Shown: piece by piece, positions 1 through 64,000 of the stretch
How the letters are laid out: each line of letters begins with the position of its first letter
Numbering within the stretch: position 1 is the first letter of the stretch
Assembly (NCBI GenBank): GCA_027021615.1
Contig: JALUTY010000045.1
Span: 62,001-126,000 of the forward strand
Source of the DNA: a bacterium
Lineage (GTDB): Bacteria; Desulfobacterota; Deferrisomatia; Deferrisomatales; Deferrisomataceae
Reading direction: 5' to 3'
Length of the DNA: 64,000 bases
The notes under the pieces: generated by a model
Told to the model about the DNA's origin: nothing
Database searches by the model: none
What the model saw: only the letters and a program-made list of their open reading frames with translations
Program-made: the position numbers and the translations under genes

Positions 1-21
1 CGATAACCCCGCGCAATGATG

Positions 22-780
22 CTATTGCCCCTCCCCCCGCCGGACCCACAGGAGCCACAGGCCGAACAGGAACAGGGGGATGCCCAGGGCCTGGCTGGTG
101 CTCAGGGGGCCCAGGGAGCCCCGGGGGTCGTTCCGGAAGAACTCGACCACGAACCGGAACGCCGGGTACAGCACCAAGTACAGCCCGAACACCCGTCCGG
201 TGCCACCCCAGCGCTTCCGAAACCCGAGGTACAGCACCAGGAAGATCACGAAGTTCCCCACGGCGCTGTAGATCTGGGTGGGGTGCAGCGGCAGGTTCAG
301 GGGGGCCAGGCCCCGGGGGTCGGTGAACGTCACCGCCCACGGCAGCCGGCACTCGGCGCCGTAGCAGCACCCCGCGAAGAAACACCCGATCCGGCCCAGG
401 GCCTGGCCCAGGGCCAGCCCCGGCGCCACCGCGTCGGCCGTGGGCCACACGGGCAGGTCGGCGTGGCGCACGTAGGCCAGGCTGGCCAGGGCCGCCGCCA
501 CGAACCCCCCGTAGAACACCAGGCCCCCCTTCCAGATCTCGAACACCTGGAGGGGGTGGTCCACGAAGTACGCCCACTCGACCAGCACGTAGAACAGCCG
601 TGCGCCCACCAGGGCCGAGATCAGCACCACCAGGCCCAGGTCCTGGACTTTGCGGGGCTCCATGCCCAGACGGCCGGCCTCACGGCCCGCGACCCAGATG
701 GCCACGAAGAACCCCAGGGCCACGAACAGGCCGTAGGTGTAGATGGTGAGTCTGCCGAACTGAAACAGGATCGGATGCAT
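22..780 (-). CDS. lgt: Prolipoprotein diacylglyceryl transferase
   Basis: Transfers the diacylglyceryl group of phosphatidylglycerol to the lipobox cysteine of prolipoproteins, the first step of lipoprotein maturation, in the inner membrane. The 252-residue protein has the usual family length and about seven hydrophobic segments. The signature region LGRIGCFFAGCCYG (about residues 128-141) and the downstream HPTQIYSA match Lgt. ATG at 780 gives the family N-terminus (MHPILFQFGRLTIYTYG). lspA, the next enzyme in the pathway, lies 65 bp upstream on the same strand, so two lipoprotein-processing steps are encoded together. An octamer repeat sits directly in front of the start codon. Identification is firm. 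Confidence 0.96.
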   Translation of the reverse strand: MHPILFQFGRLTIYTYGLFVALGFFVAIWVAGREAGRLGMEPRKVQDLGLVVLISALVGARLFYVLVEWAYFVDHPLQVFEIWKGGLVFYGGFVAAALASLAYVRHADLPVWPTADAVAPGLALGQALGRIGCFFAGCCYGAECRLPWAVTFTDPRGLAPLNLPLHPTQIYSAVGNFVIFLVLYLGFRKRWGGTGRVFGLYLVLYPAFRFVVEFFRNDPRGSLGPLSTSQALGIPLFLFGLWLLWVRRGEGQ

Positions 781-789
781 GGACTAGCG

Positions 790-821
790 CGCTAAGAAGC
801 TGGGAGGTTGGGAGGCTGGGA
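790..821 (-). repeat. Octamer repeat array in the lspA-lgt spacer
   Basis: Read on the minus strand, the spacer contains four consecutive 8-bp units: TCCCAGCC, TCCCAACC, TCCCAGCT, TCTTAGCG. They end 9 bp before the lgt start codon. The same TCCAGCNN-type octamers recur in other spacers of this window (about 40048, 42633, 56732 and 60143). This is the simplest copy of the modular spacer family described in the findings. Confidence 0.75.
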
Positions 822-845
822 CGCCTCTTGGATTCGCCGTCTGGG

Positions 846-1343
846 TCACTGGGGTCTTTCCTCCCGGGGCTTCCGGTCCAGGAACTCCTCCAGGAGCAGC
901 ATGGCCACGCCCACGGTGATGGCCGAGTCGGCCATGTTGAAGGCGGGCCAGTGGTAGCTGCGCCAGAACACGTCCAGGAAGTCCACCACCTCGCCCAGGC
1001 GCAGCCGGTCCATGAGGTTCCCCAGGGCGCCGCCGGTCACCAGGCCCAGGGCTCCCAAGGTCCACCGGCGGTCCGGGGTCAGGCGGGCCACGGCCACGCC
1101 AATGGCGGCCAGGGCCACCAGCGTCACGATCACGAAGAACGGTGTGCGGAACCCTGCGCCGTGGTCCGCGAACAGGCCGAAGGCGGCCCCCGGGTTGCGC
1201 ACGTAGGTCAGGTGGAACCACCCCTCGATCACGGGGCGGCTCTCGTACAGCCGGAACGAGGCCTGCACCCACGCCTTGGTGAGCTGGTCCAGGGCGAGGG
1301 CCGCGGCGGCCGGTGCGGCGAAGAAAAGGAGCTTGGCCCTCAC
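846..1343 (-). CDS. lspA: Lipoprotein signal peptidase II
   Basis: Aspartyl protease of the inner membrane that removes the signal peptide from lipid-modified prolipoproteins. The 165-residue product has four hydrophobic segments and both catalytic Asp boxes: GNLMDR (near residue 113) and NMADSAI (near residue 140). The chosen GTG at 1343 overlaps the ileS stop codon as GTGA, so translation is probably coupled to ileS. In other frames and with other starts the reading frame extends far upstream, but only this start gives the LspA N-terminus (VRAKLLFF followed by LDQLTKAWV). The ileS-lspA order is common in Proteobacteria. Confidence 0.95.
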
Positions 1344-4135
1344 CCGGCTGCCTCGGCCAGGTGTTCCACGCACCGGGCGCAGGCCCGGGGATGCTCGGAG
1401 TGCCGACCCACGGTGGGGGAGTAGTTCCAGCACCGCTGGCACTTCTCGCCCTCGGCCCGCTCCACAGTCGCGCCCACGCCGGGCAGGTCCGGATCGGTGA
1501 ACGCGCCGCCCTCGCCGGGCACCAGGTCCACCTGGCTCACGATGAACAGGAACGGCAGCTCCGACGCGTAGGGGCCAAGGAACGCCTCCCACCGGTTGTC
1601 CACGTGGAGCACCACCCTGGCGTCCAGGGAGTGGCCGATGAGCTTGCTCACCCTGGCATCCTCCGCCGCCCGGGTCACCAGGGCCCGGAGCCTGCGCAGC
1701 CGGTCCCACCGGTCGGCCAGCTCGTCGTCCACGGCGTCGGCGTCTACCTGGGGGAACAGCTCCAGGTGCACGCTGTCGCCCGCGGCCGGCAGGTGGTGCC
1801 ACACCTCGTCGGACGTGAACGCAAGAACCGGCGCCATGAGCCGGCACAGCTTGTGGAGCACCTCGTACAGCACGGTCTGGGCCGCCCGACGGCCCCGGCT
1901 CCGGGCGGGGTAGGTGTAGAGCCGGTCCTTGAGGATGTCCAGGTAGAACGCCGACAGGTCCACCGCGCAGAAGTTGTGGATCCGGTGGAAGATGACGTGG
2001 AACTCGTACTCCTCGTAGGCCCGGCGGCACCGCTCGACCAGCCGGTTCAGCCGGTCCAGACAGTACCGGTCGATCTCCCACAGGTCGGAGCGGTCCACCG
2101 CGTCGGCCCGGGGGTCGAAGTCGGACAGGTTGCCCAGCAGGAACCGGCAGGTGTTGCGGATGCGGCGGTACGCCTCCACCAGGCGCCTCAGGATCTCCTC
2201 GGAGATCCGGATGTCGTCCCGGTAGTCCTCCGCCGCCACCCACAGCCGCAGGATCTCGGCCCCGTAGCGCCGGATCACCTCGTCGGGGCTGACCACGTTG
2301 CCCTGGCTCTTGGACATCTTGCGGCCTTGGCCGTCCACCACGAACCCGTGGGTCAGCACGGCCCGGTACGGGGCGTGGCCCCGGGTGCCCACCGCGGCCA
2401 GGAGGCTCGAGTGGAACCAGCCCCGGTGCTGGTCCGATCCCTCCAGGTACAGGTCGGCCGGGCTGTCGAGCTCGGGCCGCTTCTCGCACACGGCCGCGAA
2501 CGACACCCCCGAGTCGAACCACACGTCCAGGATGTCCTGTTCCTTCTCGAGGCGGGTCGATCCGCACGACGGGCAGGCCGCGCCGTCGGGCAGAAAGTCC
2601 TCCAGGGGCCGCTCGAACCAGGCGTCGGCGCCCTCGCTCTCGAACACCTCGGCCGCCCGGTAGCTCAGGCGGGGGTCCAGGTAGGTGGCACCGCAGTCGG
2701 CGCACCGGGCTGCCGTGATCGGTACCCCCCAGGCCCTCTGGCGCGAGATGCACCAGTCCGGCCGGTCGCGCACCATGTTGTAGATCCGCTCCCGCCCCCA
2801 CCGCGGCACCCACTGGACCCGGTCGATCTCGGACAGGGCCTTCTGCCGCAGCCCGGTCTGATCCATGGAGATGAACCACTGGCGGGTGGCCCGAAAGATG
2901 ATGGGCTGCTTGCACCGCCAGCAGTGGGGGTAGGAGTGCTCGATCTCCTCCTCCCGGAGGAGCGCCCCGGCGTCGCGCAGGGCCGTGTTGACCTCGGCGT
3001 TGGCCTGGAACACGTGCCGGCCCGCGAACCGGTCCCCCACCTCGGCCGTGAACCGGCCCCGGTCGTCCACCGGGGCGTAGGGCTCCAGGCCGTAGCGCAG
3101 GGCCACCTCGTAGTCCTCCTGGCCGTGGCCTGGGGCCGTGTGCACGCACCCGGTGCCGGCCTCCAGGGTGACGTGGTCGCCCAGCACCACCACGCTGTCC
3201 CGGTCGTACAGGGGGTGGCGGAACGCCTTGCCCTCCAGGGCCACGGGGTCCACCCGCACCAGCTCCCGGCCCTCGTCGACGCCGGCCGCCTCCAGAACCA
3301 CCGGGGCCAGCCGCCGGGCCAGGATCCACACCTCGCCCGAGCCCGCGGGCGCCTCGTAGGCCGCGTACTCGAACTCGGGGTTCAGGGCCACGGCCAGGTT
3401 GGCCGGGATGGTCCAGGGGGTGGTGGTCCAGATCACCACCGACACCCGTTTGCCCGCCAGGGCCGGGTCGATCTCGGCCGGGTCGCCCCCGAACGGGAAC
3501 TTCACGTAGATGCTGGGGCTCCTCTTCTCGACATACTCCACCTCGGCCTCGGCCAGCGCGGTGCGGCACGAGGCGCACCAGTACACCGGCTTCTGCCCTA
3601 CGTACACGGCCCCGGCCTCCACGAACCGGCCGAACTCCCGGGCGATCTGGGCCTCATAGGCGTAGTTCATGGTGAGGTAGGGGGCGTCCCACAGCCCGAA
3701 CACGCCCAGCCGCTGGAACTCCTCGCGCTGGATCCCCACGAACCGCTCGGCGTAGGCCCGGCATCGCCGCCGCACGTCGGCCTTGGAGAGGGCCTCCTTC
3801 TCCGGCCCGAGCTCCTTGTCCACCTGGTGCTCGATGGGCAGCCCGTGGCAGTCCCACCCGGGCACGTACGGGCTGTGGAACCCGAACATGGACCGGCTCT
3901 TGACCACGATGTCCTTGAGGATCTTGTTGACCGCGTGGCCCATGTGGATGTGGCCGTTGGCGTACGGGGGCCCGTCGTGGAGCACGAACAGGGGCCGGCT
4001 GGACGAGTTGTCGAGTATGCGGCGGTACAGCCCCTGCTCCTCCCACCGGGCGAGGATCTCCGGCTCCCGCTTGGCCAGGTTGGCCCGCATGGGGAAGGCG
4101 GTCTTGGGGAGGTTCAGGGTCTCTTTGTAGTCCAT
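1340..4135 (-). CDS. ileS: Isoleucyl-tRNA synthetase
   Basis: Class I aminoacyl-tRNA synthetase charging tRNA-Ile with isoleucine, with a CP1 editing domain. The 931-residue protein has the HIGH-type motif in [12 protein letters not shown] (about residues 57-68) and KMSKS in [10 protein letters not shown] (about 602-611). The C-terminal zinc motif is CQRCW...CARC near residues 896-922. The length is typical of the bacterial type 1 enzyme. The start at 4135 follows a 94-bp gap after rpe. The gene overlaps lspA at its 3' end. Most apparent reading frames on the opposite strand here are GC-rich shadows. Confidence 0.97.
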
Positions 4136-4229
4136 CAGCGCGTCCTCCGAAGGCCTGGGGAAAGCCCCGACAACCGCCCGGAAGCCCGGGCAAAAAGAAC
4201 GCCCTACCTTAGCAAACCGGCCCGGGGAG

Positions 4230-4883
4230 TCAAGAGGCGCCCCGGCGCAGCCGCTCGATCGCCTCGGCGTAGTCGTCGGCCCCGAACACGTACGACCCGG
4301 CCACGAACGCGTCGGCCCCGGCCCGGGCGCACGGCCCGATCGTCCGGTGGGTGATGCCCCCGTCCACCTCGATGTGGAACGAAAGGCCCCGCTCGCCGGC
4401 CATGCGGCGCAGCCGCTCGATCTTGGGAACGGCCAGGTCCAGGAACGACTGCCCCCCGAACCCGGGGTTCACGCTCATCACCAGCACCAGGTCCACCAGG
4501 TCGAGCACGTGCTCCACCGCGCACACCGGGGTCGAGGGGTTCAGGCTCACCCCGGCCTTCCGGCCCAGGTCCCGGATCTGCTGGAGGTTCCGGTGCAGGT
4601 GGGGGCAGGCCTCGGCGTGCACCGTGAGCACGTCGGCCCCGGCCTCGGCGAAGGCGGGCACGTACCGCTCGGGCTCCACGATCATCAGGTGCACGTCCAG
4701 GAGCTTGTCGGTGGCCGCCCGAACCGCCCGGACCACCGGGGGGCCGATGGTCAGGTTCGGCACGAACCGGCCGTCCATCACGTCCACGTGGATCCAGTCG
4801 GCCCCGGCCCGGTCCACGGCCCGGACCTCGTCGTCCAGCCGGCCGAAGTCGGCGGAGAGGATGCTGGGAGCGATGATCGGCAT
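4230..4883 (-). CDS. rpe: Ribulose-phosphate 3-epimerase
   Basis: Interconverts ribulose 5-phosphate and xylulose 5-phosphate in the pentose phosphate pathway, in the cytoplasm. The 217-residue (beta/alpha)8 barrel has the metal-binding signature [12 protein letters not shown] (residues 31-42), [13 protein letters not shown] and the phosphate-binding EVDGGI. ATG at 4883 gives the standard N-terminus [13 protein letters not shown]; longer in-frame starts run into the upstream gene and have no family match. It lies 59 bp after the PASTA gene and 94 bp before ileS, consistent with one operon. Confidence 0.96.
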
Positions 4884-4942
4884 GGGGGAGACTCCGGAAA
4901 GAAAGGGGCGGTCGTCAGATTGCAGTCCGGGGGCGCCGGTCG

Positions 4943-5896
4943 TCAAGGCCCCAGGTCGGCCGCCGAGGCGGTCTGCACCACCCGGCCGTCCACCCGGAGC
5001 TCGGCCCGGTCGGCCAGGCCGGCCGGCACGGCCACCCGGACCACCCGGCCCCGGGGCACCCAGTCGTCCCACAGGATCCAGGTGCGGCCTGCCGAGCGCC
5101 AGACCAGCTGGACCCGGGCCTTGCCGAACCCGGGGGGCACGGCGTGGAACAGGTACAGGGCCCGGCTGAATCCCACGGCAGGGGCCGTGCCGGCCACGGT
5201 GAGGGCCACGGCGGCCCCGGCCTCGGCCGGAAACCCCGGGAGGGGGTCCTGGGCCACGATCCGTCCCGCCTGGGTGGGGTCGAGCAGCTCCACCTCCTCG
5301 ATCCGGCCCACCCGCAGCCCCATGCGGTCGATGCGGTCCAGGGACTCGGCCAGGGGCAGGCCGGCCAGCCGGGGCATGCGCCACCGGACGGGACGGGGGC
5401 CCCGGCTCACGGCCAGGGGCACCTGGGCCCCCCGGGGCAGGGTCCGGCCGGGCTCGATCCCCTGGGCCACCACCGTGCCCTCTGGGCCCCGTCGGATCCG
5501 GACCTCCACCGCGGCCTTCAGCCCCAGCTCCTCCAGGCGGATGCGGGCGTCCTCCAGAGCCAGGCCCCGCAGGTCGGGCAAGGGGTGGCGCTCGGGCCCC
5601 CGGGACAGGATCACCCCCACGCCCCGGCCCGCCTTGACCCGGGCCCCGGGCCGGGGGTGTTGGAGGATCACGTGGTTCTCCGGCACCGTGTCGGAGTAGT
5701 CGAAATCGCGCACCTCCAGGTCGAGGCCGGTCCCCTGGAGGCGGTCCAGGGCCTCGCCCAGAGCCAGCCCCCGCAGATCGGGCACCTCCACCTCCGGGGT
5801 CTTCTCCACGAGCCAGGCCACGGCCAGGTAGGCGCCGAGACCGGCGGAGGCCAGGAACATCGCCCCGTAGAGGACCGCGACCAGGGCCCGCTTCAC
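4943..5896 (-). CDS. Membrane-anchored PASTA-domain protein
   Basis: A 317-residue protein with one N-terminal transmembrane segment (about residues 5-27) followed by three PASTA-like repeats of about 65-70 residues. These are recognisable from [24 protein letters not shown] and [12 protein letters not shown], each followed by a helix and a GRxxxQxPxPG-type strand. A C-terminal tail of about 80 residues is not assigned. PASTA domains usually bind muropeptides or beta-lactams on Ser/Thr kinases and penicillin-binding proteins, but no kinase or transpeptidase domain is present, so this is probably a cell-envelope scaffold or sensor. GTG at 5896 overlaps the rsmB stop as GTGA, indicating coupled translation. 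Confidence 0.85.
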
Positions 5897-7269
5897 CGGT
5901 GCTCTCCCCCGGTGCGCCGGAGACGGGCTGCGAAGAAGCCGTCCAGGGCCTGGGGACCGGGTTCCCCCACCCCCTCCGGGAAGGTGCGCAGGAACCCCTC
6001 GGCCGTGACGAACCGGGCCCAGGGGGCATCCCCGGCCGGGGGGGGATCGACCCGGAAGTCCGACCGATCGGCCAGGAACGCCCCGATCACCCCTTCGTTC
6101 TCGGCCCGGAGCGTGGTGCAGGTGGCGTACACCAGGATCCCCCCCGGCCGCACCAGATCTGCGACGCCCCGCAGGATCCGGGCCTGGAGGCCGGGCAGAT
6201 CCTCCACCTTTTCGGCCGTGCGCCGCCACTTGGCCTCGGGGGTGCGCGAGAGCACCCCCAGGCCCGAGCAGGGGGCGTCCACCAGCACGGCGTCGAACTC
6301 CCGGGCCGCGGGCGGACTCGCCGCGTCAGCCGCGACCACCCCCACGTTGGGGAGGCCGAGCCCGCGGACCAGCTCCCCCACTCCCCGGGCCCGGTGGGGG
6401 TGGAGGTCCAGGGCCAGCACCCGGCCGCCCTGCCCCACCCGTTCGGCGATCTGCAGGGTCTTGAGGCCGGGCGCGGCGCAGGCGTCGAGCACCCGCCATC
6501 CCGGCCGGGGGGCCAGCACGTCGGCCACGAGCTGGGACGCCTGGTCCTGCACCACGGCCCGGCCCTCGCGAACCAGGGGGAGGTCCCGGGGCTGACCCTG
6601 GAACCGGACCCACACGGCCTGGGGTGCGTACCGGCCCGGCCCGGCCTCGACGCCCTCGGCCCGGAGCCGGTCCAGGGCCTCGGCCCGGTCGCCCCAGACC
6701 CGGAGCCAAGTCTCCGGCCCCCTGGAGGCGGCCCGGCACAGCCGCTCGGCCCCGGCCTCGCCCCACTCGTCCAGCCAGCGCTCAACGATCCAGGTCGGGC
6801 AACCGAAACGTAAGGCCAGGCGCTCGGCAGGCGCTTCGGGCAGGGGCAGGTCCGGACCCTGACGGGCCAGGCTCCGGAGCACGGCGTTCACGAACCCCGA
6901 CGCATGTCCCAGGCGCCGGCGCCGGGTCTCCTCCACGGCCTCGTGTACCGCGGCCCGGGTGGGGATCCGATCGAGGAGCAGGATCTGATAGGCGGCCAGC
7001 CGCAGGATCGTGAGCACCGTGGGATGGATCTTCCCCAGGGGGCGGCTGCTGGCCCGGGCCAGGTGGGCGTCGAGCCGGTTCTGCCACCGGAGCACCCCGT
7101 AGACCAGTTGGGCCGCCAGGGCCCGGTCCCGGGGGGGCATGGACGGGTGGCGGCGCAGGTGGGCGTCGAGGGCGGCGTCGGCGTAGGCCTGCCGGCGGGC
7201 CACCTGCTCGAGGACCGCCACGGCCACGGATCGGGGGTTCGGAGATCGGGTCACGGCATCATTACTCAT
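5893..7269 (-). CDS. rsmB: 16S rRNA m5C967 methyltransferase RsmB (Sun/Fmu)
   Basis: SAM-dependent RNA methyltransferase forming 5-methylcytosine in 16S rRNA. The 458-residue protein has an N-terminal NusB-like RNA-binding domain (about residues 1-140). A Rossmann methylase domain follows, with motif [13 protein letters not shown] (about 254-265), motif IV DAPCSG (about 323-328) and motif VI YATCTT (about 378-383); these carry the two catalytic cysteines of the RsmB/NSUN family. It heads the minus-strand run rsmB-PASTA-rpe-ileS-lspA-lgt. A TATAGT hexamer at 7416-7421 on the minus strand could be a -10 element about 140 bp upstream, but no good -35 is visible. Confidence 0.95.
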
Positions 7270-7469
7270 AAGCCCGGCGAAAAGTCGGCTCGCGTTTGAG
7301 TTCTGCCCCCTGATGCGGCCGCGGCCGGCTCCCGGCAGGTCCCCGGTCGGGGAGGGGAGCGCACCCCGTACAGCGCGGGGAGCGGACGGCGAGCCGATTC
7401 GGCTCTGGGGGCGGCACTATACTAAGACCTCCAAACGTATTGCCAGGGTACGGGGTGGGGGGCTGCGAT

Positions 7470-7666
7470 TCAGGTGTCAGGGGCCAGAGGTCAGATGATA
7501 CGGCCGCACGTGGCTCTCCAGCAGACCCCACGCCCCCCGAAGCCTTGACGTCGGGCTCAGGAGCCGCCCGGCCGCCCAGCGGCCTAGCAGCCCAGCCGCC
7601 CAGCGGGCCGAAGACCCCAGACCGACGACCAACGACTGACGACCAACGACCGAAGCTACATGGAAG
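7470..7666 (+). repeat. Composite modular spacer repeat between rsmB and mcp
   Basis: Between the divergent genes rsmB and mcp (7270-7839). Four NCAGNNN heptamers occupy 7470-7497 (TCAGGTG, TCAGGGG, CCAGAGG, TCAGATG). They are followed by a conserved block with GGCTCTCCAGCAGACCCCA (7512-7530), GCCCAGC octamers (about 7571-7605) and a GGGCCGAAG mini-hairpin. Then come five GACCRAC-type heptamers at 7620-7654 and the terminal GAAGCTACATGGAAG. Orientation is toward mcp. The remaining 170 bp before mcp shows nothing recognisable except the ribosome binding site. Confidence 0.8.
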
Positions 7667-7839
7667 TCAAAGGGGCGAAACCGCAACGGTTTCCGGGTGT
7701 TTGTGGAGGTGGGGCGCCGGTGATAGACTCGGTCGGCCGGGCGGGGGGGTGCCGGCCTGCCGTCCGGCACGTGGGGCCGGGATCCGGTTCTCGCCGCCCG
7801 GCCACCTCGCTGCCTCGCGGCCCAGCAAAAAGGTGATCC

Positions 7840-9117
7840 ATGCGCATCGAGATGGGGTACAAATTCATCCTTGGGTTTATCCTGGTCATCGCGGCGGTGG
7901 TGCTGGTGCCCTACCTGGTTCGGTTCCTGGATCTGCCGCCCTGGGCCCAGAGCCTGATCCCTCCCCTGGCTGCCATCGCCGTGGGCCTGGCCATGGGCAG
8001 CGCCCTCACCAAGGGGCTCACCCGGCACGTGGCGGAGCTGAGAAGCGCCACGGTCCGGATCGCTGACGGCGACCTGCGCCACGCCGTGAACCTGGGCCAA
8101 CGGTGGTTCCTCGACGAGCTGGACGATCTGGCCGGGGCCGTGAACGCCATGCTCACGAACCTGCGTCAGATGGTGGCCCACATCCTGCGCACCTCCACCG
8201 AGGTGGCCTCGGCCGCCCAGAATCTCTCGGCCACGGCCGAGGAAGTGAATGCCTCCACCGAGGAGATCGCGGTGACCACCGAGGAGGTGGCCCGGGGCGT
8301 GGCCGAGCAGAAAGCCGAGGTGGAACGGGTGGTTCACCGCATCCACGAGCTGGAGGCCGGGCTCCAGCGTATCGAGGGCACCTGCCGCCTGGCCGCCGAA
8401 GCGGCCACCTCGGCCGAGGAGCAGGCCCAGGCCGGCACCCGCACCGCCCGGGAGGGGTTCGGTCGGCTCGAGTCGGTGCTCAGCGACCTGGAGCGCTCCG
8501 CCGAGGCAGCGGTGGCGTTTTCGGAGCAGATCCGGCAGGTGCAGCGGTTTGCGGACGTGATCACCAACCTGAGCCGCCAGACCACCCTCCTGGCCTTGAA
8601 CGCGGCCATCGAGGCCTCGAAGGCCGGCGAGGAGGGCAAGGGGTTTGCGGTGGTCGCCAGCGAGATCCGCAAGCTGGCCGACTCGGCCGAGAAGAGTGCG
8701 GATCAGATCACAGCCCTTCTGCGACGCCTGGACCAGGCTGGCCAGGGGGTGCGGGGGCTGTTGGAGGCGTCCCGGGGCAAGGTGGCCGAGGGCCGCCAAG
8801 GGCTCGAGGCGGCCGGCCAGGCCTTGGGGGAGATCACCGGGTTCGTGGGGGACAACGCCCGGCGCATGGGTGACGTGCTGGCTGTGATCCAGGAGCAGGT
8901 GGAGGGGGGGCGCGAGATCGCCAAGTTCGCCGATCGGGTGGCGGCGGTGGCCGAGGCGAACGCCGCGGCCACCCACGAGGTGTCCACCACCCTCGAGCAC
9001 CAGACGGCAGCCATGGAGGACATGGCCCATGCCGCCATGCGGCTGAGTGAGATGGCCGAGGACCTGAATCGGCGGGTCTCCCGGTTCCACCTGCCCGAGG
9101 AAGAGGCCGAGGCATGA
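7840..9117 (+). CDS. Methyl-accepting chemotaxis protein without a periplasmic sensor
   Basis: A 425-residue transducer. Two closely spaced transmembrane helices (about residues 8-26 and 37-55) leave only a short periplasmic hairpin. They are followed by a HAMP-like linker (about 56-110) and a long cytoplasmic coiled-coil signalling domain. The conserved hairpin tip has the general MCP pattern in [20 protein letters not shown] (about residues 244-263). With no ligand-binding domain it may sense membrane state or act with a partner. ATG at 7840 follows the ribosome-binding sequence AAAAAGGTGAT; an in-frame ATG four codons later is an alternative. It is the first gene of mcp-cheW-cheY-cheA, each junction overlapping by 4 bp. 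Confidence 0.92.
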
Positions 9118-9548
9118 GAGCGGCTTCGGTGCTGGTGGTCGAGGTGGACGGGGAGCGGTTCGGGCTCCTCGCCGACCGGGTCCAGACGGTGGCAGGGTAC
9201 CAGGAGCCGGTGCCGATCCCCGGCCGCCCCAAGCCGCTGCTGGGCGCGCTGAACCACCACGGCGAGCTCCTGCCGGTGGCGCACCTGGCCTCGCTCCTGG
9301 ACCTGAAGCCCCGGATCGACCCCCTCCGGTCGGTGGTGGCGGTGGTGGACTGGGAGGACGGCCTGTTGGGGCTGCTGGCCGAACGGGCCCACGGGCTGCT
9401 GACCCCGCTGAGCCGGGTGCGGGTGTCCCAGGTGCTGGGCCGCTGGGACGGCCCCTTCCTGGACCAGACCCTGGAGGTGGAAGGCTCCCGGGTCCACGTG
9501 CTCGACCTGGATGCAATGCTGGGGGCCCTGGCGGAGCGGATCCGGTGA
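9114..9548 (+). CDS. cheW: CheW-like chemotaxis coupling protein
   Basis: A 144-residue single CheW domain, the adaptor that links transducers to the kinase CheA. Visible family features are [18 protein letters not shown] at the N-terminus and [22 protein letters not shown], with the beta-barrel pattern of the SH3-like fold around residues 38-60. ATG at 9114 overlaps the mcp stop as ATGA. It is slightly shorter than E. coli CheW but covers the whole domain. Its position between mcp and cheY-cheA suggests it is dedicated to this signalling complex. Confidence 0.87.
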
Positions 9549-9910
9549 GCCGCGTGCTGGTGGTGGACGACGCGGCCTTCATGCGTCAGACCCTGAGGGA
9601 TGTCCTGGAGGGGGCCGGCCACGAGGTGGTGGCCGAGGCCGAGGACGGGGAGGAGGCTTTGGCCCTGTACGAGACGCACCGGCCCGACCTGGTCACCCTG
9701 GACCTGGTGATGCCCCGCATGGGGGGCATCGAGGTGCTCCGGGAGCTGAGACGGCGTCATCCCGAGGCCCGGGTGGTGGTGTGCTCGTCGGTCAGCGACG
9801 AGACCTCGATCCTCGAGGCGATTCGGCTCGGGGCCCGGGACTACGTTCTCAAGCCCGTTTCCGCAGAGAAGCTCCGAGAGGCGGTGGCAAAGGCCGGGAG
9901 GGGGCCGTGA
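9545..9910 (+). CDS. cheY: CheY-like response regulator
   Basis: A stand-alone receiver domain of 121 residues that would be phosphorylated by CheA. The acidic pair is in VLVVDDAAF (residues 4-12), the phospho-acceptor Asp in VTLDLVMPRMGG, the Ser/Thr switch in VVVCSSVSDE and the Lys in YVLKPVS. GTG at 9545 overlaps the cheW stop as GTGA, and the cheA start overlaps this stop in the same way. No output domain is present, so the output is presumably the flagellar switch or another protein interaction. Confidence 0.93.
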   Translation: MSRVLVVDDAAFMRQTLRDVLEGAGHEVVAEAEDGEEALALYETHRPDLVTLDLVMPRMGGIEVLRELRRRHPEARVVVCSSVSDETSILEAIRLGARDYVLKPVSAEKLREAVAKAGRGP

Positions 9911-11817
9911 GCGCCGGCATGGAGCGGTACCGGAAGCTGTTCCTGGAGGAGAGCCTGCGGCACCTGGAGGCGGCCGAGGAGGTGCTGGGCCGGGATGCCG
10001 CGGGGCCCCAGGACCTGGAGGCGGTGTTCCGGGAGATCCACAGCCTCAAGGGCATGGCCGGGTCCATGGGGTTCGCTGCCATGGCCGAGCTGGCCCACCG
10101 GCTGGAGGATCTGCTGGACGCCTGGCGGGTCCGGGGAACGGTGCCTGGGGCCGAGGAGCGGGAGCTGGCCCTGCGGGCCTGCGACCGTCTCGCCGAGATG
10201 CGCGACGACATCGCCGCCGGCGGGGCGGGCGACGTGGCGTGGGACGACCTGGCCGGGCACTTGGGCCGGGCGGCCGAACCAGAGGGGGGGCAGGGGGCCG
10301 ACGGCCTGCGGGTTCGGATCCACCTGGCCCCGGACTCCGGATCGCCGGCCGCACGGGCGTACCTGATCCTGCTGCGGTTCCGGGAGGCGGACCCGGCCGT
10401 GACAAGCGACCCGCCGGAGGCCGAGATCCTTCAGGGGGGGGGCGTGGAGGCCCTGGACCTGGTGGTCCACGGCCTCGGCCGGGCCGACGTGGAGGCCCTG
10501 TACGAGACCCTGACCGAGGTGGCGGGGCTCGAGTTCCCGGACCCGGCTCCCCTTTCGGAGCCCGCGCCCCATGCGCCCGTCCCTTCTCCCCCCGAGGAGG
10601 CCGCGCCACCTCCCCCACCCGAGACCTCGCCGCCCCCGCCCGAGCCACCCGAGGGCCCCCGGGTCCGCCTGCCCGAGACGGTGCAGGTCCCGGTGGGCAT
10701 CCTGGACTCGTTCGTGGACCTGTTGGGCGAGCTCACCATCGCCCGGAGCCACATCGAGAACTCGGCCCGGCGCCTGGGCTCGGAGGTGCTCCTGGAGGAG
10801 GTGGACCGGTTGGGCCGGATCGTCCGGGGGTTCCACAGCAGGGTGATGGAGCTGCGGATGCTCCCGTTCGGACTGGTGGTGGGGGGGCTGCGGCGCCTTG
10901 TGCGGGACCAGGCGGCCCGGCTCGGCAAGTCGGTGACCCTGGAGGTTCGGGGCGAGGAGATCGGGCTGGACAAATCGATCCTCAGCCGGATCTCCGATCC
11001 CCTGGTTCACCTGGTGCGTAACGCCCTGGACCACGGCATCGAGCCTCCCAAGGTGAGGGAGAGGGTGGGGAAGCCCGCCCAGGCCCTGCTGCGGATCGAG
11101 GCCGAGAGGGTGCGCAACCGGGTGGAGGTGCGGGTGTGCGACGACGGCAAGGGCATCGACGTGGAGGCGGTGCGGCGCCGGGCCGTGGATCTGGGCCTGG
11201 TGACCGAGGCGGACAGCCGCTCGCTGAGCCCGGCCGAGATCTTCGGATTCCTGTTCCGGCCGGGGTTCTCGACCCGGGAGGAGGTGTCGGAGCTGTCGGG
11301 TCGGGGGGTGGGGCTCGACGTGGTGAAGGCCCAGGTGGACGCCATGGGAGGCACGGTGGAGCTGACATCCTCACCCGGGGAGGGCGCCGAGGTGAGGATG
11401 AGCCTGCCCCTGTCCGTGGCGATCGTGCCGGTGCTGCTGGTCGGGTTGGGAAGGCGAGTGCTGGCTCTGCCCACGGCCGCGATCCACCGAACGGTGGAGG
11501 CCTCGCCCCGGGACGTGCGTCGCACGCCGGACGGCCACGTGCTCCTCACCGAGAAGGGCCAGGTTCCCATCGCAGCGCTGGGGAAGATCGTGGGGTTCCC
11601 GTGTCGCACCCGGTTCGAGCGGATGCCCCTGGTGCTGACCGCGTCCCAGGCCGGCACGGTGGCCTTGGCGGTGGACGCCTTCCTGGGCGAGCAGGATCTG
11701 TTCATCAAGCCGCTGAAGGGGCCCCTGCGGGCCCTGCGGGGGGTCGGCGGCTACTCGGTGCTGGGCGACGGCCGGCTGGTGTTCCTGCTCGACCCCCCCA
11801 GCCTGCTTCCCGCGTGA
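9907..11817 (+). CDS. cheA: Chemotaxis histidine kinase CheA
   Basis: A 636-residue kinase. The N-terminal HPt domain has the phosphorylated histidine in EIHSLKGMAGS (His45). A central region carries a Pro-rich linker at about residues 216-250. The dimerisation helices (about 258-320) include LLGELTIARSHIEN. The ATPase domain has the N box HLVRNALDHGIE, DDGKGID and GRGVGLDVV, and a C-terminal CheW-like domain starts near residue 500. GTG at 9907 overlaps the cheY stop as GTGA; ATG at 9919 is an alternative. No cheR or cheB follows: the next gene is convergent, 29 bp away. Adaptation enzymes must be encoded elsewhere or be absent from this pathway. Confidence 0.95.
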   Translation: MSAGMERYRKLFLEESLRHLEAAEEVLGRDAAGPQDLEAVFREIHSLKGMAGSMGFAAMAELAHRLEDLLDAWRVRGTVPGAEERELALRACDRLAEMRDDIAAGGAGDVAWDDLAGHLGRAAEPEGGQGADGLRVRIHLAPDSGSPAARAYLILLRFREADPAVTSDPPEAEILQGGGVEALDLVVHGLGRADVEALYETLTEVAGLEFPDPAPLSEPAPHAPVPSPPEEAAPPPPPETSPPPPEPPEGPRVRLPETVQVPVGILDSFVDLLGELTIARSHIENSARRLGSEVLLEEVDRLGRIVRGFHSRVMELRMLPFGLVVGGLRRLVRDQAARLGKSVTLEVRGEEIGLDKSILSRISDPLVHLVRNALDHGIEPPKVRERVGKPAQALLRIEAERVRNRVEVRVCDDGKGIDVEAVRRRAVDLGLVTEADSRSLSPAEIFGFLFRPGFSTREEVSELSGRGVGLDVVKAQVDAMGGTVELTSSPGEGAEVRMSLPLSVAIVPVLLVGLGRRVLALPTAAIHRTVEASPRDVRRTPDGHVLLTEKGQVPIAALGKIVGFPCRTRFERMPLVLTASQAGTVALAVDAFLGEQDLFIKPLKGPLRALRGVGGYSVLGDGRLVFLLDPPSLLPA

Positions 11818-11846
11818 GGCTTCGGGCCGAAGGGCCCAGACGGGGA

Positions 11847-13937
11847 TCACCCCGGCCCGCCCTGACCCGGCGGGGTGTCCCCCGCCGGGTCCAGCACCGG
11901 GAACACCCGGATGTCCTTGACGGCTGGCTTGCGCCGGAGGGAGCGAATGAGGCGGTTGAGGGTGCGGTCGCTGCCGGGTTGGACCCGGGCGGTCAGGAGC
12001 TCGTTGCCCCGGGGCAGACGGATTCGCTGGATGTCGAGCCCCAGGTCCCGGAACGCCGAGAGCACGCCGTAGAGCACGCCGGGTCCGTCTTCGAGCGTCA
12101 CCTCCAGCTCCACGGTGCCCGGGTCCCGTAGGTCGTTCCGGCTGCCCCGATCCCAAGCCAGGGGCACGCCCCCACCTCTGGGCAGCCGGTCGCATACCGT
12201 GCGGTGAACCCGGAGCCGGCCCTCCTCGGGCACCCCCTCGATCTCGTCGCCCTCCACCGGAGCGCACGCTGGGCAGAACCGGATGTGGGGGTCGTCGAAC
12301 ACGTACCGCCGGACCCGGCGGGTCGGCGCCGAGCGCTTTCGCCGGAACAGCGAGAGGCGGCCGCCCCCTGGGGCGGGCCCCAGCACCGTGTCGATCTCCT
12401 CCTCGCCGAGGCACACCCGCCGGTACAGCTCCTGGACCGGGATCTCACCGAGATCCTGGGCCCGCTGGGCCGCCCGCTCCTCGGCCTCGTGCTCGCTCAA
12501 GCCCCGGCTCCGGGCCGTCTCCACCACCCACTGCCGTCCCGTGACCGCGGCCCGCTCGGCCTCGCGGCGTCGCATGTACCGCCGCAGGCTCGACAGGGCC
12601 TTGCGGGAGTGGGCCCAGCCCAGGTACCGGTCGTCGGCCACGGGCTGACCCGAGGTGAGGATCTCCACACGGTCCCCCGGACGGAGCTGGGTCTCCAGGG
12701 GGACCTCCTCCTCGTTGACCCGGGCGCCCCGGGCCCGCAGGCCCAGCTGCTCGTGCACGGCAAAGGCGTAGTCCAGGGCGGTGGCCCCCTCCTCCAGGCT
12801 GAACACGTCCCCCCGGGGGCTCGTGACCTGGATGGCGTCCGGCTTGTGGAACCGCAGGAAGTCCTGGATGTCCATGTCCTCGTTCTCCAGAAACTCCCGG
12901 AGCTCCTCCAGGTACTCCAGGTTGAACTCGGGGCTGGTGATGTCCATCGAGAGGAGCCCCAGGCGGTTGAACCGGTCGGCTGCGGCCGGGGCGAGGTAGA
13001 AGCTCAAAATTCGGCCCTGGTACGACACGCGGGTCTCCAGGGCCCGGAACCCGTTCTTTCGAGGCACGCTCAGGGTGTCGGAGAACCCCCCGGGCAGGGC
13101 TCGGAAGGCCGTGTGGACCCGGCCCAGGGCCCGGTAGGCGTCCTCCGAGCCGGCCGTGATGATCCGCACCGTGAATAGGTTCTCACTGGTCGGGGTGACG
13201 TCGGGCCGAAACCGGTTCCACCGGAACTCGATCCGGGCCTGCAGGTCGCCCGGAAACGCTTCGGCCAGCCGGGTCCGGAGGCCCTCGAGGGGCCGGGTCC
13301 ACCCCTTGCGCATCTCCTCTTGGGCCGCCTGGAATGCCTCGAACGCCTCGGGGTAGAGGATGGGCCCGATCTTCTCGGTGAGCCGCTCGGCCAGGTCGGT
13401 CATGCACAGGCGCCGGCAGATGTTGGCGTACATCTCGGCGCTCTCTCGGGCGATGCGGACCTGCTTCTCCCGGCGAAACACCCCCAGGCTCTCCAGGTTG
13501 TCGAGCCGGTCTGCCAGCTTGACCAGGAGCACCCGGATGTCTTGGAGCACGTAGCTGAACAGCCGCTGGTACGTGAGCACCCGGCTGTCCTTGATCTTGG
13601 TGAGCGCGGCCACCAGGTCGGCGGCCTCGGGGAACTCCTGTCGCAGCTCCTTGTAGGGGTAGTCCGTATCCTCCAGGGTGTCGTGGAGCAGGGCTGCCTC
13701 CACCGACGCCCAGTCCACGATCCGGCCGTACCGGCTGACCTCCATGGCCGTCCGGACCGGGTGCCAGATGTACTCCTCCCCTGTCTTGCGGCGCTGGCCC
13801 GCGTGGAGCTGCTCGGCGCGCTCCAACGCCCGGTCCAGTCGCTCGGCCAGCTCCCCCACCTGCGACTCCTCCAGCTCGTGGTGGAGGATGTACTGGGTGA
13901 GGATCTGTTCCTTCTCTCGGGTGAAGCGCTGGGTCAC
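11847..13937 (-). CDS. Rel/SpoT-family (p)ppGpp hydrolase with degenerate synthetase domain
   Basis: A 696-residue protein with the Rel/SpoT order: HD hydrolase, synthetase-like region, TGS and C-terminal ACT. The HD metal site is intact (WHPVRTAMEV, His59; LLHDTLEDT, His85/Asp86). TGS is recognisable in EGATALDYAFAVHEQLG and ACT in TLEDGPGVLYGVLSAF. The synthetase region (about 215-330) keeps KNGFRALETRV near the G-loop, but I cannot find the RxKxxxSIxxK substrate motif, the DLRAVRV Asp or the catalytic Glu of the EVQIRT element; the matching positions read LFTVRII and LSFYLAP. It is therefore probably hydrolase-only. GTG at 13937 follows GAGGAA by 8 bp. Convergent with cheA. Confidence 0.85.
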   Translation of the reverse strand: MTQRFTREKEQILTQYILHHELEESQVGELAERLDRALERAEQLHAGQRRKTGEEYIWHPVRTAMEVSRYGRIVDWASVEAALLHDTLEDTDYPYKELRQEFPEAADLVAALTKIKDSRVLTYQRLFSYVLQDIRVLLVKLADRLDNLESLGVFRREKQVRIARESAEMYANICRRLCMTDLAERLTEKIGPILYPEAFEAFQAAQEEMRKGWTRPLEGLRTRLAEAFPGDLQARIEFRWNRFRPDVTPTSENLFTVRIITAGSEDAYRALGRVHTAFRALPGGFSDTLSVPRKNGFRALETRVSYQGRILSFYLAPAAADRFNRLGLLSMDITSPEFNLEYLEELREFLENEDMDIQDFLRFHKPDAIQVTSPRGDVFSLEEGATALDYAFAVHEQLGLRARGARVNEEEVPLETQLRPGDRVEILTSGQPVADDRYLGWAHSRKALSSLRRYMRRREAERAAVTGRQWVVETARSRGLSEHEAEERAAQRAQDLGEIPVQELYRRVCLGEEEIDTVLGPAPGGGRLSLFRRKRSAPTRRVRRYVFDDPHIRFCPACAPVEGDEIEGVPEEGRLRVHRTVCDRLPRGGGVPLAWDRGSRNDLRDPGTVELEVTLEDGPGVLYGVLSAFRDLGLDIQRIRLPRGNELLTARVQPGSDRTLNRLIRSLRRKPAVKDIRVFPVLDPAGDTPPGQGGPG

Positions 13938-13976
13938 TTCGGGTTCCTCGGGGAGATGTGGTGAATGCTTGGCAAC

Positions 13977-13997
13977 TTCGGTCGTCGGTTGTCGGTC
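13977..13997 (-). repeat. GACCGNN heptamer array upstream of the rel-like gene
   Basis: Three 7-bp units on the minus strand (GACCGAC, AACCGAC, GACCGAA) followed by GTT, ending about 37 bp before the GTG of the rel-like gene. It belongs to the terminal module of the spacer family and points toward that start. The rest of the 13938-14303 gap holds a second, opposite copy (14171-14280) and about 150 bp in which I see nothing recognisable. Confidence 0.7.
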
Positions 13998-14170
13998 AGG
14001 GACTCTGTGGCTCGCCGGCGCTCTCCAGGTATGGGATCCGGAGGAGAGCTGCGCGCGGACCCTGCCCACTCGCGTGAGGCGCTGTAGGGCCCTGCAGGGA
14101 CCTGACGAGACTTCTGGGTACCACAGATCGCAGGGGGACGGAAGAGGCCCCGCGGCCGGCACACCACCCG

Positions 14171-14280
14171 CCCCCATGCCCTCCGAGCTTTGGCGCGGCT
14201 CGAGGGCCGTCCGGCCGCCCAGCTCTCCAGCGGGCCGAAAGCCCCAGACCGACGACCGTCGACCGAAGTTGCTGGGAAAC
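14171..14280 (+). repeat. Composite modular spacer repeat, plus orientation
   Basis: Contains the block CCCATGCCCTCCGAGCTTTGG (14173 onward), GGCCGCCCAGC and TCCAGCGGGCCGAAAGCCCC with the mini-hairpin, then three heptamers GACCGAC, GACCGTC, GACCGAA at 14247-14267 and GTTGCTGGGAA. Its block is nearly the same as the one in the 23.9 kb copy. This copy points at the 3' end of ubiB rather than at a gene start, an exception to the general rule. Confidence 0.75.
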
Positions 14281-14303
14281 GGGGGGGAGAACGGGGCCCG
14301 GTC

Positions 14304-15983
14304 TCAGAGCTTTCCGGAACGGAGGATCGCGATGGCCAGCCCGAAGCCCAGGACCCCCGCCAGGAGGAACCCGAAGATCCCGAACGCCGGGAAGTCCCAC
14401 AGCAGGGGCCCTCGGCCGGCCAGCACGATGAGGCTTGACCCGATGATCAGGGCCGACACGATCATGGCGAACGCGAGGCGGTTGGACGAGCGGTCCATCT
14501 CGTGAAGGATCGGCTCGTATCCCTGGTGCACGAAGTCCACGGCCAGCTTGCCCTCCAGCAGCTTCTGGAGGATCCGGGTCACCTGGCCGGGGACCGCCCG
14601 GATCAGCTCCCGCAGATCCCGGATGGTGCGGTAGGCGAGCCGGGCTTGCCGCCGGGGGTCCAGGCGGCGCACCAGCAGGCGGCGGGCGAACGGCACGGCC
14701 TCGTCGAGCACCACGAAGTCAGGGTCCAAGGTGCGGGCCAGGCCCTCCACGGTCAGGATGGAGCGAGCCAACAGCATCAGGTCGGGGGGCACCCGCACCC
14801 GGTGGCGCAGGGCGATCTCCGAGGACTCGTGGAGGAGATGGCCGACCCGCAGGTCCTTGAGAGGCCGGCCGAAGTAGGGCTCGATCAGCTCCTTCAGGTC
14901 CCTTTGGAACGCCCGCAGGTCCACGGTGTCCTCGGTGCTGCCCAGCCGGACGAACCCTTCGGCCATCTGGGCGTAGTCCCGGGTCACCAGCGCCAGGAAC
15001 AGCTCGCCCAGCCCCTCCTGGGCCTCCTCCGAGAGGTATCCCACGGCCCCGAAGTCCAGGAACGCCACCTTTCCCTCGGGGGTGACCAGCACGTTGCCGG
15101 GGTGCAGATCGCCGTGGAACAGGCCGTCGTCGAACACCTGCTTCAGGAACGCCCGAGCCAGGGTTCGGGCCAGGGCGGAGGTGTCGAGCCCCCGTTCCCG
15201 GATGGCGTCGGCCCGGTCGGCCGGCAGCCCCTCGATGGCTTCCATGACGAGGAGCCGGCTCGATGTGAGGTCCCACTGCACCGCGGGGATCACCACCCCC
15301 TCGAACCCCTGGAAGTTCTGGCGAAACCGCTCGATGTTCGATGCCTCGAGAAAGAAATCGATCTCCCGGTTCAAAGTGCGGGCGAACTCTTCCACGATCT
15401 CTCGCGGCCGGAACGTGCGGGCCTCGGGGATGTAGCGCTCCACCAAGCCGGCGAGCAAGAACAGGGTCGCCAGGTCCTGGGAGATGGTTCGGTCGACCCC
15501 GGGTCTTTGGACCTTCAGAACCACCGGCGTGCCGTCTTTCAGCTGGGCCCGGTGCACCTGGGCGATGCTGGCCGCGGCCATGGGCGCGGGGTGGACGAGG
15601 TGGAACACCTCCTCCACCGGGCCCCCCAGCTCCTCGGTCACGATGCGCAGGACCTCCTGGAACGGGAATGGGGGCACCTGGTCCTGGAGCTTGCGGAACT
15701 CCTCCACATAGGGGGGCGGTACCAGGTCGGGCCGGGTGGCGAGCATCTGGCCCAGCTTCACGAAGGTGGGGCCCAGGTCCTCCAGGGCCAGCCGCCACTC
15801 CACGGGGGCGGGCACGTCCCCGGCCACCCCGCTCCGGCCCCGGATCCTCCGGGAGAACGGCAGCAGCCGGCCTAGCCCGGCCCGCTCAAGAATCTGGTTG
15901 AACCCGTGCTTCGAGAGAACGAGTGCGATCTCTCGGATCCGGCCCAGGGACCGGTAGGTACGGGTCAGCGCTACGACGTTCAC
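14304..15983 (-). CDS. ubiB: UbiB/ABC1-family atypical kinase
   Basis: A 559-residue member of the ABC1/ADCK/UbiB family of atypical protein-kinase-like ATPases, linked in many organisms to quinone biosynthesis or lipid transport. The family-specific KxGQ motif is in FVKLGQMLATRPDLVP (about residues 75-90). The kinase-like catalytic core has LFHGDLHPGNVLV (about 290-302) and FLDFGAVGYL. Two hydrophobic segments end the protein, as is usual. ATG at 15983 overlaps the rnr stop as ATGA. In an anaerobe the partner quinone is more likely menaquinone; that is inference. Confidence 0.92.
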   Translation of the reverse strand: MNVVALTRTYRSLGRIREIALVLSKHGFNQILERAGLGRLLPFSRRIRGRSGVAGDVPAPVEWRLALEDLGPTFVKLGQMLATRPDLVPPPYVEEFRKLQDQVPPFPFQEVLRIVTEELGGPVEEVFHLVHPAPMAAASIAQVHRAQLKDGTPVVLKVQRPGVDRTISQDLATLFLLAGLVERYIPEARTFRPREIVEEFARTLNREIDFFLEASNIERFRQNFQGFEGVVIPAVQWDLTSSRLLVMEAIEGLPADRADAIRERGLDTSALARTLARAFLKQVFDDGLFHGDLHPGNVLVTPEGKVAFLDFGAVGYLSEEAQEGLGELFLALVTRDYAQMAEGFVRLGSTEDTVDLRAFQRDLKELIEPYFGRPLKDLRVGHLLHESSEIALRHRVRVPPDLMLLARSILTVEGLARTLDPDFVVLDEAVPFARRLLVRRLDPRRQARLAYRTIRDLRELIRAVPGQVTRILQKLLEGKLAVDFVHQGYEPILHEMDRSSNRLAFAMIVSALIIGSSLIVLAGRGPLLWDFPAFGIFGFLLAGVLGFGLAIAILRSGKL

Positions 15984-18109
15984 GGCCGAGGCCTCTCCGC
16001 GAGCACAAAGTCGATCTGGCGCCGGGCCACGCTGACCCGGTCCACCCGGACCCGAACCCGATCGCCGATGCGGAAGGTGCGGCCGGTGCGCTCACCGATC
16101 AGGGCCTGGGTCTCCTCCGAGAAGTGATAGAAGTCGTCCTCCAGGCTGGAGACGTGGACCAGGCCGTCCACGAAATAGGTCTCGAGCTCCACGAAGAACC
16201 CGAAGCTCGCCACCCCCACCACGAACCCCCAGTGCTCCCCGCCCACCTTGTCGGCCATGAACTGGCACTTCTTCCATTGCACGGCCTCCCGCTCGGCCGC
16301 CTCGGCCGCCCGCTCCCGGGTCGAGAGGTGGGGGCAGACCTCCTCCAGGTACCGGCGTTCCTTCTGGCGCCAGGTCGTGGACGCGGGGCGCTTTTGGAGC
16401 GCCTTCTTGAGCTCCCGGTGCACGATGAGGTCGGGGTACCGTCGGATCGGTGAGGTGAAGTGGAGGTATCGCTCCGAGGCCAGCCCGAAGTGGCCGAGGT
16501 TGTCAGGGGCGTACACGGCCTTGGCCATGGTCCGGAGCATCATGTTGTGAATCATACGCTCCTCGGGTTTCCCCTCTACCTGGGCGAGCAGGTGCTGGAA
16601 GTCCTTGGGGTGCACCCGGGCGCGGCCCTTCAGAGTGTACCCGAAGTTGTGGACAAACTTGCGGAACTCGGCCAGCTTCTCCGGAGCCGGGGCGTCGTGG
16701 ACCCGGTAGGGGCACGGGATCCGGCGCTTGGTGAGAAAGTCGGCCACCGCCTCGTTGGCGGCGATCATGAACTCCTCCACCAAGAAGTGGGCCTCGTTGC
16801 GCTGGCCCCGCATGATGTCCTCGGGCCGGCCCTGCACGTCGAGCACGATCTCGGCCTCGGGCAGGTCGAAGTCGATGCTGCCCCGTTCCCGTCGTCGGGC
16901 CCGCACCGCCCGGGCCAGCTCCCCCATCCGCAGGAGCATGGAGGTCACGTCGGCCAGCTCCTGGGCCTCGTCGCAGTCCGGGTCGTCCAGGATGCGGGCC
17001 ACCGTTGTGTAGGTGAGGCGGTGACGGCTCCGGATCACGGCCGGGTAGAATCGGGCCTCCTGGCGCCGGCCCCCCCGGCTGAACACTAGATCGGCCACCA
17101 GGGCCAGGCGGTCCACCCCCGGGTTCAGGGAGCAGATGCCGTTGGACAGTCGCTCGGGCAGCATGGGGAACACCCGGTCCGGGAAGTAGGTAGAGGTGCC
17201 CCGGGCCAGGGCCTCCTCGTCCAGGGGGTTGCCGGGGGTAACGTAGTGGCTCACGTCGGCGATGGCCACCCGCAGCCGCACCCGGCCCTGGTCCAGCTCC
17301 TCCAGGGCCAAGGCGTCGTCGAAGTCCTTGGCGGTCTCGCCATCGACGGTCACGAACGGCAGCTCCCGCAGGTCCTCCCGTCCCCGGCGGTCCGCGGCCC
17401 GGACCTTGATGGGCACGCCCTCGGCCGCCTCCAGGACCTCGGGGGGGAACGCCACCGGGATGCCGTGCTTCAGGGCGATGGCCTTGGCCTCGGCCGAGGC
17501 GTCGCCCCGGTGGCCCAGCACGTGGATGACCCGGCCCTCGGGGCCGGCCTCGTCGGTGGGGAACGCCGTGATCTCGACCTCCACGATCTGGCCGTCGGCC
17601 GCGCCGCCCAGATCGTCGGGCGCCACGTAGATCTCGTGGAGGAAGCGCTCCTCCAGGGGCGCCACCACGGCCGCCTTGCGTCGTACCCTCACGACCCCGA
17701 TCACTTTGGGGTTCGCCCGCTGCAGGATCCGGATGATCCGGCCCTCAGGGCCCTTGGGCGGCCGCCGCTCGATCCGGGCCACCACCCGGTCCCCGTGCAT
17801 GGCGGCCTTGAGCCACCGGGGCTTGACGAACACGTCGGGCTGGTCGGGATCCTCGGCCACCACGAAGCCGAACCCGTCCGGGTGGACCTGCAGGCGACCC
17901 ACCACCAGCCCAACCCGGGAGGGGTGGGCGTACCGGCCGCCCTTGATCTCCACCACCTCGCCCGTTTCCGCAAGGTCTCGGAGCAGGGCCAGGAACTCCG
18001 GCTCCGACGCCTTGGGGACGCGCAGCCGTTTGACGAGGTCCCGGGCCGTGACCGGGTGGGACGCCTTCTCCCGTAGAAACGCCACGAGGGATTCGGGTTT
18101 CAAGGGCAT
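15980..18109 (-). CDS. rnr: Ribonuclease R
   Basis: 3'-5' exoribonuclease of the RNase II/RNB family that degrades structured RNA. The 709-residue protein has an N-terminal winged-helix region (about 1-60), cold-shock OB folds, and the RNB catalytic domain with the acidic site TAKDFDDALALEEL (about residues 259-272). It also has RVFPMLPERLSNGICSLNPG and a C-terminal S1 domain (about 620-705). ATG at 18109 gives a protein of normal family length. It is followed without a gap by ubiB and preceded by a thioesterase gene 79 bp upstream. Confidence 0.95.
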   Translation of the reverse strand: MPLKPESLVAFLREKASHPVTARDLVKRLRVPKASEPEFLALLRDLAETGEVVEIKGGRYAHPSRVGLVVGRLQVHPDGFGFVVAEDPDQPDVFVKPRWLKAAMHGDRVVARIERRPPKGPEGRIIRILQRANPKVIGVVRVRRKAAVVAPLEERFLHEIYVAPDDLGGAADGQIVEVEITAFPTDEAGPEGRVIHVLGHRGDASAEAKAIALKHGIPVAFPPEVLEAAEGVPIKVRAADRRGREDLRELPFVTVDGETAKDFDDALALEELDQGRVRLRVAIADVSHYVTPGNPLDEEALARGTSTYFPDRVFPMLPERLSNGICSLNPGVDRLALVADLVFSRGGRRQEARFYPAVIRSRHRLTYTTVARILDDPDCDEAQELADVTSMLLRMGELARAVRARRRERGSIDFDLPEAEIVLDVQGRPEDIMRGQRNEAHFLVEEFMIAANEAVADFLTKRRIPCPYRVHDAPAPEKLAEFRKFVHNFGYTLKGRARVHPKDFQHLLAQVEGKPEERMIHNMMLRTMAKAVYAPDNLGHFGLASERYLHFTSPIRRYPDLIVHRELKKALQKRPASTTWRQKERRYLEEVCPHLSTRERAAEAAEREAVQWKKCQFMADKVGGEHWGFVVGVASFGFFVELETYFVDGLVHVSSLEDDFYHFSEETQALIGERTGRTFRIGDRVRVRVDRVSVARRQIDFVLAERPRP

Positions 18110-18188
18110 GCCGGGATTCCTTTCGTGCGAGAAACGGCCAGAACGCCAGGAGGGCGAAGGGCTGCGAGCCTAGCTCCCCCGGCCCGCA

Positions 18189-18593
18189 TCAGCTCCGGGG
18201 CGTCCGCAGAAGCTTGGCGGTGGCGGTGGCCGCCTCGGTGCCGTCCTCCAGCAGGGCACGGGCCTCCCCCTGGAGCAGCCGGCCCCGATCCCGGGTGATC
18301 CTTCCCTCTACCCGCAAGGGCCGGCCCACGGACACGGGCTTGTGGTAGCGGACGGTGATCTCTGCGGTGACCGCGGGCGTGCCCAGCAACGTGGTGAGCT
18401 TGCCCAGGGCCTCGTCCAGCAGGGTGGCCACCAGGCCGCCGTGGACGATCCCCTCATACCCGATGTGCGCCGGCCGAGGGGTCCACACGGTCTCGATGGA
18501 CCGGGCCTCCTCGTCGAACCGGAACTCCAGGCGCAGCCCCTCCGGGTTGTCCTTGCCGCACACGAAGCAGTTGTCCTGCCAGGTAAGGTTCAT
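18189..18593 (-). CDS. PaaI-like hotdog-fold thioesterase
   Basis: A 134-residue hotdog protein. IVHGGLVATLLDEALG (about residues 45-60) is the signature helix of the PaaI/YbdB type acyl-CoA thioesterases, with a likely catalytic Asp in LLDEA. The N-terminus carries CFVCGKDNPEGLRL (about residues 8-21), a Cys pair seen in a subset of the family that resembles a zinc-binding knuckle. The substrate cannot be told from sequence. ATG at 18593 is the best start; upstream in-frame codons run antisense through a tRNA gene and are rejected. Confidence 0.87.
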   Translation of the reverse strand: MNLTWQDNCFVCGKDNPEGLRLEFRFDEEARSIETVWTPRPAHIGYEGIVHGGLVATLLDEALGKLTTLLGTPAVTAEITVRYHKPVSVGRPLRVEGRITRDRGRLLQGEARALLEDGTEAATATAKLLRTPRS

Positions 18594-18710
18594 TTCAGGT
18601 CGTCCGATCGGAAGAAACGGGGAGGGGGGCGGCTTGCCGCCGTCAGGGAAACGATGGCCCGCATTATAGCGGCGCCATGCGGGGGCGGCAACGAAGGCGC
18701 CGCTGGGGGG

Positions 18711-18740
18711 TTGACGCTCACGGCGGGGCTGTGGTATCAA
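18711..18740 (+). promoter_or_regulatory. Sigma-70-type promoter of tRNA-Leu(CAG)
   Basis: TTGACG at 18711-18716 and TATCAA at 18735-18740 are separated by 18 bp and end 11 bp before the tRNA. The position just ahead of a stable RNA gene and the good -35 hexamer support a real promoter. Confidence 0.65.
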
Positions 18741-18751
18741 ACGCGCTCCGT

Positions 18752-18838
18752 GCCGAAGTGGCGGAACTGGTAGACGCGCCAGATTCAGGATCTGGTGGGC
18801 GCAAGCCCGTGGAGGTTCGAGTCCTCTCTTCGGCACCA
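18752..18838 (+). tRNA. tRNA-Leu(CAG)
   Basis: An 87-nt class II tRNA. The acceptor GCCGAAG (18752-18758) pairs with CTTCGGC (18828-18834), followed by A and an encoded CCA. The anticodon arm is CCAGA/TCTGG around the loop TTCAGGA, giving anticodon CAG. The long variable arm (TGGGCGCAAGCCCG) and GGTTCGAGTCC T arm fit leucine tRNA. A Rho-independent terminator follows 15 bp later. Confidence 0.97.
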
Positions 18839-18853
18839 ACCCGCTCGACCGAG

Positions 18854-18889
18854 CGACCGGAGTCCCTCGAGGGTTCCGGTCGTTTTTTT
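18854..18889 (+). terminator. Rho-independent terminator after tRNA-Leu(CAG)
   Basis: The stem CGACCGGA pairs with TCCGGTCG around an inner CCCTCGAGGG, followed by seven T residues (18883-18889). It is a strong intrinsic terminator for the plus strand. Confidence 0.9.
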
Positions 18890-18916
18890 GCGGCGCCTCG
18901 GGGGCGCCGCAAACGA

Positions 18917-18946
18917 AAAGGGGAGCCGATCTCTCGGCTCCCCTTT
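18917..18946 (-). terminator. Rho-independent terminator of the secG-tRNA-Leu(GAG) transcript
   Basis: A stem of about 12 bp (AAAGGGGAGCCGA / TCGGCTCCCCTTT) followed on the minus strand by TTTTCGTTT. It lies 11 bp beyond the CCA end of the minus-strand tRNA and is positioned to end the galT-pgk-tpiA-secG-tRNA transcript. Confidence 0.82.
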
Positions 18947-18956
18947 CTGCTTCCGA

Positions 18957-19042
18957 TGGTGCCCAGGGCCGGACTCGAACCGGCACGGGATTTCCCCACT
19001 ACCCCCTCAAGATAGCGTGTCTACCAGTTCCACCACCTGGGC
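18957..19042 (-). tRNA. tRNA-Leu(GAG)
   Basis: An 86-nt class II tRNA on the minus strand. The acceptor GCCCAGG pairs with CCTGGGC, with A and encoded CCA. The anticodon stem CTATC/GGTAG surrounds TTGAGGG, giving GAG. The long variable arm is GTGGGGAAATCCCGT. It starts 16 bp after the secG stop, so it is probably processed from the secG mRNA. A tRNA-Leu(GAG) next to secG is also known in E. coli (leuU). Confidence 0.97.
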
Positions 19043-19058
19043 ACGGATCCGGTTGGCT

Positions 19059-19388
19059 CTACTTCTGCTCGCCGGCCGGTTGATCGGCCGGAGGCTGCGG
19101 GGCCGGAGCCTGCTGGGGCGCGGTGGCCGCCGGCTGGTCCGGCACCACGCTGACCTTATACCGATGGCTCGCCATATAGGTCAAGCCCAGGGAGGTGAGC
19201 ATGAACACCCCGGCCGCCACCGCGGTCAGCTTGCCGAGGAACGTGGTGCCCCCGGAGCTGCCGAACAGGGTCTGGCTCGATCCGCCGAACACGGCACCCA
19301 TGTCGGCGCCCTTGCCCTGCTGGAGGAGCACGATGCCCACCAGGATGAAGCTCACGATCACATGAACGACGATCAGCAGCGTATACAT
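19059..19388 (-). CDS. secG: Preprotein translocase subunit SecG
   Basis: A small inner-membrane subunit of the SecYEG translocon, 109 residues. Two transmembrane helices (about residues 3-22 and 52-71) flank the conserved linker VLLQQGKGADMGAVFGGSS (about 20-38), the SecG signature. The C-terminal tail is rich in Pro, Ala and Gln and of low complexity, as in many SecG proteins. ATG at 19388 is 35 bp from the tpiA stop. The order tpiA-secG-tRNA-Leu is conserved in many Proteobacteria. Confidence 0.95.
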   Translation of the reverse strand: MYTLLIVVHVIVSFILVGIVLLQQGKGADMGAVFGGSSQTLFGSSGGTTFLGKLTAVAAGVFMLTSLGLTYMASHRYKVSVVPDQPAATAPQQAPAPQPPADQPAGEQK

Positions 19389-19423
19389 GGTCCCGTCCGT
19401 CCGGATGAGGATCAAAACACACT

Positions 19424-20179
<756 letters not shown>

Positions 20180-20200
20180 GGTTGGATCCTTTCTCCGCCC

Positions 20201-21385
20201 TCACTCCAGGGCGGCGATGCCCGGCAGGGTCTTGCCTTCGAGAAGCTCCAGGGACGCCCCACCGCCGGTGGAGATGTGGGAGATCCGGTCGGCCAGACCG
20301 GCCTGGGTCACGGCGGCCACGCTGTCGCCGCCCCCCACCACGGTGAACGCCGACGAGTCGGCCGTGGCCCGGGCCACGGCCACGGTGCCCTCGGCGAACG
20401 CCGGGATCTCGAACACCCCCATGGGGCCGTTCCAGACCACGGTGCGCGCCCCGGCCACGGCCTGGGCGTAGGCCTCCCGGGTCCGGGGGCCGATGTCCAC
20501 CCCCTTCCACCCGGCCGGCACCTCGGCCCCGCCGGTCACGCGGGTCTCGGCCTCGGCGCTGAGGTCTCGCGCGATCACGTGGTCCGCGGGCAGCGCGATC
20601 TCCTTGCCCTCCTCCCGGGCCTGGGCGAGGAGCTCCCGGGCGAGCCCGAGCCTGTCCTCCTCCACGAGGGAGCCCCCCACCTCGATCCCCTGGGCCTTCA
20701 GGAACGTGTACGCCATGGCCCCTCCCACCAGGATCCGGTCCACCCGGGGCAGCAGGTTTCGGATCACGCCGATCTTGTCGCTCACCTTGGCGCCGCCGAG
20801 CACCGCCACGTAGGGGTGCTCGGGCCGGTCCAGCACTCGTTCGAACGCCCGGATCTCCTTGAGCAGGAGCAGGCCTGCCGCCCGGCGGTCCGGAGGGAAA
20901 AGGGAGGCCATGCCGGCCGTGGAAGCATGGGCCCGGTGGCAGGTCCCGAAGGCGTCGTTCACGTACGCGTCGGCCAGGGCGGCCAGCTGGCCCGCCAGCT
21001 CCGGGTCGTTCTTGGTTTCGCCGGGGTGGAACCTCACGTTCTCCAGCATCAGGATCTTCCCCGGCTCCAGGTCCCGGGCTAGGGGCTCCACCTTCGGGCC
21101 CACCACGTCCGGGGCCAGGTACACGCTCAGACCCAGCAGCTCCCCCAGCCGCTCGGCCACCGGCGCGAGCGAGAAGGCCGGGTCGGGCCGGCCTTTGGGC
21201 CGGCCCAGATGGCTCGCCAGAACCACTGCCGCGCCCCGGTCCAGCAGGTGACGCAGGGTGGGCAGGGCGGCCCGGATTCGGGTGTCGTCGGTGATGCGGC
21301 CGTCTTTCACCGGCACGTTTAGGTCGGCCCTCACGAACACCCGTTTTCCTTCGACCTGGATCTCCTCCACCGAACGGATCGCCAT
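20201..21385 (-). CDS. pgk: Phosphoglycerate kinase
   Basis: Transfers phosphate between 1,3-bisphosphoglycerate and ADP. The 394-residue protein carries [11 protein letters not shown] (about residues 16-26), the substrate site ASHLGRPKG (about 57-65), [11 protein letters not shown] and the nucleotide-binding GGGDSVAAV near the C-terminus. ATG at 21385 gives the standard start; longer in-frame extensions overlap galT in another frame. It begins the glycolytic trio pgk-tpiA-(secG), 89 bp downstream of galT. Confidence 0.97.
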
Positions 21386-21474
21386 GGAACACCCCCTTTG
21401 ATGACCAGGAACCAGAAGACGCGTGGGTGGCCGTACGATAAGAGCGGAGCGGGCCCGGGTCAATGGGGCGCGGC

Positions 21475-22503
21475 TCACCGGGCGCCGCCGGGGGTGGAAG
21501 CGACCCGCAGCAGGGCCGCATCCTCCTCGGGGATCGAGGGGTTGATCGCGATGCCGGTGCCGATCTCGAGCCCAGCCCGGGTGGTGAGGCGGGGAAGGAC
21601 CTGAATGTACCAGTGCAGCTGAGGCTCGCCGGCCCGGTACTGGGTGGACGAGTGGATCACGTAGTTGTAGTCGGGTCGGCGCAGGCGCTCCGCGATGCGG
21701 CCCAGCACGTCCCGCAGGATCCGGGCCAGGGGAGCCTTCTCCGGATCGATGAGCTCCCCGAAGTCGGCCTGGTGGCGCCGGGGCACGATCCACACCTCGC
21801 AGGGCACCTCGGCCGCAAACGGCACGAAAGCCACGAACGAGTCGTTCTCGGCCACGATCCGTTCGCCGGCGCGGGCCTCGAACGCCAGCACGTCGCACAG
21901 GCAGCACCGGCCCCACTCGTCGAAGTAGCGTTGAGCCTCCTCCTCCCTCCACCGCACGTGGGGAGGCGCCACGGCCAGGGCGATGGTCTGGGAGTGGGGA
22001 TGGGCCATCGAGGCCCCGGCCCGGGGGCCCCGGTTCCGGAATGTCAGGGTGAGGATCGTGTCGTCCAGGGCCATGAGGTCCCGGTGGCGGCGGTGGTAGG
22101 TCTCGATCAGGGCCTCCACCTCGGGCGGCCCCATCTCGGGCAGGTCCCGGTCGTGGCGGGGGGACTCGATGATGACCTCGTGGCGGCCGTGGCCTTCGAG
22201 GGCCAGGTGGATGCCCACCGAGTACCGGCGGGGGTCGAGCTCGGGCGATACGGCCGGATACCGGTTGGGGATCACCCGGGTGCGCCACCCGTGGGGAGGG
22301 GGGCCGGGGAGCTCGAGCACCACGCGGCCGAGGGCGGGCTCGTTGCCCGGGCAGAACGGGCAGTTCGGGTCGCACGGTGGGATCTGCTCGGGCACGGGGG
22401 TGGGCTTGGCGCGCAGGTCCGTGGGCCGGCTGCGACGGCTTGGAGCGAAGATCACCCACTGCTTCGTGAGCTTATTCTGCCGGATGAAGTGGGCGTCGCG
22501 CAT
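21475..22503 (-). CDS. galT: Galactose-1-phosphate uridylyltransferase (GalT-like)
   Basis: A 342-residue HIT-superfamily nucleotidyl transferase. The nucleophile motif HPHSQ is in ASMAHPHSQTIA (about residues 162-173). A zinc-type pair is at CPFCPGN (about 50-56) and a further Cys pair at CCLC (about 200). The enzyme would exchange UMP between UDP-glucose and galactose 1-phosphate; related anaerobe proteins act on other hexose 1-phosphates, so the substrate is not certain. Flanked by a diguanylate cyclase (21 bp upstream) and pgk. Confidence 0.9.
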   Translation of the reverse strand: MRDAHFIRQNKLTKQWVIFAPSRRSRPTDLRAKPTPVPEQIPPCDPNCPFCPGNEPALGRVVLELPGPPPHGWRTRVIPNRYPAVSPELDPRRYSVGIHLALEGHGRHEVIIESPRHDRDLPEMGPPEVEALIETYHRRHRDLMALDDTILTLTFRNRGPRAGASMAHPHSQTIALAVAPPHVRWREEEAQRYFDEWGRCCLCDVLAFEARAGERIVAENDSFVAFVPFAAEVPCEVWIVPRRHQADFGELIDPEKAPLARILRDVLGRIAERLRRPDYNYVIHSSTQYRAGEPQLHWYIQVLPRLTTRAGLEIGTGIAINPSIPEEDAALLRVASTPGGAR

Positions 22504-22524
22504 GGTTCGTCTCGGCGCTGGGGG

Positions 22525-23865
22525 CTACGAGCCCGGGGCCTCGGTCTCGACCCGGTTCCGTCCGGCCTCCTTGGCCCGGTACAGGGCCTGGTCGGCCCGC
22601 TCGAAGGCCGAGGCGGTGGTGTCGCCCGGCCGGAACTGGGCCACCCCGCACGACACGGTCACGGGCACCGGTTTTCCCCGGGTGTGGAACCGGAACGCCT
22701 CCACGCTGCGCCGGATCTTCTCGGCCACCTTCACCGCGGCCGCCAGGGAGGTCTCGGGCAGGAGCACCACGAACTCCTCTCCCCCGTACCGGCCGAAGAA
22801 GTCCACCTCCCGGATCTGGGAGTCCGCGATCCGGGCGATGGCCTTGAGCACCTTGTCCCCGGCCCGGTGCCCGAATCGGTCGTTGATGGACTTGAACCGG
22901 TCCACGTCCACCACGATGATCGACAGGGGGCTGCCGTAGCGCCGCCACCGGGCCTCCTCGGCCCGCACCCGCTCCTCGTAGGCCAGCCGGTTGAAGGACC
23001 CCGTGAGCGGGTCCCGAAGGCTTTGCTCCCGAGCGGTGCGGGCGCGGTCCCGCTGCTCCTCCACCTCGCCCTCGAGCTGGGTCACGGTCTGGCGCAGGCG
23101 GTCCACCTCGGCCTGGAGCTCCTTCTCCCGGCCTTCGTCCGCCCTGCGGTGGGCTTCCAAGTGGGCCTCGATCGCCTCCAGGCTTCTTCGGATCCAGTTC
23201 CGCAGGGTGACCACGTCGCCGGCCCCTGCGCTCCTCTCGGTCAGCCCCCTCATCTCCTGGCGCACGGCGGAGTCGAGCCGGCGGGAGGCCCGGAACCCCT
23301 CCTGGGAGCGCTCCCAGGCACCGTGGATGCCCTGGTCGATCTGACGGAGCCGCTGCGCCATCTCCTGGAGCAGGGTTTCGAGCTGGGCCTTCTCTTCCTG
23401 CACGAGGGACCGCATCCGGTAGACGAGGCCGGTGATCCCCTCGATGGCGTCGGGCAGGTCGTCGGGAGCGATCCCGGCCTCGAACGTCTCGATGAGGGCC
23501 AGGGCCTCCTCCGCGCACTCCGGCGGCAGGGGGAGCCGCTCCACCAGATGGATCAGCACGTGGTGCACCGGAGGGGCGGGCTGGTCGGGGTCGGCCCACC
23601 GGGTCTCGGCGAGCACCCGGTCCTTCAGCTCCTCGACACGGCTCTCCAGCTTCTCGAGATCGAGGCCGGCCTTCATGTCGTCGCGCAGCTCGGCCAGGGC
23701 CGCCGAGATCTCGGGGGTGGCCGGCCCCTCCGCGATGATAGTCAGATGGGTCAGGATCCGGCGGAGCCGCTCACCCAGGGCGGACCACTCCCGCTCCTTG
23801 GCGTCCAGCTCGTCCACGAGCCGGAGGTACTTCTCCCGGTAGGTCAGGTCGTCGGGTCGGGCCAT
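22525..23865 (-). CDS. Diguanylate cyclase (GGDEF domain) with helical N-terminal region
   Basis: A 446-residue cytoplasmic protein without membrane helices. The N-terminal 270 residues are helical, with coiled coil before the catalytic domain (EVDRLRQTVTQLEGEVEEQR). The C-terminal GGDEF domain has RDPLTGSFNRLAYEE (about residues 281-295) and the active site GRYGGEEFVVLLPE (about 361-374). An RxxD inhibitory site (REVD) lies five residues before GGEEF, so product feedback inhibition is likely. No sensor domain is recognised at the N-terminus. The start codon directly abuts a large composite spacer repeat. Confidence 0.92.
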   Translation of the reverse strand: MARPDDLTYREKYLRLVDELDAKEREWSALGERLRRILTHLTIIAEGPATPEISAALAELRDDMKAGLDLEKLESRVEELKDRVLAETRWADPDQPAPPVHHVLIHLVERLPLPPECAEEALALIETFEAGIAPDDLPDAIEGITGLVYRMRSLVQEEKAQLETLLQEMAQRLRQIDQGIHGAWERSQEGFRASRRLDSAVRQEMRGLTERSAGAGDVVTLRNWIRRSLEAIEAHLEAHRRADEGREKELQAEVDRLRQTVTQLEGEVEEQRDRARTAREQSLRDPLTGSFNRLAYEERVRAEEARWRRYGSPLSIIVVDVDRFKSINDRFGHRAGDKVLKAIARIADSQIREVDFFGRYGGEEFVVLLPETSLAAAVKVAEKIRRSVEAFRFHTRGKPVPVTVSCGVAQFRPGDTTASAFERADQALYRAKEAGRNRVETEAPGS

Positions 23866-24138
23866 GGTCGTTCACTTTGGGCCTTCGGCCCTCTGGGAGG
23901 CTGGGCTGCTGGGCGGCCGGACGGCTCTCGAACCGCGCCAAAGCTCGGGCGGCATGGGGTCCGCTGGGAAGCCGCGTGCGGCTCCTTGGCTCGCCGCGCA
24001 GCGCCTCCAACGCTTGCACCGTGAAACCGTTCGGTCCCCGGCCGACTGCCATGAAACCACCGTTGGTGCCCCGTGCCTGCGCGGCGAATCTCATGTCCGG
24101 CTTCGCGCGCGGCCGGAAGCAGATCCCATGTCCCCGGC
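23866..24138 (-). repeat. Composite spacer repeat between cbiB and the diguanylate cyclase
   Basis: Fills almost all of the 286-bp gap. On the minus strand it reads as a 190-bp module (23945-24138), then a block with GCCCGAGCTTTGGCGCGG and GCCGTCCGGCC. GCCCAGC octamers (GCCCAGCA, GCCCAGCC, TCCCAGAG) and the mini-hairpin GGGCCGAAGGCCC follow, and a short AAAGTGAACGACC tail runs straight into the ATG. The block matches the copy at 14171-14280. The GACCGNN heptamer array is reduced to one degenerate unit here. Confidence 0.8.
23945..24138 (-). repeat. 190-bp dispersed repeat module, copy A
   Basis: About nine-tenths identical to 39784-39976, in inverted orientation relative to that copy. Both copies share an open frame beginning MRFAAQARGTNGGFMAV (here 24094 downward) and an internal GC hairpin. 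No transposase, terminal inverted repeats or target-site duplication is evident. Confidence 0.85.
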
Positions 24139-24151
24139 GGCGGAGCCAGGT

Positions 24152-25120
24152 TCAAGGGAAAAAGACCACAACCAGGGCGCCGCCGGCCGCGGCCAGGGCC
24201 GACGTGGCCCACAGGAGGCGGAACGCCCGGTCCAGGTGTGCGGGCTCCAGCCGGGGACCCGGGTCGCCGAGCCGCGGGCTGGGCCGCATCACGCCGCCGT
24301 ACCGGGCGGGTCCGCCCAGCTCCACCCCCAGGGCGGCCGCGAACGCGGCCTCCGGAAACCCGGCGTTGGGCGACTTGTGGTACCGGCCGTCTCTCCAGGC
24401 CACCCGCAGGGTGTGCCGGCCCCGGCGCCACAGGAGCTGGGCCGCGGCCGCGGCCAGCAGGGCGGTGAGGCGGGCCGGAAGCCAGTTTGCCACGTCGTCG
24501 GCCCGGGCGCTAACCCGGCCGAAGGTCTCGTATCGCGGGGTTCGGTACCCCACCATGGAGTCCAGAGTGTTGACGGCCTTGTAGGCCACGGCCAGGGCGG
24601 GACCCCAGCCCAGGGCGGCGCCGAGCATCAGGTAGAACAGGGGGGCCACCACGCCGTCCGACGCGTTCTCCGCCACGGTCTCCAAGGCCGCCCGGAGGAT
24701 CTCGGAGGGGGAGAGATCGGAGGTGTCGCGGCCCACGATCCGGGACAGGCGGCGTCGGGCCTGGGGGATCCGGCCGCGTCGCACCCACCGCCCCACCTCC
24801 CGGGCCTCCTGGTCCAGGCACCGGGTCGCCAGGCAGGTGTAGGCCAGGTACACGCCCACGGCCGCGCCCAGGACCGGGTGGACCCAGCCGGCCGCCCGCC
24901 ACAGGGCGAGGGCGGCCCCGCCGGCTCCGGCCACGACCGCGCCCCACAGGACGGCCCCCCTCCACAGGAGCCCGGCGGACCGGTAGAGCCGGCGCTCCAA
25001 CGCCGCCACGGCCCGCCCCATGGCCACCACGGGGTGGGGCCAGGGGATCCAGGGGGGATCCCCCAGCACGGCGTCCAGCCCCCATGCCGCCAGGACCGAG
25101 AGCGGCCCGAACCCGGTCAC
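24152..25120 (-). CDS. cbiB: Adenosylcobinamide-phosphate synthase CbiB
   Basis: An integral membrane enzyme that attaches the aminopropanol (phosphate) arm to adenosylcobyrate. The 322-residue protein has four to five hydrophobic segments and the family patterns LDAVLGDPPWIPWPHPVVAMG (about residues 15-35), YLAYTCLATRCL, ETVAENASDGVVAP, KAVNTLDSMVGY and HKSPNAGFPEAAFAAALGV. GTG at 25120 overlaps the cobD stop as GTGA. The pair cobD-cbiB supplies and installs the nucleotide-loop linker, so this cluster covers late cobamide assembly or salvage. Confidence 0.94.
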   Translation of the reverse strand: MTGFGPLSVLAAWGLDAVLGDPPWIPWPHPVVAMGRAVAALERRLYRSAGLLWRGAVLWGAVVAGAGGAALALWRAAGWVHPVLGAAVGVYLAYTCLATRCLDQEAREVGRWVRRGRIPQARRRLSRIVGRDTSDLSPSEILRAALETVAENASDGVVAPLFYLMLGAALGWGPALAVAYKAVNTLDSMVGYRTPRYETFGRVSARADDVANWLPARLTALLAAAAAQLLWRRGRHTLRVAWRDGRYHKSPNAGFPEAAFAAALGVELGGPARYGGVMRPSPRLGDPGPRLEPAHLDRAFRLLWATSALAAAGGALVVVFFP

Positions 25121-26208
25121 GGCGCCGCCATCCTCGCGGGCAGCAGCGAGCCCAGGGCGGCCACCAGCCGGTCGTTCTCCTCGGGCCGGCGGACCGCCAC
25201 CCGCACGAACCGGTCGCCCAGGCCGAAGCTGCCGCAGTGTCGGACCAGGATGCCCTGGTCGGCCAGGGCGCGGTACACTCGGCCCGCCTCGGGCGCGGGC
25301 CGGCAGAGCTCCACCAGCAGGTAGTTGGCCGCCGAGGGAAGGGGGCGCACGCCCGGCAGCCGTTCCAAGGCGGCCGAGAACCGCCGGCGCTGCACCTCCA
25401 GGGCGGACCGGGCCCGGGTCTCCCAGCCCTCCTGGGCCAGGCAGAAGGCGCCGGCCGCCTGGGCCAGGGTGTTCACGGACCAGGGGACCTGTCGGCTCCG
25501 GATCCGTTCCGCCACGCTCGGGGCGGCCACCAGGAACCCGATCCGCAGTCCCGGCAGGGCGTAGAACTTGGTGAGAGACCGAAGCACCACCAGCTCCTCC
25601 CGGAACGGCGCCTGGCCCGCCACGCTCTGATCGGGGACGAAGTCGATGAACGCCTCGTCCACCACCAGCCGGGCCCCCCGCTCCCGGCACAGATCGGCCA
25701 GGGCCAGCACCCGCTCGGCCGGCAGCAGGGTCCCGGCCGGGTTCGAGGGGTTCGAGAACACCACGAGGTCGCCGGCCCGCACGGCCTGTTCCAGGCCCTG
25801 GAGGTCCAGGCCGAAGGACCGGGCCTCGGCCCGAGGCACCCGGTGCACGGCCACCCCGGGCGGAACCAGGCCCGTGTACAGGCCGAAGTCCGGCGGGCAC
25901 ACCAGCACCCGCTCCGGCGCCAGGCACCGGAGCACCAGGTCGATCAGCTCGGCCGAGCCGTTGCCCACCGCGAGCGCCCGGGCCGGGCTTCCGAGCCGCC
26001 GGGCCAGCGCCTCGATCAGGCGCCGGCACGACCGGTCGGGGTAGTGCACGATCAGGGGCCAGACGGCCACGACCTCGTCCCACAGCCCCGGAGGCGGGCC
26101 GAAGGGGTTGATGGAGGCGCTGAAGTCCACCACCCGGGAGGCATCGACCGCCTCCCACACGTTGCCCCCGTGGTCCTGGGGCCAGCGGTCAGGCGGGGGG
26201 GAGGGCAC
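25117..26208 (-). CDS. cobD: L-threonine-O-3-phosphate decarboxylase CobD (PLP)
   Basis: A class I/II PLP enzyme that makes (R)-1-aminopropan-2-ol phosphate for the cobamide linker. The 363-residue protein begins with the CobD signature HGGNVWEA (about residues 13-20) and DFSASINPFGPP. The PLP lysine is in RSLTKFYALPGLRIG (about 215-229) and NPSNPAGT is present. The HGGN N-terminus separates it from HisC histidinol-phosphate aminotransferase, its closest look-alike. Its start overlaps the cobT-like gene by 20 bp and its stop overlaps cbiB by 4 bp. Confidence 0.92.
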   Translation of the reverse strand: MPSPPPDRWPQDHGGNVWEAVDASRVVDFSASINPFGPPPGLWDEVVAVWPLIVHYPDRSCRRLIEALARRLGSPARALAVGNGSAELIDLVLRCLAPERVLVCPPDFGLYTGLVPPGVAVHRVPRAEARSFGLDLQGLEQAVRAGDLVVFSNPSNPAGTLLPAERVLALADLCRERGARLVVDEAFIDFVPDQSVAGQAPFREELVVLRSLTKFYALPGLRIGFLVAAPSVAERIRSRQVPWSVNTLAQAAGAFCLAQEGWETRARSALEVQRRRFSAALERLPGVRPLPSAANYLLVELCRPAPEAGRVYRALADQGILVRHCGSFGLGDRFVRVAVRRPEENDRLVAALGSLLPARMAAP

Positions 26209-27298
26209 GGACCACCTCCTCGATGGCGTGAACCAGGTCCCGGGGGGTGCGGCCCGCGGCCAGGGCCGCGCACGCCGCGCCGCCGGCGCCCACCCCCTCC
26301 TTCACGAGGCCCTCCTCGTACCGTCGCAGCCCCGGGTCCTGGCTGTCCGTGAAGTCCAGGCCGCAGGCCACGGCCGGAATCCGCCGGGGCAGGTGGGACA
26401 GGATGCCGGTCAGGTCCGCGGCCGGGTCCTCCGCCACCCACCGGGTGGTGGCGATGCACATTCGGCCCGGCTCGCCGGGCTCCCCCCCCTGCCACAGCCT
26501 GAGCGCCAGCCCCGCCACAGCAGCCATCTGGGTGCCGCCCGCGAGCACCACCGGTCCTGACCGGCTCGCCTCGAGGGCCATCCAGGCCACCGCGGCTTGC
26601 ATGGGGTCGCCCACGGCCCGGACCACCTCCTCCCCGGAGGGTCGGTCGGGCAGGGAGGCGGCGGCCAGGGCCTGGTCCACCACCTGGGCCTTGAGCCCGT
26701 GGTTGCCCCCGGGCATGGAGGACGACACCCGTCCCCCGGCCGGCACCCCCAGGGCCTCGAGCACGGCCTGGGCCGTGGTGGTTCCGCCGGGCACGCTCTC
26801 GGCGATCACCGCCCAGGCGGCCCGGGAGGCCAGATACCGGCCGGCCTCGCGGCACCGCTCCCGGAACCCCGGGGGCAGGTCCACGGCGTTGCCGGTGGTG
26901 ATGCATCGGCCCGGGACCCCCCCCAGGTCCAACCGGGGCGTCAGGGGCGGCACCCGCGTGCCGGCGTCCACGATCAGGGGCACCACGCCCAGCCCGTCCA
27001 ACGCGGCCTTGGTGATCACCACCGGGCTCGGGGGGCCCAGGGGGTTGCGGGGAATCTCGGGCAGGGTGAGGGGTCGGCCGAACACCAGGAACTCGCTGTC
27101 GAGGGCGGCCGTGAACCGGCGCTTCTCGGGCGTCTCCCCCGCGGCCGAGATCCCCGGGATCTCGGCGGTGTCGGTGGAGGCGATCACGCAGGCGAACGCC
27201 GGCGGGCCCGCAAGGCCGGACCAGAACCGGCGCCCCGCCTCCGCCTCGAAGCAGAACCGGAGTGCATCCAGGGCGGCGGCGCGAGAGGGGCAGGGCAT
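26189..27298 (-). CDS. CobT-like nicotinate mononucleotide-dependent phosphoribosyltransferase
   Basis: A 369-residue protein of the CobT-related family found in archaea and some bacteria. Visible features include TAEIPGISAAG, LTLPEIPRNPLGPPSP, VVITKAALDG, ESVPGGTTTAQAVLEALG and GGNHGLKAQVVD. It would activate the lower-ligand base to an alpha-ribotide for cobamide assembly. The fold is shared with classical CobT, but the sequence belongs to the divergent branch, so the base specificity (dimethylbenzimidazole or another benzimidazole or purine) is open. First gene of the cobT-cobD-cbiB unit. I found no cobalamin riboswitch B12 box in the 300 bp upstream. Confidence 0.85.
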   Translation of the reverse strand: MPCPSRAAALDALRFCFEAEAGRRFWSGLAGPPAFACVIASTDTAEIPGISAAGETPEKRRFTAALDSEFLVFGRPLTLPEIPRNPLGPPSPVVITKAALDGLGVVPLIVDAGTRVPPLTPRLDLGGVPGRCITTGNAVDLPPGFRERCREAGRYLASRAAWAVIAESVPGGTTTAQAVLEALGVPAGGRVSSSMPGGNHGLKAQVVDQALAAASLPDRPSGEEVVRAVGDPMQAAVAWMALEASRSGPVVLAGGTQMAAVAGLALRLWQGGEPGEPGRMCIATTRWVAEDPAADLTGILSHLPRRIPAVACGLDFTDSQDPGLRRYEEGLVKEGVGAGGAACAALAAGRTPRDLVHAIEEVVRALPPA

Positions 27299-27405
27299 GG
27301 GGCTTCCTCCGAAGATGAGCGGCCGCCTACCCTAGCCCCGGCTGGCCTCCCGGGTCAACCCGGCCTGGCCACCGTCGCCGGCAGGGTACGGATGTTTCGT
27401 TTATG

Positions 27406-27440
27406 TTTCACGCTTTCTTGTTTTTGTGTGATGCGTGAAA
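27406..27440. promoter_or_regulatory. Inverted repeat upstream of the CbcL-like gene
   Basis: TTTCACGC (27406-27413) and GCGTGAAA (27433-27440) are perfect 8-bp inverted arms around a T-rich 19-nt spacer, in the AT-richest stretch of this spacer. They lie 24 bp upstream of the putative -35. Arms with centres about 27 bp apart could be an operator with two half-sites. Confidence 0.45.
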
Positions 27441-27463
27441 AGCTTTGGATAAATCTTTCGATC

Positions 27464-27492
27464 TTGACGGGAAATAGGCTGGATGCTTTGAT
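27464..27492 (+). promoter_or_regulatory. Putative sigma-70-type promoter of the CbcL-like gene
   Basis: TTGACG (27464-27469), a 17-bp spacer and TTTGAT (27487-27492) in a locally AT-rich region. Transcription would begin near 27499, leaving a leader of about 100 nt that includes AAAGGAGGT and a 13-codon reading frame. Confidence 0.55.
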
Positions 27493-27561
27493 TCGGTCGA
27501 TCGTGAAGGACTGCACATGGGTCGGGAGGAGAAAGGAGGTGCGAGGAGAAGGCGGTTTGGC

Positions 27562-27603
27562 ATGAGGATTCTTTTCTATTCGGGAAGAGGGGAGTTGTCA
27601 TGA
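27562..27603 (+). CDS. Possible 13-residue leader peptide before the CbcL-like gene
   Basis: ATG at 27562 opens a 13-codon frame, MRILFYSGRGELS, whose TGA overlaps the ATG of the cytochrome gene as ATGA. A GGAGGT sequence and GAGGAGAA precede it, 20-28 nt before the ATG. The cytochrome has its own GGGGAG 6-11 bp before its ATG, so this could be chance. No known leader-peptide family is recognised. Confidence 0.3.
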   Translation: MRILFYSGRGELS

Positions 27604-29432
27604 AGTGGAGATCGATTCGAGCGGTGTGGGCGGCCGGCACCGTGCTCTTTCTGGTCGGGGGGGGCCCGTGGGGCGCGGACGCCTCCGTGGACGACAGCCA
27701 GTGTGTGGAGTGCCACGAGGAGATCGACTACGAGGCCTACTCCGCCTCGGTCCACGGCCGGAACGCGTGCAACAGCTGTCACTACGACGTGGTGGACATC
27801 GAGGAGCACGAAACCTGCGGCTCAAGGACCCAGGACAAGGTCGAGACCTGCCACCGGTGTCATCCGGACGAGGGCCGGGAGCACTTCGCCTCGGTGCACA
27901 TGATGAACGACGTGCGCTGCTCCGACTGCCACTCCGATGTGCACGCCATCACAAAATGGGACGGCTCCAAGGCCCGGGTGGTGGAGGTGTGCTCGGTGTG
28001 CCACGAGAGCGAGGAGTACGCCGCCAGCGTCCACGGCAGGGCCGTGGCCTCCGGCAACAACGACTCGGCCGCCTGCAACGACTGCCACGGGCTCCACCGG
28101 ATCGAGGAGCTGGGGGATCCCAACACCCACGAGTACAGGGCGTTCCACACCGACACCTGCCACCGGTGCCATGCTGACGAGGCCATGATGCGCCGCAACG
28201 GGGTGCCCGTCATCGCCGTGAAGACCTACGAGGAGAGCTACCACGGCAAGGTGGAGGCCCTGGGTTCGGCCCTGGCCGCGGGCTGCGCCGACTGCCACGG
28301 GGCCCACAATATCCTGCCCCCCACCGACCCCGCATCGAGCATCTACCCCGGCAACCTGCCCAAGACCTGCGGGAAGTGCCACCCGGGCTCCACCATTCAG
28401 TTCGCCCAGTTCCTGCCCCACGCCGATCACCGGGACAAGGAGAACTACCCGGTGCTCTACTACACCTGGCTGTTCATGACGGGGCTGCTCGTGGCCGTGT
28501 TCGCGGTGTTCTGGCTTCACACCCTGCTGTGGTGGCGAGCGGCTTACTGGGAGCGGCGTGAGCGACTGCGCAAGGGGCACTTCCAGTTATCGGAGGTGGA
28601 GGAGCCCCTCCGGCCCTACCGCCGGTTCAACTGGTTCGACCGCATCCTGCACCTGACCATGATGGTGAGCTTCCTGGGCCTGGTGACCACGGGGCTTCCC
28701 CTGAAGTTCCATGACGCACCTTGGGCCCCGGCCGTGATGAGGCTGCTGGGCGGCCCCCACCAGGCGGGGTGGATCCACCGGATCTGCGCGGGGATCACCT
28801 TCGCCTACTTCGGCACCTGCATCGGCTACATCCTGTACTATCTGTTCCTCAAGGACACCGGGGAGACGGTCTGGCAGAAGCTGCTCGGGCCCGACTCCCT
28901 GATGCCCACCCGGAGGGACGCGAAGGACATCGGCGCCATGCTCCGGTGGTTCTTCGGGAGGGGCCGAGAGCCGACCTTCGACCGGTGGACCTACTGGGAG
29001 AAGTTCGACTTCCTCGCCGTGTTCTGGGGGATGTTCGCCATTGGGGGGTCGGGGCTGCTCCTGTGGTTTCCCGAGTTCTTCGGCAGGTTCCTGCCGGGGT
29101 GGGTCTTCAACGTGGCCATGATCGTGCACAGCGACGAGGCCTTGCTGGCGTCGGGCTTCATCTTCACGGTGCACTTCTTCAACACCCACTTCCGACCGGG
29201 AAAGTTCCCCATGGATCCGGTGATTTTCACGGGCCGGCTCCCCAAGCACGAACTCTGCGAGGAGCGCCGTCCCTGGTACGAGCGCCTGAAACGGCAGGGG
29301 GTGCTGGAGACGATGCAGGAGGAGCCCACCCCGCCCCTGTGGGACCTGGTGAGTCAGATCATCGGGTTCGCGGCGTTGGGGGTGGGCCTGGTGGGGATCG
29401 CGCTGATCGCCTGGGGGTTCATGGGTCATTGA
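27600..29432 (+). CDS. CbcL-like nine-heme c-type / diheme b-type fusion cytochrome
   Basis: A 610-residue protein: signal peptide (about residues 1-28), a periplasmic domain with nine CXXCH heme c sites, then a membrane b-type cytochrome domain. The c sites in order are CVECH (residue 35), CNSCH, CHRCH, CSDCH, CSVCH, CNDCH, CHRCH, CADCH and CGKCH (near 257). From about residue 285 there are five or so hydrophobic segments with His-bearing helices such as LHLTMMVS, GWIHRICAG, AMIVHSDEAL and FTVHFFNTHF. This order and heme count match Geobacter CbcL, an inner-membrane quinol oxidase needed for reduction of lower-potential Fe(III) and electrodes. The function here is inferred by that match. An intrinsic terminator follows. 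Confidence 0.82.
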   Translation: MKWRSIRAVWAAGTVLFLVGGGPWGADASVDDSQCVECHEEIDYEAYSASVHGRNACNSCHYDVVDIEEHETCGSRTQDKVETCHRCHPDEGREHFASVHMMNDVRCSDCHSDVHAITKWDGSKARVVEVCSVCHESEEYAASVHGRAVASGNNDSAACNDCHGLHRIEELGDPNTHEYRAFHTDTCHRCHADEAMMRRNGVPVIAVKTYEESYHGKVEALGSALAAGCADCHGAHNILPPTDPASSIYPGNLPKTCGKCHPGSTIQFAQFLPHADHRDKENYPVLYYTWLFMTGLLVAVFAVFWLHTLLWWRAAYWERRERLRKGHFQLSEVEEPLRPYRRFNWFDRILHLTMMVSFLGLVTTGLPLKFHDAPWAPAVMRLLGGPHQAGWIHRICAGITFAYFGTCIGYILYYLFLKDTGETVWQKLLGPDSLMPTRRDAKDIGAMLRWFFGRGREPTFDRWTYWEKFDFLAVFWGMFAIGGSGLLLWFPEFFGRFLPGWVFNVAMIVHSDEALLASGFIFTVHFFNTHFRPGKFPMDPVIFTGRLPKHELCEERRPWYERLKRQGVLETMQEEPTPPLWDLVSQIIGFAALGVGLVGIALIAWGFMGH

Positions 29433-29460
29433 GAAAAGGGGCGCCTCGCCCCCTTCCTCA

Positions 29461-29493
29461 CCCGGCCTCGCGTTTCGGGGCCGGGTCTTTTTT
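29461..29493 (+). terminator. Rho-independent terminator after the CbcL-like gene
   Basis: CCCGGCC pairs with GGCCGGG around TCGCGTTTCG, followed by TCTTTTTT, 28 bp after the stop codon. Confidence 0.88.
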
Positions 29494-29604
29494 CCTCTGC
29501 GGCTCAGGAGCCGCCAGGCCGCCTAGTGTCATGGTTCGCAAGTCCGTACATTCCCCGAGGCGGTGGGGCTGGGAGCTCCTCCTTCGCTGAACGGCCTCGC
29601 AGGG

Positions 29605-29640
29605 GCGGCCTCGGCGCGTGAGAGCACGCGCCGAGGCCGC
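29605..29640. other. Perfect 16-bp hairpin in the convergent cbcL-pckA gap
   Basis: GCGGCCTCGGCGCGTG (29605-29620) and its exact complement (29625-29640) enclose AGAG. Neither side has a T-tract, so it is not a standard intrinsic terminator. The 303-bp gap (29433-29735) also holds a fragment of the spacer repeat (GGCTCAGGAGCCGCC, about 29502-29516) and a GGCCCCGCAGGGGCC palindrome; nothing else is recognised. Confidence 0.7.
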
Positions 29641-29735
29641 TCCCCTTGCCCCCGGCGGCAACGTCACGGGCCAACGAACGTTACCCTTCACGTTGTACGG
29701 CCCCGCAGGGGCCTGAGCAGGCTCCCCAGCGGAAG

Positions 29736-31379
29736 CTACCGGCCCGGACACTGGGCGGCCACGGCCGGGTCGATCCCCTTCCCGCCGTAGGCGGACTCGA
29801 AGTGGCTCCGGAACTCCTCGGCGAGCCGGCGGGCCCGCTCGTCGTAGGCGGCGGGGTCGGGCCAGGTGTTGCGGGGGATCAGCACCCCCGACGGAACCCC
29901 GGGGCACTCCCGGGGCACGGCCAGGTGGAACAGGGGATCCTCCTCGTAGGGGACCTCCTCGAGACGGCCCGCGAGGGCCGCGTTCACCACGGTCCGGGTC
30001 AGGGCGATGTCCATGCGCCGGCCCACGCCGTAGGGCCCGCCGCTCCAGCCGGTGTTCACCAGGTACACCCGGGTCCCGTGCCGGTCCAGCTTCTCTCCCA
30101 GCATCCGGGCGTAGTCCTCGGGGTTGCGCGGCATGAACGGGGCGCCGAAAAACCGGGAGAAGGTGCTCACCGGCTCCTTGATACCGGTCTCGGTGCCGGC
30201 CAGCTTGCTCGTGTACCCCATGAGGAACCAGAACATGGCCCGGTGCTTGTCCAGCTTGGCCACCGGCGGAAGCACGCCGTTGGCGTCGGCAGCCAGGAAC
30301 AGGATGGTGGTGGGATGGCCGCTCACCGGGGGGGCCTTGATGTTCGACAAGAACGACAGGGGGTAGGCCACCCGAGAGTTGGGGGTGAGCCGATCGTCGT
30401 CCACGTCGAAGGTTCCGTCGGGGTACACCATCAGGTTCTCGACGATGGCGCCGTGGTCCAGGGGGTCCGCCTCGTGGAAAGTGGCGTGCCAGATCTCGGG
30501 CTCCTTGTCCTGGCGCAGGTTGATCAGCTTCGCGTAGCACCCGAACTCGAAGTTGGCGATGCCCCGGTCGCTCCACCCGTGCTCGTCGTCGCCCAGGAGG
30601 GCCCGGGAGGGGTCGGCCGACAGGGTGGTCTTGCCGGTGCCCGACAGCCCCAGGAGAAGGGCGCAGTCGCCGGTCTTGCCCTCGTTGGCGGAGCAGTGGA
30701 GCGGCAGCACGCCCACCTCGGGCAGAAGGTAGTTCATCACCGTGAACATCAGCTTCTTGTTCGTCCCGCAGTAAGCCGACCCGTACACGAGCCCCAGGCG
30801 CCGATCGAAGTCCATCACGATGGCCATGTCCGAGGTCCGGCCGTCCGGGAGCCTGCGCAGCCGCCCCTCGTACCGGGAGGCGTCCACCTTGTCCTCCGGC
30901 AGGCTCAACAGGACGAACGGCCGGTCGGCGAACACGCTGTGCCCGATGTCCTCGGGGACCGGCCGGAACATGGTGTGGCTGAACAGGGCCGTCAGGGCCC
31001 GGGGGGTCACGGTGCGCACCGGCAGGGCGTAGGCCGAGTCCGCGCCCACCACTCGGTCGGTCACGTATACCCGGTCCTTCGTCCCCAGCACCCGGCAGGC
31101 GTCCCCCCACAGCAGGTCGAAGGTCTCCGGATCCATGGGGATGCAGTTGGGGGAGTCCCAGTCGATGGTGGCCTCGCTCTCGGGCCGCCGGACGATGTAG
31201 GTGTCCTTGGGGCTCCTGCCCGTGGACTCGGGCCGGGTCCAGGTGGCCAGGGCGCCGGTGGCCAGCGAGATGGCCTCGCGGTGCTCCAGTGCGTCGGCGA
31301 TCAGCCGTCTACGGTCGGGGTTGTCGATCCGACGGTCGTTTGTGTGCAGGGCTTGATCCAATCGCTCGAGCGGGTCCAT
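29736..31379 (-). CDS. pckA: Phosphoenolpyruvate carboxykinase (ATP)
   Basis: Converts oxaloacetate and ATP to phosphoenolpyruvate, the entry to gluconeogenesis. The 547-residue protein shows the PEPCK substrate region FVLLSLPEDK, the signature LHCSANEG, the ATP P-loop GLSGTGKTTLS (about residues 245-255), the metal site GDDEHGWSD and the adenine-loop region NTGWSGGPYG. ATG at 31379 follows GAGGTGA by 6 bp and is preferred over upstream in-frame codons. The minus-strand promoter and a 12-bp palindrome lie about 70-105 bp upstream. Convergent with the cytochrome gene. Confidence 0.95.
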   Translation of the reverse strand: MDPLERLDQALHTNDRRIDNPDRRRLIADALEHREAISLATGALATWTRPESTGRSPKDTYIVRRPESEATIDWDSPNCIPMDPETFDLLWGDACRVLGTKDRVYVTDRVVGADSAYALPVRTVTPRALTALFSHTMFRPVPEDIGHSVFADRPFVLLSLPEDKVDASRYEGRLRRLPDGRTSDMAIVMDFDRRLGLVYGSAYCGTNKKLMFTVMNYLLPEVGVLPLHCSANEGKTGDCALLLGLSGTGKTTLSADPSRALLGDDEHGWSDRGIANFEFGCYAKLINLRQDKEPEIWHATFHEADPLDHGAIVENLMVYPDGTFDVDDDRLTPNSRVAYPLSFLSNIKAPPVSGHPTTILFLAADANGVLPPVAKLDKHRAMFWFLMGYTSKLAGTETGIKEPVSTFSRFFGAPFMPRNPEDYARMLGEKLDRHGTRVYLVNTGWSGGPYGVGRRMDIALTRTVVNAALAGRLEEVPYEEDPLFHLAVPRECPGVPSGVLIPRNTWPDPAAYDERARRLAEEFRSHFESAYGGKGIDPAVAAQCPGR

Positions 31380-31446
31380 CGTGCTCACCTCGGGTTCGAA
31401 ATATCGGGCCGCGGGGTCATCGGCTCCCAAGCGGAGCTGGGCACGG

Positions 31447-31475
31447 AGTGTAGGAGAATCCCTAGGGGAAAACAA
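31447..31475 (-). promoter_or_regulatory. Putative pckA promoter with adjacent palindrome
   Basis: On the minus strand, TTGTTT (31475-31470), a 17-bp spacer and TACACT (31452-31447). A perfect palindrome AACCGGCCGGTT (31474-31485) touches the -35 element and could be an operator. Confidence 0.5.
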
Positions 31476-31508
31476 CCGGCCGGTTGGTGAGGGGTTGCTT
31501 CGGGGCCA

Positions 31509-31632
31509 TCCAGAGACTAGAAACCGGAGACTAGAGAAACAGACCTTCTCTCGTGGCGGTGCTGGGAGCGCGTCGGTTGCGGCGACCCGAGGAGCCGCTC
31601 CTGGCTCTCCATCAGACCCCTACCCCGCGCGC
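31509..31632 (+). repeat. Partial composite spacer repeat upstream of the methyltransferase gene
   Basis: Four heptamers at 31509-31536 (TCCAGAG, ACTAGAA, ACCGGAG, ACTAGAG) are followed by a diverged copy of the conserved block with GGCTCTCCATCAGACCCCTA (about 31603-31622). The octamer and GACCGNN modules are absent. Lies in the divergent pckA/methyltransferase gap (31380-31803), whose remaining bases show only the pckA promoter and the methyltransferase ribosome binding site. Confidence 0.7.
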
Positions 31633-31803
31633 CCCGAGGTAGAGAGGCTCGGGTCTGGCAATGCTTTCGTCGGAATTATGAACCCGGCGGCTATGAAGGC
31701 GCGCGAGCCGTAGCAGGCCCCACGCCCTCAAACGCCCCCTATTTTTGCCGCCGGCGCAACAGTAACTGCGGACCAACGGCCCAGAGCGAAAGGAGAACCC
31801 ACC

Positions 31804-32796
31804 ATGGACTTCGATCGGCTCCGCGACCTGGCCGCCGGTTTCCAGCCGGCCAAGCTTCTGCTGGTGGCGTTGGACCTGGGGGTGTTCGACGCCCTGGCCG
31901 GGGGGCCTCTGGCCGCCCAGGAGTTGGCGGGGCGGATCGGCGCGGATCCCAGGGCCACCGAGATCTGCGCGAACGCCCTGGTGGGGATGGGGCTGCTGAC
32001 CCACGGCGAGCGCGGGTACGGGGTGGCGGCCCCGGCGGCCCGGTGGCTGGTGCGCACCTCCCCCGAGTATCGGGGGGAGATCCTCCGGCACATCCACAAC
32101 ACCTGGGAGAGGTGGGCGGGGTTGGAGAGCGCCTGGCGCGAGGGCCGCCCCGCGGCCGGAAAGCCCGCACCCCCGCCGGACCCCGACGATCCGGCACGCC
32201 GCCACTTCATCCTGGGCATGGAGAACGTCACCCGGGAGGTCGCGCCCCGGATCGCCGAGCTGCTTCCTCTGGCCGGGACGAGGTCCCTGCTGGACCTGGG
32301 TGCCGGGCCGGGGAACTACTGCCTGGCGTTTGTGGCCCGTTGGCCGGGGCTGCGGGTGTGCCACTTCGATCTGCCCGGGGTCTCGCGGATCGCGCGCGAG
32401 TTCGTGGGGGGCAAGCCCGGGGCGGACCGGATCACGTTCTTGGAGGGGAGCTTTCTCGAGGATCCCCTGGGCGGTCCCTACGACGTGGTGTGGGCCAGCC
32501 AGATCATCCACATGCTGGGCGAGGACGAGGTCCGGCGGTTGCTCGCCCGGATCGGGGAGGTGCTTACCCCCGGAGGGCTCGTGGCGATCCACGACCACTT
32601 CCTGGATCCCGGCCGAACGGAACCGCCGTTCGCCGCCCTGTTCGGGGTGCACATGCTGGTCTCCACCGACCGGGGCCGGACCTATGGGCTGGACGAGGTG
32701 GAGGGGTGGGGCAGGGAGGCGGGGTTCGATCCAGAGGGTCGGATCGAGTACGGCCGGGGGCCGCGGATCCTGCTGCTGCGGTGCCGGCCCGCCTAA
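31804..32796 (+). CDS. SAM-dependent O-methyltransferase-family protein
   Basis: A 330-residue protein with the two-domain plan of the plant/bacterial O-methyltransferase family (AcrA/TcmN/hydroxyneurosporene type). An N-terminal winged-helix dimerisation domain (about residues 1-100, with DLGVFDALAGGPL) is followed by a Rossmann domain with motif I LLDLGAGPGNY (about 161-171), acidic motif II CHFDLPGV and post-IV LTPGGLVAIHDHFLD. Its substrate cannot be told; relatives methylate hydroxyls of polyketides, carotenoids or bacteriochlorophyll precursors. ATG at 31804 has AAAGGAGA 8 bp upstream. Confidence 0.83.
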   Translation: MDFDRLRDLAAGFQPAKLLLVALDLGVFDALAGGPLAAQELAGRIGADPRATEICANALVGMGLLTHGERGYGVAAPAARWLVRTSPEYRGEILRHIHNTWERWAGLESAWREGRPAAGKPAPPPDPDDPARRHFILGMENVTREVAPRIAELLPLAGTRSLLDLGAGPGNYCLAFVARWPGLRVCHFDLPGVSRIAREFVGGKPGADRITFLEGSFLEDPLGGPYDVVWASQIIHMLGEDEVRRLLARIGEVLTPGGLVAIHDHFLDPGRTEPPFAALFGVHMLVSTDRGRTYGLDEVEGWGREAGFDPEGRIEYGRGPRILLLRCRPA

Positions 32797-32797
32797 C

Positions 32798-32840
32798 TTC
32801 GGTCGTCGGTTTGGGGCCTTCGGCCCGCGGGCCGAAGACC
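32798..32840 (-). repeat. Short composite spacer repeat between methyltransferase and hesB-like genes
   Basis: On the minus strand, a GGGCCGAAGGCCCC hairpin region is followed by two heptamers (AACCGAC, GACCGAA) and GTTAG, which forms the TAA stop of the methyltransferase gene on the other strand. It fills the 49-bp convergent gap. Confidence 0.65.
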
Positions 32841-32845
32841 CCGGC

Positions 32846-33163
32846 TCAGCAGCCGCCCGAGCAGCCGGAGGCGCAGTCCGCGGTCTGGGACCGGGCCTTC
32901 ACCACGAAGCCCCGGCGTAAGGGGCCCGACAGGTACTCTACCCGGATCCCGCCCACCTGGGTGAGCAGGGATCGGTTCATCACCAGCCGAAACCCGTCCT
33001 CGGCATGCACGGTGTCGTCGTCTTTGGGCTCATCCAGAGCCAGGCCCCAGGAGGGCCCGCCTCACCCCATGCCCGAGATGTAGATGCGCACGGCCGGGTT
33101 CTCGCCGTGCTCCTGGAGGGACTCCTTGAGCTTCTCCCTCGCCTTGTCGGTCAGCTCGATCAT
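32846..33163 (-). CDS. HesB/IscA-like selenoprotein (in-frame UGA = Sec34)
   Basis: ATG at 33163 has AGGAG 8 bp upstream. Translation gives 33 residues (MIELTDKAREKLKESL...IYISGMG), a TGA at 33064-33062, then 71 residues in the same frame starting GGPSWGLALDEPKDDD and ending CASGCSGGC. Non-selenoprotein HesB/IscA-like relatives have GCGGP with Cys exactly where the TGA falls. The ALDEPKD string and the Cys-rich C-terminus fit the family, which makes or carries Fe-S clusters. HesB-like selenoproteins are known in Deltaproteobacteria. A candidate SECIS hairpin follows the UGA. A nonsense mutation is the alternative, but no other lesion is visible. No sel genes occur in the window. Confidence 0.83.
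33027..33041 (-). promoter_or_regulatory. Candidate bacterial SECIS hairpin
   Basis: On the minus strand, 20 nt after the UGA, GGCTC and GAGCC form a 5-bp stem around the loop TGGAT. The loop has a G at its second position and lies about 25 nt from the UGA, within the distance known for bacterial SECIS elements. A second possible stem (GGCCC/GGGCC, about 33044-33056) lies between it and the UGA. Confidence 0.5.
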
Positions 33164-33205
33164 CGGTAGCTCCTTTCGGGGTGGGTGATCGGATCGGCAG
33201 TTTCG

Positions 33206-33607
33206 ATGACGAAAGGGACCGAAAGGTTACCGTCTCCGGAAGAGAAGGGCCAGGGAGCGGTGCTGGTCTCGCGGGTCTGGCCGGCCCGGGCCTTCCTGTA
33301 CGCCGAGCTGAAGGAGGCCGGGCTGGACGTGTACGGCGTGGACGCAGTGGCCGATCTGGCCGAGGCCCTGTGGCAGTGGCCCCGCCGGTTCGGGGTCGTG
33401 GTCATGGATCCGGCGGGGTTCCCCGGGGGCGACGTGGCTCGAGCCGTGGGGCTGGCCCGTAGGGCCGGGCTGGACGTGCTGCTCGTGGCCGGCCCCTGGG
33501 ACGTGGACCGGCTGGCGGATCGGGCCGCCGGGGCCTGGGTGCTTCGGAAGCCGGTGACCATCGGGGCGGTGGTGGAGGCGGTCCGGCGGGCGCTTCGACG
33601 CCGTTGA
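33206..33607 (+). CDS. Degenerate receiver-domain protein
   Basis: A 133-residue protein with receiver-like alternation of strands and helices. The central Asp (VVVMDPAGFPGG, Asp68) and the C-terminal Lys (VLRKPVT, Lys115) are where CheY-type domains have them, but the acidic pair after strand 1 is replaced (VLVSRVWPAR). It may therefore signal without Mg-dependent phosphorylation. The start is uncertain: ATG 33206 is used; GTG 33185 and GTG 33260 are in frame. Divergent from the selenoprotein gene, with only about 40 bp between starts. Confidence 0.65.
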   Translation: MTKGTERLPSPEEKGQGAVLVSRVWPARAFLYAELKEAGLDVYGVDAVADLAEALWQWPRRFGVVVMDPAGFPGGDVARAVGLARRAGLDVLLVAGPWDVDRLADRAAGAWVLRKPVTIGAVVEAVRRALRRR

Positions 33608-33620
33608 GCGTGGCTCCAGC

Positions 33621-35129
33621 TCAACCCTTGCGCTGCATGGCCACCCGGCCCTGGGGGCCGAACCGCTCGTAGGTGAACTCGACTTGGCCCACCGGGTTCT
33701 CCATCTTCCGCACCGCCGTGCCCACCCGCACCGTGACCCCGGGAAACACTTTTTCCGCCTCCACCCGGGCTCGGATCGGATCGGGTTCGGGTAGGGCCTG
33801 GGCCCTGGCTTCCCACTCGTCCGCGGCTGCTTCCAAAGAGGCGGGGGCCCCCTCGGCCCGGGCCCGTTGGGAGAGCAAGGCGGCCCATCCGGAGAAGGCG
33901 GCCCGGAACGGATCGATGGTACGGGCTCGTGCCACCGAGACCTCGGTGGCCAGGTTGTTGGGGCTTCCCAGCTCCCCGGCTCGAATCCGTTCGCCCGCCT
34001 CCAGCAACCCGCCCCGGCAGGCCCCGCCGTGGGCCACCCAGATGGCGCGAAGGGCGGTGAGCCGGCCCTTCATGGAGTAACGGCGGACGTGGATCACCGA
34101 GGCGATCACGTGGGCCCGCTCGAAGAACTCGGCCGACACCACCCCGCCCACCCGGAGGGGTACCGCACGGGTCTGAATCACGCCAGCCGCTGTGAACAGG
34201 GACCCCATCACCTCCACCGGCGAGCGGATCAGGCTGCCCCGGATCTCCAGGTCGCCCATCACCCGGACGGGGAACGGCGCCTCCAGGTCTCCGTCCACCA
34301 CCACCGTGGCGGGAATGACCTCGTCTCTCCACCGCCGCAGGTCCTGAGCGGAAGCCACCCGTACCACCGGCATCAGGTACGCCTGCGAGCGCTCCGGGTC
34401 TGCGAACCGGATCTGGCCCGCGGCCTGGGCCACCACCGTGCGGCCGTCGGGCGCCAAGCCCAGCCCCGAGCCCAGCCGCACCCGACTCTCCCCTGGCTTG
34501 GGGGGAATCGGCTCCCCCCGTACCGTCAGCCCCGCTGTGCCTTGACCCGGAGGCACGAAGGTGCCCGCGGCCTGGCCCGGCTCCACCACCAGCAGAGAGG
34601 GCTCCGCCATGTCGGCGCCGGCCTCCAGGGCTTCCAGGAACACGTGGGGGTCCACCGGGGCTCCCCCCCGCCAATCGACCCGAGAGGGGGAGCCGTCTAC
34701 CGGCGGGCGGCCCCGGGCTACCTCCACGGGCTCCTGATAGTCTCGCCGCAGGTAGGCCCGCCGAAGGGCGTCGGTATCGAGCAGCTCGTCGGGCACGCCG
34801 TAGGCGTGCACGAGTTCGCCCAGCTCCTTCTCCGTGAGCCGGGCCCCCCGGCCCTTGGGCGGGTACAGGATCAGGTAGGCGGTCAGCCCGTCGTCGGAGA
34901 AACGGACCTTGGCCTTCTCGCCCCGGAACGCCTCGGCACTGCGGCTTGCCACCGGAAACGCCCGGCCCCGGCCGTACCGGTACGCCTCCCGCACCGCCAC
35001 CCAGTCGATGGCCACCCCGGGCAGGTCCTGCCGGAGCCTGCGCACCACCGCCGACAACGGATCCGGATCCCGGGGCACCCGCAGATACACCCGTCCTGCC
35101 CTGGCCTCGATCGTCAGGCTCTCCGCCAT
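33621..35129 (-). CDS. FapA / DUF342-family protein
   Basis: A 502-residue cytoplasmic protein matching the FapA (DUF342) polymer-forming family. An N-terminal domain of about 140 residues is followed by a right-handed beta-helix core built from imperfect repeats (AAGTFVPPGQGTAGLTVRGEPIPP, then VVVDGDLEAPFPVRVMGDLEIRG and LRVGGVVSAEFF). A C-terminal helical region follows (about 400-480). FapA proteins are found near flagellar and chemotaxis genes and have been tied to polar flagellum number in Vibrio. The neighbouring receiver proteins are consistent with a signalling role, but function is not established. Confidence 0.78.
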   Translation of the reverse strand: MAESLTIEARAGRVYLRVPRDPDPLSAVVRRLRQDLPGVAIDWVAVREAYRYGRGRAFPVASRSAEAFRGEKAKVRFSDDGLTAYLILYPPKGRGARLTEKELGELVHAYGVPDELLDTDALRRAYLRRDYQEPVEVARGRPPVDGSPSRVDWRGGAPVDPHVFLEALEAGADMAEPSLLVVEPGQAAGTFVPPGQGTAGLTVRGEPIPPKPGESRVRLGSGLGLAPDGRTVVAQAAGQIRFADPERSQAYLMPVVRVASAQDLRRWRDEVIPATVVVDGDLEAPFPVRVMGDLEIRGSLIRSPVEVMGSLFTAAGVIQTRAVPLRVGGVVSAEFFERAHVIASVIHVRRYSMKGRLTALRAIWVAHGGACRGGLLEAGERIRAGELGSPNNLATEVSVARARTIDPFRAAFSGWAALLSQRARAEGAPASLEAAADEWEARAQALPEPDPIRARVEAEKVFPGVTVRVGTAVRKMENPVGQVEFTYERFGPQGRVAMQRKG

Positions 35130-35208
35130 CGCCCTCTCGTTTCGATGGTTGCCTTCGAGAACCCGTCCCTGGGGTTGTTGGATGCGCTCAAATCCCTAGA
35201 CCGGCTCT

Positions 35209-35466
35209 CACTTCGGTCGTTGGTCGTCGGTCTGGGGCTTTCGGCCCGCTGGACGGCTGGGCTGCCAGGCGGCCGGGCGGGTCCTGAAGCCCGGACGCCA
35301 AGACCTCGGGGGCATGGGGCTCTGTTGGAGCGGCCGCCCGCCTAACGGGTCGAGCTACCCGGAATTCCTCTATTCTAGTCTCTGCCCCCGGCACTCGCGC
35401 CCGGCCGGAGGCAGGTCTCTTGCCCCGCCCCCCGAGGGTCCTCGGCTTGAACGCAACTCGGTATCA
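35209..35466 (-). repeat. Full-length composite spacer repeat between response regulator and fapA-like gene
   Basis: Reading the minus strand from the response-regulator stop: a hairpin module TGATACC..GTTGCGTTCAA (35466-35419), an ACTAGAA heptamer tract (about 35365-35381), and a block with TCCAACAGAGCCCCATGCCCC. GCCCAGCC octamers, GGGCCGAAAGCCCC and three GACCNAN heptamers (35232-35212) follow. It occupies most of the 334-bp gap, is collinear with transcription, and follows the same module order as the 50.6-51.0 kb spacer. Confidence 0.82.
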
Positions 35467-35844
35467 GTACTCGTCCAGCGCCCTTCTCACCGCGCTGAGG
35501 AGCTTGTCCTTGTCCACAGGTTTGAGAACGTAGTTTCGGGCCCCGAGCTGCACGGCCTCGAGCACCCTGGCCTCGTGGCCCACCGCCGAGACCATGATCA
35601 CCCGGCAGGCCGGGTCGATGTCACGCAGCAGCCGTAACACCTGGATCCCGTCCATGCCGGGCATGACCACGTCCAGGGTCACGACATCGGGAAGCTCGTG
35701 TTCATACACCTTCAAAGCCTCGGGACCGCCCAATGCCACCAGGACCCGGTACCCGGCGCCGGTGAGCATGTCGGCCAGCACCCGAGCCATGAACTCGGTG
35801 TCGTCCACCACCAGCACCGACTCCGTGTACGGCCGAGGTTTCAC
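35464..35844 (-). CDS. Single-domain response regulator
   Basis: A 126-residue receiver domain with the complete phosphorylation site: SVLVVDDTEFMARV (Asp pair about residues 13-14), VTLDVVMPGMDG (acceptor Asp), a Ser in VIMVSAVGHE and Lys in YVLKPVDKD. It has no output domain. GTG at 35844 overlaps the nadB stop as GTGA, so it is translated with nadB although a functional link is unclear. It resembles the CheY of the chemotaxis cluster in length and motifs. Confidence 0.92.
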   Translation of the reverse strand: MKPRPYTESVLVVDDTEFMARVLADMLTGAGYRVLVALGGPEALKVYEHELPDVVTLDVVMPGMDGIQVLRLLRDIDPACRVIMVSAVGHEARVLEAVQLGARNYVLKPVDKDKLLSAVRRALDEY

Positions 35845-37415
35845 GGCATCGCCCTCCGCACGAGGGTGTCGCGTCGCCAATCGTCGCGGGGAGCAGGGTG
35901 ATCGGCGTTGTAGTGGAGCCCCCGGCTCTCCCGGCGGTGGGCGGCGCACCGCACCATCAGGTCGGCCACCTGGGCCAGGTTCCGCAGTTCCAGCAGGTCG
36001 GCCGAAGGCCGGTACCTGCGCAGATGGTCGCGGACCTCCTCGTGGATCAGGTCGATCCGTCGCCTGGCCCGGGCCAGGCGACGGTCGGTGCGCACGATCC
36101 CCACATAGTTCCACATGGTCCGCCGGATCTCGTCCCAGTTCTGGGTGACCACCACGTCCTCGTCGGGCTCCCGGCTGCCTCCCCCCTTCCACGGTGGTGG
36201 GGGCTCGATGGGGCCGGACTCCCGCCCCCCCGGAGCGCGCGCATCCCGGGCCGCTGCCGTGGCAAACACCAGGGCTTCCAGCAGGCTGTTGCTGGCGAGG
36301 CGGTTGGCCCCATGGAGCCCGGTGCACGCCACCTCGCCGACCGCGTACAGCCCCGGCACGTCCGATCGGCCGTGCGCGTCCACCCAGACCCCCCCGCACA
36401 GGTAGTGGGCCGCCGGCACCACCGGCATCGGGTCCCGGGTGATGTCGATCCCGTACCGGAGGCACGCCGCGTGGATGCCCGGGAACCGGCTGCGTACGAA
36501 CTCGGGATCCCGGTGTGAGATGTCCAGGAGCACGTGCTCGTCACCGCTGCGTTTCATCTCGGCGTCGATGGCCCGGGCCACCACGTCCCGGGGCGCCAGG
36601 CATCCCCGGGGGTGGTATCGCTCCATGAACGTCTCGCCGGAGCGCAGTCGCAGCACCCCTCCCTCGCCCCGAACGGCCTCGCTGATTAAGAAGTTCTTGG
36701 CTTGCGGGTGGTACAGGCAGGTGGGATGGAACTGCATGAACTCCAGGTTGGCCAAGGTGGCCCCGGCCCGGTAGGCCATGGCCAGGCCGTCGCCCGAGGC
36801 GATGTCCGGGTTAGAGGTGTACAGGTACACCTTGCCCGCGCCGCCGGTGGCCAGGCACGTGACAGGCGCCAGGAACGACACGATCCGGTCGTCGGGGGCG
36901 AGCACGTGGGCCCCAACGCACCGGCCCCCGGCATCCCGGATCAGATCCACGGCGAAGTGGTTCTCGAAGAACCGGATGTTCCTGCTCTCCCGGGCCCTGC
37001 AGAGTAAGGCCTGCTCAACCTCACGACCTGTCATGTCCCGGGCGTGCACGATTCTGCGGCAGGAATGGCCGCCCTCCTGGCCCAGATCGAACGGAACCTC
37101 CGCCCGTTTTGCCGGGGTGAACTCGACCCCCCAACGGGCCAGCCGGCGGATGTGCTCGGGAGCCTCCCGCACGACCCGCTCCACCACCTGCCGATGACAC
37201 AGCCCGGCTCCGGCCTCCAGCGTGTCGGCCACGTGGGACCCGAACGAGTCCTCCGGGGCCAGCACCGCGGCGATGCCGCCCTGGGCGTAGTTGGTGTTGG
37301 ACTCGCCCCGCTCTTTTTTGGTGACCACCGCCACGGTTCCGGTCTCGGCCACCTCAAGGGCGAACGTGAGCCCCCCGATCCCGCTGCCGAGCACCAGAAA
37401 GTCGAAACGCTCCAT
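35841..37415 (-). CDS. nadB: L-aspartate oxidase
   Basis: A flavoprotein that oxidises L-aspartate to iminoaspartate, the first step of de novo NAD synthesis; under anaerobiosis fumarate is the usual acceptor. The 524-residue protein has the FAD fold GSGIGGLTFALEVAE (about residues 10-24) and SNTNYAQGGIAAVL. The catalytic-site regions are MQFHPTCLYHP and HGANRLASNSLLEALVF, followed by a helical C-terminal domain. ATG at 37415 follows AAGGAGA. nadA and nadC are not in the window. A promoter and a 7-bp inverted repeat lie about 60-115 bp upstream. Confidence 0.95.
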   Translation of the reverse strand: MERFDFLVLGSGIGGLTFALEVAETGTVAVVTKKERGESNTNYAQGGIAAVLAPEDSFGSHVADTLEAGAGLCHRQVVERVVREAPEHIRRLARWGVEFTPAKRAEVPFDLGQEGGHSCRRIVHARDMTGREVEQALLCRARESRNIRFFENHFAVDLIRDAGGRCVGAHVLAPDDRIVSFLAPVTCLATGGAGKVYLYTSNPDIASGDGLAMAYRAGATLANLEFMQFHPTCLYHPQAKNFLISEAVRGEGGVLRLRSGETFMERYHPRGCLAPRDVVARAIDAEMKRSGDEHVLLDISHRDPEFVRSRFPGIHAACLRYGIDITRDPMPVVPAAHYLCGGVWVDAHGRSDVPGLYAVGEVACTGLHGANRLASNSLLEALVFATAAARDARAPGGRESGPIEPPPPWKGGGSREPDEDVVVTQNWDEIRRTMWNYVGIVRTDRRLARARRRIDLIHEEVRDHLRRYRPSADLLELRNLAQVADLMVRCAAHRRESRGLHYNADHPAPRDDWRRDTLVRRAMP

Positions 37416-37475
37416 CGAGCAGGTCTCCTTGCCCCGGGCGGCTGGCGTGGCCGAAACTCCCGCAAACCGGCACCG

Positions 37476-37505
37476 AACGTAGTACAGGCGCGGTTCCACG
37501 GTCAA
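37476..37505 (-). promoter_or_regulatory. Putative nadB promoter
   Basis: On the minus strand, TTGACC (37505-37500), an 18-bp spacer and TACGTT (37481-37476). An inverted repeat CGGGACA-GGGTT-TGTCCCG (37512-37530) sits just upstream of the -35 and could be an operator. Confidence 0.45.
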
Positions 37506-37584
37506 GGAGATCGGGACAGGGTTTGTCCCGCCGGAAACGGTTTTTGGCCTCACTGTAAAAGCGCTGAAAGTACGGGCGGATGCG

Positions 37585-37613
37585 TTGACACGGCCGAGTC
37601 CTGCTCGTAGGAT
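37585..37613 (+). promoter_or_regulatory. Sigma-70-type promoter of the DUF465-ilvD operon
   Basis: A consensus TTGACA (37585-37590), a 17-bp spacer and TAGGAT (37608-37613), 65 bp before the DUF465 start. It is the best promoter match seen in the window. Confidence 0.7.
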
Positions 37614-37678
37614 GCAGTCTCTGTCCCACCGCCGCCCGCAGGGAGCCGGCCTCAGGGGAGGAGCCGCAAGGAGCGAGG

Positions 37679-37933
37679 ATGGAGAAACGGGACGAAGCCA
37701 TCGCGAAGATCCTGATGAAGGAGAGCGAGGAGTTCCGGCGGGAGATGGAGGCGCACCAGCGCTACGAGCGCATTTTGGAGGAGCTCAACCGCCGACCCCA
37801 CCTGACGCCGGACGAGGAGATGGAGCGCAAGAAGATCCAGAAGCTCAAACTGGCCGGCAAGGATCGGATGGCCCGGATGATCTTAGCGTACCGAAAGGCC
37901 CACCCCGAGACGGGATCGGGAGACGTCGCGTGA
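37679..37933 (+). CDS. DUF465/YdcH-like small helical protein
   Basis: An 84-residue, highly charged, mostly helical protein. The motif [20 protein letters not shown] (about residues 38-57) is the DUF465 (YdcH/SlyX-like) signature: helix, short turn with HLTPxEE, second Lys-rich helix, so an antiparallel hairpin. The function of the family is unknown. ATG at 37679 follows AAGGAGCGAG. Its stop overlaps the ilvD start as GTGA, so it is translationally coupled to branched-chain amino acid synthesis. Confidence 0.82.
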
Positions 37934-39585
37934 GAAGCCAGCGCATCACCCAGGGACTGGAGCGGGCTCCCCACCGGGCCCTGCTGTCCGCCACCGGCAT
38001 GCCGCGCAGTGAGCTCGGCAAGCCGCTGATCGGGGTCGCCTCCAGCTTCACCGATCTGATCGCCGGCCACGTGGGCATGCGCGACCTGGAGCGGTTCGTC
38101 GAGAAGGGGGTCCACGCCGGGGGCGGCTACCCTTTTCTGTTCGGGGTGCCGGGCATCTGCGACGGCATCGCCATGGGCCACGGGGGCATGCGTTACAGCC
38201 TGCCTAGCCGGGAGCTCATTGCCGACGTGATCGAGAGCGTGGTCGAGGCCCACAGCCTCGACGGGCTGGTGCTTCTGACCAACTGCGACAAGATCACCCC
38301 CGGCATGCTGATGGCAGCGGCCCGCCTCAACGTGCCGTCCGTCGTGGTGACGGCCGGGCCCATGATGGCGGGCCGGCACCAAGGCCGGAGGCTGAGCTTC
38401 GTGCGGGACACCTTCGAGGCCATGGCCCGGCACCAGGCCGGCGAGATCGGGGCCGAGGAGTTGGAGGCCTGCGAGCAGGAGGCCTGCCCCGGCTGCGGAT
38501 CGTGCCAAGGGCTGTACACGGCCAACACCATGGCCTGTCTGACCGAGGCCCTGGGCATGAGCCTGCCGGGCTGCGGGACCGCGCTGGCCGTGAGCGCGAG
38601 AAAGCGCCACCTGGCCTATGCCAGCGGCCACCGGGTGGTGGACCTGGTGCGTCAGGGGGTCCGGCCCCGGGACGTCATGACCCCCGGTGCGTTTACCAAT
38701 GCCATCCGCCTGGACCTGGCCCTGGGCGGCAGCACCAACTCCGTGCTCCACCTGTGCGCCATCGCCCGGGAGGCTGGGGTGGCCCTGCCTCTGGAGCGGT
38801 TCGACGAGCTGAGCCGCGAGACCCCCCAGCTGTGCTCCCTGCGTCCTGCCGGGGACCACTTCATGGAGGACCTGGACGCGGCGGGCGGGGTGATGGCAGT
38901 GCTCCACCGGCTGGAGGACCGGGTGGTCGAGGCCCCGTCGGTGGCGGAGGTGTCGGTGCGCCAGGCGGCGGCCTCGGTGGAGTGGCTCGACGAGGAGGTG
39001 ATCCGATCCGCGGGGGAGCCGGTGCGGCCCGAGGGGGGCATCGCGATCCTGCGGGGGAGCCTCGCGCCGGACGGAGCTGTGGTGAAGCAGTCGGGGGTGA
39101 GCCCGGGCATGATGCGGTTCGTGGGCACGGCCCGGTGCTTCGACTCGGAAGAGGCGGCCATGGCCGCCATCATGGGGGGCGAAATCCGGCCGGGCACCGT
39201 GGTGGTGATCCGATACGAAGGACCCCGGGGCGGGCCGGGCATGCGGGAGATGCTGGCGCCCACCGCCGCGCTCATGGGCATGGGCCTGGGGCAGAGCGTG
39301 GCCTTGGTGACCGACGGCCGGTTCAGCGGAGGCACCCGCGGGCCGTGCGTGGGCCACGTGAGCCCCGAGGCCGCGGCCGGCGGACCCATCGCCCTGGTGC
39401 AGGACGGCGACGAGGTGGAGCTGGACATCCCCGGCCGGCGGCTCGAGCTGCGGGTGGACCCGGCCGAGCTCGGGGCCCGTGGCAGCCGGTGGGTGGAGCC
39501 CGAGCCCAAGGTCTCGGTCGGCTGGCTCCTTCGGTACGCTCGACTTGTCACCTCGGCCAACACCGGGGCCGTGCTGCAGGGCTGA
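37930..39585 (+). CDS. ilvD: Dihydroxy-acid dehydratase
   Basis: A Fe-S dehydratase making the 2-oxo acid precursors of valine and isoleucine. The 551-residue protein has the cluster cysteines in [11 protein letters not shown] (about residues 117-127) and [14 protein letters not shown] (about 190-203), and the C-terminal [19 protein letters not shown] (about 461-479). GTG at 37930 overlaps the DUF465 stop; the N-terminus [18 protein letters not shown] is typical. It precedes ilvB but is separated by a 556-bp repeat-filled spacer. Confidence 0.96.
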
Positions 39586-39698
39586 TCCGATCCGTTCGTA
39601 GGTTCCGCCGGCGGCCGGCCCCCATGGGCCGGCCGTTGGCGCATCAGGGCCCCGTGGACGAAAGCGGACCCGGGGCGTTGCGGCCAGGGGCATGGGTT

Positions 39699-40123
39699 TC
39701 AGGAACCGGAATTCAGCTCCAGTAGACCGCGAGGCGGCCTGTTTGCGAAGAAATAACTCGAACCGATCCCCGCACAGTTTCGGCGGTGGGGCATGGGGTC
39801 CACTTCCGGCCGCGCGCGAAGCCGGGCATGAGATTCGCCGCGCAGGCACGGGGCACCAACGGCGGTTTCATGGCAGTCCGGCCGGGACCGAACGGTTTCA
39901 CGGTGCGAGCGTTGGAGGCGCTGCGCGGCGAGCCAAGGAGCCGCACGCGGCTCTCCAGCAGACCCCATGCCCCCCGAGACCGTGAGGTGGCGCCAAAGAG
40001 GCGTGGTCATGCTTGGAATGCTGGGAGATCACGGAGGGTTTCAATCCTTCTAGCATCCTAGCCTTCCAGCTTTCTAGCGGGCCGAAGGCCCAGACCAACG
40101 ACCGACGACCAACGACCGAAGTT
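39699..40123 (+). repeat. Composite spacer repeat between ilvD and ilvB
   Basis: Fills most of the 39586-40141 gap. Three heptamers TCAGGAA, CCGGAAT, TCAGCTC lie at 39699-39719 and the 190-bp module at 39784-39976. Four octamers TTCTAGCA, TCCTAGCC, TTCCAGCT, TTCTAGCG at 40048-40079 precede the hairpin GGGCCGAAGGCCC. Four heptamers GACCAAC, GACCGAC, GACCAAC, GACCGAA at 40093-40120 end the element with GTT. The ilvB ribosome binding site follows 7 bp later. Confidence 0.85.
39784..39976 (+). repeat. 190-bp dispersed repeat module, copy B
   Basis: Inverted relative to 23945-24138 and about nine-tenths identical. An open frame starting MRFAAQARGTNGGFMAV at 39828 is kept in both copies for about 45 codons. 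A hairpin GAGCCGC-AC-GCGGCTC lies at 39938-39953. Confidence 0.85.
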
Positions 40124-40141
40124 TCTGGTAAGGAGGTACCC

Positions 40142-41830
40142 GTGGAGCGAACCGGTGCCGAGATCTTCGTGGAGAGTTTGCGCAAAGAGGGGGTGCACAC
40201 CCTGTTCGGCTACCCCGGCGGGGTGGTGCTGAACATCTACGACGTGCTGTACGACTCGGACATCCGCCACATCCTGGTCCGGCACGAGCAGGCGGCGGTG
40301 CACGCGGCCGACGGGTACGCGCGGGCCACCGGCGAGGTGGGGGTGGCCCTCGTGACCTCGGGTCCCGGCGCCACCAACACCGTCACCGGCCTGGCCACGG
40401 CCTACATGGACTCGGTGCCGATCGTGGTGTTCTCGGGCCAGGTGCCCACCCACCTGATCGGCAACGACGCGTTCCAAGAGGCCGATATCGTGGGCATCAC
40501 CCGGCCGTGCACCAAGCACAACTACCTGGTCAAGGACGTTCGGAACCTGGCCCGGATCATCAAGGAGGCGTTCTACCTGGCCCGTTCGGGCCGGCCGGGT
40601 CCGGTGCTGGTGGACCTGCCCAAGGACGTGATCGTAGGCCGCACCGAGTACGTGTACCCCGAGACCGCCAAGCTCCGGGGGTACAACCCGACGTACGAGG
40701 GGCACCTGGGCCAGATCAAGAAGGCCTTGAAGGCCATCCACGAGTCCCGTCGGCCGGTGGTGTACGCGGGCGGTGGCGTGATCCTGTCGAACGCGTCCCG
40801 GGAGCTGACCGAGTTCGCCCGGCGGCTGAGGCTGCCGGTGACCACCACCCTGATGGGCCTAGGCGCGTTTCCGGGAAGCGACCCGTTGTTCCTGGGCATG
40901 CTGGGCATGCACGGTACCTACCGGGCCAACATGGCCGTGAGCCACGCCGACCTGCTGGTGGCGGTGGGGGCTCGGTTCGACGACCGGGTGACCGGCAAGA
41001 TCGACGAGTTTGCGCCCAACGCGAAGATCGTCCACGTGGACATCGACCCCACCTCCATCTCGAAGAACGTCCAGGTGGACATCCCCATCGTGGGCGACGC
41101 CAAGAACGTGCTGAAGAAGATGCTCGGCCTGGTTCACGGCGCCGAGTGGGGGGGGCGGGACGAGGCTCTGCAGGGGTGGCACGCAGAGATTGAGGCGTGG
41201 CGCCGGGCCCACCACATGGATTACGGCCAGGGCGAGGAGGTGATCAAGCCCCAGTACGTGGTGGAGCAGCTTCACGAGGCAACGGGCGGCCGCTGCATCG
41301 TCTCCACCGAGGTGGGCCAGAACCAGATGTGGGCTGCCCAGTACTTCCGCCTGGAGGAGCCGAGGTGCTGGCTGACCTCGGGGGGCCTGGGCACCATGGG
41401 CTACGGGTTCCCGGCGGCCATCGGGGCCCAGGCTGCGTTCCCCGACCGGGTGGTGATCGACATCGCCGGCGACGGGTCGATCCAGATGAACATCCAGGAG
41501 CTGGCCACGGCCGTGCAGTACGAGCTGCCGGTGAAGGTGGCCATCCTGAACAACGGGTTCCTGGGCATGGTGCGACAGTGGCAGGAGCTGTTCTACGACC
41601 GCAGGTACTCCCACACCCGCATGGACGTGGCCCCCGATTTCGTGAAGCTGGCCGAGGCGTATGGGGCCCTCGGGCTCCGGGCCACCCGGCCCGGGGAGGT
41701 GCGACCGGTGATCGAGCAGGCCCTGGCCCACCCCGGTCCGGTGCTGATGGACTTCCACGTGGACCCCGAGGAGGGTGTGTACCCCATGGTGCCGGCAGGG
41801 GCTCCCCTGACCAAGATGCTGCTGCTGTAA
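40142..41830 (+). CDS. ilvB: Acetolactate synthase large subunit
   Basis: Catalytic ThDP subunit of acetohydroxyacid synthase, the first common step of valine, leucine and isoleucine synthesis. The 562-residue protein has [13 protein letters not shown] (about residues 21-33), the ThDP Glu in [17 protein letters not shown] (about 46-62), the FAD-binding RFDDRVTGK and the ThDP-binding GDGS..N motif [12 protein letters not shown] (about 440-451). GTG at 40142 has a strong AAGGAGGT 4 bp upstream. ilvN follows 13 bp after the stop. Confidence 0.96.
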
Positions 41831-41843
41831 CGGAGGGCTTCCC

Positions 41844-42332
41844 ATGCGCCATACCATCAACGTGCTGGTGGAGAACGAGTTCGGGGTCCTGGCCCGGGTG
41901 GCGGGGCTGTTCAGCGGCAGGGGGTTCAACATCGACAGCCTCTCGGTGGCCGAGACCCAGGACCCCACGGTGAGCTTGATGACCATTGTCACCCGGGGCG
42001 ACGACCAGATCATCGAGCAGATCATCAAGCAGCTGCGCAAGCTGGTGAACGTGCTCAAAGTGACGGATCTCCACGAAGGCCAGTACCTGGATCGGGAGCT
42101 GGTGCTCGTGAAGGTGACGGCCACGGCCGAGACCAAGCCGGAGATCCTCCGGCTCATGGACATCTTCCGGGGCAAGATCGTGGACGTGAGCCCCAAGACC
42201 TACACGGTGGAGGTGACGGGCGGCGAGGACAAGATCCGCGCCGTCCTGGAGCTGCTGCGGCCCCTGGGTATCAAGGAGGTGGTGCGCACGGGCAAGGTGG
42301 CCATGCCCAGGGGCATGCAGAACGGGGGGTGA
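41844..42332 (+). CDS. ilvN: Acetolactate synthase small (regulatory) subunit
   Basis: A 162-residue regulatory subunit with an N-terminal ACT domain ([31 protein letters not shown], about residues 5-35) that binds valine for feedback inhibition. A C-terminal domain ends in a ferredoxin-like fold ([21 protein letters not shown]). It is of the longer IlvH type and separated from ilvB by 13 bp, so the pair is co-transcribed. The symbol ilvH would be equally acceptable. Confidence 0.95.
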
Positions 42333-42385
42333 CCCGCGGACGTTGGTCCGGGCCCATTGCCGGCGGCGGGCATGGGGCCTGCGGT

Positions 42386-43700
<1,315 letters not shown>

Positions 43701-43739
43701 CGGGGCGGCCGAACGGGGCGCCGCCCGAGGGAAACTGCC

Positions 43740-45269
43740 ATGGAGACCGTGAAGATCTTCGATACGACCTTGCGCGACGGGGAGCAGAGCCCCGGCGCGT
43801 CCATGAACCTGGAGGAAAAGCTTCGGGTCGCCCACGCCCTGGAGCGGTTGAGGGTGGACGTGATCGAGGCCGGGTTCCCGATCTCGTCCCAGGGCGACTT
43901 CGACGCGGTGAAGCTCATTGCCGACAAGGTGCGGGGGTGCGAGGTGGCTGGCCTGGCCCGGGCCAACCGGGCCGACATCGACCGAGCCTGGGAGGCCCTC
44001 AAGGGGGGCGAGAATCCCCGCATCCACACGTTCATCGCCACCAGCCCGATCCACATGGAGCACAAGCTCCGCAGGTCCCCGGATCAGGTGCTGGAGCAGG
44101 CCGTGGAGGCCGTGAGGCACGCGTGCCGGTACACCTCGAACGTGGAGTTCTCGGCCGAGGACGCGGTGCGCAGCGATCTGGAGTTTCTGTGCCGGGTGGT
44201 GGAGGCCGTGATCGAGGCCGGGGCCAGCACCGTGAACATCCCTGACACGGTGGGCTACGCTGTGCCTGACGAGTTCGGGGAGATGATCCGCCGGATCATG
44301 GAGCGGGTGCCGAACGTCGACCGGGCCGTGGTGTCGGTGCACTGCCACAACGACCTGGGCCTGGCCGTGGCCAACTCGCTGGCGGCCGTGGAGGCCGGGG
44401 CCCGGCAGGTGGAGTGCACGATCAACGGCATCGGCGAGCGGGCCGGAAACGCCTCGCTGGAGGAGCTCGTGATGGCCCTGCGCACCCGGGCCGACCGCCT
44501 GCCCTACACGAGCCGGATCGAGACCCAGCACATCTACCCCACCAGCCGGCTGGTCAGCCTGATCACGGGCCTGCCGGTCCAGCCCAACAAGGCGATCGTG
44601 GGTGCCAACGCCTTCGCCCACGAGTCGGGCATCCATCAGGACGGGGTGCTCAAGGAGAAGACCACCTACGAGATCATGACCCCGGAGAGCGTGGGTATCC
44701 CCACCAACGCCCTGGTGCTGGGCAAGCACTCCGGTCGGCACGCGTTCCGGGAGAAGGTCAAGGCTCTGGGCTACGACCTCACGGACGAGCAGATGGAGAG
44801 CGCCTTCGAGGCGTTCAAGGCGCTGGCCGACAAGAAGAAGACGGTCTACGACGAGGACGTGGACGCCCTGATCGCCGAGCGGGTGCTGCGGCTGCCCGAC
44901 CGGTACCGGCTGCTGTACCTGAACGTGAACTCGGGCACGGTCACCGTGCCCACCGCCACGGTGCAGCTCCTCATGGACGGGGTGGCCCGGCAGGAGGCCG
45001 GGTTCGGCGACGGGCCGGTGGACGCGGCCTTCTCGGTGATCAAGAAGCTCACCGGTCGCAAGCCGCGCCTGGTGCACTTCTCCATCAACTCGATCACCGG
45101 CGGCACCGACGCCCAGGCCGAGGTGAGCGTGCGCATCGAGGAGGAGGGCGTGCTGGCCAACGGCCAGGCCGCCGACACCGACATCGTGGTGGCCTCGGCC
45201 AAGGCGTTCGTGCACGCCCTGAACAAGCTGGAGCACCGGAAGCAGAAGAGCTTCGCGGCCCACCTGTGA
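43740..45269 (+). CDS. leuA: 2-isopropylmalate synthase
   Basis: Condenses acetyl-CoA with 2-oxoisovalerate, the committed step of leucine synthesis. The 509-residue protein has the HMGL-type TIM barrel with [16 protein letters not shown] (residues 7-22), the metal site [15 protein letters not shown] (about 201-215) and [14 protein letters not shown]. The C-terminal LeuA dimer domain (about 385-500) is the leucine-binding regulatory part, so feedback inhibition is likely. A stable hairpin follows before leuC. Confidence 0.96.
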
Positions 45270-45273
45270 GGCT

Positions 45274-45302
45274 GGAGGGCGCCGGCCCGGCCGGCGCCCT
45301 CC
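45274..45302 (+). other. Intra-operon hairpin between leuA and leuC
   Basis: GGAGGGCGCCGGCC pairs with GGCCGGCGCCCTCC around a very small loop, followed by CCTTTG rather than a T-run. It could be an attenuator, a weak terminator or an mRNA-stabilising structure in the 61-bp gap. Confidence 0.6.
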
Positions 45303-45330
45303 CCTTTGTCCCCCAGATCGTGAGGACCCC

Positions 45331-46590
45331 ATGACCATCACCGAAAAGATTCTCGCGGCCCACGCCGGTCTCGACCGGGTGGAGCCGGGCCAGATCGTGA
45401 GCGTCAAGGTGGACGTGGCGCTGGGCAACGACATCACGGCGCCCATCGCGATCCGCGAGTTCCGACGGGTCGGCGCCGAGCGCGTGTTCGACCGCTCCCG
45501 GGTGGTGCTGGTGCCCGATCACTTCGCCCCCAACAAGGACATCCCAAGCGCCGAGCAGTGCAAGGCCCTCCGGGAGTTCGCCCGGGAGCAGGACCTGGAG
45601 CACTACTTCGAGACCGGCGAGATGGGGGTGGAGCACGCGCTGCTGCCCGAGCAGGGCATCGTGGTGCCCGGCGACGTGGTAATCGGAGCCGACAGCCACA
45701 CCTGCACCTATGGCGCGTTGGGGGCCTTCTCCACCGGGGTCGGGTCCACGGACCTGGCCGCGGCCATGGTCACGGGCGAGGCCTGGTTCAAAGTTCCCGA
45801 GTCCATCAAGTTCGTGTACCACGGGGAGCTTTCACCGTGGGTGGAGGGCAAGGACCTGATCCTCTACACGATTGGCCGGATCGGGGTGGATGGGGCCCTG
45901 TACCGGGCTATGGAGTTCACCGGCCCGGTGATCGAGCGCCTCGGGATGGACGACCGGCTGACCATGGCCAACATGGCGATCGAGGCCGGCGGCAAGAACG
46001 GCATCATCGTCCCGGACGCCACCACCCGGGCCTACGTGGAGGGCCGGGCCAAGCGGCCGCCCGTGTACTACCGGAGCGACCCCGACGCCCGGTACGCCGA
46101 GGTGATCGAGATCGACGTGGGCCGGATCCGTCCGCAGGTGGCCTTCCCCCACCTGCCCTCCAACGCCCGAGCCATCGACGACGTGGGGGAGGTGCCCGTC
46201 GACCAGGTGGTGATCGGCTCGTGCACCAACGGCCGGATCGAGGACCTGCGGAGGGCCGCCCGGGTGCTCCGGGGCCAGAGGGTGGCCAAGTACGTGCGGT
46301 GCATTGTGATCCCGGCTACCCAGCAGATCTACCGCCAGGCCATGCGCGAGGGGCTGCTGGAGGTGTTCCTGGACGCCGGCTGCGCGGTGTCCACGCCTAC
46401 CTGCGGCCCGTGCCTCGGGGGGCACATGGGCATCCTGGCCAAGGGAGAGCGGGCGGTGGCCACGACGAACCGGAACTTCGTGGGCCGCATGGGCCATCCG
46501 GAGAGCGAGGTGTACCTGGCGAGCCCCTCGGTGGCCGCGGCGAGCGCGGTGAAGGGGCGGATCGCGGGCCCCGAGGAGGTGGTGGCATGA
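45331..46590 (+). CDS. leuC: 3-isopropylmalate dehydratase large subunit
   Basis: An aconitase-family Fe-S isomerase subunit, 419 residues, in leucine synthesis. The cluster cysteines are in [17 protein letters not shown] (about residues 290-306) and the CxxC motif [12 protein letters not shown] (about 352-363); [20 protein letters not shown] is also present. It is of the shorter LeuC type common in archaea, Deltaproteobacteria and Firmicutes, which is sometimes hard to tell from homoaconitase. The pairing with leuA and leuD supports leucine synthesis. Its stop overlaps leuD by 4 bp. Confidence 0.94.
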
Positions 46591-47084
46591 GGTTTTGCGG
46601 ACGGGTGTGGAAGTTCGGACCCGACATCGACACCGACCGGATCATCCCGGCCCGGTACCTGAACACCAGCGACCCGGCCGAGCTGGCCAAGCACTGCATG
46701 GAGGACGCGGATCCAGAGTTCGTGGCCAAGATGCGGCCCGGCGATATCATCCTGGCCGACAAGAACTTCGGGTGCGGCTCGAGCCGGGAGCACGCGCCGA
46801 TCGCCATCAAGGCGGCCGGGGTGTCGTGCGTGATCGCCCGCAGCTTTGCCCGGATCTTCTACCGCAACGCGTTCAACATGGGGCTGCCGATCTTCGAGTG
46901 CCCCGAGGCGTTCGACGGAATCGAGGAAGGTGACGAGGTGGAGGTGGACGCCGGGACCGGTCGGATCCGGAACCTCACCCGGGGCACCGAGTTCCGTGCC
47001 GCCCCGATCCCGCCGTTCATGCAGGAGCTGATCGCCGACGGCGGCCTCATGGCCCACATCGCCAAGAGGGCCGCGAAGGGGTGA
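46587..47084 (+). CDS. leuD: 3-isopropylmalate dehydratase small subunit
   Basis: The swivel-domain partner of LeuC, 165 residues, of the short type. Conserved [13 protein letters not shown] (about residues 13-25) and the substrate-binding [19 protein letters not shown] (about 59-77) are clear. ATG at 46587 overlaps the leuC stop as ATGA. leuB, the next enzyme in leucine synthesis, is not adjacent: an unrelated methyltransferase gene follows with a GTGA overlap. Confidence 0.95.
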
Positions 47085-48184
47085 CCGATCCCTCCCGGGT
47101 GGAGGCTTACGCGGTTGCTCCACCGGGCCTGGAGGATGTGCTGCTGGCGGAACTCCGAGGTCTGGGCCTGCTGGAGGCCGCGGCCGAGGACGGGGGTGTT
47201 CGGTTCCGGGGCACCTGGGACGACCTGGGGCGGGTGAACCTGTGCTCGGCCGTGGCGAGCCGGGTGCTGGTGCGGGTGGCCCGGTTCCGGACGTCGCGCC
47301 TGCCAAGGGCGGTCCAGGCGATTGGAAGGATCCCATGGGGTGTTTGGCTGCCCCCGGGAGCCGCCGTGGAGGTGCGGGTGGCCCGCCGGCGAACCCGCCT
47401 TCACTCCGGGGCCCTGGTCGAGGCGGTGCGCGAGGCCGTGGAGCGGTCCGTGGGGTCTCCGGCCGGAGATCGGGCGTTCCGGGTGCAGGTGCGCGCCGTG
47501 GACGGGGAGGTGGTGGTCAGTCTGGACACCTCGGGCGACCACCTTCACCGTCGTGGCTACCGCCTAGACCCCGGGACGGCGCCCCTTCGGGAGAACGTGG
47601 CTGCTGGACTGCTTCTGACGGCCGGCTGGGGCGGCCGGGAGCCCCTTCTCGACCCCATGGCCGGCGCGGGTACCCTGGCGGTGGAGGCGGCCCGGATGGC
47701 CTGCGGCATGCCGCCCGGGTGGCAGCGGGCGTTCGCGTTCGAGCGCTTGGTGCCCCACGATCCGGCTCGGTGGGAGGCGGTGCGGGCCGAGGCGCTCGCT
47801 CGGTCGCGTCGCCCGGCGCCGGCTTCGGTGTTCGCCTCGGACCGGGACCCGGCCGCCGTGGCCCGAACGCGGCAGGCTGCCCGCCGCGCCGGAGTGGCCG
47901 AGGTGTTGCAAGCCGCCTGTGTGGCGCTAGAATGCTTGACTCCCCCGTGCCCCCGGGGACTGCTGGTGACCGATCCCCCCCACGGGGTCCGGCTGGGGGG
48001 CCGGTGCGGGGCCCTCGAGGCCTTGGCAGCGGCGTTGAAGCGATCGTTCCGACGGTGGAGGTGGGGCATTCTGACCCTGGATCCGACCGACCTGGCGCGG
48101 GTCGGGCTTCGGCCGCGGGGCGTGAGGCGCCTCCGGCACGGGGGTAGGGTGTTGTTCTGGGCCGTTGGCGGCCCGGGGGGGTGA
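47081..48184 (+). CDS. THUMP-domain RNA guanine N2-methyltransferase (RlmL-N/UPF0020-like)
   Basis: A 367-residue protein with an N-terminal THUMP-type RNA-binding region (about residues 1-165, including RVARRRTRLHSGALVEAV) and an UPF0020-type Rossmann methylase with motif I LLDPMAGAGTLAVEAARMA (about 188-206). The motif IV position reads TDPPHGVRLG, where relatives have N/DPPYG; His for Tyr is unusual for a flipped guanine pocket. It is about half the length of E. coli RlmL and lacks the second methylase. GTG at 47081 overlaps the leuD stop. The substrate is probably 23S rRNA, but this is inference. Confidence 0.8.
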   Translation: MTDPSRVEAYAVAPPGLEDVLLAELRGLGLLEAAAEDGGVRFRGTWDDLGRVNLCSAVASRVLVRVARFRTSRLPRAVQAIGRIPWGVWLPPGAAVEVRVARRRTRLHSGALVEAVREAVERSVGSPAGDRAFRVQVRAVDGEVVVSLDTSGDHLHRRGYRLDPGTAPLRENVAAGLLLTAGWGGREPLLDPMAGAGTLAVEAARMACGMPPGWQRAFAFERLVPHDPARWEAVRAEALARSRRPAPASVFASDRDPAAVARTRQAARRAGVAEVLQAACVALECLTPPCPRGLLVTDPPHGVRLGGRCGALEALAAALKRSFRRWRWGILTLDPTDLARVGLRPRGVRRLRHGGRVLFWAVGGPGG

Positions 48185-48224
48185 GCAGATTGGGCGTTCC
48201 TGCGGGGACGGAAAGGGCGAGCGT

Positions 48225-49613
48225 ATGGAAGGGGAAGAAGGGGGGATTCCCTGGAAAGAGATCGTGGAGGCGTTGGCCACCCCCGTGAGCCTCCACGGTC
48301 CGGACCGCACCGTGGTGTACCAAAACCCGGCCCATCGCAAGGCGTTCGGGTCGGCCGAGGGCCGGCAATGCCACGAGTTCCTCTGGGGACGGGCCGCTCC
48401 CTGCGCAAGGTGCCCCCTGGGGCCAGAAGGGCCGGCCGCACGGGAGGTGGACCTGTCCGGGGGGCGTGCCCTGCTCACCGCGGTCCCGTTCGGGTCGGAC
48501 CGGGCCGTGGTGATGGAGTGGATGGGACCCCGGTCCCCTCGGGAGTGGGTGCTGGAGACCCTGCACCGGGCGTTCGAGGTGGCGGACACGGCCATGTTCG
48601 TGGAGGAGCTGAACGGCCGGATCCTGGACGTGAACCGGGCCGCCGAGGCCCTGTTCGGCCTCCCCCGGGATCAGTTGGTGGGGCGAACCGTGGCCGAGCT
48701 GCTGCCGCCGGAGACGCTGGAGCTGGTGCCGGGGGTGCGGGAGGATCTGGCCCGCCGCGGCCGGTTCGAGATCGAGGCTTGGCAGTCCCGGCCGGACGGC
48801 AGCCGGTTCCTGGGCCGAGTGGCCGGGGTGCTCCATCGGGACCCGGAGGGGGAGTTCGTGGTGGTCACGGTGCGTGACGTCACGGCCGAGCGCCTGGAGA
48901 AGGAGGTCCTGGCCGAGCGCAATCGAGAGCTGGAGGGGTTCCTGTACGCCGTGGCCCACGACCTGCGCGGTCCCCTGGGCACGGCCCGGGGGTACGCGGC
49001 GCTGCTGGAGGAGCGGTTGCGGGGCGGGCGACCCGAAGGGGCCGAGGGAATGTGTCGGCAGCTCCGGATCCAGGTGGACCGGCTGGGGGGACTGCTTGAG
49101 GACCTCCTGGCCTTCGCCCGGCTCGGTGCCGAGCGGCCAGCGGTCCGGGACCTGGACCTGGCCGCCGCCTGCCGCAGCGCCTGGGCCGACCTCGGGCTTC
49201 GGGTGGAGGAGACCGGGGCGGAGCTGGCGGTGGGTGCCTCTCTGCCTCGCGTGCGCATGGCCCCGGTGCGGCTCCACCAGGTGCTCCTCAACCTGTTCGG
49301 TAACGCGTTGCGGTACCGCCGGCTGGGGGTAGAGCCCCGGGTTCGGGTGCGCCGTGCGGGGCAGGAGGAAGCAGATCCCAAGCCGGGGTATGCCTGCGTG
49401 GTGGTGGAGGACAACGGCCCGGGCATCCCCCAGGGTATGGAGGAGAGGGTGTTCCAGCTGTTCGTACGGGGTAGCCAGGAGCGCAAGGGCAGCGGAATGG
49501 GCCTGGCCATCGTGCGCCGGGTGGTCGCGGCCGAAGGGGGCCGGGTGTGGCTTCGGTCCACACCGGGCGAGGGCTGCCGGTTCTATCTGGAGCTGCCCGA
49601 GGCCGAGGGATGA
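48225..49613 (+). CDS. Soluble PAS-domain sensor histidine kinase
   Basis: A 462-residue cytoplasmic kinase. A first PAS-like region (about 1-105) includes CHEFLWGRAAPCARCPLG, with a Cys pattern (C...C..C) that could bind metal or sense redox. A second PAS domain (about 110-235) includes GRILDVNRAAEALFGL. The H box is AVAHDLRGPLG (His about 246), and the ATPase has N box LLNLFGNALRYR, EDNGPGIP and GSGMGLAIV. No membrane segment is present. No response regulator gene is adjacent. ATG 48225 is preferred over upstream in-frame codons that overlap the methyltransferase gene. Its stop overlaps the hemH start as ATGA. Confidence 0.88.
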   Translation: MEGEEGGIPWKEIVEALATPVSLHGPDRTVVYQNPAHRKAFGSAEGRQCHEFLWGRAAPCARCPLGPEGPAAREVDLSGGRALLTAVPFGSDRAVVMEWMGPRSPREWVLETLHRAFEVADTAMFVEELNGRILDVNRAAEALFGLPRDQLVGRTVAELLPPETLELVPGVREDLARRGRFEIEAWQSRPDGSRFLGRVAGVLHRDPEGEFVVVTVRDVTAERLEKEVLAERNRELEGFLYAVAHDLRGPLGTARGYAALLEERLRGGRPEGAEGMCRQLRIQVDRLGGLLEDLLAFARLGAERPAVRDLDLAAACRSAWADLGLRVEETGAELAVGASLPRVRMAPVRLHQVLLNLFGNALRYRRLGVEPRVRVRRAGQEEADPKPGYACVVVEDNGPGIPQGMEERVFQLFVRGSQERKGSGMGLAIVRRVVAAEGGRVWLRSTPGEGCRFYLELPEAEG

Positions 49614-50560
49614 CTGGGGTCGTGCTGTGCAACATGGGCGGGCCGGACTCGCTTCAGGCGGTCCGGCCCTTTTTGGAGAACCTGTTCTCCGACCCCGAGA
49701 TCCTGCGTTTTCCCCTCTCGGGAATCCTCCAGCAGCCCCTGGCCCGGTGGATCAGCCGAAGGCGGGCTCCCAAGGTGGCCGAGCGGTACCGCCGGATCGG
49801 GGGGAGGAGCCCGATCGGGGAGATCACCCGGGCCCAGGCCGACGCCCTCGCCTCGGCCCTGGGTTCGGACTGGGCCGTGACCGTGGCCATGCGCTACTGG
49901 CATCCCCGGGCCCGGGAGGCCGCGGCCGAGCTTCGTGGACAGAGGGCGAGTCGGATCGTGGTGCTGCCCCTCTACCCCCAGTACAGCCGGGCCACCACGG
50001 GGTCGAGCCTGGCCGACCTGGAGACCGGCCTTGTTGCCGAGGGCCTAGGTGGTGTCCCTAGAAGGGTGGTCCGCTCGTGGCACGACCACCCGGCCTACCT
50101 CGATGCCTTGGCCGAGGCGGTGGACGAGGGGCTTCGAGACCTCGGCGAGGCCACGGTTCTTTTCAGCGCCCACAGCCTGCCGATGAAGCTGATCGAGCAG
50201 GGGGACCCCTACCTGGACCAGGTGCGGGTCACTGTGGCCGGGGTTGTGGAGCGGTTGAAGAACCCGTCCCACCGGCTGGCCTTCCAGAGCCGCACCGGGC
50301 CGGTGCGATGGCTTGGCCCGGGCGTGGAGGAGACCCTGGAGACCTTGGCGGCCGAAGGGGTGCGCCGGGTGCTTGTGGCACCCGTGAGCTTCGTCTCGGA
50401 CCACATCGAGACCCTCTACGAGATCGACGTGGAGTACGCTGAGCTGGCCCGGACCCTCGGCATCCGGGAGTTCCGCCGGTGCCCCGGCCTGAACACCCGG
50501 CCCTCCTTCATCCAAGCCCTGGCCACGATCGCTCGGGACGCAGCCCGGGGCCTGGGGTGA
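49610..50560 (+). CDS. hemH: Ferrochelatase (HemH family)
   Basis: A 316-residue chelatase inserting iron into protoporphyrin IX or, in organisms using the coproporphyrin route, coproporphyrin III. Family motifs are LCNMGGPDSLQAVRPFL (about residues 6-22), RYWHPRA, LPLYPQYSRATTGS (about 120-133), the catalytic His in LFSAHSLPMKLIEQGDPY (about 183-200) and APVSFVSDHIETLYEID (about 258-274). ATG at 49610 overlaps the histidine kinase stop. Heme supply fits an organism rich in multiheme cytochromes. A composite repeat follows the gene. Confidence 0.95.
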   Translation: MTGVVLCNMGGPDSLQAVRPFLENLFSDPEILRFPLSGILQQPLARWISRRRAPKVAERYRRIGGRSPIGEITRAQADALASALGSDWAVTVAMRYWHPRAREAAAELRGQRASRIVVLPLYPQYSRATTGSSLADLETGLVAEGLGGVPRRVVRSWHDHPAYLDALAEAVDEGLRDLGEATVLFSAHSLPMKLIEQGDPYLDQVRVTVAGVVERLKNPSHRLAFQSRTGPVRWLGPGVEETLETLAAEGVRRVLVAPVSFVSDHIETLYEIDVEYAELARTLGIREFRRCPGLNTRPSFIQALATIARDAARGLG

Positions 50561-50580
50561 GCTTCCTCGGGAATCCCTGG

Positions 50581-50960
50581 TGATACCAGGTTGCGTTCAA
50601 ACCGAGAGCTCTCGGGGAGCGGGGCGAGCTAGAGACTAGAAACTAGCAAAATCTTAGGGAGCTCGACTCCTGAGGGGGGCGTTCCAACAGGCCCCCCGCC
50701 GCCGGGTTGGCGAGAGCCACTTGCCTGGGGGCCAGGAGACCGAAGACCGAAGACCGTGGACCGAAGTTACATGGAAGGCGGCCGGTTTGCCATCGACCGG
50801 GGGTCGGTCTATAAGGGAGCCTCGTCAGCCCCCTGCGGGGTCGTCTAGAGACCAGAAACCAGCAGAGCTAGAAACTAGACACTTCTAGCCTTCCAGCGGG
50901 CCGAAGGCCCCGACCGAAGACCGTAGACCGACGACCGTAGACCGACGACCGTAGACCGAA
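50581..50960 (+). repeat. Double composite spacer repeat between hemH and the thiolase gene
   Basis: Fills most of the 439-bp gap. The hairpin module TGATACC..GTTGCGTTCAA lies at 50581-50628, followed by heptamers GCTAGAG, ACTAGAA, ACTAGCA at 50628-50648. A block with TCCAACAGGCCCC precedes GCCAGGA, GACCGAA, GACCGAA, GACCGTG, GACCGAA at 50731-50765 and GTTACATGGAAG. A second set follows: CTAG/CCAG heptamers at 50844-50878, an octamer, GGGCCGAAGGCCCC, and seven consecutive GACCGNN units at 50912-50960. The gene start is 40 bp further on. Confidence 0.88.
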
Positions 50961-50999
50961 GTTACATGACACCACTTTCTTTGGAGGGAGGAGCTGCAC

Positions 51000-52280
51000 A
51001 TGCGAGACGTCGTGATCGTATCCGGGGCCCGCACCGCCGTGGGGAACTTCGGCGGCGCGCTCAAGGATGTGCCGGTGGCCGACCTGGGGGCCGCCGCCGT
51101 CAAGGGAGCCCTGACCCGGGCCGGGGTGCGGCCCGTGGCCGGCGAGGCCCTGCGGGCGGTGGCGCCCGAGGCGCTCGGCCAGGACCCCATCGAGCTGGAG
51201 ACTCGGTACCACGACTACGACGAGGCCTTTCGGCCCCTGCAGGTGGACGAGGTGATCCTGGGCAACGTGGTGGGCGCGGGCCAGGGACAGAACGTGGCCC
51301 GGCAGGCATCGATCCGGGCGGGAGTGGCCAAGGAGACGCCGGCGTTCACCGTGAACAAGGTGTGCGCTTCGGGCATGAAGGCCGTGGCCCTGGCCGCCCA
51401 GGCCATTCGGGAGGGAGAGGCCGACGCGGTGGTTGCCGGCGGCATGGAGAACATGAGCCAGATCCCTTACGCCCTGCCTGCCGGCCGGTGGGGGGCCCGC
51501 ATGAACAACACCGACCTTGTGGACCTGATGGTCCACGACGGCCTGTGGGAGTGTTTCTACGGGTACCACATGGGCCACACCGCCGAGAACCTGGCCGCCC
51601 TGTATGGGATCAGCCGTCAGGACCAGGACGAGCTGGGGGCGCTGAGCCACCAGCGGGCCCGGGCGGCCCAGGCCGACGGCCGGTTCGCGGCCGAGATCGT
51701 GCCGGTGAGCGTTCCCCAGCGCCGGGGGGACCCGGTGACCGTGGACACGGACGAGCGACCCATGGACACCAGCGTGGAGAAGATGGCCAAGCTCCGGCCG
51801 GCCTTCAAGAAGGACGGCACGGTCACGGCGGGCAACGCCTCGGGCATCAACGACGGCGCGGCCGCCCTGCTGCTAATGGGGGCGGACGCGGCCGAGGCGG
51901 CCGGCCTTGAGCCCTTGGCGCGAATCGTGTCATGGGCCTCGGGCGGGGTGGATCCGGCCTACATGGGCGTGGGGCCGGTGCCCGCCGCCCGGAGGGCCCT
52001 GGCCAAGGCGGGAATCACGGTGGCCGACCTGGACCTTGTGGAACTCAACGAGGCGTTCGCGGCCCAGGCCATCGCGTGCATGCGGGAACTGGGTCTCGAT
52101 ATCGACAAGACGAACGTGGTGGGAAGCGGCATCTCCTTGGGGCATCCCATCGGGTGCAGCGGCGCTCGGATCGTGGTCACTCTGACGAACGAGCTCAAGC
52201 GGCGGGGCGGACGGTACGGCCTGGCCACCCTGTGCATCGGAGGTGGGCAGGGCATGGCCCTGGTGGTGGAGGCCTTGTAG
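51000..52280 (+). CDS. Acetyl-CoA C-acetyltransferase (thiolase)
   Basis: Thiolase-family enzyme joining or cleaving acetoacetyl-CoA or another 3-oxoacyl-CoA. The 426-residue protein has the acylated Cys in [16 protein letters not shown] (Cys122), [10 protein letters not shown] (about 380-389) and [11 protein letters not shown] at the end. It carries an insert of about 33 residues (about 46-80, containing [15 protein letters not shown]) before the first conserved core helix; this is why it is longer than the usual ~393 residues and why Cys122 is shifted. The ATG at 51000 follows GGAGGGAGGAG. No other beta-oxidation genes are adjacent. Confidence 0.92.
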
Positions 52281-52331
52281 CGAGAGCCGGGCCACCGGCG
52301 TTGGAAGGCTTGGAATCTCGATGCGTTTCCG

Positions 52332-52360
52332 ACCGGGGCCCCTTGGGGCCCCGGTTTCGT
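52332..52360 (+). terminator. Probable terminator after the thiolase gene
   Basis: An 11-bp perfect stem ACCGGGGCCCC / GGGGCCCCGGT with a TT loop, followed by TTCGTT. The T-tract is weak, but the stem is very stable and lies 52 bp after the stop. Confidence 0.65.
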
Positions 52361-52405
52361 TCCGGGGCAGGGGAAACCTTCGGGAGATGAGAGTAGGAGG
52401 ACGAG

Positions 52406-53242
52406 ATGGCGTTGCCGGTGCTTCACCTGTTTCGCAACAACCCCCGCGGGTTCGAGACGTTCCGGGGGGCGGCGTGGTTCTGCCGCCAGACCGGCGTGCC
52501 GCTTCGGGTCCACTTCCCCACGTCCCGCCATCTGGTGCTCTACGCGGGCTCCGGGGCGATCCAGATGGACCTGGACGAGTCCTACGTGTACGAGCCGGGG
52601 CTGGCCCGGAAACGGGCCGACCTCCTGGCCCAAGAGGTGGGGGTGGAGTGGGAGGAGCAGCCCGCCACGGGCCGGACCGGGTCCACCCTGCCCGACATCC
52701 AGGACCGGTTCAGCCTGATCTCGTGCCCGCGGGCGCTGACCAGCCCGTTCGCCAAGCCCCTGCGGCCCGCCGTGCTGGGACCCAAGGTGCAGGCCTTGGT
52801 GCGGGCGGCCGACGTGCCGGTGATGCTCCCGTCCACCTGTTGGATCCCGTGGGACCGGGTGGTGGTCCTGTACGGAGGCTCGGCGTTCGGGCTCAAAGCG
52901 CTCCTCTGGGCCCGGGCCCTGGCGGGCCTGGCCGGGGTTCCGCTCCAGGTGATGACCGAGGCCGAGGGGGAGGGCGAGGCCGAGGGCCGTGAGCGGCTGG
53001 AGCGCGCGGACCTTCTCGACGAGATTCGGCCGGTGTGGAGGGTGGTTGAGGGGGGATTCCGGAGGGTCTTGCAGGAGACTCCCCGCACCGCGCTGGTCGT
53101 GCTGGGCGCGTTCGGTCGGAACCCGGTGCGGGAGCGGGTGCTGGGGAGCCGGGCCCACGAGGTGCTCCGGAGCATGCCGTACAACCTGGTGCTGGTGGGC
53201 CCCCACTCCCAGCCCCCCGGCGCCGTGCTGAGCGGGGGCTAG
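52406..53242 (+). CDS. Universal stress (UspA-like) family protein
   Basis: A 278-residue protein with two Rossmann-like halves. The C-terminal half ends TALVVLGAFGRNPVRERVLGSRAHEVLR (about residues 230-257), which resembles the UspA nucleotide-binding motif G-x2-G-x9-G-S plus the following helix; VVVLYGGSAFGLKALLWA starts that half. The N-terminal half (about 1-140) is more diverged. UspA-like proteins bind ATP or signal stress; the role here is not known. ATG at 52406 follows GGAGGAC. Its TAG stop overlaps the ispH stop on the opposite strand. Confidence 0.68.
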   Translation: MALPVLHLFRNNPRGFETFRGAAWFCRQTGVPLRVHFPTSRHLVLYAGSGAIQMDLDESYVYEPGLARKRADLLAQEVGVEWEEQPATGRTGSTLPDIQDRFSLISCPRALTSPFAKPLRPAVLGPKVQALVRAADVPVMLPSTCWIPWDRVVVLYGGSAFGLKALLWARALAGLAGVPLQVMTEAEGEGEAEGRERLERADLLDEIRPVWRVVEGGFRRVLQETPRTALVVLGAFGRNPVRERVLGSRAHEVLRSMPYNLVLVGPHSQPPGAVLSGG

Positions 53243-54081
53243 CCTCCCTCGGCCGCGCGCAGGCTCTCGACCACCCGCTCGATGATCCACGCGGGGGTGG
53301 AAGCTCCGGCCGTCACCCCCACCTGGTTTGCCCGTTTGAGGTCCTTTAGGGGCAGCTCCTCGGGGGTCTCCACGTGGTAGGTGCGGGGGCACAGCTCCCG
53401 GCAGATCTGGTACAGGCGGCGGGTATTGGCCGAGTTGCGGCCCCCGATCACGACCACCGCATCCACGGCCCGGGCCAGCTCTCGGGCCTCGGCCTGGCGG
53501 CGGTGGGTGGAGCTGCAGATCGTGCTCATGGCCTCCGCACCGGGGTACCGCTCCAGGATCCGGTGGCGCACCGCCTCGAACACCCCCTCGTCCTGGGTGG
53601 TCTGGGCCACCAGCAGCACCTCGTCCAGCTCGGGCAGGGCGTCCACCTCGGCCGGGCTCCCCACCACGTAGGCCGGCCCCCGGGCGTGGCCCAGGAGCCC
53701 CACCACCTCGGGGTGGTCCGCGTCCCCGCAGATCACCACCGCATACCCCTTGGCGCTGTACTCGGCGATCGTCTGCTGGATCCGGCTCACCTTCGGGCAG
53801 GTGGCGTCCACCACCCGCTCGGCCGCGGCCTCGATCTGGCGGTGTTCCTCCGGAGGGATGCCGTGGGCCCGCACGATCACCGGAGCCCGGGGGACCGGGT
53901 CCTCCGGCGCCAACGGCACGATCCGCTCCGACCGGAGCCGCTCCAGCTCCTGGGGGTTGTGGATCAAGGGGCCGTGGGTGAACACGGTCCGGCCCTCGCT
54001 CTGGGCCACCTCCCGGGCCATGTCGATGGCCCGCCGCACGCCCATGCAAAACCCGGCGGACCGGGCGACCACGATCTCCAT
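53239..54081 (-). CDS. ispH: 4-hydroxy-3-methylbut-2-enyl diphosphate reductase (IspH/LytB)
   Basis: The last enzyme of the MEP isoprenoid pathway, a [4Fe-4S] reductase making IPP and DMAPP. The 280-residue protein has the three cluster cysteines in AGFCMGVRRAID (residues 9-20), DATCPKVSRIQQ (about 91-102) and STICSSTHRRQAEA (about 185-198). It also has the substrate His/Glu in RAHGIPPEEH and VTAGASTPAW near the end. ATG at 54081 gives the standard N-terminus. It is convergent with the Usp-like gene, the two sharing a CTAG tetranucleotide as overlapping stops. Confidence 0.96.
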   Translation of the reverse strand: MEIVVARSAGFCMGVRRAIDMAREVAQSEGRTVFTHGPLIHNPQELERLRSERIVPLAPEDPVPRAPVIVRAHGIPPEEHRQIEAAAERVVDATCPKVSRIQQTIAEYSAKGYAVVICGDADHPEVVGLLGHARGPAYVVGSPAEVDALPELDEVLLVAQTTQDEGVFEAVRHRILERYPGAEAMSTICSSTHRRQAEARELARAVDAVVVIGGRNSANTRRLYQICRELCPRTYHVETPEELPLKDLKRANQVGVTAGASTPAWIIERVVESLRAAEGG

Positions 54082-54413
54082 TAAGACCCCGCTTCTCTCC
54101 TGCCGGCACGGTCGGAGACCGCCGGCTTGGTTTCCGGTTCTGCTGCCCTGCCACGATCCTCGGGAGTGTAGCATGGGGCGGGGAGGCTTCGCATCCGCAA
54201 GCTGCAGGGACGCCGTCCGCGACTCCGCCCGCCCGGCGCGTGTTACGGGGCGGTTGGCCCGGGGCTCCGCTTGCCCCGATCTGGTGCACGATCGACCGAT
54301 CCGAGACGAGCGCTCACGGATGATCGGTTAGGACGACGGACTTCGAGTCGGCCTCCGGCAGGGGCCCGCGGCCGGGAGTCATGGTTTTGTTTTGGGACAC
54401 CGTTATTTTTTTC
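54082..54413. other. Divergent spacer between ispH and the regulator gene
   Basis: About 330 bp without a recognisable gene. A TACACT hexamer at 54165-54170 on the minus strand could be an ispH -10 element, but no matching -35 was found. No copy of the modular repeat family is seen. The sequence becomes AT-rich after about 54380. Confidence 0.5.
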
Positions 54414-54446
54414 TTGACCGACTCATAAGAAGTGCTTTACTTAAGT
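54414..54446 (+). promoter_or_regulatory. Promoter region and palindrome upstream of the XRE-cupin regulator
   Basis: TTGACC (54414-54419), a 16-bp spacer and TTTACT (54436-54441) in an AT-rich island (54380-54470) that stands out from the surrounding GC-rich DNA. The palindrome ACTTAAGT (54439-54446) overlaps the -10 and could be an operator, perhaps for autoregulation. The resulting leader would be about 250 nt long, within which no known riboswitch is recognised. Confidence 0.5.
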
Positions 54447-54697
54447 TAGATAGCATTTTACATGCCGGCACCTAGGGCCCGCTCTGGCCAACGAGCCGGC
54501 TCCCGACCCTGGCCCGCCTGCCGTTGAGACGCCGATACGACGAAGGGAGGCGGACCGGACGGGGGCGCTTTCGCCCGTGGGAGGCACAACACCGTGCCGA
54601 CTTTCAGCGCCAGCCACAAAAGATGTTTTGTCAGAGATCCGGCCGGGAACGGAGAGGGGAGCTGCGACCCGGCAGGGGAGCCAACGAGGAGGTCCAC

Positions 54698-55246
54698 GTG
54701 CCGGAACAGATCGGCCCCAAACTTCGGAGGCTGCGGGAGGCCCGGCGCCTCACCCTGCGCCAGCTGGCCGATCAGGTGGGATGCACCGGAGCCCATCTCT
54801 CCCAGATCGAGAACGGTCACGCCTCCCCGTCCATCGCCACCCTCAAGAGGATCGCCGCGGCCCTCGGTGTGAACATCGTCGACTTCTTCACGGACGATGA
54901 CAGCGAGGAGCCGGTGGTGACCCGGGTCGACTCCCGGCGGGAGGTCTCGCTGGGCAACTGGAACGCCCGGATCCAGCAGCTCGTCCGGTCCACCCGGGGC
55001 AAGATGATGCAGCCCTTCTACACGGTGGTTGCTCCGGGCGGGGGCTCCCACGAGCCCTACAGCCACGCCGGCGAGGAGTTCGGGATCGTGCTCAAGGGCA
55101 CCCTCACCATCACCGTGGGGGAGAAGACCTACCGTGTCGGCCCCGGCGAGAGCTTCTACTACTCGTCCCGTATCCCCCACCAGTGGGTGAACCAGGGGGA
55201 CCAGGACGTGGAGGTCGTGTGGGTGGTCTCCCCGCCCACGTGGTAG
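54698..55246 (+). CDS. XRE-family regulator with C-terminal cupin domain
   Basis: A 182-residue transcription factor. The N-terminal Cro/C1 helix-turn-helix (about residues 6-62) includes LRQLADQVGCTGAHLSQIENG. A C-terminal cupin (about 105-180) has the small-molecule pocket pattern SHAGEEFGIVLKGTLTITVG and ISSRIPHQW-like residues SSRIPHQWVNQG. Such HTH-cupin proteins commonly control the catabolic or uptake genes next to them in response to the substrate. GTG at 54698 has GAGGAGGT 5 bp upstream and gives the right domain length. It is 104 bp upstream of the Liv-type transport genes. Confidence 0.9.
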   Translation: MPEQIGPKLRRLREARRLTLRQLADQVGCTGAHLSQIENGHASPSIATLKRIAAALGVNIVDFFTDDDSEEPVVTRVDSRREVSLGNWNARIQQLVRSTRGKMMQPFYTVVAPGGGSHEPYSHAGEEFGIVLKGTLTITVGEKTYRVGPGESFYYSSRIPHQWVNQGDQDVEVVWVVSPPTW

Positions 55247-55350
55247 CCCGCGCGGTCTCACCGAGCCGGCCCCGGGGATGCCCCCGCAGGGCCGTCCCCG
55301 CAAGCGCCGTTGGCCCCACCCAACCCCTGGCTGGAAAAGGAGGGAACACC

Positions 55351-56553
55351 ATGAGACGACGGCTACCGTTCCTGCTCGCCCTGCTGACGATGGTGCCGGG
55401 CACCCTGGCGCTCGCCGGGGAGCCGATCAAGATCGGCGAGATCAACAGCTACAGCCGCGTGCCCCAGTTCCTGGACCCGTACAAGAAGGGCTGGGAGATG
55501 GCCGTGGACGAGATCAACGCGGCCGGAGGGGTCCTGGGGAGAAAGCTGGTGGTGATCTCCCGGGACGACGGGGGCAAGCCCGACGTGGCGGAGCGCCACG
55601 CCACTGAGCTGGTGCAGAACGAGAAGGTGTCCCTGCTCGCGGGCACGTTCCTCTCCCACATCGGGCTCGCGGTCTCGAGCTTTGCCAAGCGCAACAAGGT
55701 GCTGTTCGTGGCGGCCGAGCCCCTGAGCGACGCCATCACCTGGAGCAAGGGCCACCGGTACACCTTCCGGCTGAGGCCCAACACCTATGAGCAGTGCGTG
55801 ATGCTGGCCCGGGAGGCGGCCAAGCTCCCGGCCAAGCGCTGGGCCACCATCGCGCCCAACTACGAGTACGGCCAGAGCGCGGTGCGGGCCTTCAAGGAGG
55901 TGCTGTCGAAGCTCCGGCCCGACGTGGAGTGGGTGGAGGAGCAGTGGCCGGCCCTGTTCAAGCTGGACGCGGGCTCCACCGTGCAGGCCCTGGCCCGAGC
56001 CAGGCCCGACGCCATCTTCAACGTGACCTTCGGGTCCGACCTGGCCAAGTTCGTCCGGGAGGGCACCACCCGGGGGCTGTTCCGGAACCGCTCGGTGGTG
56101 AGCCTGCTCACGGGTGAGCCCGAGTACCTGGACCCCCTCAAGGACGAGGCCCCCGAGGGGTGGATCGTCACCGGCTACCCCTGGTACGCCATCCAGGACC
56201 CGGCCCACAAGAAGTTCGTGGCCGACTACGAGAAGCGCTACAACGACTACCCCCGGGTGGGATCCCTGGTGGGCTACCTGACCTTCAAGGCCATCGCGGC
56301 CGCCATTGCCAAGGCCGGGAGCACGGACACCGAGGCCCTGGTGGACGCCATGGAGGGGCTGGAGTTCGACTCCCCGGTGGGGCGGATCAAGTTCCGCAAG
56401 ATCGACCACCAGTCCACCCTGGGTGCGTGGGTCGGGAAGATCAAGTACGACCCCAAGCGGGGCCGTGGGATCCTGGTGGACTGGAAGTACGTGGACGGCT
56501 CCGAGGTGCTCCCGGGGCCCGAGTGGGTCGCCAAGGTCCGGCCCAAGGACTGA
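55351..56553 (+). CDS. Liv-type ABC transporter periplasmic substrate-binding protein
   Basis: A 400-residue type I periplasmic binding protein of the branched-chain amino acid/amide family. It has an N-terminal signal peptide (about 1-26, ending LALAGEP), then PIKIGEINSYSRVPQFLDPYKKG and GGVLGRKLVVISRDDGGKPD in the first lobe. Relatives bind amino acids, amides, urea or aromatic acids; the ligand cannot be read from sequence. The neighbouring molybdenum hydroxylase and amidohydrolase suggest a nitrogen heterocycle. ATG at 55351 follows AAAGGAGGGAA. A GC hairpin separates it from the permease gene. Confidence 0.9.
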   Translation: MRRRLPFLLALLTMVPGTLALAGEPIKIGEINSYSRVPQFLDPYKKGWEMAVDEINAAGGVLGRKLVVISRDDGGKPDVAERHATELVQNEKVSLLAGTFLSHIGLAVSSFAKRNKVLFVAAEPLSDAITWSKGHRYTFRLRPNTYEQCVMLAREAAKLPAKRWATIAPNYEYGQSAVRAFKEVLSKLRPDVEWVEEQWPALFKLDAGSTVQALARARPDAIFNVTFGSDLAKFVREGTTRGLFRNRSVVSLLTGEPEYLDPLKDEAPEGWIVTGYPWYAIQDPAHKKFVADYEKRYNDYPRVGSLVGYLTFKAIAAAIAKAGSTDTEALVDAMEGLEFDSPVGRIKFRKIDHQSTLGAWVGKIKYDPKRGRGILVDWKYVDGSEVLPGPEWVAKVRPKD

Positions 56554-56564
56554 GCCCCTGCCAC

Positions 56565-56594
56565 GGTCCGGGCGCCCTCGGGGGCGCCCGGACC
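56565..56594 (+). other. GC-rich hairpin after the binding-protein gene
   Basis: GGTCCGGGCGCCC and its exact complement GGGCGCCCGGACC enclose TCGG. There is no T-tract. In ABC operons such structures often protect the abundant binding-protein mRNA; that role is inferred. Confidence 0.65.
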
Positions 56595-56731
56595 GACGTG
56601 TCGCGGCCCCTGGACGGCCCGCCCACAGCCCCCACCGGCGCCAAAGCCCAGGGCGCAGGGGCCCAGGCGATGAAGTCGCCGGGGGGCAAAGAGGTAGAGT
56701 GATGCCTGGAACGCGTGGGAATCCCGGAGGT

Positions 56732-56770
56732 TTTCAAGCGTCCCAGCGTCCCAGCGGAAGTCACATGGAA
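56732..56770 (+). repeat. Octamer array and terminal motif before the permease gene
   Basis: Octamers TTCAAGCG, TCCCAGCG, TCCCAGCG (56732-56755) are followed by GAAGTCACATGGAAG, the terminal motif of the composite repeat. The permease start codon lies 7 bp further on. The GACCGNN module is missing, so octamers and terminal motif can occur alone. Confidence 0.75.
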
Positions 56771-56777
56771 GGAACCC

Positions 56778-58664
56778 ATGGAGTTCTACCTGGTACAGGC
56801 CCTGAACGGGCTGGCCTCGGCCTCGTCCCTGTTCCTGGTGGCCTCGGGCCTGTCGATCATCTTCGGGGTCACCCGCATCGTGAATTTCGCCCACGGGTCC
56901 TTCTACATGCTCGGGGCCTACATCGCCTACACCCTGGTGCAGGTCCTGCCGCCCGGCGCCGCAGGGTACTGGGCCGCGGTCCTGGGCGCCGCCCTCGCGG
57001 TGGGCCTGATCGGCGCGGCCGTGGAGCTCCTGCTCCTGCGCCGGATCTACCGGGCCCCGGAGCTGTTCCAGCTCCTGGCCACCTTCGGGCTGGTGCTCGT
57101 GGTGGCCGACCTGGTGCTGATGATCTGGGGCCCCGAGGATCTGCTGGGGCCCAGGGCCCCGGGGCTGCGGGGCTCGGTGATGATCCTGGGGGAGCCGTTC
57201 CCCACCTACGAGCTCTTCATGATCGCCCTGGGGCCCCTGGTGCTCGGCGGGCTCTGGGTGCTGTTCCACCGCACCCGGTGGGGCACCCTGGTGCGGGCGG
57301 CCACGGAGGACCGGGAGATGGTGGGCGCCCTTGGGGTGAACGAGGCGTGGCTGTTCACCTCGGTGTTCGTCCTGGGATCGTTCCTGGCGGGCCTCGGGGG
57401 CGCGGTGCAGCTCCCCCGGGAGGCCGTGAACCACACTATGGACCTCCACATCATCGCCGAGGTGTTCGTGGTGGTGGTGGTCGGGGGCATGGGGAGCATC
57501 CTGGGCGCCTTCCTGGCCGCCGTCCTGATCAGCGAGCTCAACGCCTTCGGGATCCTGATCTTCCCCGAGATCACCCTGGTGCTCGTGTTCCTGATCATGG
57601 CGGCCGTGCTCATCTTCCGGCCCTGGGGCCTCCTGGGCCGGCCCGAGGGACCGCCGCGCGCGCCGGCCGGGGAGCACGAGCCGCCCCTGAGGCTCCTGGG
57701 GCGGGGGTTCCTGTACTTCTGCCTGGCCGTGCTGGCCGCGGCCGCCGTTCTGCCCCACCTGCTGCCCACCTACTACATCCGGATCGCGTGCGAGGTGCTC
57801 ATCTCGGCCCTGTTCGCCGCGAGCCTCGGGTTCATGATGACCGTGGGGGGCATGGCCTCCTTCGGCCACGCGGCCTACTTCGGCCTGGGGGCCTACGGGG
57901 CGGCCCTGGCCGTGACCTACGCCCAGGTGGGCACCGGGCTCGGGCTCGCCGCCGCCCTGGGCCTGGGGCTCGCGGGTGCGGTGCTGTTCGGGTACTTCTG
58001 CGTGCGCCTGAGCGGGGTGTACTCGGCCATGCTCACCCTGGCCTTCGCCCAGATCGTGTACGCCGTGCTGTTCCAGTGGTACGGGATCACGGGCGGCGAC
58101 AACGGGCTCCTGGGCATCTGGCCCTCCGACTGGGTGAGCAGCCCCCTGGCCTATTACTACCTCACCCTGGCCGTGGTGGCGGTGTCCCTGTTCCTGCTCC
58201 GGCGCCTCGCCTTCGCCCCCTTCGGGTACTCCCTGCGGGCGGGGCGGGACTCGGCGCTTCGGTCCGAGGCCATCGGCATCCACGTGCGCCGGGTCCGGTG
58301 GGTGGGCTTCGTGATCGCGGGGTTCTTCGCCGCCGCCGCCGGCGGGCTGTTCGCGTTCCTCAAGGGCAGCGTGTTCCCCGACTACTCGAGCATCCCCGTG
58401 TCGGTGGACTCCCTGGTGATGGTGCTCCTGGGCGGGGTCCAGACCCTGTCGGGCCCCATCGTCGGGGCCGGGGTGTACAAGGTGCTCGAGGTGTTCGTGA
58501 ACCGGTACACCGAGCACTGGCAGCTCATCCTGGGCTGCGTGCTGGTGGGCCTGGTGATCCTGTTCCCCCAGGGGATCCTGGGGTACCTGGTGGGCCGGTT
58601 CGGCCGCTCCGGGGAGGAGTGGAGGGGAGTCGATGGCGCTCCTGCGGGTGGAAGGGCTGCGTAA
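56778..58664 (+). CDS. Fused Liv-type ABC permease (LivH-LivM)
   Basis: A 628-residue inner-membrane protein combining both permease subunits that are normally separate. The N-terminal half (about 1-295) is LivH-like: FGVTRIVNFAHGSFYMLGAY and VVGGMGSILGAFLAAVLI. A hydrophilic linker (about 296-325) precedes the LivM-like half, with GGMASFGHAAYFGLGAYG and LLGGVQTLSGPIVGAGVY. Each half has eight or so hydrophobic segments. ATG at 56778 lies just after GGAAGGAA; longer in-frame starts run into the repeat. The gene overlaps livG by 32 bp. Confidence 0.92.
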   Translation: MEFYLVQALNGLASASSLFLVASGLSIIFGVTRIVNFAHGSFYMLGAYIAYTLVQVLPPGAAGYWAAVLGAALAVGLIGAAVELLLLRRIYRAPELFQLLATFGLVLVVADLVLMIWGPEDLLGPRAPGLRGSVMILGEPFPTYELFMIALGPLVLGGLWVLFHRTRWGTLVRAATEDREMVGALGVNEAWLFTSVFVLGSFLAGLGGAVQLPREAVNHTMDLHIIAEVFVVVVVGGMGSILGAFLAAVLISELNAFGILIFPEITLVLVFLIMAAVLIFRPWGLLGRPEGPPRAPAGEHEPPLRLLGRGFLYFCLAVLAAAAVLPHLLPTYYIRIACEVLISALFAASLGFMMTVGGMASFGHAAYFGLGAYGAALAVTYAQVGTGLGLAAALGLGLAGAVLFGYFCVRLSGVYSAMLTLAFAQIVYAVLFQWYGITGGDNGLLGIWPSDWVSSPLAYYYLTLAVVAVSLFLLRRLAFAPFGYSLRAGRDSALRSEAIGIHVRRVRWVGFVIAGFFAAAAGGLFAFLKGSVFPDYSSIPVSVDSLVMVLLGGVQTLSGPIVGAGVYKVLEVFVNRYTEHWQLILGCVLVGLVILFPQGILGYLVGRFGRSGEEWRGVDGAPAGGRAA

Positions 58665-59418
58665 GGCGTTCGGCGGCGTGGTGGCCGTCGACGGGGTGGA
58701 CTTCCGGGTCTCCCGGGGAGAGCTCGTGGCCCTGATCGGCCCCAACGGGGCCGGCAAGACCACCTGCTTCAACATGCTCAACGGCCAGCTCCGCCCCGAC
58801 CGGGGCCGGGTGTTCCTGGAGGACGAGGACATCACCGGCCTGAGCCCCCGCCAGGTGTGGCGCAAGGGGGTGGGCCGCACCTTCCAGATCACCGCCACCT
58901 TCCCGAGCATGACCGTGGTGGAGAACGTGCAGATGCCCCTGATCTCCCACCACCGGCAGGTGTACCGGTTCACGGGCCGGGCCGTGCAGCTCCACCGGGA
59001 CGAGGCCATGGAGCTCCTGGACCTGGTGGGCATGGCCGACCAGGCGGAGCGGCCCTGCGGGGTGCTGGCCTACGGGGACCTGAAGCGGGTGGAGCTGGCC
59101 GTGGCCCTGGCCAACCGGCCGGCCCTGCTCCTGATGGACGAGCCCACCGCGGGCATGGCCCCGGGGGAGCGGGTGGCCCTGATGGGGCTCACGGCCGAGA
59201 TCGTGAAGGACCGCAACATCGCGGTGCTGTTCACCGAGCACGACATGGACGTGGTGTTCTGCAACGCCGACCGGATCCTGGTGCTCAACCGGGGCCGGCT
59301 GGTGGCCGAGGGCCCCCCCGAGGCCATCCGGGAAAACGCCCACGTGAAGGAGATCTACCTGGGCGCCGGGGACGGGCTCCGGGACCCGGGCCGGGTCTGC
59401 CACCCCGGGGGAACCTGA
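58633..59418 (+). CDS. Liv-type ABC transporter ATPase (LivG-like)
   Basis: A 261-residue ATP-binding subunit. Walker A is GPNGAGKTTCFN (about residues 36-47), the Q loop is in RTFQITATF, the signature region reads LAYGDLKRVELA (about 140-151, Tyr replacing a Gly of LSGGQ as is usual in LivG), and Walker B is ALLLMDEPTAGM (about 161-172). ATG at 58633 is the clear family start. It lies inside the 3' end of the permease gene, and its stop shares one base with the livF start (TGATG). Confidence 0.92.
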   Translation: MALLRVEGLRKAFGGVVAVDGVDFRVSRGELVALIGPNGAGKTTCFNMLNGQLRPDRGRVFLEDEDITGLSPRQVWRKGVGRTFQITATFPSMTVVENVQMPLISHHRQVYRFTGRAVQLHRDEAMELLDLVGMADQAERPCGVLAYGDLKRVELAVALANRPALLLMDEPTAGMAPGERVALMGLTAEIVKDRNIAVLFTEHDMDVVFCNADRILVLNRGRLVAEGPPEAIRENAHVKEIYLGAGDGLRDPGRVCHPGGT

Positions 59419-60119
59419 TGCTCGCCCTCCAGGACGTTCACACCCACTACGGCCTGGCCCACATCCTGTCCGGGGTGTCCATGGAGGTGCACCGGGGCGA
59501 GGTGGTGGCCCTCCTGGGCCGCAACGGCGCCGGCAAGACCACGACCTTGAAGACGGTCATGGGGCTCGTGACCCCCACCTCGGGGGCCGTGCGCCTGGGG
59601 GACGAGGAGATCACGGGCCGCCCCCCCTACCGGATCGCCCGGGCAGGGGTGGGGTACGTTCCCGAGGACCGCCGGATCTTCACCGAGCTCACCGTGAGGG
59701 AGAACCTGGAGGTGGGCCGCCAGCCCCCCCGGGAAGGGTGCCCGGTGTGGACCGAGGACCAGGTGTTCGAGCTGTTCCCCGCCCTGGCCGAGATGCGCGA
59801 CCGCCTGGGGGGCCAGATGAGCGGGGGCGAGCAGCAGATGCTCACCATCGCCCGCACCCTGATGGGGAACCCGGCCGTGATCCTCCTGGACGAGCCCTCC
59901 GAGGGGCTCGCCCCGGTGATCGTGGAGCAGATGGCCCGGGCGATCTCCGAGCTCAAGCGCGAGGGCCTGACGGTGCTCCTGTCCGAACAGAACCTGCCGT
60001 TCTGCTCGGCCGTGAGCGACCGCGCCTACATCATCGAGAAGGGGGTCATCCGGTACGAGGGCCCCATGCACGAGCTCCTGGCCCGGCCCCGGGTGCTCGA
60101 GCAGTACCTGAGCGTGTGA
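59418..60119 (+). CDS. Liv-type ABC transporter ATPase (LivF-like)
   Basis: The second ATP-binding subunit, 233 residues. It has Walker A GRNGAGKTTTLKT (about residues 35-47), a Q loop region GVGYVPEDRRIF, the signature MSGGEQQMLTIAR (about 134-146) and Walker B VILLDEPSEGLAP (about 154-166). This is the usual LivF type, shorter than LivG. With the binding protein, fused permease and LivG it completes a five-domain importer encoded in order. Confidence 0.93.
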   Translation: MLALQDVHTHYGLAHILSGVSMEVHRGEVVALLGRNGAGKTTTLKTVMGLVTPTSGAVRLGDEEITGRPPYRIARAGVGYVPEDRRIFTELTVRENLEVGRQPPREGCPVWTEDQVFELFPALAEMRDRLGGQMSGGEQQMLTIARTLMGNPAVILLDEPSEGLAPVIVEQMARAISELKREGLTVLLSEQNLPFCSAVSDRAYIIEKGVIRYEGPMHELLARPRVLEQYLSV

Positions 60120-60137
60120 GCCGGGGGAGAGGGGACC

Positions 60138-60668
60138 GTGCCTTCCAGCGTTCCAGCATCCCGGGATCCCGGCCCGTCCGGGGAGCCCCCGGCCGAGGGG
60201 CTCACGATCCGGTTCGTCCTCAACGGGAGGACCGTGGAGGCCCGGGTCGAGCCCCACCGGACGCTCCTGTGGGTCCTGCGGGAGGTGTTCGACCTCGTGG
60301 GGGCCAAGGAGGGGTGCGGGGTGGGGGAGTGCGGCGCGTGCACCGTGCTCCTGGACGGCGAGGCGGTGAACGCGTGCCTGGTGCTGGCCGGCAAGGTGGA
60401 CGGCCGGGAGGTGACCACCGTGGAGGGTCTGGGCGGCCCGGAGGCCCTCCACCCCCTGCAACAGTGGTTCATCCGCAAGCACGCGGTCCAGTGCGGGTAC
60501 TGCACCCCGGGCATGCTTCTGTCGGCCGCCGCCCTCCTGCGGCGCAACCCCGACCCCACCCGGGAGGAGATCCGCGAGGCCCTGGCCGGGAACCTGTGCC
60601 GGTGCACGGGCTACGTCCAGATCGTGGAGGCGGTGCGCGCGGCCGCCCGGGAGATGGCGGGGCGATGA
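60138..60668 (+). CDS. Molybdenum hydroxylase, [2Fe-2S] small subunit
   Basis: A 176-residue iron-sulfur subunit of the xanthine dehydrogenase/CO dehydrogenase type. The N-terminal ferredoxin-like cluster motif is KEGCGVGECGACTVLLDG (about residues 56-73). The second cluster cysteines are CGYCTPGM (about 119-126) and NLCRCTGY (about 151-158). The GTG start at 60138 is supported by GGGGGAGAGGGG just upstream. It gives an unusual N-terminus, PSSVPASRDPGPSGEPPAEG, the first part of which is encoded by octamer repeats. It lies 18 bp after livF, so transport and oxidation are probably co-transcribed. Confidence 0.9.
   Translation: MPSSVPASRDPGPSGEPPAEGLTIRFVLNGRTVEARVEPHRTLLWVLREVFDLVGAKEGCGVGECGACTVLLDGEAVNACLVLAGKVDGREVTTVEGLGGPEALHPLQQWFIRKHAVQCGYCTPGMLLSAAALLRRNPDPTREEIREALAGNLCRCTGYVQIVEAVRAAAREMAGR
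60143..60174 (+). repeat. Octamer repeats inside the small-subunit reading frame
   Basis: TTCCAGCG, TTCCAGCA, TCCCGGGA, TCCCGGCC occupy 60143-60174, the same octamer type as in the spacers, immediately after the GTG start. Either the repeat has been absorbed into coding sequence or the true start lies further downstream. Confidence 0.65.
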
Positions 60669-61525
60669 CCCGGCCGCGCCGGTACCTGCGCCCCACCTCG
60701 GTTGCCGAGGCCGTGGGCCTGCTGGCCGACCTGGGCCCCGCGGCCCGGCCCGTGGCCGGGGGGACCGACCTGGTCGTCGCCCTCCGGCGGGGGGAGGCCG
60801 CCCCGGAGGCCCTGGTGGACCTGACCGGGATCCCCGAGCTCCGGGCCCTGGCCGAGGAGGGCGGCGCGGTGCGGGTGGGCGCGTGCGTGACCCACGCCCG
60901 GCTCGCCGCCGACCCCCTGGTGGGGAGCCGGGTCCCGCTCCTGGCGCTCGCGGCCCGGGTGGTGGGCTCGGCCCAGATCCGCAACCTCGGCACCCTTGGG
61001 GGAAACGTGGTGAACGCTTCGGTGGCCGCCGACACGCCCCCGGCCCTCGCGGCCCTGGGCGCGGCGGCCGAGATCGCGGGCCCCGGCGGGGTCCGGCGGG
61101 TTCCCCTGGGGGACCTGGTGACCGGCCCGGGCCGCACGGCCCTCGGGCACGCGGAGATCCTCACGGCCCTGATCGTGCCGCTCCCCGGGCCCCACGGGGC
61201 CGCCTTCGAGAAGGTGGGCCGGCGATGGGCCGTTTCCATCGCGCGCCTTTCCGTGGCCGTGGCGGCGGACCCGGCCCGTGGGTGGGCCCGGATCTCCCTG
61301 GGCGGGGTGTTCCCGAGCCCCCGGAGGATCCCCGGTGCCGAGACCGCCCTGGCCCGGGGCTTCGACCCGGCTTCGGCCGAGGAGGCGGGCCGGGCGGCCG
61401 AGGAGGCGGTGAGGGCGGTCTCGGGCGGCAGGCCCTCCATGGCCTACAAGCTCCCGGTGGTGCGCGGCCTGGTGGCCCGCACGGCCCTGGAGGCCGCGGC
61501 CCGGGCCCGGGGAGGCGGGTCGTGA
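60665..61525 (+). CDS. Molybdenum hydroxylase, FAD-binding medium subunit
   Basis: A 286-residue flavin subunit of the CoxM/XdhB type. The N-terminal FAD site is ARPVAGGTDLVVALRRG (about residues 26-42), the second FAD motif is IRNLGTLGGNVVNAS (about 104-118), and the C-terminal domain contains MAYKLPVVRGLVARTALEAA. ATG at 60665 overlaps the small-subunit stop as ATGA. Electrons from the molybdenum site would pass through the two clusters to this FAD and then to NAD or another acceptor. Confidence 0.92.
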   Translation: MTRPRRYLRPTSVAEAVGLLADLGPAARPVAGGTDLVVALRRGEAAPEALVDLTGIPELRALAEEGGAVRVGACVTHARLAADPLVGSRVPLLALAARVVGSAQIRNLGTLGGNVVNASVAADTPPALAALGAAAEIAGPGGVRRVPLGDLVTGPGRTALGHAEILTALIVPLPGPHGAAFEKVGRRWAVSIARLSVAVAADPARGWARISLGGVFPSPRRIPGAETALARGFDPASAEEAGRAAEEAVRAVSGGRPSMAYKLPVVRGLVARTALEAAARARGGGS

Positions 61526-63774
61526 TGCCGCGCGGGGCCGTGGGCTCCCGCAGCCCCCGGAGGGACCTCCTGGACAAGGTCCTGGGCCGGGTGCGGTTCG
61601 CGGCCGACCTCAAGGTCCCCGGGATGCTCCACCTGGTCGTGGTGCGCTCCACCGAGGCCCATGCGCGGGTCACCGGCATCGATGTGGGGGAGGCCGCGGC
61701 CGTGCCCGGGGTGGTGCGGGTGTTCACGGCGGCCGACGTGCCCGGGGAGAACCGCTACGGGATCATCCGGCCCACGGCCGACCAGCACCTCCTGGCCGAG
61801 GGCAGGGTCCGGATGGTGGGGGACCCGGTGGCCCTGGTGGCGGCCGAGACCCCGGAGGCGGCGGCGGAGGGGGCCCGGAGGGTGCGGGTGGCGTACGAGC
61901 CCCTGCCGGCGGTGCTGGACCCGGCCGAGGCCCTGGAGGCGGCGGCCGTGCGGATCCACGAGCGGGGCAACCTGTGCTTCGAGCAGCGGGTCGTGCGGGG
62001 CGACGTGGACCGGGCGCTGTCCGAGGCGGCCGTGGTGGTGGAGGGCACCTACGAGACCTCCCGGATCGAGCATGCCTACATCGAGCCCGAGGCCGGGGTG
62101 GCCTACCTGGAGGACGGGGTCCTGGTGGTGGTGTGCTGCACCCAGAATCCCCACTACGACCGGCGGGACCTGTGCCGGCTCCTGGGGCTCCCCGAGGAGC
62201 GGGTCCGGGTGATCCAGGCCCCCACCGGGGGCGGGTTCGGGGGCAAGCTGGACCTCTCGGTGCAGCCCTTCGTGGCCCTGGCCACGTGGCACACGGGCCG
62301 GCCCTGCCGGCTGGTCTACTCCCGGGAGGAGTCGTTCGCGGCCTCGTCCAAGCGCCACCCCTTCCGGATGCGCTACCGAACCGCCGCCGACCGGGAGGGC
62401 AGGCTCCTGGCCGTGGAGGCCGACCTCCTGGCCGACACCGGCGCCTACGCGTCCTACGGCCTGGCCGTGGCGATCCGGGCGGCCGTGCACGCGGCCGGGC
62501 CCTACCGGGTGCCCAACGTGCGGGTGCGGTCCCGGGCGGTGTACACCAACCACCCCTTCTCCGGGGCCATGCGGGGGTTCGGAGCCCCCCAGGTGGCCTT
62601 CGGGTACGAGAGCCAGATGGACCGGGTGGCCGATGCCCTGGGGCTCGACCCCCTGGAGGTGCGGCGCCGGAACGCCCTGGGCCCCGGCGAGCACACCATC
62701 ACGGGCCAGCGCCTGGGCCCGAGCGTGGGCCTGCGGGAGTGCCTGGAGCGGGTAGGGCGCGTGCGCGCCCGGTGGGACGGTGCCCCGGGCCTGCGAGGCG
62801 ACGGTCCCGTGGGCGTGGGGGTGGGGGCCATGTACTACGGCATCGGCAACACGGGCATGTCCAACCCCTCCACCGCCCACGTGCGCTTCGACGAGGACGG
62901 CGGCTTCACCCTGTTCACGGGCGCGGCCGAGATCGGCCAGGGCTCCGACCGGGTGCTCACGGCCGTGTGCGCCGACGCCCTGGGGGTGGACCCCGACCGG
63001 GTGCGGCTGGTCCGGGCCGACACCGCGCTCACGGCCGACGCCGGGGCCACGTCGGCGAGCCGCCAGACCTACATCTCGGGCGGTGCGGTGCTCGAGGCGG
63101 GCCAGGCCCTGGGGGAGCGGATCCTCCGCCGGGCCGAGGATCTGCTGGAGATCCCGGCGGAGGACCTGGTGATCGAGGGGGACCGGGTGCGGAGCCGCTC
63201 GCTCCCCTCCCGGGAGGTCCCCCTGGAGGAAGTGGCCTCGTCGTTCGCCAAGGCCGGGGGCATGCCCCGGGAGGAGGGCCGGTTCGACCCCGAGACCACG
63301 CCCCTGGACCGGGAGTCCGGCCAGGGCGTGCCCTACGCCACGTACGCGTTCGCCGCCCAGGTGGCCCGGGTCCGGGTGGACCCGGTCACCGGCCGGGTCC
63401 GGGTGGAACGGATCGCGGCGGCCCACGACGTGGGCCGGGGGGTGCACCCCCCGGGGGTCCGCGGCCAGATCACCGGGGGCGTGGCCATGGGGGTGGGCAT
63501 GGCCCTGATGGAGGCGTTCGACCCGGGGCGGGACCGCAACCTGGACACCTACCTGATCCCTACGGCCGCGGACATGCCCCGGGTGCACCCCATGATCGTG
63601 GAGGCTCCGGAGCCCACGGGCCCCTTCGGCGCCAAGGGGGTGGGGGAGCCCGCCCTGATCCCCACCGCCCCGGCCGTGCTGAACGCCCTGGCCAGGGCTT
63701 GCGGAGCCCGCATCTGGCGGCTGCCCGCCGGCCTCGAGGAGGTGCTCGAGGCCCTGGGCCGCGGGAAGGAGTGA
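61525..63774 (+). CDS. Molybdenum hydroxylase, molybdopterin large subunit
   Basis: A 749-residue aldehyde oxidase/xanthine dehydrogenase family subunit that hydroxylates an aromatic heterocycle or purine using water. Molybdopterin contacts include PTGGGFGGKLDL (about residues 231-242), SGAMRGFGAPQ (about 345-355) and EIGQGSDRVL (about 470). The catalytic Glu is in GAKGVGEPALIPT (about 701-713). The CO dehydrogenase active-site loop (CSFR) is absent: the matching site reads GAMRGFG, as in purine and nicotinate enzymes. ATG at 61525 shares a base with the medium-subunit stop; GTG 61522 is an alternative. Substrate unknown. Confidence 0.92.
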   Translation: MPRGAVGSRSPRRDLLDKVLGRVRFAADLKVPGMLHLVVVRSTEAHARVTGIDVGEAAAVPGVVRVFTAADVPGENRYGIIRPTADQHLLAEGRVRMVGDPVALVAAETPEAAAEGARRVRVAYEPLPAVLDPAEALEAAAVRIHERGNLCFEQRVVRGDVDRALSEAAVVVEGTYETSRIEHAYIEPEAGVAYLEDGVLVVVCCTQNPHYDRRDLCRLLGLPEERVRVIQAPTGGGFGGKLDLSVQPFVALATWHTGRPCRLVYSREESFAASSKRHPFRMRYRTAADREGRLLAVEADLLADTGAYASYGLAVAIRAAVHAAGPYRVPNVRVRSRAVYTNHPFSGAMRGFGAPQVAFGYESQMDRVADALGLDPLEVRRRNALGPGEHTITGQRLGPSVGLRECLERVGRVRARWDGAPGLRGDGPVGVGVGAMYYGIGNTGMSNPSTAHVRFDEDGGFTLFTGAAEIGQGSDRVLTAVCADALGVDPDRVRLVRADTALTADAGATSASRQTYISGGAVLEAGQALGERILRRAEDLLEIPAEDLVIEGDRVRSRSLPSREVPLEEVASSFAKAGGMPREEGRFDPETTPLDRESGQGVPYATYAFAAQVARVRVDPVTGRVRVERIAAAHDVGRGVHPPGVRGQITGGVAMGVGMALMEAFDPGRDRNLDTYLIPTAADMPRVHPMIVEAPEPTGPFGAKGVGEPALIPTAPAVLNALARACGARIWRLPAGLEEVLEALGRGKE

Positions 63775-63778
63775 TCCG

Positions 63779-64000
63779 ATGGCGAGAACCAAGGTGATCA
63801 ACTTGGGAACGGTGGTCTCCGGGGACGTGTCGAGCCCCCTCATCGAGGCCGACACCCTGCTCATCGCCGACGGCGTCATCGCGGCCGTCGGGCCCGACGC
63901 CGACGTGGCCGAGAGCGACGTGGACCGGGTGATCGACGCCAACGGGTGCGCGCTCACCCCGGGGCTGATCGACTCCCACGTCCACCCGGTGCTGGGGGAC
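63779..64000 (+). CDS. Enamidase-like amidohydrolase, N-terminal part (cut by window end)
   Basis: Only 74 codons are present. The sequence MARTKVINLGTVVSGDVSS is followed by ADTLLIADGVIAAVGPDADV and TPGLIDSHVHPVLGD. It has the amidohydrolase N-terminal beta-sandwich and the first metal-binding HxH (DSHVHP, residues 66-71). The wording NLGTVVSGD..SPLIEADTLLIADG is closer to Eubacterium barkeri enamidase, which opens a reduced 6-hydroxynicotinate ring, than to dihydropyrimidinase or allantoinase as I recall them. ATG at 63779 is 5 bp after the large-subunit stop, so it is in the same operon. Confidence 0.72.
   Translation, partial: MARTKVINLGTVVSGDVSSPLIEADTLLIADGVIAAVGPDADVAESDVDRVIDANGCALTPGLIDSHVHPVLGD

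Follow-up and report, generated by a model that had tools for sequence, protein, structure and literature searches.

Introduction

HesB-like selenoproteins have been a listed family since at least 2005–2006 (PMC1088965, PMC1794560), and they also appear in PMC13188914. The HesB-like selenoprotein of M. maripaludis (MMJJ_08070) was detected through mutagenesis and 75Se labelling (PMC11097638). It belongs to the TIGR01911 (HesB_rel_seleno) type, which is known from Deltaproteobacteria and Clostridia and carries a UxGP motif with selenocysteine (Sec) at a conserved Cys position. A second model, NCBIfam NF038090 (IscA_HesB_Se), covers Sec-containing IscA/HesB-like proteins. The canonical A-type proteins IscA, SufA, and ErpA (TIGR02011, TIGR01997, and PRK13623) have a Cys residue in place of the Sec residue.

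Here I describe a gene of this kind in a 64,000-nt stretch of a Deferrisomatales genome (hereafter, the window). The first HesB-like selenoproteins were recognised some two decades ago, so the gene itself belongs to a known kind, as the original prediction had said of the family. It adds a member to the known HesB-like selenoproteins, from a branch scoring near or below the cut-off of the current model. It is almost certainly a working gene for a selenoprotein of the IscA/HesB-like family (NF038090).

An in-frame UGA codon in an IscA/HesB-like gene

The gene occupies positions 32846–33163 on the minus strand (318 nt). Direct reading of the sequence reveals only two stops in the whole 33163–32846 frame, a TGA at codon 34 (33064–33062) and the terminal TGA (32848–32846), so that the UGA codon 34 is the sole interruption of the frame. 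Readthrough of this codon, from the start ATG at 33163, gives a protein of 105 residues. The frame continues for 71 codons between the two TGA codons, up to a Cys-rich C-terminal end, CASGCSGGC (32849–32875), located where A-type proteins have their C-terminal Cys ligands. A ribosome-binding site, AAAGGAG (33170–33176, minus strand), lies 6 nt from the ATG. The original prediction had given exact coordinates for the gene, the UGA codon and the hairpin discussed below, and its description of a single interruption, a 71-codon continuation to a Cys-rich end, and a ribosome-binding site before the start agrees with these readings.

With Cys at residue 34, the protein scores 89 bits against NF038090 (cut-off 85); when the genome was searched with readthrough of the stop, the score was 81.6 bits, below the cut-off. 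The protein is not a member of TIGR01911 (49.8 bits against a cut-off of 66.35), although it shares the UxGP motif and the Sec residue at the conserved Cys position with the M. maripaludis protein. Another difference is that the SECIS element proposed here lies within the coding region, whereas archaeal SECIS elements are mostly in the 3′-UTR (PMC13188914). The Pfam PF01521 score is 22.3 bits, below the gathering score of 26.3, and the PF01521 profile search of this genome found no match; the gene thus escapes PF01521-based searching. On the other hand, phmmer matched the protein with solved HesB/IscA-type proteins (1nwb, 2apn, 1r94, 1s98, 1x0g, and 2d2a), and in the alignments shown, residue 34 coincides with the first conserved cysteine (GCSG) of the solved IscA-type proteins. 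The same is true for IscA, SufA, and ErpA, which are homologous along nearly the full length. However, the Sec protein gets only 42–45 bits with their models (cut-offs 117–151), and it differs from them in having Sec instead of Cys and another C-terminal Cys motif. Both the first-Cys ligand position and the C-terminal Cys residues of A-type proteins are therefore kept, as Sec34 and the non-canonical CASGCSGGC tail. An A-type fold and metal binding of the product are most likely, judging from these alignments.

The gene resembles the NF038090 family in length, in the position of Sec/Cys, in the Cys-rich end, and in an above-cut-off score when U is read as Cys. In contrast, the sequences of the same order as a group score 68–87 bits, near or below the cut-off of 85, and have GPSWG[LM] or GPTWGM where other families commonly have GPSLxL/M.

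Selenocysteine machinery

The genome surveyed is 4.25 Mb in 134 contigs and 97.8% complete. All four genes whose presence the original prediction had proposed to check were found: a tRNASec gene (selC, 72.6 bits; called tRNA-SeC by ARAGORN), selA (582.9 bits), selB (336.7 bits), and selD (356.4 bits), the three protein genes each scoring over the cut-off. Thus, the absence of selB or selC, which was to count against the prediction, does not apply. Weak secondary tRNASec matches were rejected as further copies, one of them being a tRNA-Ser. A selB gene over the cut-off was also found in 11 of 11 other genomes of the order. The selD gene found here is itself interrupted by an in-frame TGA close to the N-terminus (GVSRTCGUAAK; 1525–1527 of its fetched stretch), and it is probably a selenoprotein gene too.

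Conservation of the TGA codon

The other 11 genomes of the order each gave exactly one NF038090 match, with one TGA at the same place. A single-sequence search of contigs had returned only 3 relatives, far fewer than the family search of whole genomes. Among 56 homologues fetched from the phylum, column 34 is TGA in 51, TGC in 4, and TGT in 1, so that Sec or Cys occupies this position throughout. The original prediction had expected Cys here in non-Sec relatives, within a GCGGP motif. The Cys residue was indeed found at this column in 5 of the 56 homologues, but the motif is mostly GGCSG and no Cys form was found within the order (12 genomes). Each of the matches listed has an intact frame or one interrupted by a single TGA and nothing else. 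TAA and TAG occur in none, and this check, too, did not speak against the prediction.

In comparison with two congeners, dN/dS is 0 before the TGA and about 0.30 after it. In more distant pairs, where dS is near saturation, dN/dS stays under 1 both upstream and downstream of the TGA wherever dS can be estimated. Such values are not those expected of a gene dead after codon 33.

In the phylogenetic tree, which is based on few columns and has many open forks, the 12 sequences of the order, all of them Sec forms, form a single clade with a support of 100/99, and the branch leading to it has a length of 0.8 changes per column. Outside the order, the tree suggests that Cys forms arise within Sec groups, at least partly via tandem duplication beside a Sec copy. 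Several relatives in the phylum outside the order have two adjoining NF038090 genes, usually one Sec and one Cys form. In the Cys copies read from such tandem pairs, the SECIS stem has decayed.

The SECIS hairpin

Downstream of the UGA lies a hairpin, GGCUC-UGGAU-GAGCC (33041–33027, minus strand). In the published bSECIS model (PMC13188914), the loop has 3–9 nt, the stem has 4–16 bp, a G is among the first two loop positions, the distance from the UGA is 16–37 nt, and the MFE is −7.5 or lower. The hairpin is within all of these limits: the stem has 5 bp, the loop has 5 nt with G at position 2 and again at position 3, 25 nt separate the UGA from the loop, and the energy is −8.4 kcal/mol. Thus, the loop G and the distance noted in the original prediction fit a bacterial SECIS element, and the hairpin was found to be conserved in Sec genes and not in Cys genes.

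The five core stem pairs form in 98–100% of 52 Sec genes. In 12 of these 52, a G-U pair replaces a G-C pair and the pairing is retained; these cases stem from a first-base change in the codon after GAG, mostly from Pro to Ser. One stem position is U-A in 50 of the 52 Sec genes and is paired in none of 8 Cys copies, which include two distant canonical A-type sequences. Moreover, where the stem contains an Ala codon, this codon is GCT in all 49 such Sec genes and in none of the 6 such Cys copies, while GCT makes up only 14 of the 344 Ala codons (4%) of six neighbouring genes. A constraint on synonymous codons of this kind is not accounted for by the protein motif alone. Since the sequences are related, all these Sec and Cys counts are not independent events.

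When the whole segment from the UGA on is folded, a competing helix involving the UGA-proximal bases beats the SECIS hairpin. When the first 3 nt are excluded, the SECIS hairpin dominates, with stem pair probabilities of 0.65–0.93 or more. It can be argued that a ribosome at the UGA would hold off the competing helix. By its folding energy, the segment stands out only moderately (z −1.84).

Selenoprotein gene, pseudogene, or another kind of readthrough

Might the TGA be a point mutation or a base-calling error in a former Cys codon? A single base separates TGC from TGA, and the assembly behind the window is a draft in 134 contigs. However, separate assemblies from the genus, the family, and the order, one of them a single-contig genome, share this TGA, and selection acts on both sides of it, while the SECIS hairpin is conserved in the TGA genes only. 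A pseudogene or a sequencing error is therefore extremely improbable. Reading of the UGA by a route other than Sec insertion, either a general recoding of UGA to Trp or stop-codon suppression, is just as remote. No point supporting such a route was found, and it sits badly with the presence of tRNASec, SelA, SelB, and SelD, with the gene's own terminator, which is also a TGA as judged by the length of homologues, and with the fact that homologues lacking the TGA have Cys rather than Trp at this column.

The machinery, the conserved TGA, the model-conforming hairpin conserved in Sec genes, and the GCT bias together indicate a genuine selenoprotein gene rather than a pseudogene. The finding is not due to chance: every genome of the order has the TGA, dN/dS stays under 1 before and after it, and the hairpin conservation seen among Sec genes is absent among Cys genes. 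Every computable check that the original prediction had proposed for a HesB/IscA-like selenoprotein came out in its favour.

Proposed function and the Fe-S assembly context

For the selenoprotein, the following course may be proposed. A ribosome would meet the UGA at codon 34, and the hairpin 25 nt downstream would recruit SelB with Sec-tRNASec. Sec would then be inserted and synthesis would continue to the Cys-rich tail. The product would most likely fold as an A-type iron-sulfur protein, a fold suggested by homology. By the same homology, the Sec34 selenolate would replace the first conserved cysteine and, together with the C-terminal cysteines, bind iron or an Fe-S cluster. The cluster might be received from the IscS/NifU system and then passed to client proteins.

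An Fe-S carrier function of the Sec HesB protein is conjectured and somewhat favoured here. Against it stands the finding that M. maripaludis with a disrupted HesB-like gene was unimpaired in nitrogen fixation (PMC11097638). It is also possible, though less probable, that the selenoprotein is made but, instead of being a carrier, has a thiol/selenol redox role or binds selenium or heavy metals. Compared with the GCSG...CGCG pattern of canonical IscA/ErpA, the GxGUGGPSWG motif and the tail (CASGCSGGC or GSCSC) are divergent. The order's sequences also stand apart in a clade of their own (branch of 0.8 changes per column), and most uncharacterised selenoproteins are probably redox in function according to a review (PMC13188914). 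This non-carrier role is less easily reconciled with the retention of every ligand region and with the absence of any other A-type homologue from the matches in these genomes, which encode IscS/NifU. What advantage Sec might have over Cys in this protein is a matter of conjecture.

As for the Fe-S context, a TIGR00049 search (E up to 1) of 12 genomes of the order gave the Sec protein as the one credible A-type homologue in all 12; an extra match in one genome (E 0.24) is not credible as a further copy. The SufB/D core was found in none of 6 genomes of the order, while the controls were positive in 14 of 14, and NifU/IscU is present in 6 of 6 genomes. In the present genome, an IscS-like gene adjoins a full-length NifU-like gene (3395–5420 of the fetched stretch, read from the ORFs).

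In the PF01521-based study of Vinella et al., A-type carriers were absent from many Delta-Proteobacteria (PMC2682760). Since PF01521 finds nothing in the present genome, Sec forms may account for part of that reported absence. I tentatively consider that a selenoprotein might be the only A-type protein of this order, in which no SUF scaffold was found, so that Fe-S delivery there would depend partly on selenium supply. The study would in that case have overlooked the Sec forms, as gene callers end such genes at the UGA. If the Sec protein works as an A-type carrier, the A-type class would be selenium-dependent in this bacterium. In any case, 12 genomes with the Sec form as the sole A-type homologue found make the function of HesB-like selenoproteins testable without the backup of a Cys paralogue.

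Genomic surroundings

The Sec HesB gene is flanked by a convergent O-methyltransferase-family gene (31804–32796) and, on the other side, by a FapA gene (33621–35129). The gene order over 31804–39585, conserved order-wide, is O-methyltransferase, Sec HesB, FapA, response regulator, NadB, DUF465, and IlvD, and its conservation also counts in favour of the selenoprotein gene. This order is kept in a congener and in relatives of other families, while the most distant ones miss some members, which shows that the locus is stable over the long term. A small gene of 140 residues without a Pfam family (33185–33607), divergent from the Sec HesB gene, was not found in the fetched stretches of more distant relatives; it is 82–83% identical in two congeners. 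A search of the 64,000-nt window with Rfam at gathering thresholds matched only a tRNA. Two tRNA-Leu genes, with CAG and GAG anticodons, lie at 18752–19042 on opposite strands, 118 nt apart.

Follow-up and report, generated by a model that had tools for sequence, protein, structure and literature searches.

The spacer at 50561-50999, which separates the genes for ferrochelatase (49610-50560) and a thiolase (51000-52280), is the densest example in our window of short tandem arrays with units of seven and eight base pairs, and it raises the question of what such arrays are and why they should stand where they do. The window is the whole 64-kb stretch of DNA analyzed here (positions 62001-126000 of contig 45; GC content 70.8%), taken from a 4.25-Mb genome in 134 contigs (G000).

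Anatomy and abundance of the composite element

Direct reading of the spacer recovered the array that had first drawn attention to it, namely exactly seven GACCGNN units at a perfect period of 7, together with the CTAG-type heptamers, which were located in three runs (Table 1). The other array, which the earlier note had read as five units starting at 50731, holds four perfect units, the earlier start adding a degenerate GCCAGGA; it is preceded by a hairpin of the form CCTGG-GGG-CCAGG and followed by GTTACATGGAAG. The thiolase gene starts (51000) 39 nt after the 3' end of the seven-unit array, and the Shine-Dalgarno sequence of the host, GGAGGGAGGAG, comes after the trailer that closes the composite. 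A promoter scanner found no sigma-70 promoter in the spacer; a TTGCCA-17-TATAAG arrangement was spotted by eye near 50785-50819.

Table 1. Repeat modules in the spacer 50561-50999 and elsewhere in the window
Position	Strand	Feature	Remarks
50581..50600	+	TGATACCAGGTTGCGTTCAA, dispersed module	related to ends of 220-bp element inserted in congener
50629..50646	+	CTAGANA heptamers	
50738..50765	+	four-unit GACCGNN array, second type	direct sequence
50845..50878	+	CTAGANA / CCAGANA heptamers	two short runs (50845-50862, 50868-50878)
50885..50900	+	octamer module CTAGCCTT CCAGCGGG	runs into hairpin
50898..50910	+	hairpin GGGCC-GAA-GGCCC	1 nt 5' of seven-unit array
50912..50960	+	seven-unit GACCGNN array	direct sequence, TRF, unit parsing
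50961..50984	+	composite-end trailer, starts GTTACATGACACC	direct sequence
near 799-821		octamers	partial copy
7576..7654	+	octamers; GACC array, six degenerate units	ortholog: three units
13977..13997	-	three-unit array	left end, facing outward, of the intergenic region that also holds 14219-14267
14219..14267	+	octamers, hairpin, three-unit array	right outward-facing end of intergenic composite; ortholog: five units
23879..23912	-	hairpin and octamers, no array	adjoining 232 bp missing in G021
31510-31520		CTAG heptamers	partial copy
32798..32826	-	hairpin and two-unit remnant array	between convergent genes; direct sequence
35212..35260	-	octamers, hairpin, three-unit array	faces start of gene 33621-35129(-)
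40050..40120	+	octamers, hairpin (40079-40091), four-unit array (40093-40120)	
42387..42481	.	two CAGRRNN heptamer arrays as an inverted pair	cassette not in G021, another cassette instead
42534..42666	+	octamers, hairpin (42555-42567), four-unit array (42570-42597)	within ilvBNC gene run
42642-42665	+	second octamer array	abuts ilvC Shine-Dalgarno
56743..56758	+	octamers, no hairpin or heptamers	stop 20 nt before gene at 56778

The same modules recur across the window. The copies thought to share this module order carry GACC arrays at 7613-7654, 14247-14267, 35212-35232(-), 40093-40120 (stopping 21 nt before ilvB) and 42570-42597, and each of the suspected partial copies was located and, on direct reading, is a genuine fragment of the same modules. 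The hairpin, GGGCCGAA[A/G]GCCC, occurs seven times in the window. An Rfam search of the window at the gathering threshold returned one tRNA and no other family. Close to the remnant at 32798-32826 lies a HesB/IscA-like ORF (32846-33163, reverse strand) that contains a TGA in frame (context GMG-U-GGPSWG) and reads as a probable selenoprotein.

In its reading direction the composite consists of octamers of the form CYAGCNNY, the hairpin GGGCC-GAA-GGCCC, the array (GACCGNN)n ending in a GACCGAA unit, and a trailer, GTTACNNGGARG, for which 97 arrays followed by a co-directional gene give the consensus GTTAC. The modules are those that the earlier note described, except that octamers and heptamers also occur separately and that the hairpin, which had been called constant, is common only: of 110 sampled arrays with three or more units, 58 carry a perfect stem (5 bp or longer) directly 5', as against 4.7% of control positions, and two of these 58 use the alternative hairpin CCTGGGGGCCAGG (CCTGG-GGG-CCAGG). 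The period holds at exactly 7, while in the larger sample the number of units ranges from 2 to 11 with a mode of 5, a wider span than the 2 to 7 originally proposed. When the arrays were read without an imposed unit pattern, positions 1-5 were conserved at 84-97% and the NN positions at 53-56%, in agreement with the drift ascribed to the last two bases, and in five-unit arrays the departures from the column consensus were concentrated in NN.

Searching the whole genome revealed further copies by the hundred: (GACCGNN)x2+GACCG matched 303 times, overlaps included, and its reversed form 0 times. Across 119 kb of intergenic sequence sampled in two congeners, 92 lag-7 runs were counted, compared to 0.3 in shuffled sequence and 1.5 in an equal amount of coding DNA, and 62 lag-8 runs, compared to 0.7 and 0.8, respectively. 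Most other lags were near zero, apart from the multiples 14 (49 runs) and 16 (28 runs), and the periodicity thus exceeds that of shuffles at periods 7 and 8 (plus 14 and 16) only. A phylum-wide draw of 247 genomes showed the pattern to be abundant solely in the genus of the window, with 332 matches in the complete genome of one congener (G021) and 130 in the MAG of another (G200). There was 1 match in the sister genus (G176), and there were 12-24 per genome in two distant families, where the NN bases differ and the GACCG arrays lack the hairpin and a constant orientation and are mixed among other heptamers. A scan for hairpin plus array returned only one congener MAG from a genome collection from which the window's own genome and its near relatives were possibly excluded.

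Sampled stretches from two families (f14 and f22) and from genome G161 contain abundant intergenic period-7 arrays built of the unrelated motifs TAGGTCA, CTTTGAC, TAACGNN and TTCAGYC, as well as some arrays of periods 8 and 9, so that the period is shared across lineages and the sequence is lineage-specific. The lag test found no period-7 runs in the sister genus or, in small samples, in two other genomes. A fixed period combined with a lineage-specific sequence would be compatible with a fixed-length template, as in telomerase-fashion templating by a reverse transcriptase. However, RVT_1 domains are absent from G000, from the complete G021 genome and from the f14 and f22 genomes tested that carry other heptamer arrays, which excludes this mechanism as far as the RVT_1 profile reaches and leaves it with a negligible probability.

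Position of the arrays and the proposed leader tract

Genes were called with a purpose-written codon-usage caller, and their start positions are hence approximate; the array statistics derive from about 0.8 Mb of sampled stretches, picked partly for array richness, in two congeners whose loci are not independent. Within this sample the 3' edge of the array was the one closer to a gene in 51 of 62 cases in G000 (p = 3e-7) and in 46 of 57 in G021 (p = 3e-6), such that 97 of 119 arrays point at the nearest gene edge. Between tandem genes, 79 of 96 arrays face the start (45/52 in G000 and 34/44 in G021), and the 17 antisense ones lie mostly very near a stop codon. We noted that 31 arrays end 12-30 nt before a predicted start, with the trailer coinciding with the position of the Shine-Dalgarno sequence. 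Octamer arrays behave likewise (44 versus 13 in favor of starts), many of them ending 14-44 nt before the start, and in all five spacers with arrays on both strands the arrays face outward. Judged by position, many arrays are probably contained in 5' leaders or intercistronic leaders. Given that the composite between ilvN and ilvC lies within the ilvBNC gene run, the element need not be near a promoter.

We tentatively favor, at somewhat less than an even chance, the reading that these are dispersed composite elements derived from insertions, the 3' terminus of which is a selected leader tract of variable copy number. Under this proposal composite elements would fill the intergenic spaces of the genus with the arrays as their 3' terminal part, and in the favored orientation the series octamers, hairpin, (GACCGNN)n and trailer would end directly 5' of the next gene's Shine-Dalgarno sequence or supply it. 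An element ending at the Shine-Dalgarno sequence would make its array part of the 5' or intercistronic leader. There, acting in RNA, the conserved core with its drifting NN would offer a row of sites at a 7-nt pitch to a repeated or multimeric single-strand binder, the hairpin would cap this row at its 5' side, and the array would keep the ribosome-binding site open, with an effect on translation initiation. Slippage would add or remove whole units (7, 14 or 28 bp), and the strength of the leader could thus be tuned by unit number.

On their own, 38 of 43 arrays fold less than composition-matched shuffles. The unpaired fraction in the leader was 0.51 for the array, 0.49 for the shuffled array and 0.37 for other leaders, which lends modest support to an open leader, the gain over the shuffled array being small. 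The proposed role cannot apply to the antisense arrays. Two related candidates were rejected, namely a structured RNA leader, as the region 50820-51020 folds no better than shuffles (z = 0.14), and an expansion of cold-shock proteins as the binder, as the number of cold-shock domain genes is 3 both in genomes with arrays and in the sister.

The conserved core, the regular pitch and the outward-facing pairs could also be accounted for if the arrays were double-stranded sites for a DNA-binding global regulator, with three units spanning 21 bp or two helical turns, and a like proposal has been published for related paired repeats of Geobacter metallireducens (PMC2700814). This appears quite improbable given that the arrays stand immediately 5' of ribosome-binding sites, within the ilvBNC run as well, and are probably downstream of promoters, and that the named downstream genes display no regulon theme.

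Unit turnover, core divergence and mobile modules

Genes of G000 and G021 are about 95% identical, and unit number differs at 16 of 20 orthologous arrays; the seven-unit array of the thiolase spacer, for example, has five units in G021. Two sizes predominate among indels in the aligned arrays, 7 bp with 11 cases and 14 bp with 4. In a nucleotide alignment of these orthologous arrays and their flanks, covering 20 loci and 22 array substitutions, divergence amounted to 9/421 (2.1%) in the core, 13/167 (7.8%) in NN and 49/685 (7.2%) in the flanks (core versus NN, p = 0.003; core versus flanks, p = 0.0002). A first count on parsed units was similar (core 5/375, NN 13/150), but we prefer the alignment figure because unit recognition could bias the parsed count. 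The core accordingly looks constrained: on this alignment the five bases appear to be under purifying selection, with the two spacer bases drifting at the rate of the flanks, and biased unit exchange could mimic part of the signal.

These rates bear on the view that the arrays are functionless by-products of mutation, arising through replication slippage of 7-8 nt in poorly constrained DNA and spreading by ectopic recombination. Indels of whole units, the loss of arrays at some loci and the unrelated period-7 motifs of other families are all consistent with it, as is the over-representation of heptamers in many bacteria, for which an explanation through the contact size of the polymerase has been proposed (reported in PMC4692102). 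However, slippage copies all seven positions alike and would not be expected to produce the strong orientation bias or the proximity to Shine-Dalgarno sequences, and a related genus of similarly high GC has almost no arrays. Pure slippage is disfavored by the contrast between core and NN, and we consider the by-product view fairly unlikely.

Comparison at individual loci indicated how the arrays come and go. At ilvB the number of units is 4 in the window, 5 in G021 and 0 in G200, and in the sister the spacer is plain and 127 bp long; given that the G200 gene and its Shine-Dalgarno sequence persist without heptamers, no single array is essential. The ilvN-ilvC spacer measures 53 bp in the sister genus and 351 (window), 474 and 313 bp in three congeners, which have the same right end (octamers and AAAGGAG) and differing interior cassettes. 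These cassettes (42333-42683 of the window and its congener orthologs) are swapped between the fixed joints GGGCATGGG and CCCATGCCC, which suggests ectopic exchange among dispersed repeats. In the samples, intergenic DNA makes up 7.4% in the sister genus and about 14% in the array-bearing genus, and the spacers of the sister, with a median of 52 bp, have almost no arrays. At the loci compared, arrays were gained within the genus relative to its sister.

Clean indels between G000 and G021 comprise whole modules gained or lost, and one such module ends exactly in an array trailer and lies between TGGGA-type direct repeats. These observations bear on the main rival to the leader explanation, in which a non-autonomous, MITE-like mobile element has the arrays as its terminal recognition sites: a transposase or integration factor binding the row of units would preserve the core, and the position at gene edges would arise since the spacers were originally just about 50 bp long. 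Consistent with this are the outward-facing arrays of the five spacers with arrays on both strands, the gain and loss of modules, the short and almost array-free spacers of the sister genus, and the clear mobility of other modules in the same spacers (CTAG-flanked with terminal inverted repeats; an insertion sequence at CTAG). For the GACCG composite itself, however, we could define neither a constant second end nor terminal inverted repeats nor a regular duplication of the target, features of which the latter two were seen for other modules of these spacers; most spacers carry an array at one end only, and the 4.6:1 sense bias would require additional selection. An IS200/RAYT transposase was rejected as the spreader, its loci being unflanked by modules and present in the array-poor sister too, and the six PF01797 loci examined for a REP/RAYT (REPtron) arrangement had neither hairpin nor array. 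We regard the mobile-element interpretation as possible, if on the unlikely side.

Several of the other elements were delineated individually. A CTAG-flanked insertion of about 190 bp in G000 (about 9771-9960 of G000:C126:50001-70000), with inverted ends CTAGCCCGCATTATTCATGA / TCATGAATAATGCGGGCTAG, sits in an octamer array and is missing in G021. A 233-bp element of G021 (about 2729-2961 of G021:C1:4010001-4030000) is inserted beside octamers, starts with CTAGTGTTCCG and ends with CATGACA before CTAG; its GC-rich body is that of a 115-bp repeat present at many loci. In G021:C1:300001-320000, at a site orthologous to G000_C21b 69357-69444, a 1.54-kb insertion sequence, putatively of an IS701-like family and with a transposase-like ORF, occupies a CTAG site that adjoins an octamer array. 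A 220-bp element with ATACCRAGTTGC-type ends, found in G021 and not in G000, encloses an inverted pair of CAGRRNN heptamers. The TGATACCRRGTTGCGTTCAA module adjoins stop codons in the window (50581-50600(+) and 35447-35466(-)) and at about 305.4-305.9 kb of G021:C1. The complete genome also has four equally scoring copies of an IS200/IS605-type transposase (G021:C1:718733, 738564, 789121 and 1513274).

Relationship to known heptanucleotide repeats

A modular organization with a variable middle part is known from the BOX elements of Streptococcus pneumoniae, which lie in spacers as boxA-boxB(n)-boxC; their middle unit, boxB, is about 45 bp, and their sequence is unrelated to the GACCGNN composite. 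By their dispersed 7-bp tandem units of variable number, the GACCGNN arrays belong to the intergenic heptanucleotide repeats. The earlier note was thus right as to kind in citing the STRR-like repeats of cyanobacteria as their nearest relatives, but the GGGACCG, TAACTGA and GGGAATC repeats are closer parallels. The units of STRR proper (NNTGAGT, TDNGATT and GGGGA(C/T)T) do not contain the GACCG core. In P6b of the Nostoc trnL intron, STRR heptamers of the NNTGAGT and TDNGATT classes, which include variable positions, change in steps of 7 and 14, and entire repeat regions are replaced by the other class at the same site, resembling the cassette swaps in the window's genus (PMC4476775). However, the intron repeats form the pairing stem of a functional RNA (PMC4476775), whereas the GACCG core has no self-complement in the array.

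The closest unit is that of Gmet_H4 from Geobacter metallireducens, where GGGACCG equals GACCGGG by a shift of register and has the same GACCG core. The accessible part of its description (PMC2700814, 2009) gives 49 dispersed copies of four tandem units, some also within genes, along with five-unit MTYCTGA heptamers, comparable to CAGRRNN here, and octanucleotide arrays, several of these repeats being paired on opposite strands, and proposes that they act as regulatory RNA or regulator-binding elements. The likeness is one of unit sequence, and that part of the paper does not describe the order octamer-hairpin-heptamer-Shine-Dalgarno, the hairpin or the evolution of core and NN.

The TAACTGA repeats of marine Beggiatoaceae are of a different heptamer, and their likeness to GACCGNN is in behavior. 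In the available portion of the report (MacGregor 2015, PMC4679880) they form 169 sets of 2-6 heptamers, mostly intergenic, which face start codons and adjoin or overlap the ribosome-binding site, show no functional theme, and have been proposed to play a post-transcriptional role. The GACCGNN arrays resemble them in position towards starts; in contrast, the TAACTGA unit is nearly invariant and accompanied by few Shine-Dalgarno sequences, and the same portion describes no hairpin or octamer modules.

The heptamers GGGAATC (Xanthomonas) and GGGGA(C/T)T (Nostoc) cluster near ORF edges, at no more than 50 bp from them, with the C-rich strand towards the start and a mirror rule at stops; they vary in length between relatives at conserved locations and include some inverted pairs (Rehm et al. 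2015, PMC4692102). The strand-and-edge rule of GGGAATC resembles that of GACCGNN, but the published heptamers are G-quadruplex-forming G3/G4 units (PMC4692102), whereas the core of GACCGNN has no run of three G and our NN table shows GG just 3 times.

The excess of heptamers in bacterial spacers was noted previously and is unexplained in the cited literature, with proposals extending from polymerase slippage to regulator binding. These two can be separated here, given that the core diverges about three times more slowly than the flanks and NN keeps pace with the flanks, a contrast not predicted by plain slippage. Thus, for a type of array known but unexplained elsewhere, the sequences compared here offer evidence for selection on a five-base core. 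The genus provides hundreds of arrays in a complete genome, a sister genus nearly free of them, comparisons with empty sites, and natural differences in unit number at a single gene (0, 4 and 5 at ilvB), making the question of function directly testable. It is conceivable, though we think it rather improbable, that the period of 7 is itself what is conserved, with lineages keeping different heptamers (GACCGNN, TAACGNN, TTCAGYC and TAGGTCA) at the same pitch since a widespread single-strand binder would read leaders in 7-nt steps. If this were true, arrays beside the ribosome-binding site would constitute a general, tunable translational leader device.
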